DNA from: Symbiodinium sp. CCMP2592
Taxonomy: Eukaryota > Sar > Dinophyceae > Suessiales > Symbiodiniaceae
NCBI GenBank assembly: GCA_905221615.1
Contig: CAJNDT010005556.1
Span: 451,059-515,058 of the forward strand
Direction of reading: 5' to 3'
DNA length: 64,000 nt
The translations under genes were made by a program, and so were the position numbers. The notes below the pieces were generated by a model that saw nothing but the letters and a program-made list of their open reading frames with translations, had not been told where the DNA came from and did not search any database. Shown piece by piece: positions 1 through 64,000 of this stretch (positions are counted from its first letter, which is position 1; each line of letters starts with the position of its first letter).

Positions 1-860
1 GTATAAATGCATGGAATGGTTATCAACACAGCCACAAATAAATCTGTGTATGTTATACACACAGACACATCGGTGCCTTTACTTTGTCATGTCTCTGTCT
101 TGTCAAGATCCCGTTCCAGTTCCTCATGCCTCATGGTTTAGCCTATCGCCGAATATGATATGATATCTTTTTGCATGGATCTGTTCTCTGCTACATATGA
201 GTGTAGTAGTACTACACCATGCTTAGCTATCCAGCCGCACCTGCTGAAACAAATGCCTTTATGATGGAATGGTGTAGTACACGGTGCGATTGGAATCACG
301 ATACGGAACCCATTGGAAAGAAGCCGCAGAAACCTAATAGGATGAATCCCTGGCACAGGGGCTTTACAGAAAAGGACCATATGTCTGAGATATGCACGGG
401 GATGTGGTGGGTGGGTGTGGTAAGAACTGGCCAGACAAGTGGACTCGGTCTGCTTTCAGAATTGTGTTGAACATTGGGGAACGACATGGAACTACACTTC
501 AGCAATTTGCACCTTGAGGCAGATGTGTACGATGGACTGTATTTGCATCTGCGGACGTGCAGATGTCAGATGCTATGATCTTGTTGAGTTTCGCTATGGC
601 ATGCAATATTATATTGCGCTGTTGTTCTCTGCATCTTGCAACAGTCCTGCTTGGAATTTTGCGGGATTATCTTGGAGACAGATGCAGTGTATCCTGTGCT
701 GTTTGCGCGGCTCTGTCGTGGGGCCATGAATGAAATCCAAGATGGGGGGCAAATTAAGCCACAAGCTGTTTGCGTCCATCCGAGTCTATTCTAAAGTCCT
801 GAAACCCGGAAATATGACGTCTAAACTCTAAACTACATTGCCTCAAGCCTAGACGGGCCA
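1..860. other. Unassigned sequence, no supported gene
   Basis: Short open frames occur on both strands but none shows splice-flanked, protein-like composition. Degenerate CCTAAAC-type sequence begins near 800. A very small possible exon follows at 870-899 (AG before, GGGTGATAG after, reading EWAYLERIRR), too short to support alone. Confidence 0.4.
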
Positions 861-1045
861 AGCTTGCAGGAGTGGGCCTACCTCGAGCGCATTCGCCGGG
901 TGATAGCTCCGAAATTTAAAGCAACGGAGTGAGCTGCATGAAGCTCTGGACCCAGCACCAATGCGTAAAATCAATGCAAGCTTCTCGCGCAGATGGCAAG
1001 GAAGACAGCTTGTTGGAGCATCAGCCCTGCTCCCTTTCCCTAAGA

Positions 1046-1141
1046 CTCCATGTGCCCATATAATAGGTGCTTAGGCCTTAAAGGGGTCCATATATAGGTA
1101 CTTTAAGGCCTAAGTATCTACTATATGGTTACATGGAGCCT
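1046..1141. mobile_element. Short inverted-repeat element, family E (copy 1)
   Basis: The left end ACTCCATGTGCCCATATA and the inverted right end (TATATGGTTACATGGAG) pair imperfectly, and the interior also folds (TTAGGCCTTAAAGGGG against TACTTTAAGGCCTAA). A second copy with the same interior lies at 11289-11387. The element encodes nothing, so it would need a transposase supplied elsewhere. The GT within CCATGTGCCC could act as a splice donor, as proposed for the second copy. Confidence 0.65.
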
Positions 1142-1232
1142 TTGGGTTTCGATGCCGTGTCCATTCCAGCAAGCCTTAAGATGCTCATAGCATTTCCGGC
1201 ACCGGGCCGTAAACTCGAAACCCCAGTAATGT

Positions 1233-1330
1233 AGGAACCTGATTAGGAAACCCTGGGCCTCTAACACCAAAAAATAGTAGGATTCATACAAGGAGCCCTA
1301 TAAAGGCCCAAGGTTTCTTAATCAGGTTCC
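1233..1330. repeat. Inverted repeat, singleton in this window
   Basis: GGAACCTGATTAGGAAACC near the left end is mirrored by GGTTTCTTAATCAGGTTCC at the right end. The interior carries GGCCTCT and AGGCCC arms that extend the hairpin. It resembles the other short foldback elements in size (about 98 bp), but no second copy was found in the window. Confidence 0.55.
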
Positions 1331-1686
1331 CAAATTAAACTCTGGAACCCCAGTGCCGCAAACCTTAAACCCTAGCTTTCACGTGTCAAACGGTGTATCT
1401 AGGCGCCTAAAACTGTCGATCCCCAGCATTCGGCCTTTCGGTCCTTTCCACGAAGCTTCCTTTGAAGCACGCTGAAACCACTGGTTCAGAGTTTTGTACC
1501 TATATAGCACGTAGTTTAGTTAGGGTAGTTATACAGTTGTACCCAGATGGGGGTGCATATAATCATCGTGCACCTCAGTAACTCCATGACCTCTCAAAGT
1601 AGGGCCCCGAGTCTGGAATCAAGAGCATTCAGTGGGGTTTCGGATTACGATGTTTGGACATGATCGGTGCGAGCGTTTGCCTGAAA

Positions 1687-1910
1687 GCCCTAAACCCCTT
1701 AACCCCTAAACCCCTTAACCCCTAAACCCCTAAACCTTAAACCCCCAAACCCCTAAACCCCTTAACCCCTAAGCCCCTTAACCCCTAAGCCCCTAAACCC
1801 CTTAACCTTAAATCCCTTAACCCCTAAACCCCTTAACCTTAAACCCCTAAACCTTAAACCCCCAAACCCCTAAACCCCTTAACCCCTAAACCCCTAAACC
1901 CTAGAAAACC
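1687..1910. repeat. Interstitial telomere-type repeat tract
   Basis: Degenerate tandem CCCTAAA/CCCTTAA units (TTTAGGG on the other strand) run for about 220 bp. Units vary between CCCCTAAA, CCCTTAA and CCTTAAA, so this is an old or gene-converted interstitial array and not a chromosome end. It is the densest block in the left part of the window. Confidence 0.85.
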
Positions 1911-1929
1911 GCAAGGCCGGTAATCCGCC

Positions 1930-2038
1930 AACCATGTGGGTAGTTGTCAAAATTAGGGTCCCTTTTTTGGGTACCTCAAATATTAGGCGCCGTATTATAG
2001 TAGGGACCTAAAAAAGGGACCATAATTTTGACAACCTC
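1930..2038. mobile_element. Short inverted-repeat element, family B (copy 1)
   Basis: The left arm GTTGTCAAAATTAGGGTCCC and the right arm GGGACCATAATTTTGACAAC form a near-perfect terminal inverted repeat around an interior containing ATTAGGCGCCGTATTATAGT. The same arms and core occur at 4110, 15460 and 34510. Confidence 0.75.
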
Positions 2039-2858
2039 CAACCCTGTATAGTCTTTAGGCTTCAAGCGTAAACCCCAAATCCCTAAGCCTTGAAACCTCT
2101 AAGCTCCAAGCCTCTAAGGTTTACGCCCGAATAACTATACTATATACTAAAAAAATAAATCCACCCTTAAACCCCACTGACGTTAACGTCCGGATAACTA
2201 TACTATAAGAATATACGCCCAAACCCCACTGGCAGTATCGAGGCCTCTATACCAGACCCAGACCCACAGCTGAGGCGCCCAGTAGTGAAATCATCTGAGC
2301 AACCTGGTGGACCGCTGTCCATCGTTTCTCGGCTTGTAGGGTTCCTTATAAGGAGAGATCTATGTATGGGCTAAAGACTTCTATAGGGATTCCTGTAAGA
2401 GCCTTTAGGGAATCTGCGGGGTTTGATTTTTGTGCCCAGTTCAGGGTTAATGGGTCCATGGCTGGATGTTCAGGAGTATTCCTTAGTGCCCCCATTAGCA
2501 TTCCCAGTCTCCTTGTAATAGAGCCCCCCAGGAATCCTTCGTCCAATCATTCAGGTCTGCATTTTGACGGTGGCAATGTGCTTCTTAGGAAGCCGGTCCG
2601 CCAGAAGGAGTAGGTCTGAGGCCGCCTGTGCTTTACACGTAGCCGAAGGTGGACAGAATGTAGAAACTGGTCTGGGGCGTTTTAAGGCCCAGATGGTTTG
2701 GGTTGGTGTGGTATGTTGTGCATATGCCCCGACTCTGTTCAAACACGGGCGCAGCATTTTCAGAGTCGGGGTGCATCTGATAAGTGTGTCGGAAAGTGGC
2801 AGGAACTGACCTTGAGTTAGCACTTGACGGTAGACCCTGGAGACCCAGATAATGAAGG

Positions 2859-2949
2859 GCCTTAACAATTAGAATAGGGTGTTGGGGGCTCCTTATTCTC
2901 CCTCTAGTATGATATACCCCCAAACCCTATTCTAATTATTAAAGCCCCT
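2859..2949. mobile_element. Short inverted-repeat element, family F (copy 1)
   Basis: The arm GGGCCTTAACAATTAGAATA is inverted at the right end (TATTCTAATTATTAAAGCCCC). The interior holds TGTTGGGGGCTCC and TACCCCCAAACCC, which extend the pairing. Related, more diverged copies lie at 17625, 25425 and 33228. Confidence 0.65.
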
Positions 2950-3071
2950 ACTTCAAGGATCATGGGACTTAGTAACTAGGGTTGTAATTAGGGTAACTAT
3001 ACTTACAACTACTTATAACCCCAATTAAGGTACTTATAACCTTACTTACTAAGTCCCATGATCCTCCAAGT
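2950..3071. mobile_element. Short inverted-repeat element, family A (copy 1)
   Basis: The left arm AAGGATCATGGGACTTAGTA and the right arm TACTAAGTCCCATGATCCTC are inverted copies. The interior contains GGTTATAAGTA-type repeats in both directions. It abuts the family F element at 2859-2949 with no spacer, so one may have inserted beside or into the other. Confidence 0.75.
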
Positions 3072-3102
3072 AGGGCCTAAAACTCAAAGTTAAGGTAACC
3101 GA

Positions 3103-3198
3103 GGTGGCAAATGGGGAAACTTTTTAATTTCCCTTTATGCTTCCTATAGAGGTACATGTTCATAAATACTTTTCAGAGCCCAAGACTACAAACCCAGT
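3103..3198. repeat. Dispersed repeat, family H (copy 1)
   Basis: About 95 bp are closely matched at 57464-57560, including the shared strings CCTATAGAGGTAC, TTCATAAATA and TTTTCAGAGCC. Terminal inverted repeats are not obvious, so it may be a different kind of repeat or a decayed foldback. Confidence 0.6.
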
Positions 3199-3278
3199 AA
3201 TGCAGGAGTTTGCCTAAACTTTAAGCTTTAAACCCTGGTTCCTAAGCTTACTAGCCGTATAAGGACAGTCCGCTGCAG

Positions 3279-3326
3279 CACTTCTTTGATGCCCGGCTGA
3301 TCATGCGGCCGGAGTCGGTCTTCAAG
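3279..3326 (+). CDS. Candidate internal exon, unknown protein
   Basis: The island follows CTGCAG and ends AAG before GTTTCT. It reads HFFDARLIMRPESVFK in phase 0, with a mixed polar/hydrophobic composition unlike the repeats on either side. The frame stays open a little further (VSSADKLSFTGS), so the donor is uncertain. Family D element 3373-3473 follows directly. The protein is not recognised. Confidence 0.35.
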
Positions 3327-3372
3327 GTTTCTTCGGCCGACAAGCTTTCTTTCACTGGGTCTAGGACCTAGA

Positions 3373-3473
3373 GTTGATGATATAAGATCCTGCATTACCC
3401 AAAAGAAGGGCTCTACGATAATTCCCATAGTCTAGGGTCCTTAAGGCCATGCAGGATTTATATCATCAACAGT
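3373..3473. mobile_element. Short inverted-repeat element, family D (copy 1)
   Basis: GTTGATGATATAAGATCCTG at the left is inverted at the right as CAGGATTTATATCATCAAC. Better-preserved copies lie at 20014 and 25965. The interior AATTCCCATAGT is shared in inverted sense. Confidence 0.7.
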
Positions 3474-3648
3474 AGAGTATGCCCTTATTCCCTTTTTAAG
3501 GGTTCAGCTTCCAGCCCCGTTAAGCCCAAAAGGGCATCCTTTTTATTCCTCGGTTGCTCCTGGGTTCTTGTTAAGGAATTTGATTTAGGTTTAGGTTACC
3601 AGAATAGGGAACCTTAGTATATACTATAGATCCCTATGATGGTAACTT

Positions 3649-3730
3649 TCTAGACCACCAAAAGTAGGTAAAATAATGGCCCAAAACCTATAAACGGCTA
3701 TCATTTTACATACTTTCGGGGTCCAGGTTA
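3649..3730. mobile_element. Short inverted-repeat element, family C (copy 1)
   Basis: CTAGACCACCAAAAGTAGGT pairs with the right end CATACTTTCGGGGTCCAGG. The core ATAATGGCCCAAAACCTATA is shared, in inverted sense, with the copies at 5308, 19309 and 55575. Confidence 0.7.
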
Positions 3731-3839
3731 AACTGGATTCCTTAACAAGATCCCAGTCCTGCGTTCCTTCCCGAGTTCCTTTCACGATTCCTCTCAGGGT
3801 TCAAAAAGGCTTCTTCGGAAGTAAAGCCTAGAAGCCCTA

Positions 3840-3990
3840 CACCCTGACAGCTCACGCAAACCGTAAACCCTGAACCCTACACCCTAATCCCTACACCTTA
3901 AACCCTAAACATTACACCCTAAACCCCAATGCCTAATCCCTAATCCCTAAACCCTGCACCCTAAACCCTACACCCTAAACCCTACACCCT
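3840..3990. repeat. Interstitial telomere-type repeat tract
   Basis: Degenerate CCCTAAAC/CCCTACAC/CCCTAATC units. The string CCTACACCCTGACAGCTC occurs at both ends of the tract (about 3836 and 3983); the second copy supplies the splice acceptor of the exon at 3996, so the tract may have expanded inside an intron next to its acceptor. Confidence 0.8.
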
Positions 3991-3995
3991 GACAG

Positions 3996-4111
3996 CTCGG
4001 TTTGAGGTGAGCAGCGAGGAGATGCTCTCTGTCGTAGTGCACGAGCTGCACCAGCGATGCCTCGGGGCCTGCGTGGTGGAGTCTGGGTCCTTGTTAAGGA
4101 AGTTTATTTGG
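3996..4111 (+). CDS. Internal exon of a + strand gene (chain 1, first readable exon)
   Basis: The exon starts after CCCTGACAG and reads EEMLSVVVHELHQRCLGACV then VESGSLLRKFIW, ending in phase 0 before GTGGTTGTG. That GT is the left end of family B element 4110-4209. Joining to the island at 4288 keeps the frame (FIW-EFEDG). The leucine- and acid-rich sequence is protein-like but matches no family I can name. The upstream exon must supply one nucleotide and was not identified. Confidence 0.6.
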
Positions 4112-4209
4112 GTGGTTGTGAAAATTATGGTCCCCTTGTGGGTCCCTAAGAAAAACGGCACCCAATACTTAGGGTACCCAAAAGGGGACCAACATTTCGA
4201 CAACCACCC
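4110..4209. mobile_element. Family B element (copy 2) inside a probable intron
   Basis: The terminal inverted repeats are GGTGGTTGTGAAAATTATGG and CGACAACCACC. The element's own GT is the apparent donor of the intron 4112-4287, and the acceptor (ACACCAG) lies 78 bp beyond its right end. This copy is diverged in its core (AAAAACGGCACCCAATACTT). Confidence 0.7.
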
Positions 4210-4287
4210 GTTTAAGCTACCATAATTGGCATAATTGGGATCTACAGTAAATAATATGGTTTCTTTATTATGGTAACAAAACACCAG

Positions 4288-4361
4288 GAGTTTGAAGATG
4301 GGCGGCTGGAGTTTTTCGACTGTGCAGATTTCAACTCCCTCCTTGCTGCTCGGATGTCACG
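4288..4361 (+). CDS. Internal exon of a + strand gene (chain 1, second exon)
   Basis: After ACACCAG the sequence reads EFEDGRLEFFDCADFNSLLA then ARMS and ends in CG before GTTGAGG. It joins in phase to both neighbours, 3996-4111 and 4414-4681. The downstream intron, 4362-4413, would be only 52 nt (GT to TTAAG). The sequence is acidic and aromatic-rich, and the family is unknown. Confidence 0.65.
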
Positions 4362-4413
4362 GTTGAGGGTTTAGTGTGTAGTGCTTAGTGTGCGCAAGAC
4401 CTAGCATCTTAAG

Positions 4414-4681
4414 AATGCCGCACGGGAGCGGGTTTGGAGACAGCGTCCAGGAGAGGGAGAGGGGGATGGAGAGGCCTGGAGACTCAACTAAGAAACTTCC
4501 TTCAGACCTGAAGCGGAAACCCTCAGTCCCGGATGAAAGACCTTCCAAGGTGAGTGCTTTGGCAAAGAGTCGGGGTGCTGTCGGGGACGATGCCGATGAG
4601 GAAGTCGAGTGGAAGGCTACAAAGTCACTGCTTCGGAAGATCGCGAATTTGCCTGTGCGATCTTTGGTGTCTGGGCTATGA
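4414..4681 (+). CDS. Probable last exon of chain 1, charged protein
   Basis: The CG carried over from the preceding exon completes an Arg codon, and the frame then runs MPHGSGFGDSVQERERGMER, through DLKRKPSVPDERPSK and ADEEVEWKATKSLLRKIANL, to a TGA at 4679-4681. It is highly charged with basic and acidic clusters, suggesting a soluble and possibly nuclear or scaffold protein, but no domain is recognised. A GTGAGT at 4550 or GTGTCT at 4667 could instead be used as a donor, in which case the gene continues. Confidence 0.55.
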
Positions 4682-5033
4682 TCGTCGGCTAGCATGTCTA
4701 CAAGGTTTGTTCTTGTTTGCGGGATTTACCTTTAAACGCTATGCTACGCTGCAACATGCCCCAACCATACAGCTGGTAACACTACTTGAAGCCGCGACCA
4801 ATTAAGTCGGACGAATCTACAGCGGTACAGCTGCCAGTGCTTGGATAGTCCAGTCTATGTCAGTTCCCAACACGAAGGTCTGAATAAGTAGCAATCGCAA
4901 TGTCCCCATGGTCCTCACAATATGAAAATACTAAAGTGTGGCATCTTGTATTACGGCCATGCTTTGAGTCACTACATCAAGGGCATGCTGAGTCTTCAAA
5001 CATGGGACTACATGATTTGAATGTGTGTGTGTG

Positions 5034-5085
5034 TATATATATATATATATCGGACATATACACATGCATACATATATGCACGTAT

Positions 5086-5125
<40 letters not shown>

Positions 5126-5165
5126 GTATATATATATGTATACTACAGGTGTTTACATACGTATA
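5034..5165. repeat. TA/TATG microsatellite
   Basis: Alternating TA, TATG and CATA units. Both strands give spurious long frames of I/Y/T/H repeats across it. Confidence 0.9.
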
Positions 5166-5228
5166 TACATCTGGCCGGTGTGTGACATGGTGATACCGTT
5201 GCTTGAGTATGGTTTTCGGTGAAGGGTT

Positions 5229-5305
5229 CAAATCCGTTTTCAAGCTGACGACCTCGTCGGCAAGCGGAGATCCAAAACCCAAAGCCCTGCCGAAAAGATC
5301 AAGAA
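5229..5305 (+). CDS. Internal exon (chain 2, first exon), basic protein
   Basis: Reads QIRFQADDLVGKRRSKTQSP then AEKIKK, ending AA before GTACCTGG. A stop in frame just upstream (TGA at 5220-5222) places the acceptor at GTGAAG or later. It joins in phase to 5399 across a 93-nt intron that is almost entirely family C element. Lys/Arg-rich with no recognised domain. Confidence 0.65.
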
Positions 5306-5307
5306 GT

Positions 5308-5391
5308 ACCTGGACCCCCAAAAGTATGTAGAATAATAGCCCTTTATAGGTTTGGGGCCATTATTTTACCTACTTTTGGGGGTCTAGGTGG
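5308..5391. mobile_element. Family C element (copy 2) forming an intron
   Basis: The left arm CCTGGACCCCCAAAAGTATG and the right arm CTACTTTTGGGGGTCTAGG are terminal inverted repeats. The intron 5306-5398 consists of GTA, this element and TGGGTTGCAG. Because flanking exons join in frame (AEKIKK-EAKKLL), the element is read as an introner, that is, an intron created by insertion. Confidence 0.75.
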
Positions 5392-5398
5392 GTTGCAG

Positions 5399-5430
5399 GG
5401 AGGCCAAGAAGCTCTTAACCTGCTTGCCAA
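5399..5430 (+). CDS. Internal exon (chain 2, second exon)
   Basis: After TTGCAG the sequence reads EAKKLLTCLP in the phase set by the upstream exon. No GT follows before the telomere-like repeats, but GCCCCT after CCAA could act as a GC donor, a type used in dinoflagellates. Probably part of a helical, charged segment. Confidence 0.5.
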
Positions 5431-5434
5431 GCCC

Positions 5435-5545
5435 CTGGACCCTAAACCCTAAACCATAGTCCCAAACCCTACGCCCTAAACCCTGAACCCTAATCCCAAA
5501 CCCTACACCCTAAACCCTAAAACCCTAAACCCTAATCCCAAAAGT
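5435..5545. repeat. Interstitial telomere-type repeat tract
   Basis: CCCTAAAC, CCCTACAC and CCCTAATC units, degenerate, following directly on the exon at 5399. Confidence 0.8.
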
Positions 5546-5713
5546 CCTTGGCTCTTCTAGAGCTATCCAGCCTGAAGCCCTAAATCCTCAACTCCGAACC
5601 CTGAGGCACAAACCTTTGAAGTCCTTTAAACCCAACGCCCATAGATTTAAACACAAAGCACCCCCTTTAAGAGCCTACAAACTTTTCAAAGACCCGAACT
5701 CCTTGAAGGGAAG

Positions 5714-5829
5714 CCGGGCAACGAGCTAGCAAGGTGAAGACCCCTCGAGGGACGGGTCTGTGCTTCGAGCCCTTTGACAGCTCGCTGCCTCTCAGAGAGC
5801 TGCTGGATCGACTCGAGAGGCAGACGTAA
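5714..5829 (+). CDS. Candidate exon, possibly C-terminal
   Basis: From an AAG acceptor the frame reads GQRASKVKTPRGTGLCFEPF and DSSLPLRELLDRLERQT, then TAA at 5827-5829. The serine/leucine-rich helical C-terminal part is protein-like. The stop may be real or may lie just past an unrecognised donor. The antisense frames here are shadows. Confidence 0.5.
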
Positions 5830-6111
5830 TTTGCAAAGTGGGGCTTGATGAGGGCTAGATACGGGCTCTTCATGGGTCTTTAAACTCATGGGCTTAAGGG
5901 CTTGTAAATAAACGCCCACAGCAAACCCACCTTAAAGTCTGAAGCTCCAACCCGAGCCGTAGACCCACGAAGAACCAAGAGGCAACGTCGTGTGCCGTGC
6001 TTTGCTGCCGGACAGCTTAGAGCTGACGCGCTTCTGAATTCAGCACATGTTTCTTTCGGTGTCATCCAATGTTAGGTGTGTTGATTTACTCGTTCGATTG
6101 TGATATTTATA

Positions 6112-6195
6112 CATATATATATATATGATGATGATGGTGATGATGATGATTATGATGATGATGATGGTGATGATGATGACGATGATGATCATGAG
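6112..6195. repeat. TA then ATG/GAT microsatellite
   Basis: A short (TA)n run is followed by (GATGAT/GGTGAT)n. Gives spurious poly-Met frames. Confidence 0.9.
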
Positions 6196-6736
6196 GATGT
6201 CAGGCCTCACCCTACGATGGAGCACTTCTTCAACATGTGTTTCGGTACTGTACTGTGATTGGTTCCTACACATGATACGACACGTGATGTTCCTCATACC
6301 AAACACCAAACTCCTCAACGCTCAAGGTGTGCAAGGCTTTCGCAGATGTATGTGCAGCCGTACAGCCTGGATCAAGCCTGTAACCCTGAACACGAAAGCC
6401 GCCCTACAGCCTGAACCCTAACTCGCAGGTAGTTTCGACAGCTTTACAGTAGGCGCCTGCGACATCAAAACTCCCAGCCGGTGCGCAAGGCTTTCTCCGT
6501 TTGTCTCTCTCGCTCCCTTTGTCTCTCTCCTTGCACTTTGTCTGGGTAGACTTTGCAAAGACACTTGCACAGGTGAACAAGTTCAGAGACTCGTGATGGT
6601 CCTAGATCCCCAACGAGAATCCGCCAAATGGAATACTTCAGACCCGCCCTAAATCATCCAAAATCTCTAAGCCCTAAGCCTTAGACTTAGACCCAATCCT
6701 AAACCCTAAACCCTAACCATACTAAGGTCGTGACAG

Positions 6737-6837
6737 CCAACGATATCCTGGAGCTCTGCGGGGGCTGCGTCACCAAGTCCTCCAAGGAAATGCTGGAGAG
6801 CATGACTTTGAGGACCCGATGGCCCGATAGCCAAAAA
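6737..6837 (+). CDS. Candidate internal exon, unknown protein
   Basis: Starts after GTGACAG and reads ANDILELCGGCVTKSSKEML then ESMTLRTRWPDSQK, ending in phase 0 before GTGGGCAG. Exact length consistent with a two-nucleotide entry and complete codons to the donor. Flanked on both sides by CCCTAAA-like sequence, as expected of exons here. Function unknown. Confidence 0.55.
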
Positions 6838-7519
6838 GTGGGCAGTATAGGGTTCGGGATTTTCAGGGAGTTAGGGTTTGTGGTTGGGGCCCGATAGCGA
6901 AATAGTGGCATGATGGTAAGAACACAGGTCTTAGGGATGCGAACTGTGGTCGTGTTGTTGGTAAGAATGGTAGCCCTACAAGCCTTGTAAACAGTCCATT
7001 GATCGGCATGGTCATAGTAATATTTGATCGTGGCAAGAGAAGCAAAAAGTTGCGTGAGTATTTAGTAGTGTTATCCCCGCATGATCTCTATACAAATAGA
7101 TTAGTTTGTTGTCCAAAACCTTATTCTAGTGAGTGATTAAGGACCTATAATCGTATTTGTAGAAGTTACTGCAGCTTGAGGTTGTGTGTTGTCAGTTTCG
7201 CATCACTTGGCATCGAACTCTGGAGAGTGAGAGAGAGTAGTTTGGGCGCTGAGGGTTCCAAGCTGTGGGCTTTGGGTTGAATAGTAGCCCTTTGTAGCAG
7301 TAGTAACCTTGTAGTAGCCCTTATAGTCACCTCGATAGGAACCCTTGTAGTGAACCCTATCATCGCGGGGTGTTCAGGTCCTGGTCTTGGTCCGGGTCAC
7401 AACAAGGTTACTGCAAGGGTGCAACGATTGGGTTTAGGGGGCATCTGCGACCTTGTCTCCGACTTGTTCTGCAATTCTTTTCATACTTGGAGCCTCATGG
7501 CAAGTACCCGTGTATACAT

Positions 7520-7527
7520 ATGCACAT

Positions 7528-7571
<44 letters not shown>

Positions 7572-7592
7572 GTATATGTATATGTATACGGC
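7520..7592. repeat. CA/TA microsatellite
   Basis: ACACAC then (TA)n then TATG units. Confidence 0.9.
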
Positions 7593-7875
7593 AGCTGCAC
7601 CTACATCATCGAGTAAGATGTGTTCTACCCTAGCTACAGAGGCCCATGAACCTCAAGGCAGAGAAAGAGGCCCTAAACTCCAAGCCCTAAACTTAGTGGC
7701 TGTAAACTCAACTTTTCAACTTTTCGGGTTCTTAAAAGGTAGTCGATTCTGAAAGTTTCAACTTTTATTCCCCTGGGTTTTGGGCCAGTGAGTAAACCAT
7801 GAAGTTTCAACCCCAAGCCGTAAACCATAAACTTTAAACCTACGCCCTAAACTCCGAACCCAGCCCTCCTGCTAG

Positions 7876-7984
7876 GAGTGTTCTACCCAAAGAGCTCAGC
7901 GATTTCGAGCTCGACACGACCGAGGACACTCCGGCACTGGAAGTGATGCAAAAGAGCCACGGCCACAAAAGCCAGAGAACATCT
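7876..7984 (+). CDS. Candidate internal exon, acidic protein
   Basis: Preceded by TGCTAG and followed by GTGGGT. Reads SVLPKELSDFELDTTEDTPA then LEVMQKSHGHKSQRTS with an exact fit to one entry nucleotide plus 36 codons. Rich in Asp/Glu/Thr and clearly unlike the CCCTAAA-type DNA around it. No known domain seen. Confidence 0.6.
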
Positions 7985-8492
7985 GTGGGTTTAGAGTTTA
8001 GGGCTTAGGGGTAGTGCACCCTAAACCCTAAATCCTAAACCCAAGGCCCAGAGCTTACCGTGTAGGGTTTAAGTTTCGGGTAGAAGTGTGACGGAGACAG
8101 TAGCACAACACCCTTGGGGCGATCGCTCGCCGGCTCCGGTTTCCCCAGGCTGCAACCCCGGCCTGCCTGAACCTTGAAACCAGGCACCCCACAACATCTC
8201 ATTCCGAAATTCAGCTGCCAGCCACCCAATTTTCTGACTGAGCCACAAAATCCAAAAGCCTAAGCAACAACGAACGCGAAGAACTTGAACCCTCTCGAGC
8301 TGGAACCTGCAGCATTCGCTACGCTGAACCCGAAACTGAATCCTCAACCCTGGGCCGTGATACAAAGACCATATATAACCGGGATGAAGCCACCATGAAA
8401 CCGTACAGAGCATCATGACTTTCAGGATCACAAAGACACTCTAAGCACCTAGATGCCACCCTCACAAAGCACTTACTACTAACATGTTATAA

Positions 8493-8575
8493 ACCCTCAA
8501 CCCTATATAAACCCTATATAAACCCTATATAAACCCTATATAAACCCTATATAAGCCCTATATAAACCCTAAACT
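8493..8575. repeat. Tandem 13-bp repeat AACCCTATATAAA
   Basis: Six near-identical units of AACCCTATATAAA (one with G). It appears to be a telomere-type unit fused to TATATAA and then amplified. Confidence 0.85.
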
Positions 8576-8608
8576 CTAAAGCTCCAAGCAAGTTGTAAGT
8601 GGAAACCG

Positions 8609-8690
8609 GAGGCTGCTGGACTCATCCAGTCGAGCAGTGCCTGTTTTGGCCCAGCCAGAGGCACCCACGCCCAGCTACAGGAGATCTTGG
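8609..8690 (+). CDS. Weak candidate exon
   Basis: Open frame EAAGLIQSSSACFGPARGTH then AQLQEILAF between repeat tracts. No convincing acceptor, so it is kept only as a coding-like island. Confidence 0.25.
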
Positions 8691-8879
8691 CGTTTAGGGT
8701 TTAGGGTCCCTAAACCCCTAAACCCTAAACCCTTTAGGGTAGTAGAGTAAGTCTAAGTAGCCTTTCAGCCTTTTGGGGATCACTTTAAGTCTCGATATTA
8801 GATGCTCCCAAAGGTAAGTTTTGCGTCCCCCGTAGTAAACTAGACAAGTAAGGCTGTCTGGTGGGCCTCAGCTTGCGCT

Positions 8880-10080
8880 TCGGGACGGTGGTGATGACGA
8901 TGAGATGATGATAATGGCACTCACGATCCTGATGAACACGACGGTAGTCATGTTGGAGATTGTTGTCGCCATCGAGTTTGGCCGTGTTATCAACCCTTTG
9001 ACCAGTATAAGGGGCTGGATTTGGGGTCGACCCTGCTCCCTGAACCCACAGCGCCAACACAGGACGTCGGGCCGAATCCGCATTCTGGCGCAATTCGACC
9101 TGGCCGTGCCATGGCAGGGAGGAAGTAGTTCAGCATTCCTCATGTTGGCGAATCTGGCAGCAAGAATTTCAAGCATGTGTGGTATTGTGCTGTTTTCTTG
9201 TACCAACTAGTTGCTGCCACGGCCCATCATCAGCATTGTCATGATCTTTGCCAGAGCTTCGCACCGCTGCCTTGCATTTGACGAAGGTGGTGATGATATA
9301 AAGAAAGGAGGGCGCTGTTGTGACCGCTATGTTGATGGTCATCAGTCTAGTTTCTGTTTCTGGTCCCTTTGATACATGAGGCCTGACGGCCTGTGGCACG
9401 GTTCTTGCCAGTCTCCTCCAGCTCCGGTTCATCCTCTTCCAACATCATGATACTCAGAGCTGGTTGTGTATAGAAATCCCGAAAAATCCAAGTCCTCAGC
9501 CGAGCGGTAGGCATCCCGAGACAAATATGTCAGATCCATTTTGCGATGTCGTTGCGCAAGCTTGCTTCACTCTGCATTGTCGTCTCCCATGTTCTCCTTC
9601 GACTAGACCCAAATCCTCATCTATACCAAATGCCTTCATCTAACATCGAAGTAAAATCAACCAGAAGCACCAAAACCTTGAACTGTCCAAGGCGTTGTGG
9701 GCTGTTTTTGGGTACAAGGATGAGTCCGAGCAGTGGTGGTGGGAGAGCGAGGATGTGCCTTCGAACATCTTTCTGCATTCCTGCGTCGACTTCCTGGCGT
9801 TCGGCCGCAGCTTGGGTGCTGATTTCTGGCCTAATCAGGGCTTTCGGGCCTTTAACGAAAGTTGTGAATACACAAATCAAGATCGTCAGAAATGATATCA
9901 CGGTGTTATTTGGATTGCCAGCAAGCGATTGTGGCAGCTGTCATCACCAGCCACCAGTACTTTCATGAACATCGTCACCATCAGCATATCAACCATAACA
10001 GTAAGCATACAACTGGTTGTTGTCGTAGCAAGAGCCAGAAAATGTGACGACCTCATCCATTGAACTTCCCTGAGAGAAGG
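8880..10080. other. Region without a supported gene
   Basis: Mixed sequence with GATGATGAT/GTCATCATC-like stretches that give hydrophobic frames on both strands. Similar stretches occur near 17.3, 36.3, 59.6 and 60.0 kb. This looks like diffuse microsatellite-derived sequence. No splice-bounded exon was convincing. Confidence 0.4.
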
Positions 10081-10304
10081 TTAGGTTGTTCTACCAGAGA
10101 ACCCCGAAGCCCAAGACATCACAGGAGGCCCTGATACCTAGCATCCGGTGCATGGAGGCGATTTATTCCGACGGACTAATCCCCAAAATCCTCGGGGAAA
10201 TCCGACTGGAGGTTTGCATTCGTGGTTTGGGGTTTCCCACCCCAAATTCTCTCAAGAAGTCGGAGCCCCAAAACAGATCCTGGCTTCGAGGCTTTGCCAC
10301 CTGA

Positions 10305-10485
10305 AAGATCGAGCTTCGTCACGAGGAGTTTGAAACAAGGAAGCCCTGACAGCGGCCGCCGAGGCAAAAATTCCGATGGACGAAGTCAAGCGCCCGTTGC
10401 GAAAGTCTCCCTGGACGAGAAGTTGTCCAAAGTTATCGGACGGGCTTGCACCAGTGGCCTAGCGAAACTTGCAGCATACCTTTCT
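10305..10485 (+). CDS. Coding-like island with frame ambiguity
   Basis: Two frames are both protein-like: SQAPVAKVSLDEKLSKVIGR then ACTSGLAKLAAY in one, and AAEAKIPMDEVKRPLRK (after CCTGACAG at 10352, before GTCTCC) in another. One or two small exons are likely, but the boundaries cannot be settled. The downstream (TGC/TAC)n run gives a spurious Ala/Thr/Pro tail. Confidence 0.35.
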
Positions 10486-10493
10486 ACTTGTTC

Positions 10494-10572
10494 CACTACT
10501 GCTGCTGCTACTACTACTACTGCTGCTGCTGCTCCTACTACTCCTGCTACACCTCCTCCTCCTCCTGCTGCA
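10494..10572. repeat. CTG/CTA/CTC trinucleotide microsatellite
   Basis: Runs of TGC, TAC and CTCCTC. Explains poly-Ala, poly-Thr and poly-Pro frames here. Confidence 0.9.
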
Positions 10573-10662
10573 AGTTGATAGTCGATGCCAAGATATGCAC
10601 GTGCGACTGCACGACATTGCAAGATCCTGCTAGACCCTCGATCTTCACGCCTAGCCCATAAA

Positions 10663-10905
10663 GGAACCCCTACAGATCCCATAAAAAGACCCTAAAAGGA
10701 ACCCCTAGCGATCCCATAAAAGTTGCAGTCGACGTCGAGAAAGCGCAGCTTTGCGAGACGCTCATCAGGCCGTGCTTCGAAGAGGCGAACGTTCCAGAGA
10801 TCGCCGCAGTCGAACTTCTCAGGAACCCCTACAGATCCCATAAAAAGGACCCTTCATGGAACCCCCACAGATCCCATAAAAGGGACCCTTAGAGGAACCC
10901 CGAAT
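10663..10905. repeat. Direct repeats around a candidate exon
   Basis: About four copies of a unit with the core GGAACCCCTACAGATCCCAT followed by AAAAAGGACC. Two lie before the exon at 10723-10822 and two after it. The same repeat on both sides of an exon suggests intron sequence that spread between adjacent introns, or a duplicated intron. Confidence 0.75.
10723..10822 (+). CDS. Candidate internal exon between direct repeats
   Basis: Reads AVDVEKAQLCETLIRPCFEE then ANVPEIAAVELL. The composition is very protein-like. The acceptor may be CATAAAAG or TTGCAG. The right side (CTCAG before GAACCCC) lacks a GT, so a non-canonical donor would be required, which dinoflagellates are known to use. Confidence 0.4.
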
Positions 10906-10936
10906 AGATCACTTCGAGGCCTTCGGATCAGCTGAG

Positions 10937-11004
10937 GTCCGTTCCGACACGTGGTCGTCTACGAGGAGGCAAACGACCGGCAGCTTCGCAACCCATGCAC
11001 CACA
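10937..11004 (+). CDS. Candidate exon
   Basis: After CAGCTGAG the frame reads PFRHVVVYEEANDRQLRNPC. Another frame (EVRSDTWSSTRRQ) is also open, so the assignment is tentative. The right boundary is not clear. Confidence 0.3.
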
Positions 11005-11222
11005 ACCGCAGGAAATATAGGGTTCTTCATAAATTGAGTGGGCTTTTCCGGTATAGTTATGCTAAGAAACCCAGACTAGTACAGTATCGGTAAATTGTTT
11101 GCCCCTATGCTGCTCTAACCTCGGTACTGAAAGCCTCAAGCGGATGTCGGGTTCTCTTTCCAGTTTATGCTTAGCCTTTGGTAGTTCTTTAGCAGCCTGC
11201 ACCCTGGGCCCATCTTTTGCAG

Positions 11223-11294
11223 CCGACGTTTCAGCTTTTGGAACAGCTGCAATACTGCAATACAAAGACCCAGAGGCTAACCCTAAGGCTCCAT
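11223..11294 (+). CDS. Candidate internal exon before family E element
   Basis: After TTTTGCAG the frame reads PTFQLLEQLQYCNTKTQRLT then LRLH, exactly 24 codons to CAT before GTGCCC. That GT is the start of the family E element 11289-11387. It resembles a leucine-rich helix. A second frame (AAILQYKDPEANPK) is also open. Confidence 0.4.
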
Positions 11295-11387
11295 GTGCCC
11301 ATATAGTATACAGGTACTTGGGCCTTGAAGGGGTCCCTGTATAGGTACTTTAAGGCCTAAGTATCCACGATATGGGTACATGGAGTC
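11289..11387. mobile_element. Short inverted-repeat element, family E (copy 2)
   Basis: GCTCCATGTGCCCATATAG is inverted at the right as ATATGGGTACATGGAG. The interior (CTTGGGCCTTGAAGGGGTCC) matches copy 1 at 1046 closely. It lies immediately after a candidate exon and provides its GT. Confidence 0.7.
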
Positions 11388-11753
11388 TTTGGGTAATAAC
11401 TGAGTCCACAAGGCGCAAGCACGGTACGCTACAGCACAACCCAGCAGCAGCTGCTCCTACGACTCCCCGTAATGGCAGTGGTAGTAGTTGTGGTGGCAGT
11501 GGTGGAGGTAGAAGGGGGGCTCCGTCCTTTAAAGCCTTCAACTCAAGAGGTTGCAGTCATGAAGCAGACTCTCTCCTACATGGGCAATTGTGAAAACTAG
11601 GGACTCGATCGTTTAGGGCTCTGTTTAGCAGGGTGCCGTACTTTTGGGGGCCCAAAGACAGGATCCCAATCTGTGGGGACCTGGCTAGGGATCCTGATGT
11701 TGCGGACTTAAAAAAAGGGCTCCTAATTTAGGTATCTACCCGAATACTGACAG

Positions 11754-11832
11754 CAGTCATGTCCTGCTTGTCCTCGAGAGATCGAAGTCTCCCAGAGGAT
11801 GGAACTTATGGGGGAGTCTTCGAAAATGAGGG
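11754..11832 (+). CDS. Candidate internal exon
   Basis: Preceded by ATACTGACAG. Reads QSCPACPREIEVSQRMELMG then ESSKMR before GGTGCC. The CPAC motif could bind metal, but no zinc-binding family is recognised. Confidence 0.45.
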
Positions 11833-12177
11833 GTGCCTAAGTTTGGGGGTCCTTATAAGGATCTAGGGTGCTATATGAGCCCTATATTCGGCAACGCCCA
11901 TGGCGTCGCGAACATGTAGCCCAAGGCCCCAAACCCGAAATCCCTAACCCCCATGCCGAGTATCAGACATGACCAGGTCAGTTGAGTGTCAGGAGGCCAC
12001 CAAGGGATCACTTCCTTCTGCGGCTGCCTCAACCCTCAACTGTAACCCTTAACCCATGCCCTGAACTCTAAACTCTTAGTCCAAGCCCTAAACCTTAGCC
12101 CTAAACGCTGGGCCACAAGGCCGACGTTGAAAGCAGCCCCTAAGCCCCAACTCCTGAACTCGAATCTCATGGCTGAG

Positions 12178-12281
12178 GCTGCGAGATCTCATCCCACGAG
12201 TTTGTGCAGTCCCTGTGCGCCGCCGGGCTTCTGTCGCAGCTGGAGTTCAACAGCAGCAAGCCACGGCCTGATCGTGGCTTG
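12178..12281 (+). CDS. Candidate internal exon, leucine-rich
   Basis: Follows ATGGCTGAG and ends before GTAGAGG. Reads CEISSHEFVQSLCAAGLLSQ then LEFNSSKPRPDRGL, an exact fit of two entry nucleotides and 34 codons. Good codon and amino-acid composition; family unknown. Confidence 0.6.
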
Positions 12282-12289
12282 GTAGAGGA

Positions 12290-13130
12290 TTTTACTAACA
12301 TGGTAGAGTATGACAGTCTAACGGTATGTTATAATAAGAAAATGATATGCATGAAAGTAGTGTACCACATAATTTGATAGGGCTTTTGGAGTAGGGGCAC
12401 ATGATAGCGAGGTTGGGTTTGTGGAAGTAAGAGCAGCAACCACAACACTGCCCAGTATCTCTCTCTGTCGTTCAATGCCTTCCACACTGTCAGCAGCACT
12501 GACATCGAACTGCGATACATATAGTTGCCTTCAGCATTCAGCTTCATCTTGGGTTTGGGTCTTGAGTAGGGCAGAGGTCGCTAGTGTTTTTCGGTGTTGG
12601 GGTTTGGTTTTCGGACGCCCGGCTTAGCGCTCTACACATGTGAGGCCCTGGAAAGGCATCGCAAATGCTGGCAGGTCTTTTCGGGACTTCTTCATGTTCG
12701 TTTCTGGACTTGTATCGGAATTATAGGCCAAGCACGCCTGCAACCTGAGCACCACCACACCGTAACCTTAGACTCCCTGGACCACATACGCCACATCAGT
12801 CCAGCTAGGACTTGCAAACTCCTATACCAGCCCCACAAGACCGAGGCCCTAAACTCAGAGCCTACACTCTCAGATAGCCAAAGCTCTTGCCGTTTGACTT
12901 TGAGGCTTCCGCCGCATGTTTTCCAGCCATGCGGGCATAACCTCCGATGGAATGTCGAAGGAGAGCTTTGCAACGTGTTTTTGTTAGATTTTGAGGGTTG
13001 TGCTGGTTTAAGAGACCTCCGGGTTCAGGGACCTGAGCCCAGGCGTCTGGGAGTGTAGGATGGAAGTTGAGGGCTTGGAATTTTGAAGTGGCCGGTGTAG
13101 CAGGCCCGATGAGTCCTCCTACAGTCAGAG
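12290..13130. other. Region without a supported gene
   Basis: Several open frames of 60-150 codons cross here on both strands, but composition and the absence of paired splice signals do not favour any of them. Confidence 0.35.
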
Positions 13131-13239
13131 AACAACCCAGGCTTGCAAAGGCCTAAACCCTAAACCCCTAAACCCTAAACGGCTAGGCCAGCAAAGCTTT
13201 TGATTCCAAGCCATGCGGCAACTCCAACTAAACCGGCAA

Positions 13240-13385
13240 CTGCTACTGCGACTTACTGACGCTAGGCTGCTGCTACCGCCGCTGCTGCTGTTGCTGCTGC
13301 TGCACTGGTGCCGTATACTACTTTTGCCTTTTGCATGTGCTGGCGCTGATGCTGCTGCTGCCACTGCGACTGCTACCATAGCTTT
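13240..13385. repeat. CTG-rich microsatellite
   Basis: CTGCTGCTACCGCC and related trinucleotides. Produces Leu, Ala and Ser runs in different frames. Confidence 0.85.
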
Positions 13386-13464
13386 AACAATGAGACTAGA
13401 CTGACAGAAGTATTCGACACATATGTACTTATGTTATGTAATCGCGCACGTAATTTCTACCTGT

Positions 13465-13880
13465 GTACATATATATATATATATATAACTATATATACAT
13501 CTGTATGAAATACGTACCATATAAATGCATGCATAATATACTTAATACACATCATACACATGCACATGCACATACATATGCATATACAGATACAGACACA
13601 GATGCAAGCACATACATGCATGCATACATACGTACATGTACACATACACATACACAAGTACACACAAGTACACACATACACACATACACCTATACGCCTA
13701 CACACATGCACACACACACACATACACACAGAGACACACAGACATAGACACACAACGTACACACATAGCATACATACATACATACATACATCCTTATATA
13801 TGTGTCAGCAAATGAATAAACACACATATATATATATATATATGTACATATATGTATGCATATATGCATCAGATTCTGCT
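13465..13880. repeat. TA and CACATA microsatellite complex
   Basis: (TA)n is followed by long ACACATACA, TACATA and GCATGCAT runs. All long frames here (up to 215 aa, H/T/Y/I rich) are translation of repeats. Confidence 0.9.
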
Positions 13881-14107
13881 CATTTATTGGGAACCGTTCC
13901 AGACGAAAGGCAGCAGCTGACGAAAGGCAGCAGCTCTAGATTCAGAATTGTTGCTGTGACGGGCCCAAAGAGACTTGAGCGAAAGGAAAGCTCGCTGTCT
14001 CCTGTGGCGCAGAAGGCCTGCGGGATGTGGTTTCGGGCTCGAGTTTGGATGGTTTCGGGAACAGGGTTCGAGGATCCCAGTTCAGGCTCAGGGTTCGGTT
14101 CTCAGGC

Positions 14108-14158
14108 TGATATATATATATATATATATATATTTGTTTATGTATGTATATATATATG

Positions 14159-14206
<48 letters not shown>
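14108..14206. repeat. TA microsatellite
   Basis: (TA)n interrupted by TTTGTTTATGTATG, with about 23 uninterrupted TA units at the right. Confidence 0.95.
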
Positions 14207-14208
<2 letters not shown>

Positions 14209-14214
14209 ACAAGG

Positions 14215-14294
14215 ATTGGGTACTGCCCCCACTCAGTAACAGTTACCTTAAACAGCGCTATTATACACTGTTACTGTATGGGGGCAGTACCCAA
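14215..14294. repeat. Inverted repeat GGGTACTGCCCCCA...TGGGGGCAGTACCC
   Basis: A 15-bp perfect arm (TGGGTACTGCCCCCA) with inverted GTAACAGT/ACTGTTAC inside. It is a foldback element of the same size class as families A-G but has no second copy here. It abuts the TA microsatellite. Confidence 0.75.
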
Positions 14295-14448
14295 GATCAA
14301 GATCAGGATTGGGATGCAGGGTGTATGTGTTGGTGTTGCAGCGGTCTGCTGCAGGATTTCGAGCTAGAGCCTTTCCATAGTAGATCCATGTAGATCCTGG
14401 TGGGGAAGGACTGCAATGCCCTGAAGGAACAAGCGATCGCTGCCCTAG

Positions 14449-14690
14449 TTCATACCTGTCAGCAGCCGAACGAATGCCTGACAACTCGAAGATTCTGTCT
14501 GAACAGTTGTCTTCTCGTGCAGACGCGCATGAAACGTCTCGACAGGATGCAGCCGGTACAGCGGGAAGCGTCAGCTTCAACAACATGGTGGAAGTGGAAG
14601 CTTTGGTCGTCCCTGTCTGCCCAGTTCATCACGGGAAGTTCATGCAGTATGAGGCCTTATCTGAGCTTCTGGCAACTCGGCTTACCTTGA
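14449..14690 (+). CDS. Candidate long exon, unknown protein
   Basis: From GCCCTAG the frame reads SYLSAAERMPDNSKILSEQL, then a Ser/Ala/Asp-rich part and NNMVEVEALVVPVCPVHHGK, then FMQYEALSELLATR. The CPVHH cluster could bind metal. Donor not clear (perhaps a GC donor near 14690). An overlapping frame just upstream (KDCNALKEQAIAAL) may be part of the same or a preceding exon. Confidence 0.5.
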
Positions 14691-14754
14691 TATCTGAAAG
14701 GCCTACAGGCCCCAAGGCCCTAGGAAAAGAAGCCCTGAAAAACGAGCTCCTGAA

Positions 14755-14863
14755 CCCTAAACCCCCAAGCCCTTAAACCCTAAACCCTAAGATAAGAGCT
14801 CCACGAAAAAAACTTGAATGCCCAAAACCCTAAACCCTAAACCCTAAACCCTAAACCCAACCC
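14755..14863. repeat. Interstitial telomere-type repeat
   Basis: CCCTAAA units, five of them perfect tandem at about 14826-14860, directly upstream of an exon acceptor at 14867. Confidence 0.9.
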
Positions 14864-14867
14864 TCAG

Positions 14868-14929
14868 AAAGCAAAATCCTTTGAAGATGAGGCCGACTTC
14901 CATAAACTCAAGGCGATGGCGCAGGAGAC
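14868..14929 (+). CDS. Candidate internal exon
   Basis: The acceptor CCCTCAG sits directly at the end of a telomere-type tract. The exon reads KAKSFEDEADFHKLKAMAQE and ends AC before GTGGGG. A charged helical segment. The position shows that CCCTAAA tracts run up to splice sites here. Confidence 0.6.
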
Positions 14930-15459
14930 GTGGGGTTTCGGCTGTAGAGTCTTCGTACTGGTTCTGAGGATGTTTCGGGTTCAGGGACAGGGTACTTTGA
15001 GTATATTGTAGAAGTGGCATTCATTCCGATATTGCTATCATTACCACTATTTTTCTCATTCTTGTTATTGTTATTCTGATCATCAGCAGCACCAGCATCA
15101 GCACCAGAACCGGCAGCAGCAGCTGCTGCACACCGGCACCACTAGCACCACCTACCACGACGACGAGCACTACAATTAGGACCAGAACGACTGGCTGTCG
15201 CCGTCGTACTACAAGCAGAAGCAAAGACGATGAAACAAAGTTCTCATGGACTCGTGCATGTAGTGGAAGTCGCACTGTAAACACCTATATCGCATGCAAG
15301 TTTGACGCTTTCTCCACAGCTTTCGCTGTGCATGGTCATGACTTTCCTTGGGCAGCTTTCGCGGCGCCAACTCCCACCGGCAAACTCTCGCTCCTACAAC
15401 GACACAGCGTGTGCGCGCCAGTGTAGTTTCGAAACAACGGTTTTAGGACAACTCCGGGG

Positions 15460-15554
15460 TGGTTGTCAAAATTAGGGTCCCTTTTTGGGTACCCTAAATA
15501 TTAGGTGCCGTACTATAACAGGGACCCAAAGAGGGACCATAATTTTGACAACCA
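15460..15554. mobile_element. Short inverted-repeat element, family B (copy 3)
   Basis: The arms are GGTGGTTGTCAAAATTAGGG and CCATAATTTTGACAACCATCC. Both sides carry TCCGG, a plausible 5-bp target duplication. The core ATTAGGTGCCGTACTATA matches the copies at 1930 and 34510. Confidence 0.8.
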
Positions 15555-15585
15555 TCCTCCGGTACTTTTGGGGGAGAGGGTTTAG

Positions 15586-15667
15586 AGCGCGACTGCCCGG
15601 GAGGATCCTTCCACTTGCGTGGCTTCCTGCACGGCCTTCTGCAGGCGGTCTTGAAGGGAGAGAGCAG
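15586..15667 (+). CDS. Candidate internal exon
   Basis: Following GGGTTTAG the frame reads RDCPGGSFHLRGFLHGLLQA then VLKGES, ending AG before GTTTTG. It lies 31 bp downstream of a family B element. An alternative frame (ARLPGRILPLAWLPARP) is also open but less balanced. Confidence 0.5.
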
Positions 15668-16209
15668 GTTTTGGGGCCACGATTTAGGGGCTACTTGGAA
15701 GATCCTGGGACGTAGTAAGTCAGGTTATAATCTTCTTAATTCGGGTTATCAGGAAATAAACTATGATCTTCAAACAGGGGTTAATGTTTCGCGTTCCCTC
15801 TGGGGTTTGGGTTACTCTAAGGGTCCAGAATGCATGAGGGTTACTGTAAGGTGCAAGGGCTGCTATAAGGGCTACAACATGTTACTATGTGGGGAGTCGG
15901 AATTCGGGGCGGTTTCACTTTCAGGCTTCCTTTCAGGGTGGAGTAAGGGTTCCTTTCAAGGTTACTATAGTACGGAGCAAGTGCATATGAAGGCTGCCAT
16001 CAAGCCTGAATGCCAAACCACACCGAACCCCGAACCTGAATCGTGCCCTCCAAGACGGCTTTAAGTGTTTAGGGCGTATAATTTAGGGGTTACGTCATGT
16101 CCCAATCTGAAGCAAGCACGCCCCAATCCCGCTGCAGTCCTTGTAAACCCCAAACCTCAACTTCACAACACTCTATAGTTTCTAGACTCCTGTATAACTT
16201 CATCAACTT

Positions 16210-16345
16210 CGTAACGTTTCATGGCACCGCTGATTCCCACCTCTTTAAAGTTCAACCCAAGCTCCCGGTGAAGGTGTTGTGCGAAGTCCTTCGGGAAAGT
16301 TCAGCGCCGCCCCCTTTCTGCAAGCCACTACAAGACCGCGATTAA
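16210..16345 (+). CDS. Candidate exon, possibly with stop
   Basis: Frame GTADSHLFKVQPKLPVKVLC then EVLRESSAPPPFCKPLQDRD and a TAA at 16343-16345. The upstream part of this frame (from 16097) is less protein-like. The acceptor is unclear. Confidence 0.4.
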
Positions 16346-16556
16346 AAAGGCCAGGGGCAGTTAAGGGCTTAGGGCTTTTGAGGGCTTACAATTTAGGATG
16401 GTGTTTAGGGTTTGTGGGCAAAGCTTTGATGAATTCGGCCATCCATCAAAACCGTCTCCTATCACTCCTAGCACTCCTCCTACTGCTACAGCTACCACTA
16501 TGACGGCGACCACAACAGCAACCCGGCCATGCTTTTTCCATAGCATCAAAGGGGAA

Positions 16557-16676
16557 AAGGAGGGACCCTTAATGGGACCCTTACCCTATAATGGGCTATA
16601 TAATGGGTATATAATGGCTATATTAAGGGTATATAATATATACCTACGAGTCCTTATTAAGGGTCCCTCCTTTTAC
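16557..16676. mobile_element. Foldback element between exons, singleton
   Basis: AAAAGGAGGGACCCTTAAT is inverted at the right as ATTAAGGGTCCCTCCTTTT, with internal TATATAATGGG/TATATTAAGGG symmetry. The exon at 16687 begins 10 bp beyond its right end (GGATAG), so it again abuts a splice acceptor. Confidence 0.75.
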
Positions 16677-16686
16677 CCTTGGATAG

Positions 16687-16783
16687 CAGCTCCGAAAGTG
16701 CAGGATCACAAGATCATGCTCACACCTGCTGATTTAGCCATGGTGTTTCGTGCGGATCAGAATCTGCTGCCAAAAATGCACTG
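16687..16783 (+). CDS. Candidate internal exon
   Basis: Reads APKVQDHKIMLTPADLAMVF then RADQNLLPKMH, ending TG before GTCAAGG. The acceptor GGATAG lies right behind a foldback element. The motif DLAMVFRADQN is helical and protein-like. Unknown family. Confidence 0.6.
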
Positions 16784-17014
16784 GTCAAGGACAGCGTTCT
16801 GTATCCGGGCTGCTTTCGATCTTTTCGGTTCGGTTACCTCTGACGGAAAAAGCATAGCCAGCAAACTACACCACACCCAGGAACCCTGCCATGCACCTGA
16901 CAAAGAACGCTCAAGCCTTGAACGCAACCCACAAACCCACACCCCTTAACCCTAAACCCCTATAAACCCTAAACCTTAAAACCCTAAACTCTAAACCCTT
17001 CAACCGACGGCCAG

Positions 17015-17085
17015 TTGCCTGGGCGCAGCTGCTTGCGGCTCTTGAGGGATCATGTGTCCAGCCGTGTTTCAGGCACGACCATCGG
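17015..17085 (+). CDS. Candidate internal exon
   Basis: After GGCCAG the frame reads AWAQLLAALEGSCVQPCFRH then DHR, ending in phase 0 before GTTTGG. The downstream intron begins with TTTAGGG-type repeats, in the opposite orientation to the CCCTAAA tract that precedes the exon. Confidence 0.55.
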
Positions 17086-17087
17086 GT

Positions 17088-17190
17088 TTGGGGTTTAGGG
17101 TTTAACGTTCGGGTTTTAAGATTTAGGTTAGGGTTTAGAGTTTAAAGTTTAGGGTTTAGGATTTAAGGTTTAGGGTTTTGGGTTTCGGCT
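17088..17190. repeat. Telomere-type repeat, TTTAGGG orientation
   Basis: Degenerate GGGTTTAGGGTTTA units, opposite in orientation to the tract at 16938-17000 on the other side of the exon at 17015. Confidence 0.85.
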
Positions 17191-17454
17191 GAAGGGTTCA
17201 TAGGGATTCCGGGTTCAGGGATGCGGATCGCCAAAGCCTATACACGAAAACCGTTTCCGTTTAGGACAGAGGTTGTTTGGGATTCAGGTCTACATCCCAG
17301 GAGCGTCAAGAATGCATAGCGACCAGGTTTGAACATTCTCATAATGACAGTTGGTTGAATAATGCTAGTGGCAAGGTTCGTAAGGACAACAGTCATGCCA
17401 GCAATGCATCAAAAGTCAGATTGACAATCAGGACACTAATCATAACACACACGT

Positions 17455-17523
17455 GGGAGTTTCCGAAAATAGGGTATTGCAAGGACCCCAAAACAAGGTA
17501 CCCCTAATTTTCGGAAACTCCCA
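17455..17523. mobile_element. Short inverted-repeat element, family G (copy 1)
   Basis: GTGGGAGTTTCCGAAAATAG is inverted at the right end as TAATTTTCGGAAACTCCCAC. Only about 69 bp long. A diverged copy is at 33565-33652. Confidence 0.75.
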
Positions 17524-17569
17524 CATCAATAAGCAATTGAGAGTCGCAGCAGCTGCCAGCGAGCCTCAG

Positions 17570-17617
17570 TACAGGGTTTGAGCCGGTTTTTGCCATGGAA
17601 AGCCTAACCAGTATGCG
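17570..17617 (+). CDS. Candidate internal exon
   Basis: After GAGCCTCAG the frame reads TGFEPVFAMESLTSM and ends CG before GTAACAG. Short but bounded by good signals on both sides. Confidence 0.45.
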
Positions 17618-17624
17618 GTAACAG

Positions 17625-17715
17625 GGGCCTTAGTACTTGCCTTACTATTTTCGGGGATCCATGTTATGACTGTAATATACCTCAAAACCCTATTCTACTT
17701 ATTCAGGCCCCTAAT
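17625..17715. mobile_element. Short inverted-repeat element, family F (copy 2, diverged)
   Basis: AGGGGCCTTAGTACTTGCC faces CTATTCTACTTATTCAGGCCCC. It starts 8 bp after the exon at 17570-17617. Shares AACCCTATTCTA with the other F copies. Confidence 0.55.
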
Positions 17716-18179
17716 ATTATGCTAACCCCTAAACCCTAAACCTTGAAATGTATATGCCTGCATGAAGCTCAGGGGAGCGGCGGCTGTAGGTTCTCAGGCT
17801 CGGCAGCTTTGCTATGGATGGGATAAGTAGTGCCAGGACCCACCTTCCCCCAATGGCCCTTTTAATGGAGCTCTGATGGTGCCTGACAGCCGGCATTTAG
17901 GGTGTATTAGAGGGTAATTAGGTGGGGGGGGTCTAAATATGGGGGTCTTGATGAGTCGAATAATTTGGGTTTGTGTGTATGTTACACTGTCTGACAGTTA
18001 TAGCCAGGAAGGCGAAAGAACCTAAATCCCTAAGCTCCGGGGTTCCTTTAAAAGGATTTCTTGGGGGTTCGTGCCGGCTTTTGAAGGGGCAAACCAAAAC
18101 AATTCTACATCCCTAAACCCCCTGAAACATAGAAGAGCTAGCCCCAGTCCACAAACTCCTTCAAACTCAGCTCTGAACA

Positions 18180-18275
18180 AGAGCCCTAACCCGAAATCCT
18201 TAATTTAAACCTTAAACCCTAAATCCTAAACCCTAACTCCTAAACCCTAACTCCTAAACCCTACATCCTAAGCTC
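18180..18275. repeat. Telomere-type repeat tract
   Basis: CCCTAAATCCTAAACCCTAACTCCTAAACCC-like degenerate units (each under 10 bp) repeated. Confidence 0.8.
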
Positions 18276-19045
18276 TGAAACTCAACTCCCAACAAGAAGC
18301 CCGAACCCTCGCGAGGCGGCCTGCGACTTCCTGGCGTCAAACCGCGGCACGTGAAGCCCTTGGAGCAAGTCCCTGGGCAGAGTTTAGGAGTTAGTGTTGT
18401 TCTTGTTTTGTGTGCCTTTTAGGGGTTGGAGTTTAGGGTTTGGGTTTTGGGCCTGTTGGGTTTTGGGCCTGTGGGGTTTTGGGGTGTTGGGTGTAGGATT
18501 TAGAATTTAGAGTGTACGGTTTGGGTTTGGGGTCTTGGGTTTTGGGTTTCGAGTTTCGGAGTCATGGAGGATTATCAGAGGCGCTCCTGTATTGGTTCTT
18601 GAGTAGGGCATAGACAACCCACCATCCGCTTGGGAGCTGGGTAGTCTTGCTACAATTCGTTTAGTTCTGACTCGCTGTCGTTTTCCTAGTCGTAAATATT
18701 TAGATAGAGTTGTGTAACACACCCGAGTTTAGGGTGGATGGCTCAGGAGTTTGCTCTAAGTTTTTGGTGCTCAGAGTTGAGGGCTGTTGGATTGTTGGGA
18801 TAGTCGGTTGAGGGTTGACGCTCTGAGTGTTCGCCGCTTTTGCTTAGGGTCGAATGCTTCCTAGCATTGCAGCACAGGTCCGCCATGTTCCGGGATCGAT
18901 CCCCATTGAGAAACTGAATAAGTATTAGTAAACTAGTTACGAGTAGCAATCTGTGATGGAGCCTGGAGCCCAACCCCCCAGACAACCGAATCTCCTATCT
19001 TCCAGAAGCCCTGTACGCAAAAGTCCCAAACCCTAAAGCAACTCG

Positions 19046-19148
19046 TGGAGGATCATGGGACCTAGTAAGTAAGGTTATAAGTACCTTAACTTGTAATAGG
19101 TATAGTTACCCTAATTCTAACCCTACTTACTAAGTCCCATGATCCTGT
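19046..19148. mobile_element. Short inverted-repeat element, family A (copy 2)
   Basis: GGAGGATCATGGGACCTAGT is inverted as ACTAAGTCCCATGATCC. The interior GTAAGGTTATAAGTACC is shared with the copies at 24819 and 28182. The sequence after the right end (TGTCAG) could act as an acceptor. Confidence 0.8.
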
Positions 19149-19201
19149 CAGTATGAGGCTTCGGGGCGAACACACTCCTCCTGGTTTTCCTTCTGTTGCA
19201 G

Positions 19202-19267
19202 CTGCAGTATGGCTGATCGGGTCGATCGGGTCCAAGTGTCAGCAAACTGAGCTCGGCGCTTTTCAAC
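19202..19267 (+). CDS. Candidate internal exon
   Basis: It has a textbook pyrimidine tract and acceptor (TTTTCCTTCTGTTGCAG). Reads AVWLIGSIGSKCQQTELGAF then Q and ends C before GTAGGCC. The frame is also open upstream to ATG 19153. Confidence 0.45.
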
Positions 19268-19308
19268 GTAGGCCTAGGGCTTCGGCGACTTCGGCTTCGG
19301 GTCTTCCT

Positions 19309-19395
19309 AGACCACCCAAAGTAAGTAGGTAAAGTAATGGCCCAAGGCCTACTATAAAAGGCTATTATTCTACATACTTTTGGGGTCCAGGTTGG
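19309..19395. mobile_element. Short inverted-repeat element, family C (copy 3)
   Basis: CTAGACCACCCAAAGTAAGT faces CATACTTTTGGGGTCCAGG. The core AATGGCCCAAGGCCTACTATA is shared with the other copies. Confidence 0.75.
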
Positions 19396-19649
19396 GGCGA
19401 TCTTCACATCAAGCCTCAGCCCAAATCAACCCCACAGCCTCAACCTGCAGCCGCCGTAGCCGTGAGGTCTAGCTGGGCAGGGCCCTTAGATCTTTCCCTG
19501 AAACTCCGCAATCCCAACAACCCTGTTTTTTTTTGGAAAATTTACATGCAAGTTAATTGATGATGTAATGTTATTATAAATAATAAACCAAACTCCAAAT
19601 CCTTGTAGCATAATAGCTTCTATCAAAGCCCTTGTACCCTTATGCCCAG

Positions 19650-19758
19650 ATAGAACAGTTGCTGGTAGCGCTGAACCCGACGCTTACGTGACGAGTGCTG
19701 GAATTCAAACATTAGACCAGATCCGACGCCGAACCCAGCGAGCCCATTCCATCCTCAA
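19650..19758 (+). CDS. Internal exon (chain 3, exon 1)
   Basis: Starts after TATGCCCAG and ends AA before GTAAGG. Reads RTVAGSAEPDAYVTSAGIQT then LDQIRRRTQRAHSIL. It joins in phase to 19892-20017 over a 133-nt intron. Together with the next two exons it gives a continuous 109-residue polypeptide with balanced composition. The chain is rich in Arg, Trp and Leu. I do not recognise the family. Both splice sites match consensus. Confidence 0.75.
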
Positions 19759-19891
19759 GTAAGGAATAGACCGGAAAGCGTCAAATTAAGCCCCTATATA
19801 GAAGGCATATTCCTCATGAAAAGATCCCTAGACAACTATGGAAATCCTCATCAAGACTTTCAAAATCTTCCAAAAAGAAGGTAGACTCCAG

Positions 19892-20017
19892 AGTTAAGTG
19901 GTATTGGGCTCTCTGGGACACGTCGATCTGTGGTGTCAATTTGGCCAACCTGAAATGCATCCGTCGACCGCAAGCTATCCTACGTAGGGACTCTCAGAAC
20001 TTCAAGGGGATGCTACG
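19892..20017 (+). CDS. Internal exon (chain 3, exon 2)
   Basis: After GACTCCAG the joined frame reads KVKWYWALWDTSICGVNLAN then LKCIRRPQAILRRDSQNFKG, MLR. It ends CG before GTTGATGAT, the left end of family D element 20014-20119. The Trp-rich start and NLANLK are distinctive but match nothing I can name. Confidence 0.75.
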
Positions 20018-20119
20018 GTTGATGATATAAATCCTGCATTACCTTAAGGTCCCTAAGCTATGGGAATTATGGTATATTCCTTGTTATGGGTAATGCAGGA
20101 TTTATATCATCAACCGTAT
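20014..20119. mobile_element. Family D element (copy 2) forming an intron
   Basis: TACGGTTGATGATATAAATC at the left is a perfect inverted copy of the right end (GATTTATATCATCAACCGTA). The next inner bases CTGCATTACC/GGTAATGCAG also pair. The intron 20018-20125 starts with the element's GTTGATG and ends ATGACCAG just beyond it. Flanking exons join in phase (MLR-KRTLK). Confidence 0.85.
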
Positions 20120-20125
20120 GACCAG

Positions 20126-20220
20126 AAAGCGCACTCTGAAGTATACTACCCTAAACCCTATACAAATTTTGCTGGAAGAGGTACTTGCATGGTTTTATCC
20201 TGAAGCTCTGAACCCTAAAC
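20126..20220 (+). CDS. Internal or last exon (chain 3, exon 3)
   Basis: In the phase set by exon 2 the sequence reads KRTLKYTTLNPIQILLEEVL then AWFYPEAL before running into CCCTAAA-like repeat. Two GT dinucleotides (GTATAC, GTACTT) are possible donors. The hydrophobic helix QILLEEVLAWFY is clearly protein-like. If no donor is used, the frame ends at TGA near 20237. Confidence 0.65.
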
Positions 20221-20391
20221 CCCTAAAATCGGACGTTTGAATAATGTACGGTACGATTCCGGTCCGAAATACAACTACATATACCATAGTGGACCACAAA
20301 AACCTCAGCCTTATTCTGAAGGCGGCTATACTGCCGATACTACTCCCGTCTGCGAACCCTCATTGAACGCTTGAGAGCAATCGCTTCAAGG

Positions 20392-20460
20392 ACCTAAACC
20401 CTAAACCCTAAACCCCAAACCCCAAACCCTAAACCCCAAACCCTAAACCCTAAACCTGAC
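20392..20460. repeat. Telomere-type repeat tract
   Basis: About nine CCCTAAA/CCCCAAA units in tandem. Confidence 0.9.
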
Positions 20461-20948
20461 CTTTAAGGATGCCTCGGGCCGGAGGTTGGCCAGGCAGTTT
20501 TTATCATTTTGCTGTCTCAGCGAAAAGCGGATTCAGTGAGACTCCGAGCCAAAGGCTGCACCCGACAATGAAAAGCGGGCCTACACGGGACTTTATCGTT
20601 CTGGGGTTCAAGGAGGACTTTATTCTGAAGCCGCAAAGCCTACACCTTCACGAGATGTATCAGCATGTTTGCTTTTTCTTTAGTTTCCCGCGTTATCAGC
20701 TTCATCATATTTTTCAATGAAATTCTTCGAATACAGACATGATGTTCCTCCTGAAGAAGTTCCAAGACAAACCGTCTGATCAAAAGAGCTCGTACTAGTA
20801 GCCAAAGGCAAGCGTAATGAGTAATGCGATGATCAGAAGAGCATCTTTGGACTAGTTTGATTGCGGTGATGCAGTAGCGAGTATTGAACTGGTGGAGCTC
20901 GCTTCGTTGTCAGGGCCTATCGGTTGAGGTCGTCTCTTGGGCTGTCAG

Positions 20949-21020
20949 CTCGACCCGCTTTTCCACTGGAGCTCCTTGCAATCCAGAGAAGTCAGTAACG
21001 GAAATCGGGCAAAGATCGTG
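20949..21020 (+). CDS. Candidate internal exon
   Basis: Bounded by GGGCTGTCAG and GTAATTCC, exactly 24 codons, phase 0 at both ends: LDPLFHWSSLQSREVSNGNR then AKIV. One of the cleanest single islands. Unknown family. Confidence 0.6.
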
Positions 21021-21324
21021 GTAATTCCTGACCGTCCCCATAGAATACATACTACATACACAGTTGGATGCGGATGTGCATGTATTTGTCCTTCGGATGT
21101 GGGTGTGCATATATTCATTCAGTTTTCCCTCTCAGTCTCCTTCGTGCTCTCTCATTATTTTAGGTACTGCCTTCGTCTTTGTTTGCATATGCACACAGTG
21201 CTTCGCTTGTAGCGCAGGTGTATAAGCACAGCCGCGTGTATGTCAGTACCTGTAAATGAATTAATGAATTACCTAAAAGCACCTCTGCGCATGCAGAAGC
21301 AGACTTGCGCACACTTTTGTTTTT

Positions 21325-21330
21325 GTTTTT

Positions 21331-21401
<71 letters not shown>
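21325..21401. repeat. TC microsatellite
   Basis: (TC)n of about 77 bp with one TG interruption. Gives S/L or R/E frames. Confidence 0.95.
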
Positions 21402-21403
<2 letters not shown>

Positions 21404-21669
21404 TGTACAAGCACACAGGTAGGCAAAACGTATGTACAATGTCAATGTATGGGTAGATATACACACCGTATACACGTGTATACATAATGAGGTTATGAAT
21501 AATCATATATGCTCTGTATTCTGTAGGCTCTCTGGTACACATGTGGCATCTCACCAGCGATGTGCACACGCAAACCATTCACCATGCGCTTCCATACGTA
21601 CCTGCTCAGCCGCGTTGGTGTGCACATGCCATCTGCACATGCATGCTTGCCTGCAGCATGGGCGCCCGC

Positions 21670-21725
21670 ACGTATATATATATATATATATATATGTATC
21701 TATATATATATATATATATACATAT
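21670..21725. repeat. TA microsatellite
   Basis: (TA)n with a central TGTATC interruption. Confidence 0.9.
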
Positions 21726-21779
21726 GCACAAATACTCTCCTCACACACAAAGGAAAACTATGGTAAACTCAAGCTCATC

Positions 21780-22120
21780 CGACCACACACACATACCGGT
21801 TAGACATATTCAGCTATGCACACAAAAGTTCATGCGCATGCATGTAAGTACAAACAAACACGTAAGCAACCAAGCAAACCCACATACCTACCTACATACT
21901 TACTTACGTACCTGCACACCTACATGAATGCAGGCTTAGTGCATGCAATTCTACTCACTTGCTTTCTCCCTTCCTTGCTTGCTTACTTACTCACTTCCAC
22001 AAACAAGGTGCACACACGTATTTACATGCATGCATGCATGCATGCATACATACCTACGCACACACATACATACCTACATACCTGCGTACATAGGTAAATA
22101 CCTGCGTACTTAGGTAATTT
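21780..22120. repeat. CATA/CTTA/GCAT microsatellite-like complex
   Basis: Loosely periodic ACATAC, TTACTTAC, GCATGCATGC and CATACATACC stretches. No gene is visible. Confidence 0.8.
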
Positions 22121-22137
22121 CATAGGGACACACGCAG

Positions 22138-22362
22138 ACAAACAGACAGACAAGCAGACAGACAGACAGACGGAATGACAGCAAGACAGACAAGACAGAC
22201 AAGACAGACAAGACAGTCGAGACAGACAAGACAGACAAGACAGACAACACAGCAACACAGACAAGACAGACAAGAAAGACAAGACAGACAAGACAGACAA
22301 GACACACAAGACAGACAAGACAGACAAGACAGACAAGACAGACAAGACAGACAAGACAGACA

Positions 22363-22394
<32 letters not shown>

Positions 22395-22432
22395 GCCGCC
22401 AGACAGACAGACCGACAGACACAAAGACATAA
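22138..22432. repeat. GACA-family tandem repeat (AGACA and GACAAGACA units)
   Basis: About 295 bp of ACAGACAAG units flanked by ACAGACAG. Because the 9-bp unit is a multiple of 3, long frames survive (D/R/Q on +, C/L/S/V on -). These frames are repeat artefacts. Confidence 0.95.
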
Positions 22433-22706
22433 AGACACGCGGCATGCACATGTGCACATGCAAAAAAGCGGATTGTTTACGCAGCACACACGGGCATGTG
22501 CGTGATACATGCATGGATAAATTCATGCATGGTACGTCCCTCCATTCTGTGTATTTGCAGATATGAGCATTGGTTTGTTTCTGTATGTACGTGAAGTAGG
22601 CCGCATTGTCTATTCCTGCACAGGCTTATATGTACACATGTAAACGTCTAAGTAGTCATGGGTACGTGTAAGAAATCGGGTATTGGAAAAAGGCTTACAT
22701 TTCTTA

Positions 22707-23060
22707 CATGTTCAGCGAGCATGGTCATGGTTAGTTTTGTGGATGCAAGGGCCTGATGGGTACATCCCATGAGCTCGCGCGGAGCGCAGACATGTAGAAC
22801 AGCCCGGCGGTGTGCCGCCTCTGAAATCAAGTTCCTTCCCCGCCTGTCTTGCTAGAAGCAGGCTTGGATGAATTCGAAGCTTGCAATGTGCTCGTTTTCC
22901 TTTCTTTGCAATGTTTTGCATCGCAGAAGCTCCTGAGAATCAGCAGCTTTGCAGCTACCTTAACGCCCTTGAGCAGGATCCTGACAAATTTACTTGACTC
23001 TGCTTGTCGGGTTTCCTGTTCGGGAACTCCTAGCTGTCTAGACATGGGTTTACATCTACC
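22707..23060. other. Region without a firm call
   Basis: Frames on both strands are open for 60-100 codons and moderately protein-like. No paired splice signals were convincing until the exon at 23064. Confidence 0.3.
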
Positions 23061-23063
23061 CAG

Positions 23064-23127
23064 AAGCGGGTCCACCGCGGATCTTGACGTGTCTAGGCTG
23101 ATTGGCCGCAAAATTGCTCAACTGCAC
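23064..23127 (+). CDS. Candidate internal exon
   Basis: After CTACCCAG the frame reads SGSTADLDVSRLIGRKIAQL then H before GTCGCTG. One entry nucleotide and 21 codons. The intron then contains the long CAG/AGT trinucleotide block. Confidence 0.5.
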
Positions 23128-23138
23128 GTCGCTGTCTG

Positions 23139-23391
23139 ACAGCAGCAGCAGCAGCGGCAGCAGCGGCAGCAGCGGCAGCAGCAGCGGCAGCAGCAGCAGC
23201 GGCAGCAGCAGCAGCAGCAGCATGATGCAGTGGTATGAGCAAAAGTATCAGCAAAAGCAATAGCAGTAGTTATGGTACTAGTAGTCGTCGGAGTCGTAGT
23301 CGTAGTAGTCATAAGTAGTAGTAGCAGTAGCAGTAGCAGTAGGACAGTAGGAGTAGTAGTAGTGGTAGTACTAGCAGTAGTAGTAGTAGTC

Positions 23392-23444
<53 letters not shown>

Positions 23445-23455
23445 TGTTGTTGTTA

Positions 23456-23501
<46 letters not shown>

Positions 23502-23681
23502 CGTAGTAGTCGTAGTAGTAGTAGTAGTAGTAGCAGTAGCAGTAGCAGTAGCAGTAGCAGTCGTAGCAGCAGTAGTAGTAGTAGTAGTAGCAGTAGTAGT
23601 GGTAGTAGTAGTAGTAGTAGAAGTAGTAGCTAGTAGTAGCAGTAGTAGTAGTAGTAGCAGCAGCAGCAGCAGTTCTAGTAC

Positions 23682-23726
<45 letters not shown>

Positions 23727-23860
23727 AAGTAGTAGTACTAGTAGCAGTAGCAGTGGCAGTGGCAGTGGCAGTGGCAGTTGCAGTGGCAGTGGCAGTAGCA
23801 GTAGCAGCAGTAGTAGTAGCAGTAGCAGCAGTAGTAGCAGTCGTCGTCGTAGTCGCCATT
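23139..23860. repeat. Very long trinucleotide microsatellite (CAG then AGT)
   Basis: About 90 bp of CAGCAG/CGGCAG is followed by about 580 bp of AGT/GTA with AGC, GGC and CGT variants. The 250-aa V/S frame and the 186-aa T/Y frame are translation of this array. Graded variants (GGCAGT near 23755-23800) show local re-amplification. Confidence 0.95.
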
Positions 23861-23910
23861 GGTCTAGTTACGTCAATGACGATGAGTGGGAGGACAGCGA
23901 CAACGTCATG
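23851..23910 (+). CDS. Weak candidate exon
   Basis: At the edge of the trinucleotide array the frame reads HWSSYVNDDEWEDSDNVM before a perfect GTGAGC donor. The left boundary merges with the repeat, so it could be a repeat-extended exon or chance. Confidence 0.3.
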
Positions 23911-24818
23911 GTGAGCACTTCTGAACTTCACAATGTATGCCCACCCTCCCAGTACTGCAGTGTCGACAACGACTACGATTATGATGACAGCATCGGCTAC
24001 AGTCTACGTCCCAAAAGAACCTAATCCAGATTGCAGATCAATGCCTCCACCCTGCGCCGCAGCAAGCCTCGAGGATTCAAAGCCTTGAGGCCAGTACTTC
24101 AGTCCCCAGCGGGCCCACTGCGAGATCCTAAACATATCATTACTAAGGTCAGTGCAAGAGAAATAGTAATGAGTCAGCCCTGCGACATATGACCATAGCA
24201 TAATCTTTTGCTAATATAACAAACCAGCCTTGAACTCCGAAGTTCTAACCCCTAAACGAAGCCCCTATGTATTCCCCAAACCCCGTAGCAGCAAACTCCA
24301 ACACATCAAACGGCAAACCCTACAGCCAAAACCGCCAAAGTGCCACCGGCTCACAGGATTTGCCAACGCAGCCAGCAAGCCCTGCTGGGTCAGCAGGCCT
24401 TTTCTACAGATTCAGATGTTGCAGTTTCTTGGAGGGTTCTCTATCGGCTGCATTGGTTTTGCATAAAAGGGTTGCATAAAAGGGTTTATGCGAGGGTTTT
24501 GCACCACCAGTTTGGGGTAAACGAGTTTTGGTTTTGGGTGGTCCGGGTTTGGGCTTTAGCGTACTGTTTTTGGGTTTAGAGTTTTGCTCTGTGGAGTTTT
24601 GGCTTTCGTGTCAGGTTTTTGGGCTCGGGGTTTAGGGTTTCAGGTTTTGGGATTCACCCAATTGCTTACCGTCAACGACCTTGTGACCTAATGCGCATAC
24701 AGAAAATGCACCTGAAATTGACACGCTGTGCAATGTTGGGTTTGAGTTTCAAATTTAGTCTGCGGGATCTAAACGCCGAAGACCTCACGGTTTGAAACCA
24801 ATGAGAACGAGTTATGCG

Positions 24819-24948
24819 GTACTTGGAGGATCATGGGAGACTTAGTACGTAAGGTTGTAAGTACCTGAATTAGGGTTATAAGTATAGTTCTAAGTATAGT
24901 TACTCCAATTATAACCCTAGTTACTAAGTCCCATGATCCTTTAAGTAT
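24819..24948. mobile_element. Short inverted-repeat element, family A (copy 3)
   Basis: GTACTTGGAGGATCATGGGA faces CCCATGATCCTTTAAGTA. It is flanked by TATGCG on both sides, a possible 6-bp target duplication. The interior carries duplicated GTTATAAGTATAG motifs. Confidence 0.85.
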
Positions 24949-24959
24949 GCGCCCATCAG

Positions 24960-25030
24960 GTGCCAACTTCACGTCTGATAACATCAACATCAAGTTATCT
25001 AAACTTGCCAAGAACCCGATTTGCAGACCC
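24960..25030 (+). CDS. Candidate exon after family A element
   Basis: After GCCCATCAG the frame reads ANFTSDNINIKLSKLAKNPI then CRP, followed by TAG. It starts 12 bp beyond the element's right end. Lys/Asn-rich and protein-like; the right boundary is either the stop or an unseen donor. Confidence 0.5.
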
Positions 25031-25344
25031 TAGCGCCCCAGCGAAACACTAATGCCCGAAACCCAAACCCCAAAGCTCGACTGTCGCAACTATCATCCTG
25101 GTAATGCCAGCAGCATTGCGTTTCATGGTCATCATTAAACTAGTACGGTTGCTTACTCCGACTCGAGCCCCCTGCTACGGTTACGAGCCACCTCAATATT
25201 ACCTGCAGCCAGGGACGGACGCGGCAGTAGCAACACTATGAAGAAGCAAAGTAGGTATACGCGGTATATTCGTGACAGCCCCTCAGCCTTACCTTACTCT
25301 GAATCCCTAACTCGGAGGAGGGGAGACTGGTACGTGGGTCACAG

Positions 25345-25410
25345 GTCGCCAATTCGCAACAGGTCATGATGATGGGCTCGGGGCATGCACAGCTGCGACT
25401 CGAACTGGCT
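25345..25410 (+). CDS. Candidate exon
   Basis: After GGGTCACAG the frame reads VANSQQVMMMGSGHAQLRLE then LA, followed directly by TAA. A family F element begins about 15 bp later. Either a C-terminal end or an exon with a non-GT donor. Confidence 0.5.
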
Positions 25411-25424
25411 TAATACAGGGCCGT

Positions 25425-25515
25425 TGATAAGTAGAATAGGGGTTTGGGGCCCACTATACCATAATTATAACAAGGAACCCCCAAGATAGTATTGGCAATT
25501 ATGAAGGCCCCTATA
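25425..25515. mobile_element. Short inverted-repeat element, family F (copy 3)
   Basis: GGGCCGTTGATAAGTAGAAT faces ATTGGCAATTATGAAGGCCCC; GGGGTTTGGGGCCC and AGGAACCCCC pair inside. Confidence 0.55.
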
Positions 25516-25616
25516 TTACTGTGTCCTGATCCTCCAAGCTTTCCCCCCCAGCCTGAGAACCCCTGAGACCTGAAGGTTCCCCAAGACCCGCCCGCAGCCA
25601 CAAGATGCAACACTGC

Positions 25617-25733
25617 CATACTTGGAGGTTCATGGGTAGTTATAAGTGGGGTTATAAGTCCCTTTATGTGGGTTATCAGTAGAATTACCTTATTTTATAA
25701 CTCCACTTATAACTATCCATGTACCTCCAAGTA
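25617..25733. mobile_element. Short inverted-repeat element, subfamily A2
   Basis: TACTTGGAGGTTCATGGGTA faces ATCCATGTACCTCCAAGTA. The outer ends match family A but the interior (GTTATAAGTGGGGTTATAAG) differs, so it is a related subfamily. Confidence 0.75.
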
Positions 25734-25964
25734 GAACCCTTACCCTGAGGGTCCAAAGGACCCAATAATTAGGTACTTAGGTTTAGGATCGTAGTTATGT
25801 AGGCTACTATCTGGGAGAGTGTAAGATACTTAGGCACTTAGACCCTTAGGGTTATGGAACCCTTTTTCGAAGCTCTTATTTTAGAACCCTACCGGAACCC
25901 TTGTAGAACCTTGAAACGACCCTTGTAGAACTCCGTAGGATGCCTTGTAAAGGCCTGAGCCCTT

Positions 25965-26071
25965 ACGGTTGACGATATAAATCCTGCATTACCTTACAAG
26001 GTCCCTAAACTATAGGAATTATGGTATGTTCCCTATTATGGGTAATGCAGGATTCATATCATCAACCGTAG
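25965..26071. mobile_element. Short inverted-repeat element, family D (copy 3)
   Basis: TTACGGTTGACGATATAAAT faces ATTCATATCATCAACCGTA; the core is nearly identical to the intronic copy at 20014, arguing for fairly recent activity of the family. Confidence 0.85.
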
Positions 26072-26110
26072 CACTATAAGCCCTAAACCCAAGCATCCCT
26101 CCGAAAGAAG

Positions 26111-26186
26111 GCGGCGACCATGCGCCTCCATCCATGCCAAGGGAATCACTAGAGCTGTCCTGGCCCGCTTCCTCTCGGGGCTTTCA
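26111..26186 (+). CDS. Weak candidate exon
   Basis: After GAAAGAAG the frame reads CASIHAKGITRAVLARFLSG then LS and a stop. Another frame (SMPRESLELSWPASSRGFHK) is also open. Confidence 0.35.
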
Positions 26187-26718
26187 TAAGGGTTTAGGGC
26201 TTCGGGTTGAAGGTTTCGGGTTTAGTGGTTTTGGATCAGGTGTAAGGTTCAGGGTTTTGGCTTTCAAACTGACGCTTCTGTGGTTTGCTCTCTTTGTATA
26301 CAGCAAATGCTTTCGGCAGCGGTCATGTAGGAGTGACATGGGTAGCAGCTACAATGCAAAACTAAATCACCGTGCTTTTAAGCCTTCAAGGCTAGACCCT
26401 GAACCCCAAACCCTAAACCCTGAACCCTAAACCCGTTGATCCCTAAAACCCTAAAAACCCTAAGTCCTAAACCTTAAAGCCAGGTTTTCCTGGGCTCCTG
26501 CTGCTGTTCCGGTGAGCACATTCGAGCCAGGCGCCTGCTTAGGTTCAGGGTTTTTGAGTTTAGGGTTTAGTGGTTGGGGATTTAGGGTTTAGGGGGCTGG
26601 GGTTTAAAGGGATTTCGGTGCCATCGGTTGCGGCTCAAGGTGTAGGGCTTTTATACTGGTGAGGGCTTAGGTTTTTGGGTTTGCGTAGGGCTTCAGAGTT
26701 TAGTCCAATTTTCACAAT

Positions 26719-26821
26719 ATGGTATCACAACCACTCGTAGTGCAGCGCCATCGCCAAAAGCCATCACGTATTCATTCGGTTGACGTTGAAGCAGTGGAAG
26801 CTGAACGAAGCTGGCATCGAT
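26719..26821 (+). CDS. Candidate first exon (chain 4, exon 1)
   Basis: ATG at 26719 opens MVSQPLVVQRHRQKPSRIHS then VDVEAVEAERSWHR, ending T before GTAAGA. Removing the 44-nt sequence to TTGCTGCAG joins in phase to 26866 (HR-C-RDIYGQ). The unspliced frame also stays open to 27195, so an alternative is a longer intronless frame, but its translation is less convincing after 26865. Function unknown. Confidence 0.5.
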
Positions 26822-26865
26822 GTAAGATTCGGAATCAATCCTTCAAAACGTATGTGTTGCTGCAG

Positions 26866-26948
26866 GTAGAGATATTTACGGCCAGTGGTTGGCTCTTAGA
26901 GACTACTTTGCCACGCAAAGCCTGTTCATTGATGCATTTGGGCGAAGC
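26866..26948 (+). CDS. Internal exon (chain 4, exon 2)
   Basis: After TTGCTGCAG the joined frame reads RDIYGQWLALRDYFATQSLF then IDAFGRS and a TAA at 26949. Aromatic-rich and strongly protein-like. The stop may be used, or a GC donor within GGGCGAAG. Confidence 0.55.
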
Positions 26949-27448
26949 TAACCCCAGGATCCCTGAAATTGATGCGGAGGCGCCTTTGATGAAGCCCTAC
27001 GGCCCTCAACGCCCTTACAGCCTTGAAAGCCTTAAAGTCCTGACCGCTATTAACCATCATTCAAAAAAAACCGTGTTCCGCAAGGTGACCTCACGGCCGA
27101 GGCGTGGGATTGCAAACGTCGAGATGATTCCAACAGGGCCCCAAATAGGTACCCGAGGTTTAGGGTTTAGGGTAATATCGGGGAAGAGGGCCTGATGATT
27201 GTGGTATAGTATACCCCCAAAGTCTGGTCTGTTTGTAAGGCCCTTGTATCATTGTAAGCCAGCTCCCGCTTGTTCGGCGTATTATCATTCCTTAAACGTT
27301 GATGTTGAGCTGCATTTTCAGGTGCTATCAAGTCCTCTTTCCACGAGGAGTTAGGTATTCACAGCTTGAGGGGTGGAGGGTTGACTTATAAGGATCCTAA
27401 ACCCCAGCGAGATAGGCTTCCCACCGTACATGTCTGTTGACTGCGCAG

Positions 27449-27492
27449 GAGCCACGCTCCTAAATCCTTTCAAGATACCGAAACCATTAAAG
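27449..27492 (+). CDS. Candidate internal exon (small)
   Basis: Only 44 nt, bounded by GACTGCGCAG and GTGAGCAC, both strong. Reads SHAPKSFQDTETIK with one nucleotide over at each end. Confidence 0.5.
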
Positions 27493-27734
27493 GTGAGCAC
27501 AAGGAGCCTTCATGAAAAATACATCATGCGAATCCGGCAAGGAGCCAGCACAGGAACCCGTTCAGGCAACCTTCAGGAGGGTACCTGAAGACATCATGAT
27601 AAAACCCATAGGAACGGTAGGAACCAAGCAACCCTTAAAGGAGCCCTGTGTGGGAACTCTTATCGGAACTTGCAAAGGCCACCCTCCGCTTGGCTGCGAC
27701 CAAGGCAGTAGCTCTGTGTGCCTTGCTTTGAGAT

Positions 27735-27850
27735 TTTTCTGTTCACAGGAGTTTTGGTTTAGGGTGAAAGGCTTCCAGGACGAGAATTCGCAGGGTGTCA
27801 GGCGCTGTAATGCATTGCCCTGTCGAGCTTCTTTGGTCTCTTTGGTCCGG
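27735..27850 (+). CDS. Weak candidate exon
   Basis: The frame VKGFQDENSQGVRRCNALPC then RASLVSLVR is open near a TTCACAG acceptor. Boundaries unclear, and the surrounding frame runs into TTTAGGG-type sequence. Confidence 0.25.
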
Positions 27851-28109
27851 GGCTTCGAGTTTAGGGAGATAGGGGATTACCCTAAACCCTAAACTTGTAT
27901 TCATGGTTTCGGGAGTTTGGGGTTCAGGAGGATCTGAGGTGGAGGGTTCTGGCCGTAGGAGTCTGGAAACTCCCTAACCGGGAGCCGTAAACCCCACAAT
28001 CAAGGCCGTACATCCTGGACCCTAAACTTTTCAACACTGCACACACCCTAAAACCTAAACCTACTCCCAAACCTAGGGTTTGGGGTTTGGGGGCTTCTTT
28101 CTTTTCGAG

Positions 28110-28181
28110 AGCCCTCGTGGAGGACCTGCTGAATACAAGCAGCCGAACGTACAGCCGGCGGGAGGGCCCAGTCCTCCAAGA
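28110..28181 (+). CDS. Internal exon before family A element
   Basis: Follows CTTTCTTTTCGAG, a good pyrimidine tract. Reads ALVEDLLNTSSRTYSRREGP then VLQ, ending GA before GTACTTGG. That GT is the first base pair of the family A element at 28182. Exact fit of one entry nucleotide, 23 codons and two left over. Confidence 0.65.
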
Positions 28182-28281
28182 GTACTTGGAGGATCATGGG
28201 ACTTGGTAAGTAAGGTTATAAGTACTTTAACTGGGGTTATAAGTATAGTTACCCTATTTATAACCCTAGTTACTAAGTCCT
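28182..28281. mobile_element. Family A element (copy 4) supplying a splice donor
   Basis: Starts GTACTTGGAGGATCATGGGA directly at the end of an exon. The right terminal repeat is truncated or replaced after TTACTAAGTCC. A loss of the right end after the element became an intron would explain this. Confidence 0.8.
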
Positions 28282-28529
28282 CGAGGGTTCTTGGGATAGG
28301 TTTAGGGTTAAGGGACTTACGGTTTATAGGGTTTAGATTAGGTTAGGCTTGAGCATTTAGGATTCAGGGTTTAGGGTTCTTAGGATGTTCAGAGTTTGGG
28401 AGTTTCAGGAGAAGGGTTTCAGCGGTTGGCTTCGAGAACGTTCTTTGCAGCTTCGTGGTTGCTTGCATTGGGTTAGGCGTGCGGGTTCGGGTTTACGTAC
28501 TTGGCTAAGGCAATCCTTGCTCTCTGCAG

Positions 28530-28594
28530 AGCACACAGGCCAGTCTCCCTCATCTTCTTGGTTCATGAGAGCCATTGGTCTCCACGAAATTTAG
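28530..28594 (+). CDS. Candidate exon, possibly C-terminal
   Basis: After TGCTCTCTGCAG the frame reads HTGQSPSSSWFMRAIGLHEI and ends in TAG. Confidence 0.4.
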
Positions 28595-28686
28595 AGCCCT
28601 TACTTCTCAGAGTAGGGTTTTAGAGTATTTCAGACATTTCAGACTATGTCTATATAGTAAAGTTGGGCATTATGCAGGTATATTTA

Positions 28687-28770
28687 TTTGAAACGCTGCG
28701 CGTCGTCCGCCTCGGCCCGGCTGTACGCGCATGCGGCGAGTGGCTACTATCTGCAGCAAGCTCTTGTAGG
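28687..28770 (+). CDS. Weak candidate exon
   Basis: Frame TLRVVRLGPAVRACGEWLLS then AASSC. GC-rich compared with its surroundings; no firm splice sites. Confidence 0.3.
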
Positions 28771-29165
28771 AAAAAAGTAACAGTTGGAATCGCACTTATA
28801 GTAAAAGTAATGTTCACAGCAACACGAAGCAGGATGATTTTGAGTAGTATTAGTAGTGGTAGTATCAGTACGAATTTTGGTGTCGTCATTCCGAAACACT
28901 GGATACCAAGACTCTCGCAAGCGGCGGGATGCCTTAAGTATGGGCCGTTGAGGCTGTGGATTTCGTGGGCGTCTTGGATTAGGGAAGCATCACAGCCTTT
29001 GCAACCACGTTACTCCGCCTATCCCAACGAAAGGGCGTCTAAAACAAGCCTGAGACGCACATAAAGATGCTACATTGAAATCCACTGGAGTAGGCGAAAT
29101 TCACCGCCGGACCTTGGGGCTCATCGACACGTTTCCGGTGGGGTCACTGGGGAGGGGATTAAGAG

Positions 29166-29360
29166 GTGGGGAATAGGAGAATCCGAATAGGAACCTCTGA
29201 CCGCTTCGGCCGGGGCCGAGGCGAATTATTCACTCAGGCCACTACATTACCAGTGAATGCGAACGATCCTGTCAGCAGACACCTTCGCAAGCCGAGGCAA
29301 GAAGCTACGCCTGCGGAGGAGCTGTCTAAACTCTGCCTCAAAAAACTCAGCACCCTCCGG
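29166..29360 (+). CDS. Candidate exon, basic protein
   Basis: Frame RFGRGRGELFTQATTLPVNA then NDPVSRHLRKPRQEATPAEE and LSKLCLKKLSTLR, ending before GTTTAGGG. The last 40 codons are the most convincing. The Lys/Arg-rich helical end suggests a nucleic-acid or protein contact region but no domain is recognised. Confidence 0.45.
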
Positions 29361-29604
29361 GTTTAGGGTCCTTGTGATGTTCTAGGGCAGGTTAGGGTTC
29401 CTTGCAAGCAAAAGTCCTTACACATGTCCTTGAAGGGGTAAGTTGAAGGGGGAGTGTGGTTCAGGTAAACCCCAGCTCGCTTGGCATTGGAGGGAGCAAG
29501 TGTGTTAAATTGCGTGCACGAGTGGCCCGTGAGACTGCACACCGCATGTTAAACGAGAAATGCAGCCGTGGAGTATTGTGTACACACACACGCAATCGCA
29601 GTCC

Positions 29605-29845
29605 CATGGACTCAGATCACAACCCTGCTTGTTCGAGCACAGTGTATAGCGATTTGTCGCAGGAAGCAGATCGCTTGCATCAGATGGCTCTGCAGTGGGA
29701 GGCTCAGCCGAGCACAGCCGAAGGCTGCAACCGCCGCTCTTGTCGGCGAAAAGCATGCTGCTGCCGGCTGCCCCAAACCGGATTCAGATTCCGAACGCAG
29801 CTTCACTTGCCAAAGCTTGAGCAGTATGAGACCAATCTGACCCCA
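29605..29845 (+). CDS. Coding-like island, frame change inside
   Basis: One frame reads SDLSQEADRLHQMALQWEAQ. Another reads AATAALVGEKHAAAGCPKPD then SDSERSFTCQSLSSMRPI and a stop. Both look real, so a small intron or a frame-disrupting change probably lies between about 29705 and 29725. Confidence 0.35.
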
Positions 29846-29880
29846 GCGAGGTTTCAAACCTCCAAAACCTTGAACAGAAG

Positions 29881-29938
29881 GCTTTCCAAAGTGCCTGAAG
29901 ACTGTGCTCACCTGCAAGAACATCCCAGACCACTTCAA
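29881..29938 (+). CDS. Candidate internal exon
   Basis: After TGAACAGAAG the frame reads FPKCLKTVLTCKNIPDHF and ends AA before GTAATCC. Precise fit of two entry nucleotides, 18 codons and two left over. Confidence 0.5.
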
Positions 29939-30004
29939 GTAATCCATTTCGAAGCTAAAAAGGCTTCGTTGGATGCGACATCATCAATCATCCTCGGCCC
30001 CTCA

Positions 30005-30305
30005 ACCCTAAGCCCTAAGCCTTAAACCGACGGCAAGAGTGCCCGACAACCCCAAAGACCCGAAGCAAGCCAATTGCCGTAAACCCCAAACCTGAGACCC
30101 TAAACCCTGCACTCTGAGACTTGAAACCCAAGTCCTTAAACCTTCACCCTAAACCCTACCCGAAGCCTTAAACCCTATAAACCCTGAGCCCTTAAAAGCA
30201 AACCTAAACCCTACCCGAAACCTTAAACCCTCTAAACCCTGAGCCCTTAAAAGAACACCTAAACCCTAGCCCCGCCCTTTCCCAGGAAACCTTGGAAACC
30301 CTAAC
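30005..30305. repeat. Telomere-type repeat tract
   Basis: CCCTAAGCCCTAAGCC, CCTTAAACCC and a duplicated segment (CTAAACCCTACCCGAA... at about 30150 and 30205). Degenerate. Confidence 0.85.
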
Positions 30306-30319
30306 CGCACGCGGACGAG

Positions 30320-30392
30320 GCGAGAGTTGGAACAGTCCCTGCAGCGGATCCAGCAGCAGCAGCACTCAGAGCTGATGCAGCAGCAGCAGTCG
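30320..30392 (+). CDS. Internal exon, Gln-rich coiled coil
   Basis: Reads RELEQSLQRIQQQQHSELMQ then QQQS before GTCACTGAG. One entry nucleotide and 24 codons. The heptad-like L/I/L spacing with Gln suggests a coiled coil. The string GTCACTGAGCTT at the donor recurs at about 30484 and 30566 inside the following intron. Confidence 0.6.
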
Positions 30393-30429
30393 GTCACTGA
30401 GCTTTCGGCTTAAGGATTCCCTTAATTAA

Positions 30430-31180
30430 GAATGCCTATAGGGGTTCCTTTAAGGGGTCTATGAGCGATCTATGGGGTCTTGGGTCACTGAGCTTAGGGT
30501 TTACAACGTTTAGCTTTTCAGGTTTAATTTTTAGGGCTTATAAGGTTTCAGGTTTATGGTTTAGGGTCACTGAGCTTGGGGTTTGAGTATCCCTTGATTC
30601 AGCAATACCTAGGGTACCTTTAAGGGATCTACAAGGGATCTATAGGGTTAGCCTTCCAAGGTGTATGTCAGTTTATGTAAGGGTTAGGGTTTAGGGTCTA
30701 GGGATCGGACTGCCTGGAAGCAGTAAGTCCCCAATCATGTTAGTATACCATACTATAACTCGACCCTACTCTAACTGCTAGCGCCCCCCCCATGTTAAGG
30801 GTTCAGGGTTTGGGGGGAGTTTTGTGGCACGCGCATCATTGCCAATGAGCTTCGTTTTCGAAAGCGGAATCGTCGAGTTTGGGATTTGGGGGACTCCGCG
30901 TTTTGGCTGTTGTATTGTGGGACCTGAAAATCAGGGTTTGGGTTTCGGGGTTTGCGGACTAGGTTCGGAGCATTGCTGGTGCTAGCTACCGCTTATGATT
31001 TCTGCGCTTGCTGTTTACACCTTGACATGTGGCTTGGCATTTCTGTATTTCGCACAGCTTTGTCTCAATGCCATCGCCAGCCCTGCTATACTAAAGTTTG
31101 CGTGGTTGTAGCAACATCATTGGCACCGTGACTGCCTAGAAAAGCCGTTCTGCTGAGCAACTAAGGCCTTTTCCAAAAGC
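30430..31180. other. Probable intron sequence
   Basis: TTTAGGG-type repeats, GGTTCCTTTAAGGGGTCTA-type repeats and a decayed family F-like piece (about 30720-30797). No exon was convincing. Confidence 0.45.
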
Positions 31181-31276
31181 GAGAGGTGTCGTCAGGCCCG
31201 TTGAATTCCGCAGCGAAGGGTAGTAGCGTGGCGTGTTGGCAATGTTATCGGAACCGCTCGCGAAGCATTACTTTCC

Positions 31277-31345
31277 CTCCTCTCTCTCTCTCTCTCGTTC
31301 TCTCTCCCTCTCTCTCTCTGTGTCCCTCTCACGCGCTCTCTTATA
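31277..31345. repeat. TC microsatellite
   Basis: (TC)n interrupted by TCGT, TCCC and TGTGTCCC. Confidence 0.9.
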
Positions 31346-31877
31346 GACAGAGGTTCGGTTACGGCGCTTACAGGATGGGCTGCATCCAAGACTCTAACCC
31401 CCTTCCCGTATGACCCGACATGACAAGCAAAAAGTACCATCCACGGCAAGGTCCACTTTGTTGGCAATCAGAAGTATCGGCAAGTTCCGAGCGTCCCTGA
31501 CCTCGAAGCCAGCAATCCTAAACCCAAACTGCAAACCCTGAAGCATAATTCCCAGACCTCTGGAGAAGGAATACACTGAACCCTTACTAAATTTCCATCA
31601 GAAAGTTGGCAGCCCAAATGCAGACTCCACGATGATTACTTTTAATTGTAGTATGATCGTTTATTTAAGAAGGGCCCCCTCCCCCTCCACTTACGACCCC
31701 TTTCCAACAGAAAAGACACGACCCTCAGCCCTAAACCCTGCCTATAGTCTCCATTGTAGTGCCTTCTTGGTTTAACCAATCATATATTAAGGATCCTATA
31801 AGGTGACCCCAAGCAGGACTACAATGAAGACCATAGGCAAACCCTCAACTTTGAGACAACCCCCATTTCGGAGGCAG

Positions 31878-31980
31878 AGCCGCCTCGATGACGTTGCTAA
31901 GGAGGCAGACCTCTACGGCTCGGAATGGGGAGTTCGACTTCGGGCAGATACAGTAGCCGACGATCGTCGCTGTGATCTTG
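31878..31980 (+). CDS. Internal exon (chain 5, exon 1)
   Basis: After CGGAGGCAG the frame reads SRLDDVAKEADLYGSEWGVR then LRADTVADDRRCDL, ending G before GTTTATTT. It joins in phase to 32107 over a 126-nt intron. Acidic, with good codon composition. Unknown family. Confidence 0.65.
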
Positions 31981-32106
31981 GTTTATTTAGGGGTTATGGT
32001 CTTTTCTGGTTTCTGAGAAAGGTGCATCGTATAAGGGGTCTACAGGTAAGGTTCTGGGGCTTAGGGCCAGTGGTCTTCCACTGCGCTTCTTTTGTGCACG
32101 CTGCAG

Positions 32107-32193
32107 CCCTGGCGGTGCGTGGCCTCGTGCAGGTTGCCGAGCTGGTGTCGCAAGTGTCGCTGGTCGTGGAGAAGCCTGGGAAGGAGCTGCCCT
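32107..32193 (+). CDS. Internal exon (chain 5, exon 2)
   Basis: After CACGCTGCAG the joined frame reads ALAVRGLVQVAELVSQVSLV then VEKPGKELP, ending T before GTACCC. The hydrophobic pattern suggests a buried helix or heptad segment. The next exon was not found with matching phase. Confidence 0.65.
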
Positions 32194-32238
32194 GTACCCT
32201 CAAACCCTAAACCCCTAAACCACCAAAGCCCCAAAACT

Positions 32239-32330
32239 TCAGTGCCTCTGCTGCGGCATCTTCCAGCTTGCGATACCTAAGACCGTCTTCTCATTCGCGT
32301 GTTCACGGCGCTCAACCGTAAACTGCAACG
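32239..32330 (+). CDS. Weak candidate exon
   Basis: After AAACTTCAG the frame reads CLCCGIFQLAIPKTVFSFAC then SRRST before GTAAAC. Another frame (LPLLRHLPACDT) fits the phase left by 32193 but stops early. Confidence 0.3.
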
Positions 32331-32435
32331 GGATTGTGGCTCCGGCCTGAAAGGCCAAGATGTCTTGAAACTCTGCAGCCTAAGCCGTAGCCGAATCCCC
32401 AAACGCTTAGCCCTAAACTTGTCCTAGACCCTGAG

Positions 32436-32512
32436 CCGCCGACCCCAAACCCTAAACCCCAAACCCCAAACCCTAAACCCTAAACCCCAAACCCTAAACC
32501 CTATAAACACTG
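32436..32512. repeat. Telomere-type repeat tract
   Basis: CCCCAAACCCTAAAC units in tandem, ending 4 bp before a splice acceptor (CTGTCAG). Confidence 0.9.
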
Positions 32513-32516
32513 TCAG

Positions 32517-32608
32517 GAACAGCCTTCCACCCATCCAGCAGAGTTGGACAAGATTCTGGAGCGGGCAGCAGAAATCCAGCAGACTTCCAGGCAAAGGATT
32601 CAGAGTTT
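32517..32608 (+). CDS. Candidate internal exon, helical
   Basis: After CACTGTCAG the frame reads EQPSTHPAELDKILERAAEI then QQTSRQRIQ. The helix ELDKILERAAEIQQ fits a coiled coil. Donor unclear; GCAAAG after TTCCAG could be a GC donor. Confidence 0.5.
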
Positions 32609-33227
32609 GGGCTCTTCAAGGGTTTTTCTGAGAATCCCCAAAGCTTAAACCGGAAATCCTAAACTAAGAAGCATGATTTCTGGAGGGTTTCATAGGAGTT
32701 TGGGGGCTGTACAAATGCGCATATTCCGAGATGCCTAGATTTCGTAGTTCAGGGTCTGGGGTTTCGGGATTATCGGGCAGGAAGGGTTGTATAGGGTCTG
32801 TAAAGCTTGTGGGGTTCACCGGGTTTAATTACAGGGTTCAGGCCATAAGGTCCTTTATGGTTTGGGGCTTTGAGGCCGTCGGTCTTGGTGAGATCGGGAC
32901 TGACCAAGATCTGAGCATACTATAGATGCCTGGCTACCAACATCATTCCTTGGGGTTCCTGAGTGTAAATCAAACTTGTGCATAAGACCCACAAATGCCA
33001 CAAAACCCGTACTTCCAAGCCAGGGAGTATCATGGGCTAGATGCGCTGTGTGGTGTGCTTTCCGAGCTAAGGGAAGTTGAAGGTGCCCCTAAACCCCCTG
33101 AACACTGAATGCATGCAAAGCAACGGTGCCCTACTCACAAAAGCCGTGGACTCGCGAATCACGAGCTTTTACTGCTCGCCAAAAGCATGGAAACCCCTCT
33201 CCACACAGCACCAAACCCCAGACTGTA

Positions 33228-33320
33228 GGGGCCTTAACAACAACCCACACCATCCTTGGGGTTCCTTTCTGTACTTATAGTATACTATACCCCAGAACCC
33301 GATTCTAATTATTAAGGCCT

Positions 33321-33356
<36 letters not shown>
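33228..33356. mobile_element. Family F element (copy 4) with TA microsatellite at its right end
   Basis: GGGGCCTTAACAACAACCC faces GATTCTAATTATTAAGGCC. A (TA)n of about 32 bp directly follows the right end, as if the terminal AT-rich end had expanded. Confidence 0.6.
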
Positions 33357-33358
<2 letters not shown>

Positions 33359-33564
33359 CCCCGATCTCGGTGAGCACATACCCTCCACCCCAACCCACGA
33401 AACCCTAGCGTGAAACATGCCAAAAGCCGATCTCCTTGAAACCTGCGCCCTCTACTCCACTCGCGATCGCACAGTATAGGGGCCTTTTGAGGGCTTGGGT
33501 TATATATTCTACCTAAGCGGAACACCAAAATCGTACAATTTTGTAGTTATAGCGGCCCCACATG

Positions 33565-33652
33565 GGAGTTTCCCGCAAATTAGGGATCACCGCAATAAGG
33601 ACCCTGCTATTTAGGGTACTATGGTAGGGTATCCTACTATGTTCGGAAACCC
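33565..33652. mobile_element. Short inverted-repeat element, family G (copy 2, diverged)
   Basis: TGGGAGTTTCCCGCAAATTA faces ATGTTCGGAAACCCCGACA. The interior GGGTACTATGGTAGGGTATCC is partly palindromic. Confidence 0.55.
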
Positions 33653-33683
33653 CGACATCACCCTCAAATGGCCGTGCTTCCAG

Positions 33684-33723
33684 GCTTTCCGATCAGGACC
33701 TGGAGGGCGGGCTCCTCACAGGG
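33684..33723 (+). CDS. Candidate internal exon (small)
   Basis: After TGCTTCCAG the frame reads LSDQDLEGGLLTG before GTGTAAGG. TTTAGGG-type repeats start right after the donor. Confidence 0.4.
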
Positions 33724-33726
33724 GTG

Positions 33727-33792
33727 TAAGGGTTTAGGGTTTGAGGTTTAGGGTTTAGGGTTTAAGGTGTAGGGTTTAGGGTGTAGGGCTTG
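33727..33792. repeat. Telomere-type repeat, TTTAGGG orientation
   Basis: GGGTTTAGGGTTTAAGGTGTAGG-like units (shorter than 10 bp each), beginning within 4 bp of a splice donor. Confidence 0.85.
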
Positions 33793-34378
33793 CAGGTTTC
33801 AGGGGTCTGATTTCAGGACTGCTTAAGGCTCTGAGGCGGTGGTTAAGGCCCTTTGAGGTCGAAGTGCAGACATTTGGGTATTGGTTTCGCTTCCCTCTAA
33901 ACCCTAAACTCTCAATTTTGGCCTTTACTTTTATGAGGGTCTTGTTGGGGTCTAGAAGGCCATGGGGTCGGAGATTGTCGAGTTCGAGGTTTAGGTGTTG
34001 CGCATGATGATCTTAGAGGAGTCATCTACTCTCGAGACCCCAACAAGGGCCTGCGTGTTCAAATTAAGCCTACGTAGATGTTACGTCCTCGGTAATGCCA
34101 GACTCGCCACAAGCGCCGGGCATGATCAATCAGTTGTTGTTTGTATTCGGGGCCTCCCTTCCCGGAACAGAAAACTCCTGAATCCTAAACCTCAAGCCTG
34201 AAAACTTCTTACTTCTTGCCTTACATAAAGGAACCTTGTAGCTGCAAAATCCCAATCCTGAAAACTAAATCCTGAACCCTAAACCTTCCCTGCTCGCCCA
34301 AAGGGGCTTTCGTAACGCACGCTGCAGATCGAAAAGGAGCCCTTAGAAATGAAACAAAAGCCTTCCCTGAACATCCAG

Positions 34379-34511
34379 GCAGCAACTGGCCTTTTCAAGA
34401 GCTGAAGCTGATCCGGGACCGAGTCTCTTCGACTTCGGATCGATGGTTTACCTGGGCCGTAGAAAACCGACGCTGTTTGGGATGTCCTATGATGGTTTCC
34501 TTATTATATGG
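34379..34511 (+). CDS. Internal exon before family B element
   Basis: After ACATCCAG the frame reads QQLAFSRAEADPGPSLFDFG then SMVYLGRRKPTLFGMSYDGF and LIIW, ending in phase 0 before GTGGCTGTC. Exact fit of one entry nucleotide plus 44 codons. As at 4111, a TGG codon is followed by the element's GT. One of the longest clean exons. Family unknown. Confidence 0.65.
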
Positions 34512-34609
34512 GTGGCTGTCAAAATTATGGTCCCTTTTTGCGTACCCTAAATAATAGGTGCCGTCTTACAATAGGGACCCAAAAAGGGACCATAATTTTG
34601 ACAACCACC
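34510..34609. mobile_element. Family B element (copy 4) supplying a splice donor
   Basis: GGGTGGCTGTCAAAATTATG faces CATAATTTTGACAACCACCC. It is flanked by ATAT on both sides. ATATAAG after the right end may be the acceptor. Confidence 0.85.
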
Positions 34610-34739
34610 CATATAAGTCCTTAAGAAGGTATGTTGTTTAGCATAAGTAAGGTAGGGTCGGTGAGTAGCCCCTCATATTGCCCATACTGACATGTTCCCC
34701 AACTCGATTCTAATTGTACAGGCGCCTGTAGTACGTGGA

Positions 34740-34945
34740 AATCGCTCTTTTGCATGTGGCTGGGCCATCCTGCGGTGTTCATGCACCATCATGTTGTTTT
34801 GATTGCGGTTTTCACCAGTGCCTTGGTTTTCATGATCGTAGTGTCACTTACTATTGCTTATGAAATCATCATCCTAGACGGTCCATCAACATTTCCTGTA
34901 CCAGATGCTACTACTGTGAAGGAAGGCGAGAACATATTATCGTGA
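34740..34945 (+). CDS. Weak hydrophobic open frame
   Basis: 63 codons with one long hydrophobic stretch (VFTSALVFMIVVSLTIAYEI) that would span a membrane. No splice or start support; similar GTCATCATC-like DNA elsewhere gives hydrophobic frames by chance. Confidence 0.2.
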
Positions 34946-34975
34946 TCGTGTTGCCTTTGAAACTTGATACTGCAG

Positions 34976-35009
34976 GGCAGTTTGCGAACCATCTCGGCAT
35001 GTGGCCACT
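34976..35009 (+). CDS. Candidate micro-exon
   Basis: 34 nt bounded by GATACTGCAG and GTACACCC. Reads QFANHLGMWP. Too short to be certain. Confidence 0.4.
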
Positions 35010-35415
35010 GTACACCCTAAATCCTTGAGCCCTTGTCCGGTCTTTGTCCCTTCCCAGACTGCCCAAAGCAACAACGAGCAAACTCGCGACCCCAAAATGC
35101 TCGTAGGTTCGGGTTAACGGTTCAAGCAGCTATTCTTGAACTGCAGACTGTCTGCGCCCCAAAGCCTACACATTTGCAAATTCAAACACTCCAACACACA
35201 AGCCCCGTTCTGCACTTGCGTCTCAGGTCTCTGATTTCCGATCCAGCTCCGGGTTCAGCTTCAAGCCTACAAAACCTAATCAAACCCTACAAGACCCCAT
35301 AACACCCTATTGCACGACCCTATAGAACCCGGTAAAACCTTTTACAAACCTTTAGAACCTTACATAACCCTCTAAAACCCCACAGAACCCTTATAAAACC
35401 TGAATCCCGGAGAAG

Positions 35416-35474
35416 CAGCACTCCTGACTCTCACCACGAAGACTCGGAGCTGTGGCCCCAGAATCCGATGCCCC
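35416..35474 (+). CDS. Candidate internal exon
   Basis: After CCGGAGAAG the frame reads STPDSHHEDSELWPQNPMP and ends C before GTAGTG. Acidic, His/Pro-rich. Confidence 0.55.
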
Positions 35475-35679
35475 GTAGTGCTAAAGACCTAAACCCCAAA
35501 CCAAAACCCGAATAGAACCCTTGAAGGCATTCCCATGAATCCCTTATAACAGCCTTATAAGAAGAGCCCTTAAAGGGATCCCTTTCGATCCCTTGTAGGA
35601 GAGCCCTGAACCCTAAACCCTACACTCAGACTAGAGCCCTTAAAGGGATTTCCAGGGATCTCTTGCAACACTCTTCAAG

Positions 35680-35783
35680 GAAAGCCCTGGCGCAGGAATT
35701 GGTGACGCGCCTCGAGAAATGGAAGAGTTGTGAGGCCTCCGCGAAGCAGGCAATCGGGAAAAGGGCCGAAAAAGGCTTCACGG
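35680..35783 (+). CDS. Internal exon, charged helix
   Basis: After ACTCTTCAAG the frame reads KALAQELVTRLEKWKSCEAS then AKQAIGKRAEKGFT before GTCAGGGG. Strong helical, Lys/Glu-rich composition. Confidence 0.6.
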
Positions 35784-36794
35784 GTCAGGGGTTTCGGGGT
35801 TTTGGCGCTTGTTGGGTTTTGGGGTTTAGGGGCTTAGGGGTTTTGGGGTCTGGGGTTTAGTTCTTCAGACCTTTAGAGTTTAGATGGGCTGAGTGGTTGG
35901 GTTGGGGCTTAGGGGCTTAGGGTTTGTGGGTATAGGTTTTCCCTTAAACTCCCAGCCCCAAAGCCCGAAGCCCCTATGAACCCTGAAGAGTTGTAGGTAA
36001 GTAGACCATGATTAGATTGCTTTTAAAGACAGCCCTACAGCCCTGTAAGATTCGGGATAAGTTTAGAGCTTATGGGTTGTTAGGGTTTGGGACTTCAGGG
36101 TCCAGGGTTTAGGGCTTTGGGTTTATGGTTTAGGGCTTTGGGGCTTTGGCGGTGGGGATTAAACTGCAGGGTGTTTAGACCAATTCGTGGTTAAGGGCTT
36201 GTGGCTTAAGCTTCAGGGTGATTCTACTTATGAGTTGCCGACGAAGTCTGTCCTGTTATTCATTATTCCTCCTTCTTTGCTGTTGTCTTGAACTGTAAGG
36301 TGATGGTCATGGCCAAGATGATGGCAATGATGATGGCGTCACTGATGATGCTGCGCGTGATGAAGCGTAAGACGATGACGGTTACTATAGTCGGGACGAG
36401 GATGGTGCTGACTTGCTAGTTTGCAATGACACGTGCTGCTGTCTTATTTGTGTTTGCACTCGTGCGTTGACATTCGTCCTTTCCGGCGGCGACTTGGCAG
36501 GTTCAGGTGATGGCAAAGAAGAAGCTTGAGATGATTCTCGTGTGCTTTTCTAGTCCAGAACACTAACTGATAACACCCAGAAGATGGAGCCCATAGACTC
36601 CAACTCCCAGCCCGAGCTCCCCCAATCCAAACTCCCTTCAATCCCTAAACCCGAACACCTGAACTTGAAACCGGAATCCTAGACCCCATGCCCTACACCC
36701 GAACCGGAACCGAAGGCCTACACCCCAAACTTGAACCCGGAACTTCAACCTCCAAACCGGAACCCCGAACCTGAAGCCAAATACCAAATTGCAG

Positions 36795-36844
36795 CAGGCC
36801 ATGGGTGCTCAGAGCCCAAAGCCCGGGGCTCAGTCGGTTCGAGG
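36795..36844 (+). CDS. Candidate internal exon (small)
   Basis: After AAATTGCAG the frame reads QAMGAQSPKPGAQSVR before GGTTTGG. Confidence 0.4.
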
Positions 36845-36879
36845 GTTTGGTTGTAGGGTTTCGTAGGGTTGAGGTTTAG

Positions 36880-37128
36880 TGCACGTTCCACCCCCTCAAC
36901 GAAGTGATGAGGGTTCGGCGCATGAGCTGCAACGCCATCCCCAATTTCAATCCTCGGACTGGTTCAGGTGTCTCTGGCCACATGTCCAGGGAAGGAGGCG
37001 GCAAGTTCATCCTCGACCTTGGCGTCCGCCGCCTCCACCGACATCCCTCCTGCGACGCAGGACGCTGTGCCAACAGATTCAAGACGGAAGCATCTTGGCA
37101 CATGCTTCCAAGATGACAATGACCGTGC
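36880..37128 (+). CDS. Coding-like island with overlapping frames
   Basis: Two frames read like protein: NEVMRVRRMSCNAIPNFNPR then TGSGVSGHMSREGGGKFILD at the left, and SSTLASAASTDIPPATQDAV then PTDSRRKHLGTCFQDDNDRA at the right, ending GC before GTAACC. Probably two exons or a gene with a frame-breaking change. The minus-strand 131-aa frame is a shadow. Confidence 0.4.
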
Positions 37129-37183
37129 GTAACCTGCAGACGCAGATCGCCAACATCAGGCCGCATGAGCCTGAAGCGTCTAG

Positions 37184-37393
37184 CTGGTCCACGGAGGCAA
37201 AGGGCGCGCACAGGGCAGTGATACTCAGTCCCCACATAAGGAAATCCCGTCATCAGTGTCATCATCTCCAAGCGACGACCGCGGGACCAAGCAAAGCCCC
37301 AAGCGCAAGATTCTCATGATGACTCGGACCACTGACGAGTCTGAGGAGTTGGAGGGCGTGGTGTGCCGATCCCAATGGGACGACGCAAAATGA
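37184..37393 (+). CDS. Candidate exon with stop, Ser-rich and basic
   Basis: After AGCGTCTAG the frame reads GSDTQSPHKEIPSSVSSSPS then DDRGTKQSPKRKILMMTRTT and DESEELEGVVCRSQWDDAK, ending TGA at 37391. KRK flanked by Ser/Pro resembles a nuclear localisation or phosphorylation segment. It may be the end of a gene or followed by the exon at 37411. Confidence 0.5.
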   Translation: MVHGGKGRAQGSDTQSPHKEIPSSVSSSPSDDRGTKQSPKRKILMMTRTTDESEELEGVVCRSQWDDAK

Positions 37394-37410
37394 GGAGATC
37401 TTTAGTTTAG

Positions 37411-37525
37411 TGAGCTGAAGAAGCTTCAGGTTATTCTCAAAGAGAAAGGCCTCGAGCTTTCGTATGAGAATTTGACACAAGACAATCCTCATGAGCATAT
37501 GTCACGCGCATGTGCGTCCACGTAG
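37411..37525 (+). CDS. Candidate last exon
   Basis: After TTTAGTTTAG the frame reads ELKKLQVILKEKGLELSYEN then LTQDNPHEHMSRACAST and TAG. A lysine/leucine-rich helix. Confidence 0.45.
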
Positions 37526-38130
37526 TCTGCCATGTCACTCACGTGTGTTGCAGCAGAGCCCGCCCGGAGTAAATCATGCTTGTTCTGACATGTCACATGT
37601 ATCGCTGCAGGGCCCAGAAAAGTAAACTATGCTTATCTTCACACGCCACAACAGTCCTGTCTCTGCTTTAAAGCCCCAGAGAAGGATTTCAGGGGCCCCG
37701 GTCGTTTGTAGCGAGGTTTAGCGTTATCTTTATACAGGGTAAAGGTGGCCTTTTCGAATCAGCTGCGTGGACCTTCCGGTCCCGGGAAGGCCCCTTGCAG
37801 TGGCCGTCTTCGGTCCGCAAGCTGCAAGTTTCTTCCGGTCAGCCTGCTGTTGTCGACCCCATCGTTACGGTCTTCAGTTTAGGGTTCTGTTATGTTGGGT
37901 TGGTATTTAGTGTTACTGTTTAAAGTTTAGGGGACTACGGGATCCCGGCGGTACGTGCATAGCACTGACCACGATGTGGCTTTTGTCGATTCACGGATCC
38001 AAGCTTGTTGCAAGCTACGAACTAGGGGTGTTGGTTGCGCAACTACGGTCTAAAGTCTTACGGTTGAAAGCTTAATTATCTAGCTACACGTATGTTGGAG
38101 GATACTTCTGGCATGGAGCTTAGAATCCGG
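37526..38130. other. Region without a supported gene
   Basis: Contains two related stretches (GTGTTGCAGCAGAGCCCG and ATCGCTGCAGGGCCCAG followed by GAGTAAATCATGCTTGTTCT / AAAGTAAACTATGCTTATCT), i.e. a diverged direct duplication of about 60 bp at 37540-37640. May be 3' untranslated or intergenic. Confidence 0.4.
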
Positions 38131-38134
38131 AGAT

Positions 38135-38443
38135 TTGTGGTTAACAGATCTACTAAAACTTAAACCCAAACCCGAAACTTTGCAATGTGCCTGGATGCAT
38201 CATAAGCTGGGAACCCAAGCCGGAAGGTTTGAATATCAATACAATGGATGCTTGAACCTTACAAGGACACACAGGACATGTTTTGATTTGCCCATTTGTC
38301 GGCAACTTACAAGACTTTGTGAGGAATGCAGACTCTTGATGAATAGACTGAATAAGCCATGTTCTCGTTATGATGATCAGGCTGAAAAGCGGGATGTGCA
38401 TATTGAAGCCCCTTATACTCCCTACAGAAGTGGGGGGTGTTAA
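38135..38443 (+). CDS. Uncertain open frame, Cys-rich
   Basis: A 102-codon frame containing CFDLPICRQLTRLCEECRLL. The Cys spacing is suggestive but matches no finger I recognise, and splice context is missing. Confidence 0.3.
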   Translation: MWLTDLLKLKPKPETLQCAWMHHKLGTQAGRFEYQYNGCLNLTRTHRTCFDLPICRQLTRLCEECRLLMNRLNKPCSRYDDQAEKRDVHIEAPYTPYRSGGC

Positions 38444-38535
38444 TCGCATCATTCCCAAAGTCGACGGACGAACAGATAATTGATGTTACCGTTTATGAGT
38501 GCTGAATTTCCAACCCTGCAACCCAGATTTTCAAG

Positions 38536-38643
38536 CCTAAAGAGCTCAATGCTAAGCTTGAATGCGCCAAGCCCGAGTCTTTTGGCGAGGCAAGATCCTT
38601 CCCTCAACGAGGCAGGGTGCTGAGCTCCCGCCCTGTTTCTCAG
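38536..38643 (+). CDS. Internal exon
   Basis: From an AAG acceptor the frame is exactly 36 codons: PKELNAKLECAKPESFGEAR then SFPQRGRVLSSRPVSQ before GTTTAG. Protein-like throughout. Family unknown. Confidence 0.6.
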
Positions 38644-38882
38644 GTTTAGATTCGAGCGAAACCTTTAAAGAATGATGATACAACCCTTTGATCAAGAAGT
38701 GTTTACAAAACCCTAAGAAACTTCCAAGCCTTAGCTGTTGATCCACATGTGGTCACCATCCTGAAGCCCCGAAACCTGCAAGCCTTTAAGAACACAAATA
38801 AAAGCCGCTACAATCATGGAACCTTTTGAAGAACCCGTAAACAATCCCTCCCGGAACCCTTGAGAATCCTGTAACCGGTAAG

Positions 38883-39011
38883 CCCTGAACCCTGAACAAG
38901 CCGAGGTGGTCACCATCTTGGAGCAGGCTTTTACGGCGTGGCGGGAGCTCACCCAGGCTGCTGCGGAGAAAACGCATTCGCTGAATGGTCTGAATGGCCG
39001 GGTCCCCCAAG
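38883..39011 (+). CDS. Internal exon, helical
   Basis: After ACCGGTAAG the frame reads LNPEQAEVVTILEQAFTAWR then ELTQAAAEKTHSLNGLNGRV, PQ, ending G before GTGTAC. Strong amphipathic helix. The motif GTGGTCACCATCCTG occurs also at 38750-38764 in the preceding intron, a small internal duplication. Confidence 0.65.
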
Positions 39012-39766
39012 GTGTACGTTTTAGGGTTCAGGGTAGTTCTGGCGCTACCATTAAATAGCTTCACATGCACAACTATCCATGAGCCTTGATGTAAACCCTA
39101 AACAGGCTTGGACAGTTGGGACGTCTGGCAGTACGCGACCACCACAGGTTCTAGATCCTTTCTGAATCGCAAAATTCTGGGGTGTAGGGTCTTTGATAAT
39201 CGCTGCTACAAGCCCATTGAGGAGCCACCCATCACGGAATGACTGGTTACAGCCCAATGGAACTATAACTCGGCGCAGAGTTTAGGGCTCAGAGTCTGAG
39301 AGTGTTGGAGTATGCAAAGGGTTACTAATTGGGGTTTTATGCGGTTTAGCAAAGGTCCCAGACTTAGCCAACTACCAATATACATACGCAAAACTAGCGT
39401 GGAATAGCGGGCCTAGCATGTTACAGTTACAGTCATCAATGATGGCATTTTCGGCTGGACGGCGCATGTTGATGTATCCGGATTTTCTTTCGGCTCTCGC
39501 ACGGGCCCATGCTCAAGTGTGTAGGAACAGCACTGCAGCATCAATAAGGCAGGCTCCAAACGTGTAGTAAGGAGAGGTCGGAAAAATGATTGTTGCAGTA
39601 TCCCAGAGTAGTACTTATTATAGTATAGTATATCTCGGAACTCAATTCTAAGTACCACGGCTGCTATAGTATAGTATGGGGTTTAAGGTTTGCGACATGG
39701 GACCAAAGATCTGCCCAAACTGTCGCAACTTCACGCTGCAGTGGCATAGATGATCGATTCATATAC

Positions 39767-40681
39767 ATGTCCCTAAACCTCCAACCTTCAGCCCCAAAAC
39801 CTACAATCAGAAAGGCTCCCTCCCGTTTTCGCGAGATGGCTGCGTTGCTCCCCAAGTCCGAGTTTTCGGCACTTGGTACCGCCTTCGTGGAGACAGAGCT
39901 CGCGAATGCCAAGAAGAAGTTCGATGAGGCACAGACGAATCGTCAACTAGCAATATCCCGAGTGCAGCAGCATGAGGCAGACTGCCTTGCAGAGGAGCGT
40001 CACTGGATGGACATACAAAGCAGAGAAAGAAGACGAGATGAGGCTGCCCGCCGTATTCAGAAATGGTGGGTGCGCGTGGTCATGTACGGTACGAAGTCCT
40101 TTCCGTTGAATGAGATCTTAGAGCATCACCGGCTGCTTCGCGCCCGGCAGTGTCTAGGGGAAAACCTCCTGGATCTGCGGCGCTGTGTGCATGATTTGCA
40201 TATCGAAGAAGCCGATCGTGAAAACTCATGCGTTCGGATTCAAAGGTGGTGGCGCAAAGTGCTGGCCAAGAGGATTATGAAGATCATTGCCATGTATGGC
40301 AAGGTAGCCAAAATGAGGGACATGGTGGAAGGAGCCGCTGCCAAGATACAAGCGATCGTCAGGGCCAACAGAGCTCGCCGAGAAGTTACTGTGCTACGTG
40401 AAACGCGGAGGGTGGCTGAAGAAGAGGCTGAAAGACGGCTGGAGCAAATCAAGATGCAGGCAATTGTAAGCATCCAGAACACCTATCGCAAGAGTGTGGC
40501 TGTGAAACAGGTTCAGCGACTGAGAGCCAGAATGTTTGCAGCTATGATGTCGCAAGGTGGTTCAGATGTGGATATGCCGCCTCACATGAAGAACAAGCTA
40601 CAGCCTTTGTCACGCTCCTCCTGGCTGAAAGGTACACCGAAGGCGACTGCCAAGAAGAAGCGCGAAAAGTACAGCAGCTAG
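39767..40681 (+). CDS. IQ-motif (calmodulin-binding) protein, single long exon
   Basis: The 304-codon frame ends TAG. Four IQ-like motifs are visible: RIQKWWVRVV (about residue 95), RIQRWWRKVL (156), KIQAIVRANRARR (195) and SIQNTYRKSV (236). IQ motifs bind calmodulin or related EF-hand proteins; such repeats with charged helices are common in myosin necks, ciliary and cytoskeletal scaffolds. An N-terminal helix with FVETELANAKKKFDEAQ and a Lys-rich tail flank them. The first ATG lies in CCCTAAACC-like sequence; ATG 39836 (MAALLPKSEF) is a better start, or the region is the last exon of a larger gene with an acceptor near 39795-39810. It lacks introns, unlike the rest of the window. No signal peptide. 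Confidence 0.85.
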   Translation: MSLNLQPSAPKPTIRKAPSRFREMAALLPKSEFSALGTAFVETELANAKKKFDEAQTNRQLAISRVQQHEADCLAEERHWMDIQSRERRRDEAARRIQKWWVRVVMYGTKSFPLNEILEHHRLLRARQCLGENLLDLRRCVHDLHIEEADRENSCVRIQRWWRKVLAKRIMKIIAMYGKVAKMRDMVEGAAAKIQAIVRANRARREVTVLRETRRVAEEEAERRLEQIKMQAIVSIQNTYRKSVAVKQVQRLRARMFAAMMSQGGSDVDMPPHMKNKLQPLSRSSWLKGTPKATAKKKREKYSS

Positions 40682-40856
40682 TTTCGGCACCCTTCCCCTC
40701 CCTGCTGTTTCACCCATGGTACCGAAAGTGCGCCATGACGTCGAAGAAAGGGGAGTGAAGGAGAGCTCTGCTTTTGTAGAGGGATGTATCTCGGGCTGTG
40801 GCTTCGGGGCGCTTGAAGCCTTCGGGCTCTGCAAACACTTGAAAGAAACTTCATGG

Positions 40857-41010
40857 TTTAGTTAGGGCTTAGGGATTTAGGGTTTAGGGGTTTAGGGTTT
40901 AGGGATTTAGGGATTTAGGGGTTTAGGCGTTTAGGGATTTAGGGTTTAGGGGTTTAGGGTTTAGGCGTTTAGGGATTTAGGGTTTAGGGGTTTAGGGTTT
41001 AGGGTTCAGG
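40857..41010. repeat. Telomere-type repeat block, TTTAGGG orientation
   Basis: About 150 bp of GGGTTTAGGGATTTAGGGGT-like units with TTTAGGCG variants, lying between the IQ gene and the retrotransposon target region. Confidence 0.9.
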
Positions 41011-41014
41011 TTCA

Positions 41015-41096
41015 GTACTTGGAGGACCATGAGACTTGGTAAGTAAAGTTATCAGGTTACCTTGTTTATAGCTCTAGTTACTAACTCCCATGACCC
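41015..41096. mobile_element. Short inverted-repeat element, family A (copy 5, internally deleted)
   Basis: GTACTTGGAGGACCATGAGA faces TAACTCCCATGACCC. The interior is shortened. It lies 46 bp from the 3' target-site duplication of the large retrotransposon. Confidence 0.7.
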
Positions 41097-41141
41097 GGAC
41101 ACCTTGTAGCCTAGTCTTCCGCGTGCCCAAGGATTGTGGTT

Positions 41142-41155
41142 CCTCCTCTTAGCTC
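41142..41155. repeat. Target-site duplication of the retrotransposon (3' side)
   Basis: CCTCCTCTTAGCTC, identical to 55333-55346. On the minus strand it follows directly after the element's A-rich end (GAGAAAGAAA). Confidence 0.85.
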
Positions 41156-41247
41156 TTTCTTTCTCGGTGGCTTGGGGTCCTGAGGACGCGCCTCATGCGT
41201 GTCTAAATTCTTGTGAAACGGAACGAAGAGGGGAGAGCGGCGAGTTC

Positions 41248-44200
41248 TTACTCCCGGGCCGTAAAGATCCCGTTAGAGCGTTTCTCGAAGCCGCTCTCAA
41301 TCACCCACGTCGTTAAGGGCTCCAGACAACGGAGCGCGACATTGGAGGCAAGGAGGCTGGCAGGAGACGAGGTTGAAGCCTGAATAAAGGCGCCAAGGCT
41401 GTCGCAAGCAGCCTCAAGCCAAAGACAATGCCGGCGCACGTGAGCAAGAGGAAGGCTGGCCTGGAACGGATAGACAAAAGAAGGCAGCGGCGGCTCATCG
41501 AGCCGAAACACGGCCTCAGGGCCCGTCATGACGAAAGAGCAGCGGCAGGCAACCGGAGGTACGAGAGGTGCGCAAGCAGGGCTGCTCTTACGGCCAGTCT
41601 TGGGGCGCCGAAAGTCCTCGCACCACAGCTCCGGATCGAGGAGCAGGACAGTGTCAGCGGCGCAGGCATCAGAGCCCGGCTGCGCCTGCACGTGGCCAGC
41701 CCAAGCTTCAATGGTGGCCTTCAGAACCGAAAGGGGCTCGACGAAATCGGTCACAGTATCCCAGACGACATCAGGCTCTAGCGAGGGAAGACCCAGCAAG
41801 GCATCAAGGAGACCCGGATGCACGACGGCAGAATCCAAAGAATCAGGACCAGCGCCGAGAGCCCCTTCGACTTGGCACGGAGGCTGCTGCACATGAAGTG
41901 CGGGAATATCCTCGCCGGCAGGCCCAGATGGCTTGAAGGTACCCCAGCGAGTACGGCAGGTAGCGGAATGCAGCAGATGCCGTCGCAGCCGACTGTGATT
42001 GGCATAGAGACGCCCACAGCCAGAACAGAGCGGAGCGGCCTGCTCACGCGCGAGGAGCGTAGCGGGGGCTCGATAGCCGTGGCACTTGGCTGCATGAACC
42101 GCCCATGCGGCTCGCGTAGAGAACGCGACCCGGCAGAGAAGACAGGCATCCCGAAATTCAACCTGGGCATTGGGGTCAGTGACGTCTGGGCGGGCGGCAC
42201 ATCCAGTCAGACAAAGGGCTTTACGGACAGCTTGAAAGGCTGCGAAGGCACCTAGACGGAGACACTCAAGGGCACGCGCACGCTTCACAAGACCACGATA
42301 CAAGCGGGGCCTGGAAGAGATGAGATCAACCCAGCTGTCCCAGTGGCTGACCGGATCCCGCAGGGGTGAAGTGTCTGCAACCCAGCGGAACATCCATGCA
42401 CAGGCATCCTGAACGGCCCCTGTGAATGAGCCATCTTGTTTAAGCAGCGCCCATAGCACATCGGGTCCAGTAGAGACAAGCTGGCGTGCATAGCGCAGCC
42501 TCTCGACCCTAAGGATTGTGAGGGCATCCGGCTGGCATAGCAGGGAGCACATAGTCTCAGTGCTCACCTCCTGGTCCGCATCATGCGAAAGACCCAGGCA
42601 TTGCCGATAGAGCGCTCCTAGACACCGGCTGAAAGCCTGAAACTCTCCAGTCTTAAGAGTGCCCCAGGCGCCGCTGCCGAAGGTGAGCCTTGAGATGACG
42701 AGCGACCGTAACAGGCAGCCCTTCCTTGCAACCGTGAGGCGCTTGGACCTGAAGACCTTAGTCCTGCCTTGGCGGAATGCAACCCAGGCGTGGGAGATAC
42801 GCTGCTTGATTTCCGGCATCAGGGAACCAGCTGCGGCAACCTTGACCCCCAGGTGTTTGTACACCTCGACGAGAGGCAAGCTTTCGCCCTGGCGGTCTTC
42901 CGCTAGGACTGGCACAGATGCACCGCCGGAGAACACACAACGCCTAGCTTGCCTGGCACCTCGCCCACGCAAGGCAACAACAGCAGCTGCTTTGCCGGGG
43001 CCGAATGACAGGCTGTACCCATAACCGGCAAAGGCGTCAACAAGGGCCGACGTTTCGACGCCAAGCCGGTGAGCAACGGTTGAAGGGTCAGCAAAGCAAA
43101 GGTAAGAGGCAATGTCATCCGCCCAGACAACCTCATTGAGGGGAGCAGCAATGGACGGCCGTACGGAGGCAGTGAAGGAGCGAACGCCGTCCCATAGGAC
43201 CTGCGGAACCGATTCAACACCTGAGTCACCTTGCGCCTCGGACCTCAGCTGGTCGCGGAGGGCGAGTATATCAGGGACCGTGACCCCAAAGAACAGGTCA
43301 GCCCAGGAGGACCCCGGCCGACTGCCCTTGGTGGTGACAATGTGTTGATGGTCACCAGCAAGAGTCATCCAAGTGTTGTTATTGAAATCGTGCGTCAACG
43401 ATTCAAGCCACGGATCTGCACCCCCGGCACTCAAAGCGCTGGGCTCGCCAAGCCTGTCCAGTACCTCGGGTGGATGCGGACCCTCATCCCGAGGCGGGGC
43501 ATCAGGGTCGCGTGCTGTCAGGCCACGGACAGCATTGTAATACGCAGCTGCAACGTCGGCAAAGAGGATCGCACCAGACAAGGAGAGGCTGGCTCGCCAG
43601 GCAAGGAAAGAGCGGCTGAGGTGGGCTCCAAACAACACCGTGGTACTCTTCTTGCCACCAATTTGCACCGGTAGCGACTGGTGATCGAAGAAGCGATAGA
43701 GCGCCGGCCTAAAAGCACGGTGCAGAGTTTTAGCCACCGTAGACAGAAGCATGATGGCCCGATATGAGGAGCAGGCAAGTTTGCTGCCCCGACCTTTGTA
43801 CATCCACGTGAGGATGCCTGATTTAAGCCCAATGGGCTCGTGGCACTGCAGCCCGATTTTGAGGAGGAGTGGTACAAGGAGGAGCTGCCACTGAGTGGGG
43901 CAGGATCTGCCAAACTCCACTGGTACTCCATCGGGACCACTGGCCTTGCCAACCTTAGCGGCAAGAATGGCAGCAAGAACATCTGCCGGCGCCGGAAAGT
44001 CAGCCAGCGGCACACAATCCGGCATCGTCGCAGGAGGGCCCGACAGGGCAGCAATCTGCTCAGGGGAAGCCGCGTAGCCGCCTTCAATGTCGCTAAAGTG
44101 TTGCCTCCACCTAGCAACCGTAGAGGCTGGCGTGCTGCAGAGCTCACCTTTTGCATCGAGGAGTTGTGGCAAGACTTCGGGAGCATACGGCTTGCGCTTG

Positions 44201-47200
44201 CGGTGCCCAAGCAGCTTCCTGAGGGCATCAAAGGAGGCATCACGACCTTCCCCAACTTGGTCGGCGAGATCGGAGAGGTAGCGGGCACGATCGGCGCGAC
44301 ACCCATGGCGGAGGCTCCGGGCTGCGTCCTGTAATGCAGTGCCAAGATCTCGCTCAAGAGTGCGTGCCTGCTTCATCCACCGGGTGGAGTGCATCACCTC
44401 TGCCAAAGTGCGGCCAGCAACCCGCCACGTAGCGAAGGCAGCCGCAACGGAATGGAAACGAATGGCATCCCGCAGTTGTGCAAGCCGCCGCCGCAGGTAA
44501 GCTACACGTGCGTGGAGCTCCCAGGTGGCATCAGAGAAGTACGGGTGTTGTCGTCCGCATTTCGGCATGGGAAAGGCCCGGCCCAGCTCTTCCTGAATGT
44601 AGGAGACCAACTGCGCAGCGTGGGCATCAGAACTAACACCCCAAGGGATGAGAGGGGCATTGCTCAGGATGGCAGCAATCTTTTCTTTACCATCAGGAGT
44701 CATCATGGCCTTGGCGTTAAAACGGCGGCCAGCAGAAGCTCGGCGTCCGGCTTGGAATGCAATAGAGACCTTCACAGAGGCCAAGGCAGCAAGGTGGTCA
44801 ATGACGGGTTGACCGGCGTGGATGGCTGGGTCGACCCAAGAGCATACCTGGGCAGTCTGCCATGCCTGGGGCATGCAGACATAGTCAAGTCGGCTCATGG
44901 CACCATTGCGTTTCTGCACATAGGTGCCACCAGGCCCATGCTGCGTGTCCGGCCAAGTGGACGGGAGCCAGAGTCTAAAACGATGAGCCATAGCATGGAG
45001 AAACTCACCCGCAACATCCTGTTCAGATGCGTGCTGTGCGCCGACGGCGCTCGATTCAACAGACCCTAGATCAGCATTAAAGTCCCCCAGAAGGACAAAA
45101 ACCCCGCGGGAGCTGACGCCCTCAAGAAGCCGACTTGTCTCACGCCACCATGAGTCAAGCAGGCCAGCCTCGGAGCCTTTGTGGGGCCCGTGCAAGGAGG
45201 CAAAGACGATACGAACGGCACCGTTATGAAAGAGGACCAAGAGCCGGCGTGGGTCGGCATGCAGGACAACAAAGCTCTGCCGTTGGAAGCAAATCTCCGC
45301 CTGACTACTTGTCGGCGCGGTAACAACTCGGGCGTCAGTCCTAAACCAAAGTTCAGTACCAAAGTTACCTCGCAAGGCACCCGAACAGAACCGGAGGTAG
45401 CCGCCGGTGTTCACCATGCCGCTCTCCGTTCGGGCTTCCTGGACCGCCAGGACATCAACTCCAGCATCGTACAGACAGTTGGCCAAGAGCTGGGGCCGCC
45501 CAATGGCAAAGGCGAGCCCGCCTGAAGAGTGATCTCCAAACGACTTCCCACACAGGGACAAGACATTGTACGTGCCAACCGTAAGACACAGCACGCCTGC
45601 ACGCTCTTGAGTGTCGGAAGCACCCTGCAAAGGCCGAAAAGGTGCAAGCAGCTGCACCGGGCTTAACCCAGCATCGGAGTCGGACGGGGGCAGCGGACCT
45701 GGTCTCAAGGGCGGAAGAGAGTGGTGTCCAAGCTGGCATAGGACCGCGAGGCCAGCCCAGTCAAGGGCAGCGCCATCGTCCCGCCACCATGAGGTATATG
45801 CACCGGAAGTCCAGGAATAAATGCCAACAGGGTGGCCCCCGGCAGCCTTACGAGCAGCAAGATCCGCCAGCTCATTGGCCAGAATTTGCTGATGACCAGG
45901 TGAGTGCCGGAAGGTCCGGGTGGCAGAGCTGAGGGAGCGCACCATTGATCCAAGGCGGAACAAGGTGCCCGCAATACCGGCGCCCGCCCCTACCATGGTA
46001 CCTTCAGCAAGCCCGAGGGCCGCGAGGCAATCAACACCAAAGACAAGGGGCACGTCGGCAAGACGGCAAGCAGAGATCCGTAACGCCACCAGGAGCGCGC
46101 AGCACTCTGCAACAAAGGCTGAAGCGTCACAGTTGTCGACGAACAGCTGAGGCACGGCCCCTGAGACAACACCAACAGTGGAGTGTCGGGGATCAACGAA
46201 CACACAGGCCCATCCACACAGCGCAGGATGGCCCTGCGCTTCAGGCGTGAAAGAGCCGTCAGTGAAGCAGTGCAGAGCCGCACCACATAGGTCTGCAGCT
46301 AGACTGCGTGAGGCATCGATTTTTGCCCGATCAGAGCGCGTGGCAAAAGCCGCAAGTTCAGAGATCGGTGCAAGCTGGATGTCTGGCTTCAGGAGACCAC
46401 GCAGAGCCTCTGAGTCGAAGTTCAGGTTGAGGGGACCTATGTGCAGGGGGCCCTGAGCAGGCATCGCATCAAGGGCCTTCTCGATGCAGTGCGACGTCGC
46501 GGGAACCTGGTACAAAGGCAAGTCCCAAGCCGATGAGGCAGGGAGCAGAACCCCATTAGGGGGTGCAACAAGATCGAGAAGACACAACGTCGAAGGGTGC
46601 ACAGGGACAGCAGCATCCCCGCCACATTGGTCACCATAACTACGCTCAAGGAAGTGCTCGGTGAGGGCTTCTAGGAGCGTGGCTGCCAGAAAGAAGGCGT
46701 GGCCGTCATCGTTCTGCACACACTCGTCAAGGAGGGTGACGAGCGGCTCGACCGCCTCGACAGCAGGAACATAGACAGCAGACGTATCAACCCAGGGGAC
46801 AGCAGGGGCACCCCATGGGCCGACCGATCGACACGGCGTAGGAAGAGGTCGCGTACCGGGGGAAACAACGCCATGGGCGCAAACAGGCCCAAGGGTTGCC
46901 GCATCATCCGGCGGCAGCACCGGAGTAGCATACACACCGGGAGGCTCCACGGAGGCAACTAAGACAAGTGCAGCTAGGAACCCAAACTGGTGTTGTTGCG
47001 CACCGAAGGCGCCAAGGAAAGTGGCACCGCGCAGGAGCGGCACAATCGCATTGCTGACGCACCTTGGCCGAGCAACGTGAGGGACAGTGCTAAGTGTGCT
47101 AAGCAGACCGAGCGCCGCTGCAACGATCACGAGAGAACCCCAGCAGCAGCGGGGGGAAAGCCTCACAGGGCCCGCACATCGTGTAGTGGGCCCAGAGCAA

Positions 47201-50200
47201 GACGAAGCGTTGACAACACCAGGGGCAGTCGAAGCACCAGGCCGTCGACTGGCAGGCTGCGCAGAAGCAGGGGCCGGGGCGGTCTGAGGCGGCGGCCACA
47301 CACTGTCCCCGTCGGAGTCATCGGGCGGCTCCACAGACGTGCCACCAGCCGCATCAAGAAAAGGTGGAGCAGCGTGCTGACGCACAAGGTGAACGGTCAA
47401 GACTTGCCCTGGAGTAAGCCAAAGCCACGTCCAGTGGCTTGGCACGCCAGAGAAACATACAAGCCACCCGACAGGAACACAGTGCAGAAGGGAGTTGCGT
47501 ATGAAGGTCAAACTCACATGGCCCTCGTCTGTGCGCAAGGGTAACCATCCTATCAGCAAGGCCCGACCATCAATGAGGCACATGACCTCCTCGGCCCCAT
47601 CTGGGGCATCTCGTCCTTGGGTAAGCACAACCACATTGCGGCAACAATACCCACAAGAGGAAGCGTTGCCCTGCTGGGGTCGGGCAGGTTGGATGCTCAA
47701 CTCCCGAAGGGCAAAGCCAAAACGCACCGCAAGATCAGTACGCAGATAAATTGACCGTTCAGGAAGAAGGCGGAAAGGGTGGTTACCCTGGTCAGTGGCA
47801 ACTAGATAATGCTCCGACATACCAGCAAAAGGCAGAGGCGGGTTAGGGTGCCACTGCTGTGGCGTTTGGAGCATTTCCTGGAGCAGAAAGGTGGGCGGTG
47901 GCAATCGCCCTGGAGGCAAGAAAGTGACACACATACCTGTGCTGACAGGAAAGTCTCCCCCCGCCGGAATTGGGTCGATAGCATCCGGGAGGAAAATCTC
48001 GATCTCGGCCGCGGGGTGCAACCCCGCCAGTTGCAGGAGGCAGTATTTGTCGACGACTCCTGCAGTATCGGCCGCAAAAATGCGTCCATCCCACTGCGTC
48101 AGGTCTAAACAGATAACTGCGCGACGATGCAGCCAGGCAGGCAGAGCGACGAAGGCACCCCACGACGGCCTTGGCTGCGGCCAAACCGCAACGAGATCCG
48201 GGAACACGGCTGCCTTCTCACCGTCCCGGCAGGTTTGCAGTAAATCAAGGAGATCCGGAGCTTCCTGGGGGATCATCAAGTGCAAAGGCAGCACTTCGGG
48301 CACAAACCCGGGGGCAAAAATGCAGAAGACCGCGGCGACAACAGTGTCGCCCTCGGCAGCAGCATCGAGATCTTCAGCGTCGTCCTCGTCAAGCGCTGGG
48401 ATGACTGGCAGCCAAGCAGGGTCAAAGGGCCAGCGATGACCGAGGAAGCGGGTGGCTGTGCGGGCAGCATCCAAGCTACGCTCAGCCGCAGGGGTAGCAT
48501 CGGTAGGCTCCTGGAGAAGCTTGTAGTGCACTGCGGGAAGTAGGGCTTTCAAGCCCCGGAGTACTTCTGGCATATAGGAAATCTGTGCTGAGAGTACAGA
48601 GGTATCCTGCTGCTTGCCCTCAGGAAGGGCGTGGTGTTGAAGAGCCGCAGGCCACGTGATAACTCGATCAGCGCAGTCAAACAAAGTGGGGCCAAAGAGG
48701 CGCCAAAGCAGACTCGGGTCAAATACTTTGCAGCGCCTGCCTTTAGCGTAATGGCTGGGCTCACCAGAAGGGCGAACCTCGTAACCACCAGTCGTCTCCT
48801 GTGCAGCACTATTGACACGATGGCATCCGTCTGGGGAAGGCCCGCCGCTTGCATCGTGATCACAGTCGGCGTGATCGGCTCCCGTGCCGTCAGAGAGAGC
48901 AGATCCATCAGGAGGTAGCCCACCCAGCGGCAGGACCTGAACGGTAAGGACCTCCCCAGGATGCACAGTAAGGAGCCTATCATCCCCCGGCAAAGGCCTA
49001 CCACCCCGAATCAGAGTGCGATACCCGGCAGGCAGTGCACGAGTGCATCGCTCACAGATAAGCGCAGCAGACACCTGACGATCAGGAGTGAACGCCCATG
49101 TGAGGCCGCAGTAAATAGGCCGAAAATCAAGGAAGTAAATACAACCTTCCTCGGGCAACTCCGGATCAGGGAGGTGAGCCTGTGTCACAGCTAAGACAGT
49201 GTGTACGCTTCTGCCGGCGTCAAGGTAGTCGCAGAGATCAGGGCACGCAACCTGGATGGCAAAGGATCCAAGTGGCCTTTGCAAGGCGGACGCAACAAGT
49301 GGGCCAAGAAAGCGTCGACGGCCGGCTTCGCATTGGAGGCTGGTGGGTCCATCATCACCAATGAGGTAGGCCCAAGCACCATCAGCTGTCGGCGGCACGT
49401 CGGAAACATCCCAGCCGTCAGTAGCGGCAAGCATGGCCAAGAGCGAGCACGAGACATATGAGTGGCAGGGAGATGGGGCAATCGTAACACAACTGCCGTG
49501 CCGAAGGAAGCATTCCTGCCGAGGGAGAAGGGGGGTATCGGAGTTGGGCACGTATACGTCGTAGGACTCCTGTGAAGGCACCCCGGCAATTGCAAGGATG
49601 GATTCCCGGTCTAGGGCCGGCGACACGACCCAACAAAAGACACCACCGTTGATGAGAGTGCAGTCAAAGAGAATGCTGGTATCGGCCGTCCACGCAGGAC
49701 ACGCAAGCAAAACACCAAAGTGTCCGAGGGTTTGCGGATCGGCGGCGGTCAGCACAGAGGCCCTGGCCCGTGCGCGTGGCGCGCGACTGGCTTGCACACG
49801 GTTAAGGACATCGGCAACTGCCAGGCCAACTTCAAGCTCAAGGCGCACGACCTCGGGTGTATATTCTTGCATGACAACAAGGAAGCCTGCGGAGATGGTA
49901 GTACCATCACGGGCACCACGCCCTCGAGGGGAGCGGCTGCGATCCTGAGTGGCGGCTGCCGCAGGCTCCGGCGGGGCAGCAAAGACACCAGCGGGGGGCC
50001 CTGTTGGCGCAGCTGCAGCTGTCTCAACGCTCATGTCGCCATCAGATAGAGCCTCGCTGTCACCGCCTTCATCACCTTCATTACCAGCATCCCTGTCAGG
50101 CATGGGAACAAACGAGGCATAGACAGGCCTTCCAGCAGTGAGGAAGCACCCTTCGGCACGCTCAGTCAGACCTTCAAGGTGGAGGCACCAACCCGGCGGT

Positions 50201-53200
50201 GCGAAGGTCGACAAGACGTTTTCAAGGTCATTTCTATCAATGCGCCCGTCAGTGGAAGTAAGCAACAACCAACCTTGAAGCAGGGCGCGACAGTCAACGA
50301 CCGTTGCTTGAAGCTCCGGTACAAGCTGGAGCGTGGCAGGGTCTCTTGTTGCCGCAACGGCGCACACATTACGGCAATAGATCCCTCGAAGCGCCACATC
50401 ACCCATAACCGGGAGCGCCGGTTGAACAGTAAGCTCAGCCTCGGGGATGTCAAAGGCACGGGCAATAGCGGCATGGTCTGCAAAGAAGGCCGCGGGGGAA
50501 ACTGGAAAGCGCCGGTGGCCTTGTTCACACACGGCGCAAAACCCGCCTCCGGCAGGCCCAATGGGCAGCTGAGGCTCAGCATCCCATGTGGCTGAGTTCT
50601 GCAGGACATCCCGGAGCGAGAAAAAGGGTCCCGGAAGCGCGAAGCGCCGGACAACGAAAATGCAGATGCCAAGGTGCAGTGGGACGGCATTATCTCCTAG
50701 CGGCCTATCGCTAGTGCCAACATAGATGTCGACATCATCGCCATTATCGATCTCGCAGAGCCGCAGAAGGATTCCGCGTGATGCTACGGCTGGGGCATCA
50801 GCTGCGAACAGCCGACCATCGAATGCTGAGAGGTCACAGCACACCGCAATGTCAGTGGCAGCCCAGCCCGGGAGCGCCAACAGAAGCCCCGAATCCTGGG
50901 ACGGCTGCGGGTCAACTTCGACAAGCAAAGGGTAAAGCCTGGTGTTGACTGGATCTCGCACCTGGGGGACAAGGGCAAGAGCATCTTGCACCGTGACCGG
51001 TGCCTCCAAAACGAGAGTCACAATTTCAGGCACGTATTCGATGCGCAGCACAAAGAACGTGAACTCTGCTTCTCCCTCGGCAATAGACGCCGTGCCAGAC
51101 TCAGAGCCTTCGTCAGTGTTATTGACATCGGCAAAGTCATCTGCAGCCGGGAGGTACCCCCAATGGCGACCAGCTTGGCGCACAAATTCTCGCGCGTGGT
51201 CCAGGCGATCACGCTGTGCAAGACTGTGCGAAGTGGGCTCGCGAAGGAGCTTGCACATAGCGGGCACAGGCAAGATGGGCAATGCAGCTATGCAACAGCG
51301 AAACCCAACGAGGGGGCAGGTCACCGGAAGAAGGGCACTACCACTAGAGGGGGCCCAACAACCGTCTAGTGCAGGGACAGAGGCCAAGCTCCCATTATAA
51401 CCCCAGTCTGCATGGGTACGGTCGCGGGACCGCGACCTGCCACGGAGTGCAAGGGACTGCACGGGCCTCGCAGGGGCCCCAGGCGTCACTGAGAAGGGGA
51501 AAACCCGTCGACGCCCCGGGCCGGGGTCCTGTGGATCTTCATCGGGAGGGTCAGCAGGACCGTCGAGTGAGTCGTCCTCAGGCGATGCATCCAGAACGGC
51601 CCGAATAACAAGGGCATCATGCCCATAGAGGCGGACATCCGCGCCCATTGGCTCCCAGCCAAGGGCGACGAGCCGCATGCCCGATGGCACCCTCACGCCT
51701 GCAATAGCTGCCACGGAGGGGAGGTGTAGCCAGGGAACGTTGCTGTGGGCAATGCGAACACCATATCCTAGGCTCCTGAAATCGCAAAGGGCGAAGAAGT
51801 CACGGCGTCGGTACGCCGGCGGGGCATCAAGTTGCGCGCTGGGCAGCTGGGCAATGCACGCAGCCTGTGAGCAAGGGTTGCCCCGGTAATCAAGATCAGG
51901 CGTTAGGAACACGGACACAGTGAACTCACCATCCCGATAGTCCCACATAGAAGCCATAGCAGACAATGGCGGCTGCCCATAATGGTGGTGTTTAGGCATG
52001 AACACACGTTCAGTACCGTGGTGCACCAACACTCCAGTAGCCGGCGTGGAACAAGGCATGTCGAGCGGCGGCTGCCAGGAAAGAGGATCTTGAAACAGCT
52101 CAGCCGCAGTCTGGTGGGAGAGCCATTCCTGAGGCGGCCGGCGGAAGGTGAGGACATCCCCGTCAGACAGCCGCAGGGGCGCGCCTGATGGGTGCGCAGC
52201 GGGGTTATTGCCTAGGTGCAAAAGCATATCAACATCAGAGTAGGACGCTTGCATGGTCGCGAAATGCAATAGCTCCTCGAAGTCGATATCCTCAGGCAAA
52301 AGGCAGGCGTAATAATGCCCTCCAACAAAAGTCAGGTCAACGATTACCGCCCTCATAATGCCATCAGGTGAGAGGGAGGCAATGGAAGGAAACCTGATAA
52401 GGGTGCACCAGCCTTTGAACTGCATCGGGCATGCCGGGACGCACCTGTCATAGAGTTCCGCGCCGGCACCAGGTGCCGCTTGGAGAACAGCATCGATGAC
52501 ATAGTCGACCCCATGGTGCGGGGCGCAAAGAACAGCAAGCCTGAGAGGTCTGAAGTGGGGTGTAAAGACCATCACGCCCAGCCACCTGGCATCATCGCTG
52601 CCAGTGGGCTCAGGAAGTTCTGAAAGATAATCCAACGAAATTACCTTTGCGCTACCCTGGTTAAATGGCGAAAGGGGAGGAAACCGCCCTGAAAGTAGAG
52701 GCTGGCCCACATGATGGGCGAGCTCCTCCAGATCGACATCATGCGGCCTTCGCCCGGCAGTGACAGCCACACCTCCAGGCATAGCGGCAGCAAGAGCAAT
52801 GCCTGCAAACCGGAGAGGATGACGAGAGGGGCCTAAACCAAAATCCAAGGCCACAACTGGGGCGGGAAACCAACAACATCCTAGTAAGATCCCTAGGGCA
52901 ACGCGGCCGAGGCCAGTGCCAGAAGACCCTGCCAGGGAAGTGCGACCGTTGGTGGCAGCATTGCGAGAGCCATATTTATCACAACGACCAGCAGCTCGTT
53001 TACCTTGCCTGCGGATGTGGGAGTCCCGAAAACAAGGTCGGCCGCAGAGAGACGGGGCTGGTCGGGAACAGACTCCAAGGCCAAGTGCAACGGAAGTAGG
53101 CACACCAGCGCAGGGGAGCGAGATGAGCCTGCCGAGAGGCTCGTGCCTGCCCGGCAGGGCCAAAAGCAGAACCTTGCAGATGGCAAGTGAGAACAGCCCC

Positions 53201-53960
53201 AACAGACTCCTTCCTAGCCCGACCACAAAGGTCTCGATTGCACACAGCCACGGGAGAAAGAGAGACCAAGCGTCAAAGGGCGGATCAGTACCAAGTCCAC
53301 GTGGCGCACAGTAAGGAAAAGCAGGGAGAGGCCCCTGAGCCACCGATGCCTCTCTTAGGCCCCTGCTAGAAAATAGGGCAGCCTTGCAAACCAGATGGCT
53401 GTAACAAGGCGCGAAAAGCCACCGAGCCGCACCGTGGCAGCCAAAACAAATGGCGCCATTGCAATGCGCGAAGGGCGGGGCCACCCAAGCCGGTAGGCCA
53501 AAACAGGCACCACCAGCAAAGGAAGCAGAGGAGACTGACGACAGACACCTGCTCGCTACCCAAAACCAAGGCAGCTCACAGTGGTCGACGCCGAGCAAGG
53601 CAGAACCCACAGAGGGGCAGAATGGGTAGGAGAAAGCACGCCTTGCCAACCAAGACAGATCTTTACAAAAAGGCTGAAGCTGTACACCCTGTACATACTT
53701 AGTCAAGGCCCACTCATTGAAGATCTCCTCGGCAAGGAGGCTCCTAGACCGCACAAGGCTCAACCCGACGAGCAACAGAGTCGAGGAGTGCAACCCAGCA
53801 CTCACAAGACAAGGGCTCACCAGGGAACCAAGGGCGGGCTGAGAAACATCCGAGCCATGAGCATGACAAAGTGCCTCAGAACAGGTAGAGGAAGACAGCA
53901 GGAACCTGAACTGTGCTTCAGAGCCAGGCGCCACTACTCCATCCGACCCAAACCAGGGGA
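41248..53960 (-). CDS. Retrotransposon ORF2 polyprotein (modules, RNase H, endonuclease, RT, C2H2)
   Basis: The open frame extends from 55077 to TAA 41248-41250 without a stop (4,609 codons), but the part above about 53960 overlaps ORF1 in another frame and is probably not used; the effective protein is about 4,240 aa. Residue numbers below count from 55077. Four diverged modules lie at about 830-1160, 1350-1636, 1740-2045 and 2262-2560. A hydrophobic stretch follows (SLVIVAAALGLLSTL, about 2655), then RNase H (2938-3073), APE-type endonuclease (3166-3430), reverse transcriptase (3700-4000) and C2H2-like fingers (about 4320-4370). Relative to ORF1 it is in the -1 frame, with no ATG until 52782, so expression by -1 frameshifting or non-AUG reinitiation is inferred. 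All catalytic residues seem present except that RT motif C is WADD. It would copy its RNA at a nicked target site. Confidence 0.9.
41960..42150 (-). other. ORF2 domain: two C2H2-like zinc fingers
   Basis: CLLCRVAFSTRAAWAVHAAK followed by CHGY, then CSGCGRLYANHSRLRRHLLH and SATC. The C-x2-C-x12-H spacing is finger-like. Fingers of this kind C-terminal to RT occur in some LINE clades and probably bind the element RNA or the target DNA. Confidence 0.7.
43090..43970 (-). other. ORF2 domain: reverse transcriptase
   Basis: The motifs in order are GKASGPDGVPVEF, YRAIMLLSTVAKTLHR, motif A ILFADVAAAYYNAV, motif B KGSRPGSSWADLFFG and motif C VWADDIASY. Motif C has Trp where LINE RTs usually have Tyr or Phe before the xDD pair. 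The A-to-B spacer holds an insertion of about 40 residues rich in Pro, Asp and Gly. Confidence 0.93.
44780..45585 (-). other. ORF2 domain: APE/EEP endonuclease
   Basis: Catalytic signature in order: GTYNVLSLCG (Asn), LAVQEART (Glu), VLLGDFNADLG (Asp/Asn), SRLDYVCM (Asp) and QPVIDHLAAL (Asp-His). These are the residues expected of the exonuclease-endonuclease-phosphatase fold used by LINEs to nick the target. Confidence 0.92.
45855..46280 (-). other. ORF2 domain: RNase H, located upstream of the endonuclease
   Basis: LHCFTDGSF (Asp), FVAECCALLVAL (Glu), PLVFGVDCLAALG (Asp) and FRHSPGHQQILANELADLAA (His and Asp) match the D-E-D-H-D series of RNase H1. It would remove template RNA after first-strand synthesis. 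In LINEs with RNase H this domain normally lies after the RT; here it precedes the endonuclease by about 90 residues. Confidence 0.9.
47370..48320 (-). other. ORF2 module 4 of 4 (unknown function)
   Basis: Contains PEVLPLHLMIP, VWPQPRPSWGAFVALPAW, DLTQWDGRIFAADTAGV, GYCCRNVVVLTQGRD, LIDGRALLIGWLPL and LTPGQVLTVHLV. Preceded by the linker KLLQEPTDATPAAERSLDAA. Its closest relative is module 2. No known domain recognised. Confidence 0.75.
48915..49870 (-). other. ORF2 module 3 of 4 (unknown function)
   Basis: Contains PEVVRLELEVGL, GHFGVLLACPAW, GGVFCWVVSPAL, YDVYVPNSDTPLL, YFLDFRPIYCGLTWA, CERCTRALPAGY and VHPGEVLTVQVLPLG. Most diverged in its middle part. Preceded by the Arg/Ser linker DRSRSPRGRGARD. 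Confidence 0.75.
50165..51045 (-). other. ORF2 module 2 of 4 (unknown function)
   Basis: Contains PEIVTLVLEAPV, VEVDPQPSQDSGLLLALPGW, DLSAFDGRLFAADAPAV, VDIYVGTSDRPLG, GIYCRNVCAVAATRD and VVDCRALLQGWLLL. Preceded by RSRSRDRTH and the linker KLLREPTSHSLAQRDRLDHA, which recurs before module 4. Confidence 0.75.
51590..52600 (-). other. ORF2 module 1 of 4 (unknown function)
   Basis: Contains WLGVMVFTPHFRPLRLAVLC, PLRLSDGDVLTFRRPP, LSWQPPLDMP, ALCDFRSLGYGVRIA and VPSGMRLVALGW. It shares the D-x-R-x-L-x-x-G core and the G-x-V-L-T-F turn with the other modules but is the most divergent. Confidence 0.6.
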
Positions 53961-55283
53961 CGCTGTGGTGAGCTCCTCCGAATCGTCGTCGTCCAGGAGC
54001 GAGCTCCTCAGCGAGTCCGCCGCTGCAGCTTCGTGTATCGGAGGGCCCGATCCTTCCACCGTCGCTTTGGGCACAGGGCGCGTCACACCAAAAGGCGCCA
54101 TAGCGGATCTGGTGGCACGCCTCTTCTCCGATAGGCGCTCCGCCAACTGCTGAGGAGGGTCCGCGGCCGCACCAGCAAAGGGTCCAGGAGCAGCCGGGCC
54201 CGTCGGCATCGCACCATTGGTCGCATCCACCGGAACAGAAACACCAAAGTGAGCCAAGCTGGGTGAGGCCATATACGGGTCCTTGTGTAGCGTAGCTACA
54301 GGAGATACACCATCTGTAGGCAGCAACCTCGAGGAAGAAGCGGCCGCATTGGATGATGGCGGTGGTGTCATGGGAGGCAAAGGCGTACCCCTGCGGGGGG
54401 GTGTACACGGTACGCCCCCAGCCAGCGAGGCTGGATCCACCCCAGCTTGCTTGAGCGCCTTCGCCAACTTTGCCACATCCACATGCTCGGGCCCAGGGGA
54501 GGGCTCCTGCATCGAAGCCACAATCTCGTCCCACTCGTCGAGGTCGCTGGAGAGATCCATGGCCGCAGGCCCTGCTGAAAGGGCGGGAGCTGTACTCTGC
54601 AGCTGCTGGTACGCTTGCGCCTGCAAGCCCAGCGCCACCTTGAGGTCGTGCTCCGTCTGCGCTTGCTCCTGGACAAAGCGCTTCTTTTCCTGCTGTAACA
54701 TGGCCTTCATATCCGCCACGTAGGTGCTCCATTGCAGCTGCCGATCGGAGCGCTGCTTCTGGAGCCGCGCAACTCTGGAGTCCAGCTTCCTGGTCATGTT
54801 GACCGTATGCTGAACTGTCTTCAGCAGAGAGGGCGCACTCCCGGGAGCCTTGGGGCCTGCCAGGGCGCCATCCGCCGTGGGAACGATAGCAAGCTCGTCC
54901 GGCTTCTTGTCGTCGAAAGCCGGGAATGCCCTGCCATCTGGCTTCTTCGGTCCACCACCACGCCGCGGGTTCTGTGCCCGCGATTTGGGCGACACAGCAG
55001 CACCACCACGCCAAACATGCCATTTGCGATCGTCCCATGACTGGTCTTGGCCCTGCTCCCAGTCCTGGTCTTTCCACTTACCAGAACCGGAACCGCGGCG
55101 GCCCATTGACGGGGCTGAGTGGTGACTTCCCAACCGCGAAGTGTCCCTCGCCCTCGCCGGCAGTCCAGAACGCACAAGTTGGCGGGTGCGACGTCGGGCC
55201 CGCGAACGGGTCGCCCGAGCTCGTCGGTGCCAGGTGGGGCTTCGACGTCGAAGCCCAATGATCAAAACGTGCCACGCGGGCAC
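53934..55283 (-). CDS. Retrotransposon ORF1 (coiled-coil protein)
   Basis: ATG at 55283 opens a 449-codon frame; a second ATG (MGRRGSGSGKWKDQDWEQGQ, codon 59) is also plausible. The N-terminal part is Arg-rich and would bind nucleic acid. A coiled coil runs from about residue 155 to 235 (ARLQKQRSDRQLQWSTYVAD and FVQEQAQTEHDLKVALGLQA). A Pro/Ser-rich middle and an acidic end (LLDDDDSEEL) follow. No CCHC knuckle or RRM was seen. LINE ORF1 proteins usually trimerise by a coiled coil and package element RNA; the same role is inferred here. The stop (TAG) overlaps the open ORF2 frame. Confidence 0.8.
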   Translation of the reverse strand: MPAWHVLIIGLRRRSPTWHRRARATRSRARRRTRQLVRSGLPARARDTSRLGSHHSAPSMGRRGSGSGKWKDQDWEQGQDQSWDDRKWHVWRGGAAVSPKSRAQNPRRGGGPKKPDGRAFPAFDDKKPDELAIVPTADGALAGPKAPGSAPSLLKTVQHTVNMTRKLDSRVARLQKQRSDRQLQWSTYVADMKAMLQQEKKRFVQEQAQTEHDLKVALGLQAQAYQQLQSTAPALSAGPAAMDLSSDLDEWDEIVASMQEPSPGPEHVDVAKLAKALKQAGVDPASLAGGVPCTPPRRGTPLPPMTPPPSSNAAASSSRLLPTDGVSPVATLHKDPYMASPSLAHFGVSVPVDATNGAMPTGPAAPGPFAGAAADPPQQLAERLSEKRRATRSAMAPFGVTRPVPKATVEGSGPPIHEAAAADSLRSSLLDDDDSEELTTASPGLGRME

Positions 55284-55332
55284 TGGGGCCTACAGCTATC
55301 GCACACCGCTCGCTGGTGAGCGTCTTCTGAGC

Positions 55333-55346
55333 CCTCCTCTTAGCTC
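55333..55346. repeat. Target-site duplication of the retrotransposon (5' side)
   Basis: CCTCCTCTTAGCTC, identical to 41142-41155, directly beyond the element's 5' end. Confidence 0.85.
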
Positions 55347-55483
55347 GTACATAGTTACAGTGTTACAATAACTGCAGAATCAATATACCACTCCCTCTGT
55401 TCCAAACTTCATGGAAACAAAGCGATTGTATCTATCAAGGCCCTCCAGAGTTCAATTGAGGATTTCAGGGTTTGCTGCTACAG

Positions 55484-55531
55484 CCCGAAGAACCGTTCAA
55501 GCCGGAACAGCTGCAGGCTCTCGCATGCTAA
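55484..55531 (+). CDS. Candidate small exon
   Basis: After GCTGCTACAG the frame reads PEEPFKPEQLQALAC and a stop. A second frame across the same DNA is open for 61 codons. Family C element 55575 follows. Confidence 0.3.
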   Translation, partial: PEEPFKPEQLQALAC

Positions 55532-55574
55532 GAGCGGTGGGGCTAAAGAGCTGGAAGGCATGCTGTGATGATTG

Positions 55575-55657
55575 CCTGGACCCCAAAAGTATGTAACATA
55601 ATAGCCTTTTGTAGGTTTTGGGCCATTATTTTACCTACTTTGGGGGGTCTAGGTGGT
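55575..55657. mobile_element. Short inverted-repeat element, family C (copy 4)
   Basis: CCTGGACCCCAAAAGTATGT faces CTACTTTGGGGGGTCTAGG. Nearly identical to the intronic copy at 5308. Confidence 0.85.
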
Positions 55658-55959
55658 GGGTTCAATCGCGGCGGGGCTGAAACCCCACGCCTCACAACCA
55701 AATCCCGTCGTGTACGAATCTACACGAAAGTCCCAGGCCACAGGACCCATGTAGAGTCAGAGTCACTGTTGCCGTGTTTTGCCGAGGCCATCCTCATGGG
55801 ATGCGCATTTGCGTGGATCTGGGCCGCGTCCCCAACATGTTAGGTTTGGAGATTGTTTCTTTGTGTTGTGGGCGGGGGGTATCCCTTAAACCGCTTCTAC
55901 CCTAGACTCATATACCTTAAAACCCAGAACTTAGACCGTGGACTCTGAACCCTAGCCTC

Positions 55960-56090
55960 CTGAACCCTAATCCCAAAAAACCCTAAAACCCAGAAGCCTT
56001 AAACCCCCAAACCGTACAGCTCTAAAGCCCTAAACCCTAAACCCTGGACCCTACAGCCCTAAACCCCAACAGCCCTAAACCCTAATATAA
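55960..56090. repeat. Telomere-type repeat tract
   Basis: CCCTAAACCCTAAACCC and AGCCCTAAAGCCC units, degenerate. Confidence 0.85.
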
Positions 56091-56143
56091 TGAGTGCCCT
56101 GAAGCCCTAAAGCCCCAAACTCGAGGCATCAAGCCTCGGTCAG

Positions 56144-56193
56144 TCTCCTGCACAGCTCTCCTCTCCGCCCTCCTCGACAAGGCTTGCGGAACT
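56144..56193 (+). CDS. Candidate internal exon (small)
   Basis: After CTCGGTCAG the frame reads SCTALLSALLDKACGT before GTAGGG, a perfect fit of two entry nucleotides and 16 codons. Confidence 0.55.
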
Positions 56194-56216
56194 GTAGGGC
56201 CGAACCTCTGTCTTCT

Positions 56217-56245
56217 TGAGAGAGATAGAGAGAGAGAGAGAGATT
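56217..56245. repeat. GA microsatellite
   Basis: Short (GA)n. Confidence 0.9.
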
Positions 56246-56871
56246 TAGGTTGTACAGGGTGCTTGAGGTTGCTCGAGGGTTTTTGGAGTTTTGGGCTTTT
56301 TCCAAACTCCTAAAACGCGTAACTTGAAAGAGGTGTTCTTTAGACCACGGTTGAACCTGTCCCAAGCAGCACCTCTCCTGACTGGCTGATCCTTTAACTG
56401 GGATCCCTCGCACCAGCAACCCAAAGCCACAACCCAAGGATGCTGGCGTCTGTAACAGGTGTATGTACGCACGCAAGCATGCATGTATGCATGCATATAT
56501 GTATGTATGTAGGTATACATGTATGACGGATCTGTTTGTGTATTCAAGTGCTGTCCAGAACGCTTTGCTCTGTTTATGCTTATGCACAGGTATTCAGTTG
56601 ATTCCTGTTGAAAGGGTTCAGTTCCTCGTCTGTCTGTTGGCCTCTCCATCTTCGCATCTCTCTTTCTGTCTTGTTTGGACAGGTTGATCTTGTTCGCAGA
56701 GTCTTGACGCCAGACCCTCAACCCCCTGTAAACAACGCCAAACCTTCTCTCAAACCCCAAGCCCTAAACCCTCCAATCCCCTTAAACCCTCAACACTTCG
56801 GCTTTACCCTAAACCCTAAACCCTAAACCGTTTCCTGGATTTTCAACTCTTTCAAATTGGAGCCCTCAAAG

Positions 56872-56949
56872 CGGAGAGGCCATCGCCAAGGCCCGGGAGG
56901 CTCGTCCGCAGCGCTTTTGGCTTCTATCCGAGATGGGGTGGGCCAGTGG
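56872..56949 (+). CDS. Internal exon
   Basis: After GCCCTCAAAG the frame reads GEAIAKAREARPQRFWLLSE then MGWAS before GTGTGG. Strong helical and aromatic composition. Confidence 0.6.
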
Positions 56950-57463
56950 GTGTGGAGACCAGAATGCAGGATTCCGGTTTTGAGCCTAAGATTCACGGTT
57001 TAGAAAGTCGATAGGTATGGTGTGGAGTCTCGGATGTCTCAGGTTTGTGTAAGTCCGAAATTCGAGGTTCGGGGCTTCGGGGCTAGGGGTTCGTGCGTAA
57101 GATAAACCATGGTTCAGGCTTCAGGATTTGAGGGTTCGGGATTTTGTTGTTGCAGGGGTACTGCAGTTTAGGCCGAATGCTAAAGCCTCGACACTCTCAT
57201 TCCGGCCCGGAAGCCCTTCTAGTAGTCCCAAACCCCACAGAATAGTTGGTTATGACACTTTAACCTTAAGCCAGTGGGTTTTGGGATACTCAGGGAAACT
57301 TTGAATCCGAAAGCTTCCAGCTTGAAAACCTGAACCGCTACTGCTAAGATCCTCTAAAGGAGCCCTGAAGAAAGTCTTGCAGAACACCTACAGACCTTCT
57401 GGAGCCCTTGTAGAAGCCGTATGATCTCTTATGAAGTCCATATCGTAGAGCCGGTATAGACTC

Positions 57464-57560
57464 GGTGGCAATTTGGGAAACCTTTTTAATCTCCCTTATG
57501 GTTCCTATAGAGGTACCTATTCATAAATATTTTTCAGAGCCCCAAAACTACAACCCAGGA
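57464..57560. repeat. Dispersed repeat, family H (copy 2)
   Basis: Matches 3103-3198 over its whole length. 54 kb apart, same orientation. Confidence 0.6.
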
Positions 57561-57639
57561 GAACTTTTCTACATCCCTTCGCTTCAGAGCTCTACAGGAG
57601 CCCTGTAAGCAACTCTTACACAGAGGCCTCATGGAAGCT

Positions 57640-57840
57640 TTTAAGACACCCTAAACCCTAAACCCTGAGCCATAAGCCATAAACCAGCCATAAACCCTAA
57701 AGCCATAAACCTTAAACCCTTAGCCCTCAACCCGAAGGCATAAACCGTAAACCTTAAGCCAAAATCCTATACCCTAAACCCTAAGCACTAAACCCTTAAA
57801 CCTTAAACCCGAAGGCCTAAACCCTAAACCCTGAAGCCGC
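57640..57840. repeat. Telomere-type repeat tract with CATAAACC variants
   Basis: CCCTAAA units mixed with GCCATAAACC, a local variant amplified several times. Confidence 0.85.
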
Positions 57841-57847
57841 TTTGCAG

Positions 57848-57913
57848 CCCGGGGTGAGCCAGGAGCCAGATCTCGTGGCTGTTCGACGCATGGAAGCTCT
57901 CCTGGCTTGGCAG
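57848..57913 (+). CDS. Internal exon
   Basis: After GCTTTGCAG exactly 22 codons: PGVSQEPDLVAVRRMEALLA then WQ, followed by GCCCTT, a possible GC donor. The next sequence is a tandem repeat. Confidence 0.6.
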
Positions 57914-57917
57914 GCCC

Positions 57918-58110
57918 TTGTTCCTTTAAGGGATGGCCCTTCAGGGTTCCTTTAAGGGATAGCCCTTACAGGTTCCTTTAAGGGGCGCCCTTACGGGTTC
58001 CTTTAAGGGGAGCCGTTACGGGTTCCTTTAAGGGGGATCATGTAAGGGCTCCTTTAAGGGATCCTGCAAGGGCTCCTTTAAGGGCTCCTTTGAGGGTTCT
58101 TTCAGTAAGG
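57918..58110. repeat. Tandem GGTTCCTTTAAGGG repeat
   Basis: Eight or nine units of roughly 24 bp with the partly palindromic core TTCCTTTAAGGG. Starts 5 bp after an exon. Confidence 0.9.
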
Positions 58111-58628
58111 ATGCTATAAGAGCACTATAAAGAGAGGGTTCTTAGGGGGTTCTATCATGCAGGGGTTCCATTTTCCGGAAGGGATCCACAATGAGTTCTG
58201 GGATATGTAAGGGGTTTCGAAGGGTAGCAGCCCCGCATAAAGCCCTTAAAGAAACATTCTCATTATAGTACCCTTATGGATCCCTTTTATTGTATCCATA
58301 TTACAGATCCCCCATTCTGTGCAACCCTTATAGAACCCGCATAGAAACCTTACAGAACCCTTTAATGGTGTCCCCCCAAGAGAGACTCCCTAGAGGTCCG
58401 TTATAGACCCTTCAACGCCGTGGTAGATCCTTTATGGAACCCTTTAAGGGAACCCTAATACCGTGAAGCCTAAACCTTCAAGAACACCCCTAACCCCGTA
58501 GTACCCCTGGAGGAACCCTGTGTCACCCCACATCTTGCCCTTAGAGGAACTCTGAACCCTATAGCCTATAGCCTTAAACCCTGAACCCAAAACCATAAAC
58601 CCCAATTATAGTACCCTCTCATGGGCAG

Positions 58629-58713
58629 GTGAACCTGGGCCCCAAGTCTGCTGCGGCGGAGCTCGGGGTCTTGCCACTCCTGGAGCCGATGCTCCACGAG
58701 CTGCGTCGGCGGA
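58629..58713 (+). CDS. Internal exon
   Basis: After ATGGGCAG the frame reads VNLGPKSAAAELGVLPLLEP then MLHELRRR before GTTTGGG. GC-rich, strongly helical, among the best islands in the right part. Confidence 0.6.
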
Positions 58714-58719
58714 GTTTGG

Positions 58720-58865
58720 GGGTTTTGGGGTTTTGGGTTTAGGTTTATAGGGGTTTAGGATTAGGGTTGAGGGTTTAGGGTTTAGGGCTTTTAGGGTTCT
58801 AGGAAGTTAGGGGTTTAGGGTTTAGGGATTAGGGTTGAGGGTTTGGGGTTTAGGATGTAGGTTTG
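58720..58865. repeat. Telomere-type repeat, TTTAGGG orientation
   Basis: GGGTTTAGGGTTTAGGG and GGGATTAGGGTTGAGGG units right after a splice donor. Confidence 0.85.
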
Positions 58866-59029
58866 AGTGTGACTTCAAGGTTTGCAGGGGCGCGGAGTCT
58901 TGGGAGGGCCTGTATGGCTCAGGGATAGGGCTTGAGGAATTAGTGTAAGGAGGCTTAGACGGGTTCTGGGTGGGGGAGATCAGGGCTCCATAAGCTTGGG
59001 GGCTCTGGGCTCAAAGGGCTGGCGGGGGT

Positions 59030-60440
59030 CGCGTTAAAGGCTCACGGTTTTGAGGGCTTCAGGGCACCGGAGGTCAGACCCTAAACTCCTAAGCCCTAAA
59101 TCGGAATTTCTGGGAATATCCCTAAACCCTAGAAACCCTAAACCCCGAACTGCGAAGTTCGAAGCGAGTGTTGCGGTTAGTGCATTTTCAAGGCCTGCAT
59201 GGCTTGCGGGCTTTCGAGTTTGTAGGGACAGGTGGGACTCAGCTTTTAATGAGGTAGTGGCGGTGATGGTGGCGACAATAAAAAGGTGATAGATAGGCGG
59301 GATAGAGCGACTCTGACCCTTAAGCTCCAAGCTCTGAACACTAAGCCCTCAACCCTACAAGCCTAAAAACCTTGGAACATTCTCAAAATCACCCCGCCCA
59401 GTCACAAAACCAAAATGCAAGCAACACCTGCCCTCAACAAAGCATCAGCGAATTCCGTCTGCTGCACTGGCCAGGTTGACTGAATGTCTTCAAGGCGGTG
59501 ATCTCTTGGGCTGTGTGAGGGCATCGCAAGACAGACAGTGTCTAAAGCCGGGGCGGCGATGATAGTGGTGACGATGTATGTTGGTTTCGTTGGTTCAGCT
59601 GCTGCTGCTGACGGTGATGGAATACACACACGAAGATTATGAAGATAAAGATGAAGGTACAGATGAAGATTAAACAGAGCAAGAGCAATAAAGCGATGAT
59701 AAGCGATGAGTCTGACGACGATGATGTTGATGATGATGACACTGCTGATGATGGTGATGGTGTGATGGTGGTGATGGTGATGGTGATAGACCTGTAGGAG
59801 GTGGGGAATGAGGATGAGGGGGAGGAGGAGGAGGAGGAGGAGGAGGAGGAGGAGGAGGGCGATGCTGATGTTTAGCTAGTGTCTCCTTGGTGACGAGATG
59901 ATACTCATGAGTTTGATGACAGCGCCGGTAATGCTAAAGCCATCAATCCGTCACCCTCTGCATTGTAGTCACTCTCTAGACAATTACCTTCCTGCGCATC
60001 ATCACCTTCATCGCACCATCGTCATCGTCATCAGCATCATCATCACCGTCATCATCATCATCACCAAGGCCAATATCACTGAAACAGGAGCATGTGGTCA
60101 AATCGAACAGTGAGACATATGCTTCTCGGGCGAAGCATGTTGAAGTCAAAAAATGAAAAAATGACAGTCATCGTGGTGCCACTAGCCAACCAGGCATTAT
60201 CAGCAGCTCTATGATGCACAGCATTTCGAGCATCATAAGATCTTCGTAATCCAGCCAGAGATTCTCAACGACTAGAAGTACTTTCGCCATCGCAGCAGGA
60301 TTTTGAACCTAGCCTTGCATGCCTACTTCCAGTACTTCTGTGTCTGAGCGACATGGTCTGCGCCCCCAATTGGTCTTCGGGTTAATGCCTCGCGCTCTCA
60401 ATCACTCAGGGCATCGACTCCTGAATTCCTGCATTTGAAA
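59030..60440. other. Region mostly microsatellite-derived
   Basis: Includes (GATGGTGAT)n at 59730-59790, (GAG)n at 59815-59860 and (ATC)n at about 60010-60065. Hydrophobic or acidic frames here follow from these runs. No exon supported. Confidence 0.6.
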
Positions 60441-60451
60441 AAGTACACCAC

Positions 60452-60793
60452 ATGGAATGCACGCTTGAGGTAACGGCAACTTTCGCCGTCACTTTGGCCC
60501 TTGTGCCACAGTTGAGACACTGGACGGGCCGTTGCCGCCCAAGCACTCTGAGTCCCGAAGACATGTGCGAGAGTTCAGAAGCACCCGACAGTGAAACCTC
60601 GGGAGACCACTTCAAGAAGATGCGTTACCGCAGCGACCTAAAATCGAACGTGGCTGCTCGAAAGAATCTAAAGCTGCTTCAAATCCCGATTCTGAGCGCG
60701 CTTGACCCCTTGGGCGGCGTCAGCTTATTTAATTTCCAAACCTGGAAAGAAGGGTACACATGTACAGTTGTACCGAAAGACACAACCCTTTAA
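60452..60793 (+). CDS. Uncertain open frame
   Basis: 113 codons, with SPEDMCESSEAPDSETSGDH then FKKM the most protein-like. A different frame (ATVETLDGPLPPKHSESRRH) overlaps. Perhaps one exon near 60500-60610. Confidence 0.3.
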   Translation: MECTLEVTATFAVTLALVPQLRHWTGRCRPSTLSPEDMCESSEAPDSETSGDHFKKMRYRSDLKSNVAARKNLKLLQIPILSALDPLGGVSLFNFQTWKEGYTCTVVPKDTTL

Positions 60794-61734
60794 ACCTTGA
60801 AGCGAAAACCAATGCCAATGAACCTTCTAGCTCGCCAATGCCTTTTGCTGCACCGGGGCAACACAGAGTCGCACCATGCAGGCACACGGCAGCTCCAACA
60901 GGGGCTGGAGTCTACGGTGACAGGCCAATCAAGGGTTGAGGGCTAAGGCTTCAAGGTATCTTTGCTTTCGGACATGGACACAAGGTTTACTGGTTTTGGG
61001 TGCAGGGTTCAGGAATCCAGGGTCTAGGGTGCAGATGGTTTGTATTATGGTGTGGCTCGAACTGCTTGCATAGGAACAGGGTGCAGGGATGACAGATGGC
61101 AGTTTGGGTTTTGCGTGTGTGGAGAGAAACTGCTGTCGATTTCGTTGCTGGACTGTTCCGTGTCATCAATGTCATCAACATCGAAATGCATGATGCCACA
61201 GCAGTCAGCATCGCCACCCTTGCCATCTTCACCCACACCTGCTTGATCGCAGCACCAGGACATCAAACGCGGTGGTAGCAGCGAAAACATCGCAGTCCAA
61301 TCTACACACTATCAGGCTGCAGCTTCTCAATTAAGGTACTGGGTTTAGTTAGGATTTGGGATGCAGGGTTTGGGGGTTGAGTCGAGTATTTTAGGACCTA
61401 ATATGGAGCCAGGGGGACTGCGCAGTCGATTAATGGACCTTATGCCTTATGCACAGATGGTCTTAGTGGTCATCACGCAAAAAGTCGAGCTTCTTTGGGG
61501 GGCTGCAAGCCTAACCTAAGCTCTAATCCCCAGGCTTATCTAAAGAATGAGACTTTGGTGCATCTGTTCGGCCTGTGAGCCTGCTTTGTGTCATCGCCAC
61601 GGTACAGTAAGCTACGTGAGCTCCAGGCTCTAAGCTCCAGCCTTGCCCCTGTCATGCAGGCGGGACAATGCTCTCCGCGCCCGAGGTAGCAGCCAAAGCT
61701 TGCGGTCTGAGAGAACTTATACAGACATATACAT

Positions 61735-62055
61735 ACACACAGTCATACATACATACATACATACATACATAAATCCATACAAACATACACATACACATGT
61801 ATTTTCTATGGTCTCTCTCCCTATATATATATATATATATATGTAGGTACATATACCTTTATATGTAAACACATGTACTTCTACACTTGTAAGTTCAGAT
61901 ATGACTATGAAAACGAATACAGATGTAAATGTTTATATGAATATACACATACATGTATATATGCATATATATATATATATATACACATGTGCATATACAT
62001 GTGCATATGTATGTATTGCAAAACATTGCAAGCATGTATATATTCACGCACATGT
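61735..62055. repeat. CATA/TA microsatellite complex
   Basis: ATACATACATAC, (TA)n and ACATGTGCATAT stretches. Confidence 0.9.
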
Positions 62056-62339
62056 GTATAGATGCACTCGCATTTCAGGTGCTTTGGCGAGCGATTGTCA
62101 ACGGGGATGTGGCCTCTGTCGGGCATTCAGTTCTGGTCAAACAGCATTGACGAGAATGCGAACATACACCTGGATGCTCGAAAATCTGCAGCATCATCAG
62201 GCTCGCTCCTTCGCACCCCGCCCGATGCTGATGATCATCACCACTATCATCATGATTACGAGCATTTTCGTGATGCGAAGTGAGGATGTTTGGATGTGAT
62301 GTTGATGCTGTTATTGATGGTGGCCATCGTCATGATGGT

Positions 62340-62401
62340 GGTTGTCCTTGTACTTGTGCTTGTGCTTGTGCTTGTGCTTGTGGTGGTGGTGGTGGTGGTG
62401 G

Positions 62402-62433
<32 letters not shown>

Positions 62434-62440
62434 GTGGTAC
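62340..62440. repeat. TGCTTG, GGT and GCT microsatellite
   Basis: Successive short arrays. Gives Cys/Ala or Val/Leu frames. Confidence 0.9.
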
Positions 62441-63061
62441 TGCTGAAGCTGATGATGATTACGATGATGATGTCGTTGCCAATGTTATTGTTTGTTGATG
62501 ATGCTGGTGACGGTAGTGATCGCTTTTGTCGTAATCACCCTCGACCTGGCAATCACCGTCTGTTTAGGCTCATCAAGCAACAGCATTGCAACTTCATCGT
62601 CGTCAAGGTCACTGTCACCACCGCCAGCATCGCTGTCATCACCACCATCATGACTACTAGTAACGAGTACCAGCAGTAGAAGTGGCCGAAGACACAGAAA
62701 CAGACGTTTGGATTGTACGTTCATGAGACGAACCCCCTATTACGAAGCAGCAGATTTCATTACGCAAACACAGATACAGGTACAGCATAAACGCAGGCAT
62801 GGCACAGAGCTATTCGGTGCTGCAAGCCAGTCCCGAGTTAAGGTGTTTAAGGCGCAGGGATGTGGATATTGTGCAAGGTACCCGCGTTCGTTGCTCAAGT
62901 TTAAACCGTGGCTGGCTTGACAAGTGATCCCTCAGCTTTTGTTTAGACTTTGCTGTACATTCCAAACACTGTGATCCCAAACTCGCAAAATCCAGGCCGT
63001 GCATCCTGAAACCACGCTCTAAACTCTAAACGTCTCTACACCTTGAAATCACCCTGTCCAG

Positions 63062-63161
63062 AAGTTCTGACAAGGTCGAGGCCATCATTCGACAGGGGGG
63101 CCTGGTTTCGGGTCGAACGCAGGAGCCGCTTCTTGCGCCCTACTTTTGCATGCTCTGGGAT
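63062..63161 (+). CDS. Internal exon (chain 6, exon 1)
   Basis: After ACCCTGTCCAG the frame reads SSDKVEAIIRQGGLVSGRTQ then EPLLAPYFCMLWD, ending in phase 0 before GTAACG. It joins in phase to 63376 over a 214-nt intron. Well-balanced composition, unknown family. Confidence 0.7.
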
Positions 63162-63375
63162 GTAACGTGAACCCCCGAAAGTTGGAACATGGGTTAAGGA
63201 TGATTGGTGCTGGGATCCTTATGAATACCTTCCCTGAAGGTTAGGGGTTTGACACTGTCCCGTATCTCTGCACACTAGACTCCTGCACTCTAAACTTTAT
63301 AGACCCCATGCCGTGAACTCAAAACTCGAAGCCCTACACCCTCGAGTCTATACCCCGAGCCCTGAACCTCGGCAG

Positions 63376-63424
63376 CGGGGGTTGTACGCAGCTTGTGTCA
63401 GTCGTCGCAGTGGCGAGTTTTCGG
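63376..63424 (+). CDS. Internal exon (chain 6, exon 2)
   Basis: After CCTCGGCAG the frame reads RGLYAACVSRRSGEFS, ending G before GTGAGTC. Both splice sites are strong and both phases match the neighbours. The next intron carries a TTTAGGG tract at 63468-63492. Confidence 0.7.
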
Positions 63425-63726
63425 GTGAGTCTTCGAAGAGCGAGGCATGTCTTCAAAGGTATCCCCGGTTTAGGGTTTAGGGTTTAGGGTTTTTGAAAGG
63501 AGGCGTAAACAATAAGCAATACTGCTTCTTCAGAACTCCGATAGCGTTTAATGCACCTCACACCTGAGGCAGTAGGCGTGCAAAGGCATAGGACATCCGA
63601 ATGACTGGATTGCATGTGCCTGTGCATCTGGGGACTCTGAGCTGAGAGGTCACTCCGGAATCGTATTCTCGCAGGAATGGTAAAAACATAGGTTTTTAGG
63701 TTTTTTGAAAAACCTATGCACTACAG

Positions 63727-63797
63727 ATCCCGAAAGTGTGGAAGGGCATGCAGGTCTCGTCTTCTATGGCTCTTCCAGAAGAAGTCCTCTTCCTTAA
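63727..63797 (+). CDS. Next exon (chain 6, exon 3), boundaries uncertain
   Basis: After CACTACAG the phase from exon 2 gives DPESVEGHAGLVFYGSSRRS then PLP and TAA at 63795. A different frame over the same DNA (IPKVWKGMQVSSSMALPEEV...) stays open to 63933 and is equally protein-like. A donor such as GTCTCG after ATGCAG would reconcile them with a further exon. Confidence 0.45.
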
Positions 63798-64000
63798 GTT
63801 GGTTCACCGCTCTCTGCCCAGCCAGTGTTGGTACTGTGTTGACTGCGAAAGCCCAATCCGAGAAGCCCAATTAACCGGCCGCCTCTTCAATCTTCGCAGT
63901 TTAGGGCATGGGGTTCGTATAGGGCCCAATTAGGCTTTAGGGTCATCACTTGATTGGAACCTTCTGGCCCGCGAGCGCCTGGACTTCCAAGCTTTCTTCG

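Follow-up and report, generated by a model that had tools for sequence, protein, structure and literature searches.

The four repeated segments encoded in the window, the whole stretch of 64,000 nt analyzed here, are part of the predicted ORF2 of a giant dinoflagellate APE-type LINE, and sequence comparison shows that their module forms a separate domain family, in which modules at the first position are a type apart from the rest. Our whole account is of such an element, with its own module family, which uses leaky scanning and whose array serves as a structural scaffold; it is offered tentatively, with confidence a little short of even.

The element and its overlapping reading frames

The LINE insertion covers 14.18 kb (41156..55334, minus strand, like every feature below) and is flanked by the target-site duplication GAGCTAAGAGGA (14 nt counting GG; 55335-55346 and 41144-41155), the 12-14-nt duplication being known from this single copy with both ends read. 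The 5' end was AGGGCTCAGAA-like in all six copies compared, with changes in L058, and the repeats listed for 38000-60000 included no direct repeat joining the ends of the element, i.e., LTRs were not found. ORF1 is followed by ORF2, in which the order is module array, RNase H, APE-type endonuclease, L1-like reverse transcriptase (RT), and zinc-finger-like motifs; the modules stand ahead of the RNase H, as had been predicted. In the RNase H domain (45778..46440), D61, E112, D137, H183, and D193 were invariant in 9/9 aligned copies, and PF00075 was matched by seven of these nine, the window copy not among them. The endonuclease (44824..45573) matched PF03372 (E 6.3e-8). For the RT (42178..44400), Pfam matches were absent from all 13 copies, and a profile of these copies, searched against PDB chains, matched those named LINE-1 ORF2 protein with E values of 1.7e-11 to 5.1e-11 and R2 with 6e-4 and 9e-4; the top match, 8c8j, is named just RNA-directed DNA polymerase. 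The C-terminal zinc-finger-like motifs (41953..42144) were read by eye in the translation. The element thus has what defines an APE-type LINE, namely, an APE-like endonuclease, an RT of the non-LTR type, and a target-site duplication without LTRs. Frames of at least 3000 aa were present at 25 of 64 related places in the genome, and, to our knowledge, ORF2 is among the longest single LINE reading frames.

ORF1 (390 aa; 53934..55106) has a basic N terminus, a coiled-coil-like stretch (by eye), and an acidic C terminus ending in SPGLGRME. It had no Pfam match; its first 200 aa were matched by 150 scored places, drawn from 569 candidates across this genome, and its dN/dS was 0.13 when the window copy was compared with L059. 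The ORF2 open frame comprises 4609 aa, or 4596 aa (41248..55038, stop codon at 41248) from the likely start at ATG 55038, the second ATG of the presumed mRNA, which lies 68 nt past the ORF1 ATG and has G at -3 and +4. The two ORFs share a dual-coding overlap (53934..55038), which the original prediction had missed and where the ORF2 frame had no stop in 367 codons, compared to a mean of 15.4 and a minimum of 5 in 1000 synonymous shuffles of ORF1. The overlap (1.0-1.3 kb) was stop-free in this frame in 7/7 copies, with 13-17 stops expected. The ORF2 amino acids in the overlap were weakly conserved (3 synonymous versus 25 non-synonymous changes).

In six of six copies, the stretch from the 5' end to the ORF1 ATG contained no other ATG. 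Start contexts were compared in 19 copies, from which L062, cut on the 5' side, was excluded, and use was made of 13 short start windows (~140 nt each) from some of the places matching from ORF1 residue 1 or 2. The ORF1 ATG had a weak context, with a pyrimidine at -3, in 18/19 copies; the next ATG was in the ORF2 frame in 19/19 and had a strong context, with a purine at -3, in 17/19, leaving one ORF1 start and two ORF2 starts as exceptions. A weak ORF1 ATG, a strong next ATG in the ORF2 frame, and a stop-free overlap together form a leaky-scanning signature, and both ORFs are probably served by one mRNA in this way. Ribosomes that pass over the weak ORF1 start would begin translation at the ATG that follows, reading ORF2 across the entire ORF1 overlap. 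A 2A-like NPGP motif gave a single match among 21 ORFs. The literature searched, PMC11453091 included but with subscription papers and preprints mostly outside its scope, described neither the modules nor leaky scanning in a LINE in the text accessible; "leaky scanning" and "retrotransposon" both occur as words in PMC5972666 and PMC5009743.

A domain family of its own

Four homologous modules of about 325 aa each were recovered close to where the original prediction had placed them, with agreeing profile boundaries. Module 1 (M1), of the first-position type, spans 52587-51583 (HMM envelope), followed by M2 (51069-50095), M3 (49896-48922), and M4 (48339-47371), each placed by HMM envelope and Smith-Waterman alignment. 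The self-similarity check, combining pairwise Smith-Waterman alignments (500 shuffles) with profiles, related all four segments. The z-scores were 61.5 for M2-M4, 30.4 for M3-M4, 25.3 for M2-M3, and 9.5 for M1-M4, while the one-to-one similarity of M1 to M2 (z 2.0) and to M3 (z 1.2) was not significant; M1 was linked to the others by profile. When an HMM was built from 47 non-first modules alone, it matched 21/21 first modules (E 3e-29 to 6e-10), including the M1 of the window at E 1e-20, compared to a best E of 0.017 in 420 shuffled controls.

The same genome held 1,207 module candidates at first look, and the 124 that were scored matched. Across 21 ORFs examined, ORF2 carried two to five modules in tandem, and a single split in the module tree, built without L014 (its second module is broken), set 20/20 first modules apart from 46/46 others. 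Some of the copies are closely related to one another (the window copy and L059; L066/L070; L067/L071; L069/L073; L014/L015/L017), and the samples of 19 and 21 copies therefore represent fewer independent lineages. In an alignment of 63 of the 68 full modules, five close relatives being omitted, D-x-R formed an invariant core (D257 and R259 in 63/63), and there was no invariant set of catalytic-looking residues. The motifs originally listed as shared held up in part: D-x-R was found in all four modules, the others not universally, with M1 lacking P-E-V/I, LALPxW, and DGRxF and M2 lacking the V-L-T ending (by eye). A KLLxEP motif upstream of M2 (51145..51255) and M4 (48415..48525) occurred in just 12 of 47 inter-module linkers, at a constant position 59-62 residues ahead of the module.

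Substitution rates indicate that purifying selection acts on the modules. For the close pair L015/L017, dN/dS was 0.16, 0.18, and 0.13 in the modules, 0.48 and 1.56 in the linkers (1.56 rests on a dS of 0.02), and 0.42 downstream; between the window copy and L059 it was 0.14 in a 217-codon stretch including part of M1. That the array is functionless for the element, a captured or drifting spacer, would fit the variable module number. The invariant D-x-R, the weaker selection on linkers, and the low module dN/dS in the single close pair that includes every module argue against a spacer, which we regard as very improbable.

The module had been proposed to be undescribed, and the profile check found no matching family in Pfam, NCBIfam, PHROGs, or PDB sequences. 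Pfam returned seven families for the 63 modules, one module each (best E 0.0048), none of which fits; the best PDB sequence match had an E of 1.5, and NCBIfam and PHROGs, queried with M1, M2, M4, and ORF1, gave nothing fitting. Scans for relatives with M4 peptide words, which reach close relatives only, gave two pattern matches in IMG/VR and 37 in GTDB genomes, none confirmed by tblastn; for eukaryotes, these searches covered the source dinoflagellate genome alone.

It is possible, though doubtful, that each module is a chain of four beta-grasp (ubiquitin-like) subdomains that serve in docking between proteins. When propensities are crudely averaged over 83 modules, the result fits beta-beta-alpha-beta-beta in all four quarters, with a fragmentary helix in A and B, and homology links quarters B and D (hhalign probability 90.5, p 1.3e-6; a score of 31.7 compared with at most 16.3 in 60 permuted controls, and one of 29.3 with 13.7 in 40). 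However, the remaining five quarter pairs were at background, permuted controls scored as high against five ubiquitin-like sequences in 3/60 (D) and 21/60 (B), and, up to E 10, neither B nor D matched a PDB chain with ubiquitin in its name. Their best PDB matches had E values of 1.3 (B) and 0.14 (D, a chain named DIG5.1a). Sequence thus gave no fold assignment: the family and PDB searches showed no profile similarity to ubiquitin-like families, and the comparison with ubiquitin-like sequences was at background.

Possible roles of the array

The modules are acidic (mean pI 5.2-6.4 by position) and poor in lysine (0.25-1.01% versus 1.09-2.94% downstream, lower in 21/21). Part of this contrast comes from the RT, since the RNase H (1.4%) and endonuclease (1.1%) of the window copy are also low in lysine. 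An RNA-binding array, as first suggested, is disfavored, because acidic, lysine-poor modules make plain RNA binding unlikely and the separate ORF1 is the likelier binder; its basic and coiled-coil-like parts (by eye) suggest that ORF1 is the more natural RNA-binding protein. These points also count against the array being a nucleic-acid chaperone of the ORF1p kind, with modules that bind the RNA of the element and package it ahead of reverse transcription. The position ahead of the RNase H, the tandem copies, and SR/RG-rich patches in some linkers (by eye) speak for such a chaperone, which we nevertheless judge improbable.

Given its acidity, its low lysine content, and the absence of an invariant catalytic-looking set, the array probably interacts with itself or with partner proteins and not with RNA, and we infer that it serves the retrotransposition complex as a structural scaffold. 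As such it would keep the complex together, possibly anchored to a membrane by neighboring hydrophobic segments, its lack of lysine may spare it ubiquitin-dependent turnover, and the enzymatic part would then act by target-primed reverse transcription. The RT must reach DNA, which is awkward for a membrane-held array.

In many copies, membrane-like stretches adjoin the array, though the statistics are weak. The region before M1 (52846..53205) had 19-aa Kyte-Doolittle peaks of 2.15 and 2.14 (raw, no shuffle control), strongest at 53149-53205 and 52846-52902. The post-array segment (47092..47148) reached 2.02 in a 19-aa window (shuffle p 0.23 in the window copy); it was missing in 4/21 copies and beat composition shuffles at p<0.05 in 7/21, three being near relatives, so that most were not significant. 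Of the inter-module linkers, 14/47 beat their own shuffles, though just 3 reached the cut-off of 1.6. Hydrophobicity of the ORF2 N terminus gave p values of 0.003, 0.089, 0.037, 0.003, 0.018, 0.258, and 0.184 in seven copies, and may partly be a by-product of ORF1 coding. A-x-A-like triplets often followed the post-array segments (by eye, without control).

ORF2 could be a virus-like membrane-targeted polyprotein, with a leaky-scanning start inside ORF1, an N-terminal membrane signal, and the lysine-poor array of a new family as scaffold, joined to RNase H, endonuclease, and RT; we think this rather unlikely. If true, retrotransposition would be organized at a membrane, e.g., the nuclear envelope, which dinoflagellates keep during mitosis. 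Slightly less probable still is a processed polyprotein, in which signal peptidase cleaves at a signal-peptide-like N terminus and at hydrophobic segments that end in A-x-A, freeing modules from enzymes. The hydrophobic N terminus and the triplets would agree with processing, but the triplets lack a control and cleavage on that side would place the RT in the ER lumen.

Comparison with known elements and significance

The scaffold-bearing LINE proposed here resembles LINE-1 (L1) in its two ORFs, an APE endonuclease before the RT, a target-site duplication, and an RT profile whose best match among named PDB chains is L1 ORF2p. Unlike in L1, ORF2 has 4596 aa, RNase H and the module array are N-terminal to the endonuclease, and the ORFs overlap by 1.1 kb. 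SymbioLINE-Dnmt elements of Symbiodinium, as described in the accessible part of PMC5890265, are likewise two-ORF dinoflagellate LINEs with an accessory domain, there a DNA methyltransferase in ORF1, whereas the extra modules here are in ORF2; neither window ORF matched a DNA methyltransferase Pfam family up to E 1, placing the element outside that group. Oomycete Utopia elements share an RNase H upstream of the RT, termed unique, but have a restriction-like endonuclease instead of the APE type, and the accessible text does not mention a module array (PMC4640811). Lysine deserts, long stretches with little or no lysine, are described for ubiquitin-proteasome proteins in the available portions of PMC10169902 and PMC10665810; unlike those, the low lysine here lies in conserved retrotransposon modules, and an anti-ubiquitylation role is hypothetical.

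The module adds a protein domain family named by none of the libraries searched. Overlapping ORFs with opposite start contexts would explain simply how one mRNA can yield two LINE proteins, and the array raises the question of why a LINE carries more than 1000 extra residues under purifying selection.

Tandem modules of ORF2

The original prediction of four tandem homologous modules in ORF2, the longer of the LINE's two overlapping frames, was right. They lie on the minus strand at profile boundaries 52587-51583, 51069-50095, 49896-48922 and 48339-47371 (modules 1 to 4), each of about 325 aa, within a single open frame of 4609 aa (55077-41248, minus strand). Direct self-alignment bore this out in part: in one-to-one comparisons, the similarity among modules 2, 3 and 4 was decisive and that between modules 1 and 4 was good, but no significant similarity was found between module 1 and either module 2 or module 3. 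Module 1 was linked by a profile built on 47 non-first modules alone, which found all 21 first modules, the window's own at E 1e-20 (best E among 420 shuffled control sequences, 0.017). The module had also been called undescribed, and the family is indeed new to the libraries searched.

Across 63 aligned modules, D257 and R259 are invariant and P54, Q55, D79, G135, W163, G230 and P289 nearly so; the alignment appears to hold no invariant Cys/His or acidic set pointing to an enzyme or metal site. Crudely averaged propensities of 83 modules would fit four beta-beta-alpha-beta-beta units, with a fragmentary helix in the module's first and second quarters, and quarters B and D (second and fourth) are homologous as judged from their sequences. 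A ubiquitin-like relation, tested by sequence comparison, was unsupported.

In this 1.1-Gb genome, 64 places match a 69-aa piece of module 1, with frames of at least 3000 aa at 25 of them and at least 4000 aa at 15. Module 4 as query gave 1207 first-look candidates (124 scored, matching) and a distant module 1234 (122 scored, matching). The peridinin-chlorophyll protein has 143 matches in the same genome, many in tandem, and zero in 14 control genomes. Together with the spliced-leader copies described below, this marks the host as, presumably, a dinoflagellate of the peridinin type.

The element and its overlapping frames

The 14.18-kb insertion is flanked by a 12-14-nt target-site duplication (55335-55346 and 41144-41155). 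Past the modules, ORF2 encodes in order RNase H, an APE-type endonuclease, reverse transcriptase (RT) and, read by eye C-terminal to the RT, zinc-finger-like motifs. PF00075 was matched by seven of nine aligned RNase H copies, the window copy having no match, and the D-E-D-H-D residues are invariant in all nine; the best named PDB entries for the RT profile were L1 ORF2p chains. The succession RNase H, endonuclease, RT is unusual; RNase H upstream of RT, shared with oomycete Utopia, is termed unique there in PMC4640811. On every defining feature open to testing the element qualifies as a LINE, and the whole is therefore judged a variant within a known kind.

The N-terminus of ORF1 (53934-55106, minus strand) is basic, and one stretch of the protein looks by eye like a coiled coil; ORF2 from its ATG (41248-55038, minus strand) begins inside ORF1. 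The ORF2 frame is stop-free in the overlap in all seven copies having upstream sequence, against expected means of 13.4-16.5 stops and minima of 4-7 in 1000 synonymous shuffles of ORF1. Leaders from a AGGGCTCAGAA-like start hold no ATG ahead of the ORF1 ATG (6/6 copies with a 5' end), and the next ATG, 17-68 nt further, is in the ORF2 frame in 19/19 copies. At position -3, the ORF1 ATG has a pyrimidine in 18 of 19 copies, the ORF2 ATG a purine in 17 of 19. Such a weak-then-strong ATG pair across copies (L057-L075) is what leaky scanning needs and, at the sequence level, a signature of it. Between the window copy (W) and its near relative L059, dN/dS was 0.13 for ORF1 and 0.42 for the ORF2 stretch from ORF1 to the array. 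Since the ORF2 frame in the overlap carries 3 synonymous and 25 non-synonymous changes in this pair, the overlap apparently stays open without its sequence being conserved.

The 5' end GGGCTCAGAAG (55310-55334, also in L057-L061) is similar to GGCTCAAG, with which the spliced leader of dinoflagellates ends, and may be a relict of trans-splicing. The genome holds 429 exact copies of the leader and none of the reversed word. By eye, TATG/TA-rich stretches adjoin the 5' end in four of six copies (L057, L058, L059 and L061), a possible target preference. Just past the 3' end lies a plus-strand 304-aa ORF with IQ calmodulin-binding motifs (39767-40681). Telomere-like CCCTAAA arrays are scattered over the whole window (e.g., 1684-1903, 40862-41010 and 57648-57832), and a long GTA trinucleotide array lies within a 250-aa open frame (23275-23853).

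Evolution of the array

The window's ORF and 20 others carry two to five full modules each, with one further, partial module in copy L014. A single split in the module tree sets 20 first modules (support 1.0) apart from 46 others (support 0.88); last modules form no clade, 20 of them falling inside a clade of 42. In the tree, the fourth and fifth modules of L011 are paired with the third and fourth of L021, whereas the remaining non-first modules of these two ORFs are not, which suggests that module blocks were exchanged.

In the close pair L015/L017, dN/dS was 0.16, 0.18 and 0.13 for the modules, and 0.48 and 1.56 for the linkers, the 1.56 coming from a very small number of changes; downstream of the array it was 0.42. 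Synonymous sites were mostly saturated in more distant pairs, in which the similarity of the modules broadly equalled that of the downstream part. Modules were well above it in W/L009 (63-78 % vs 38 %), L022/L028 and L012/L013, and results were mixed, single modules lying slightly below, in L025/L028, L018/L020, L019/L024 and W/L010.

Composition and possible role

The modules are acidic and poor in lysine, with means by position of 0.0-1.0 % (the fifth position being one module). Lysine is lower in the modules than downstream in all 21 ORFs, and since arginine and third-position A are broadly alike in the two parts, nucleotide bias is insufficient as a reason. Counting against the contrast, the RT accounts for part of it: in the window copy, lysine is 1.4 % in RNase H, 1.1 % in the endonuclease and 0.6 % in the array with linkers. 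The longest lysine-free run, among six ORFs examined, is 835 residues in the window's ORF and 1190 in L023; lysine deserts are reported for ubiquitin-proteasome proteins in PMC10169902 and PMC10665810. Twelve of 47 linkers carry a KLLxEP motif, placed 59-62 residues ahead of the module that follows, and SR patches (RSRSPRG-like) recur, by eye, in linkers of several copies (e.g., 49897-50094).

The ORF2 N-terminus is more hydrophobic than ORF1 imposes in four of seven copies at p<0.05, two of these being the near-identical W and L059. Ahead of module 1, six copies carry one to six hydrophobic segments each, counted with no shuffle control. After the array, a 19-aa window reaches at least 1.6 in 17 of 21 copies, starting, with one exception, 66-171 residues past the last module; this segment beats shuffles at p<0.05 in only 7/21. 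Shuffles were likewise beaten by 14 of the 47 linkers between modules, though only 3/47 reach 1.6. The hydrophobic segments are no more than compatible with membrane contact. The array is proposed to be a lysine-poor structural scaffold, possibly sited at a membrane.
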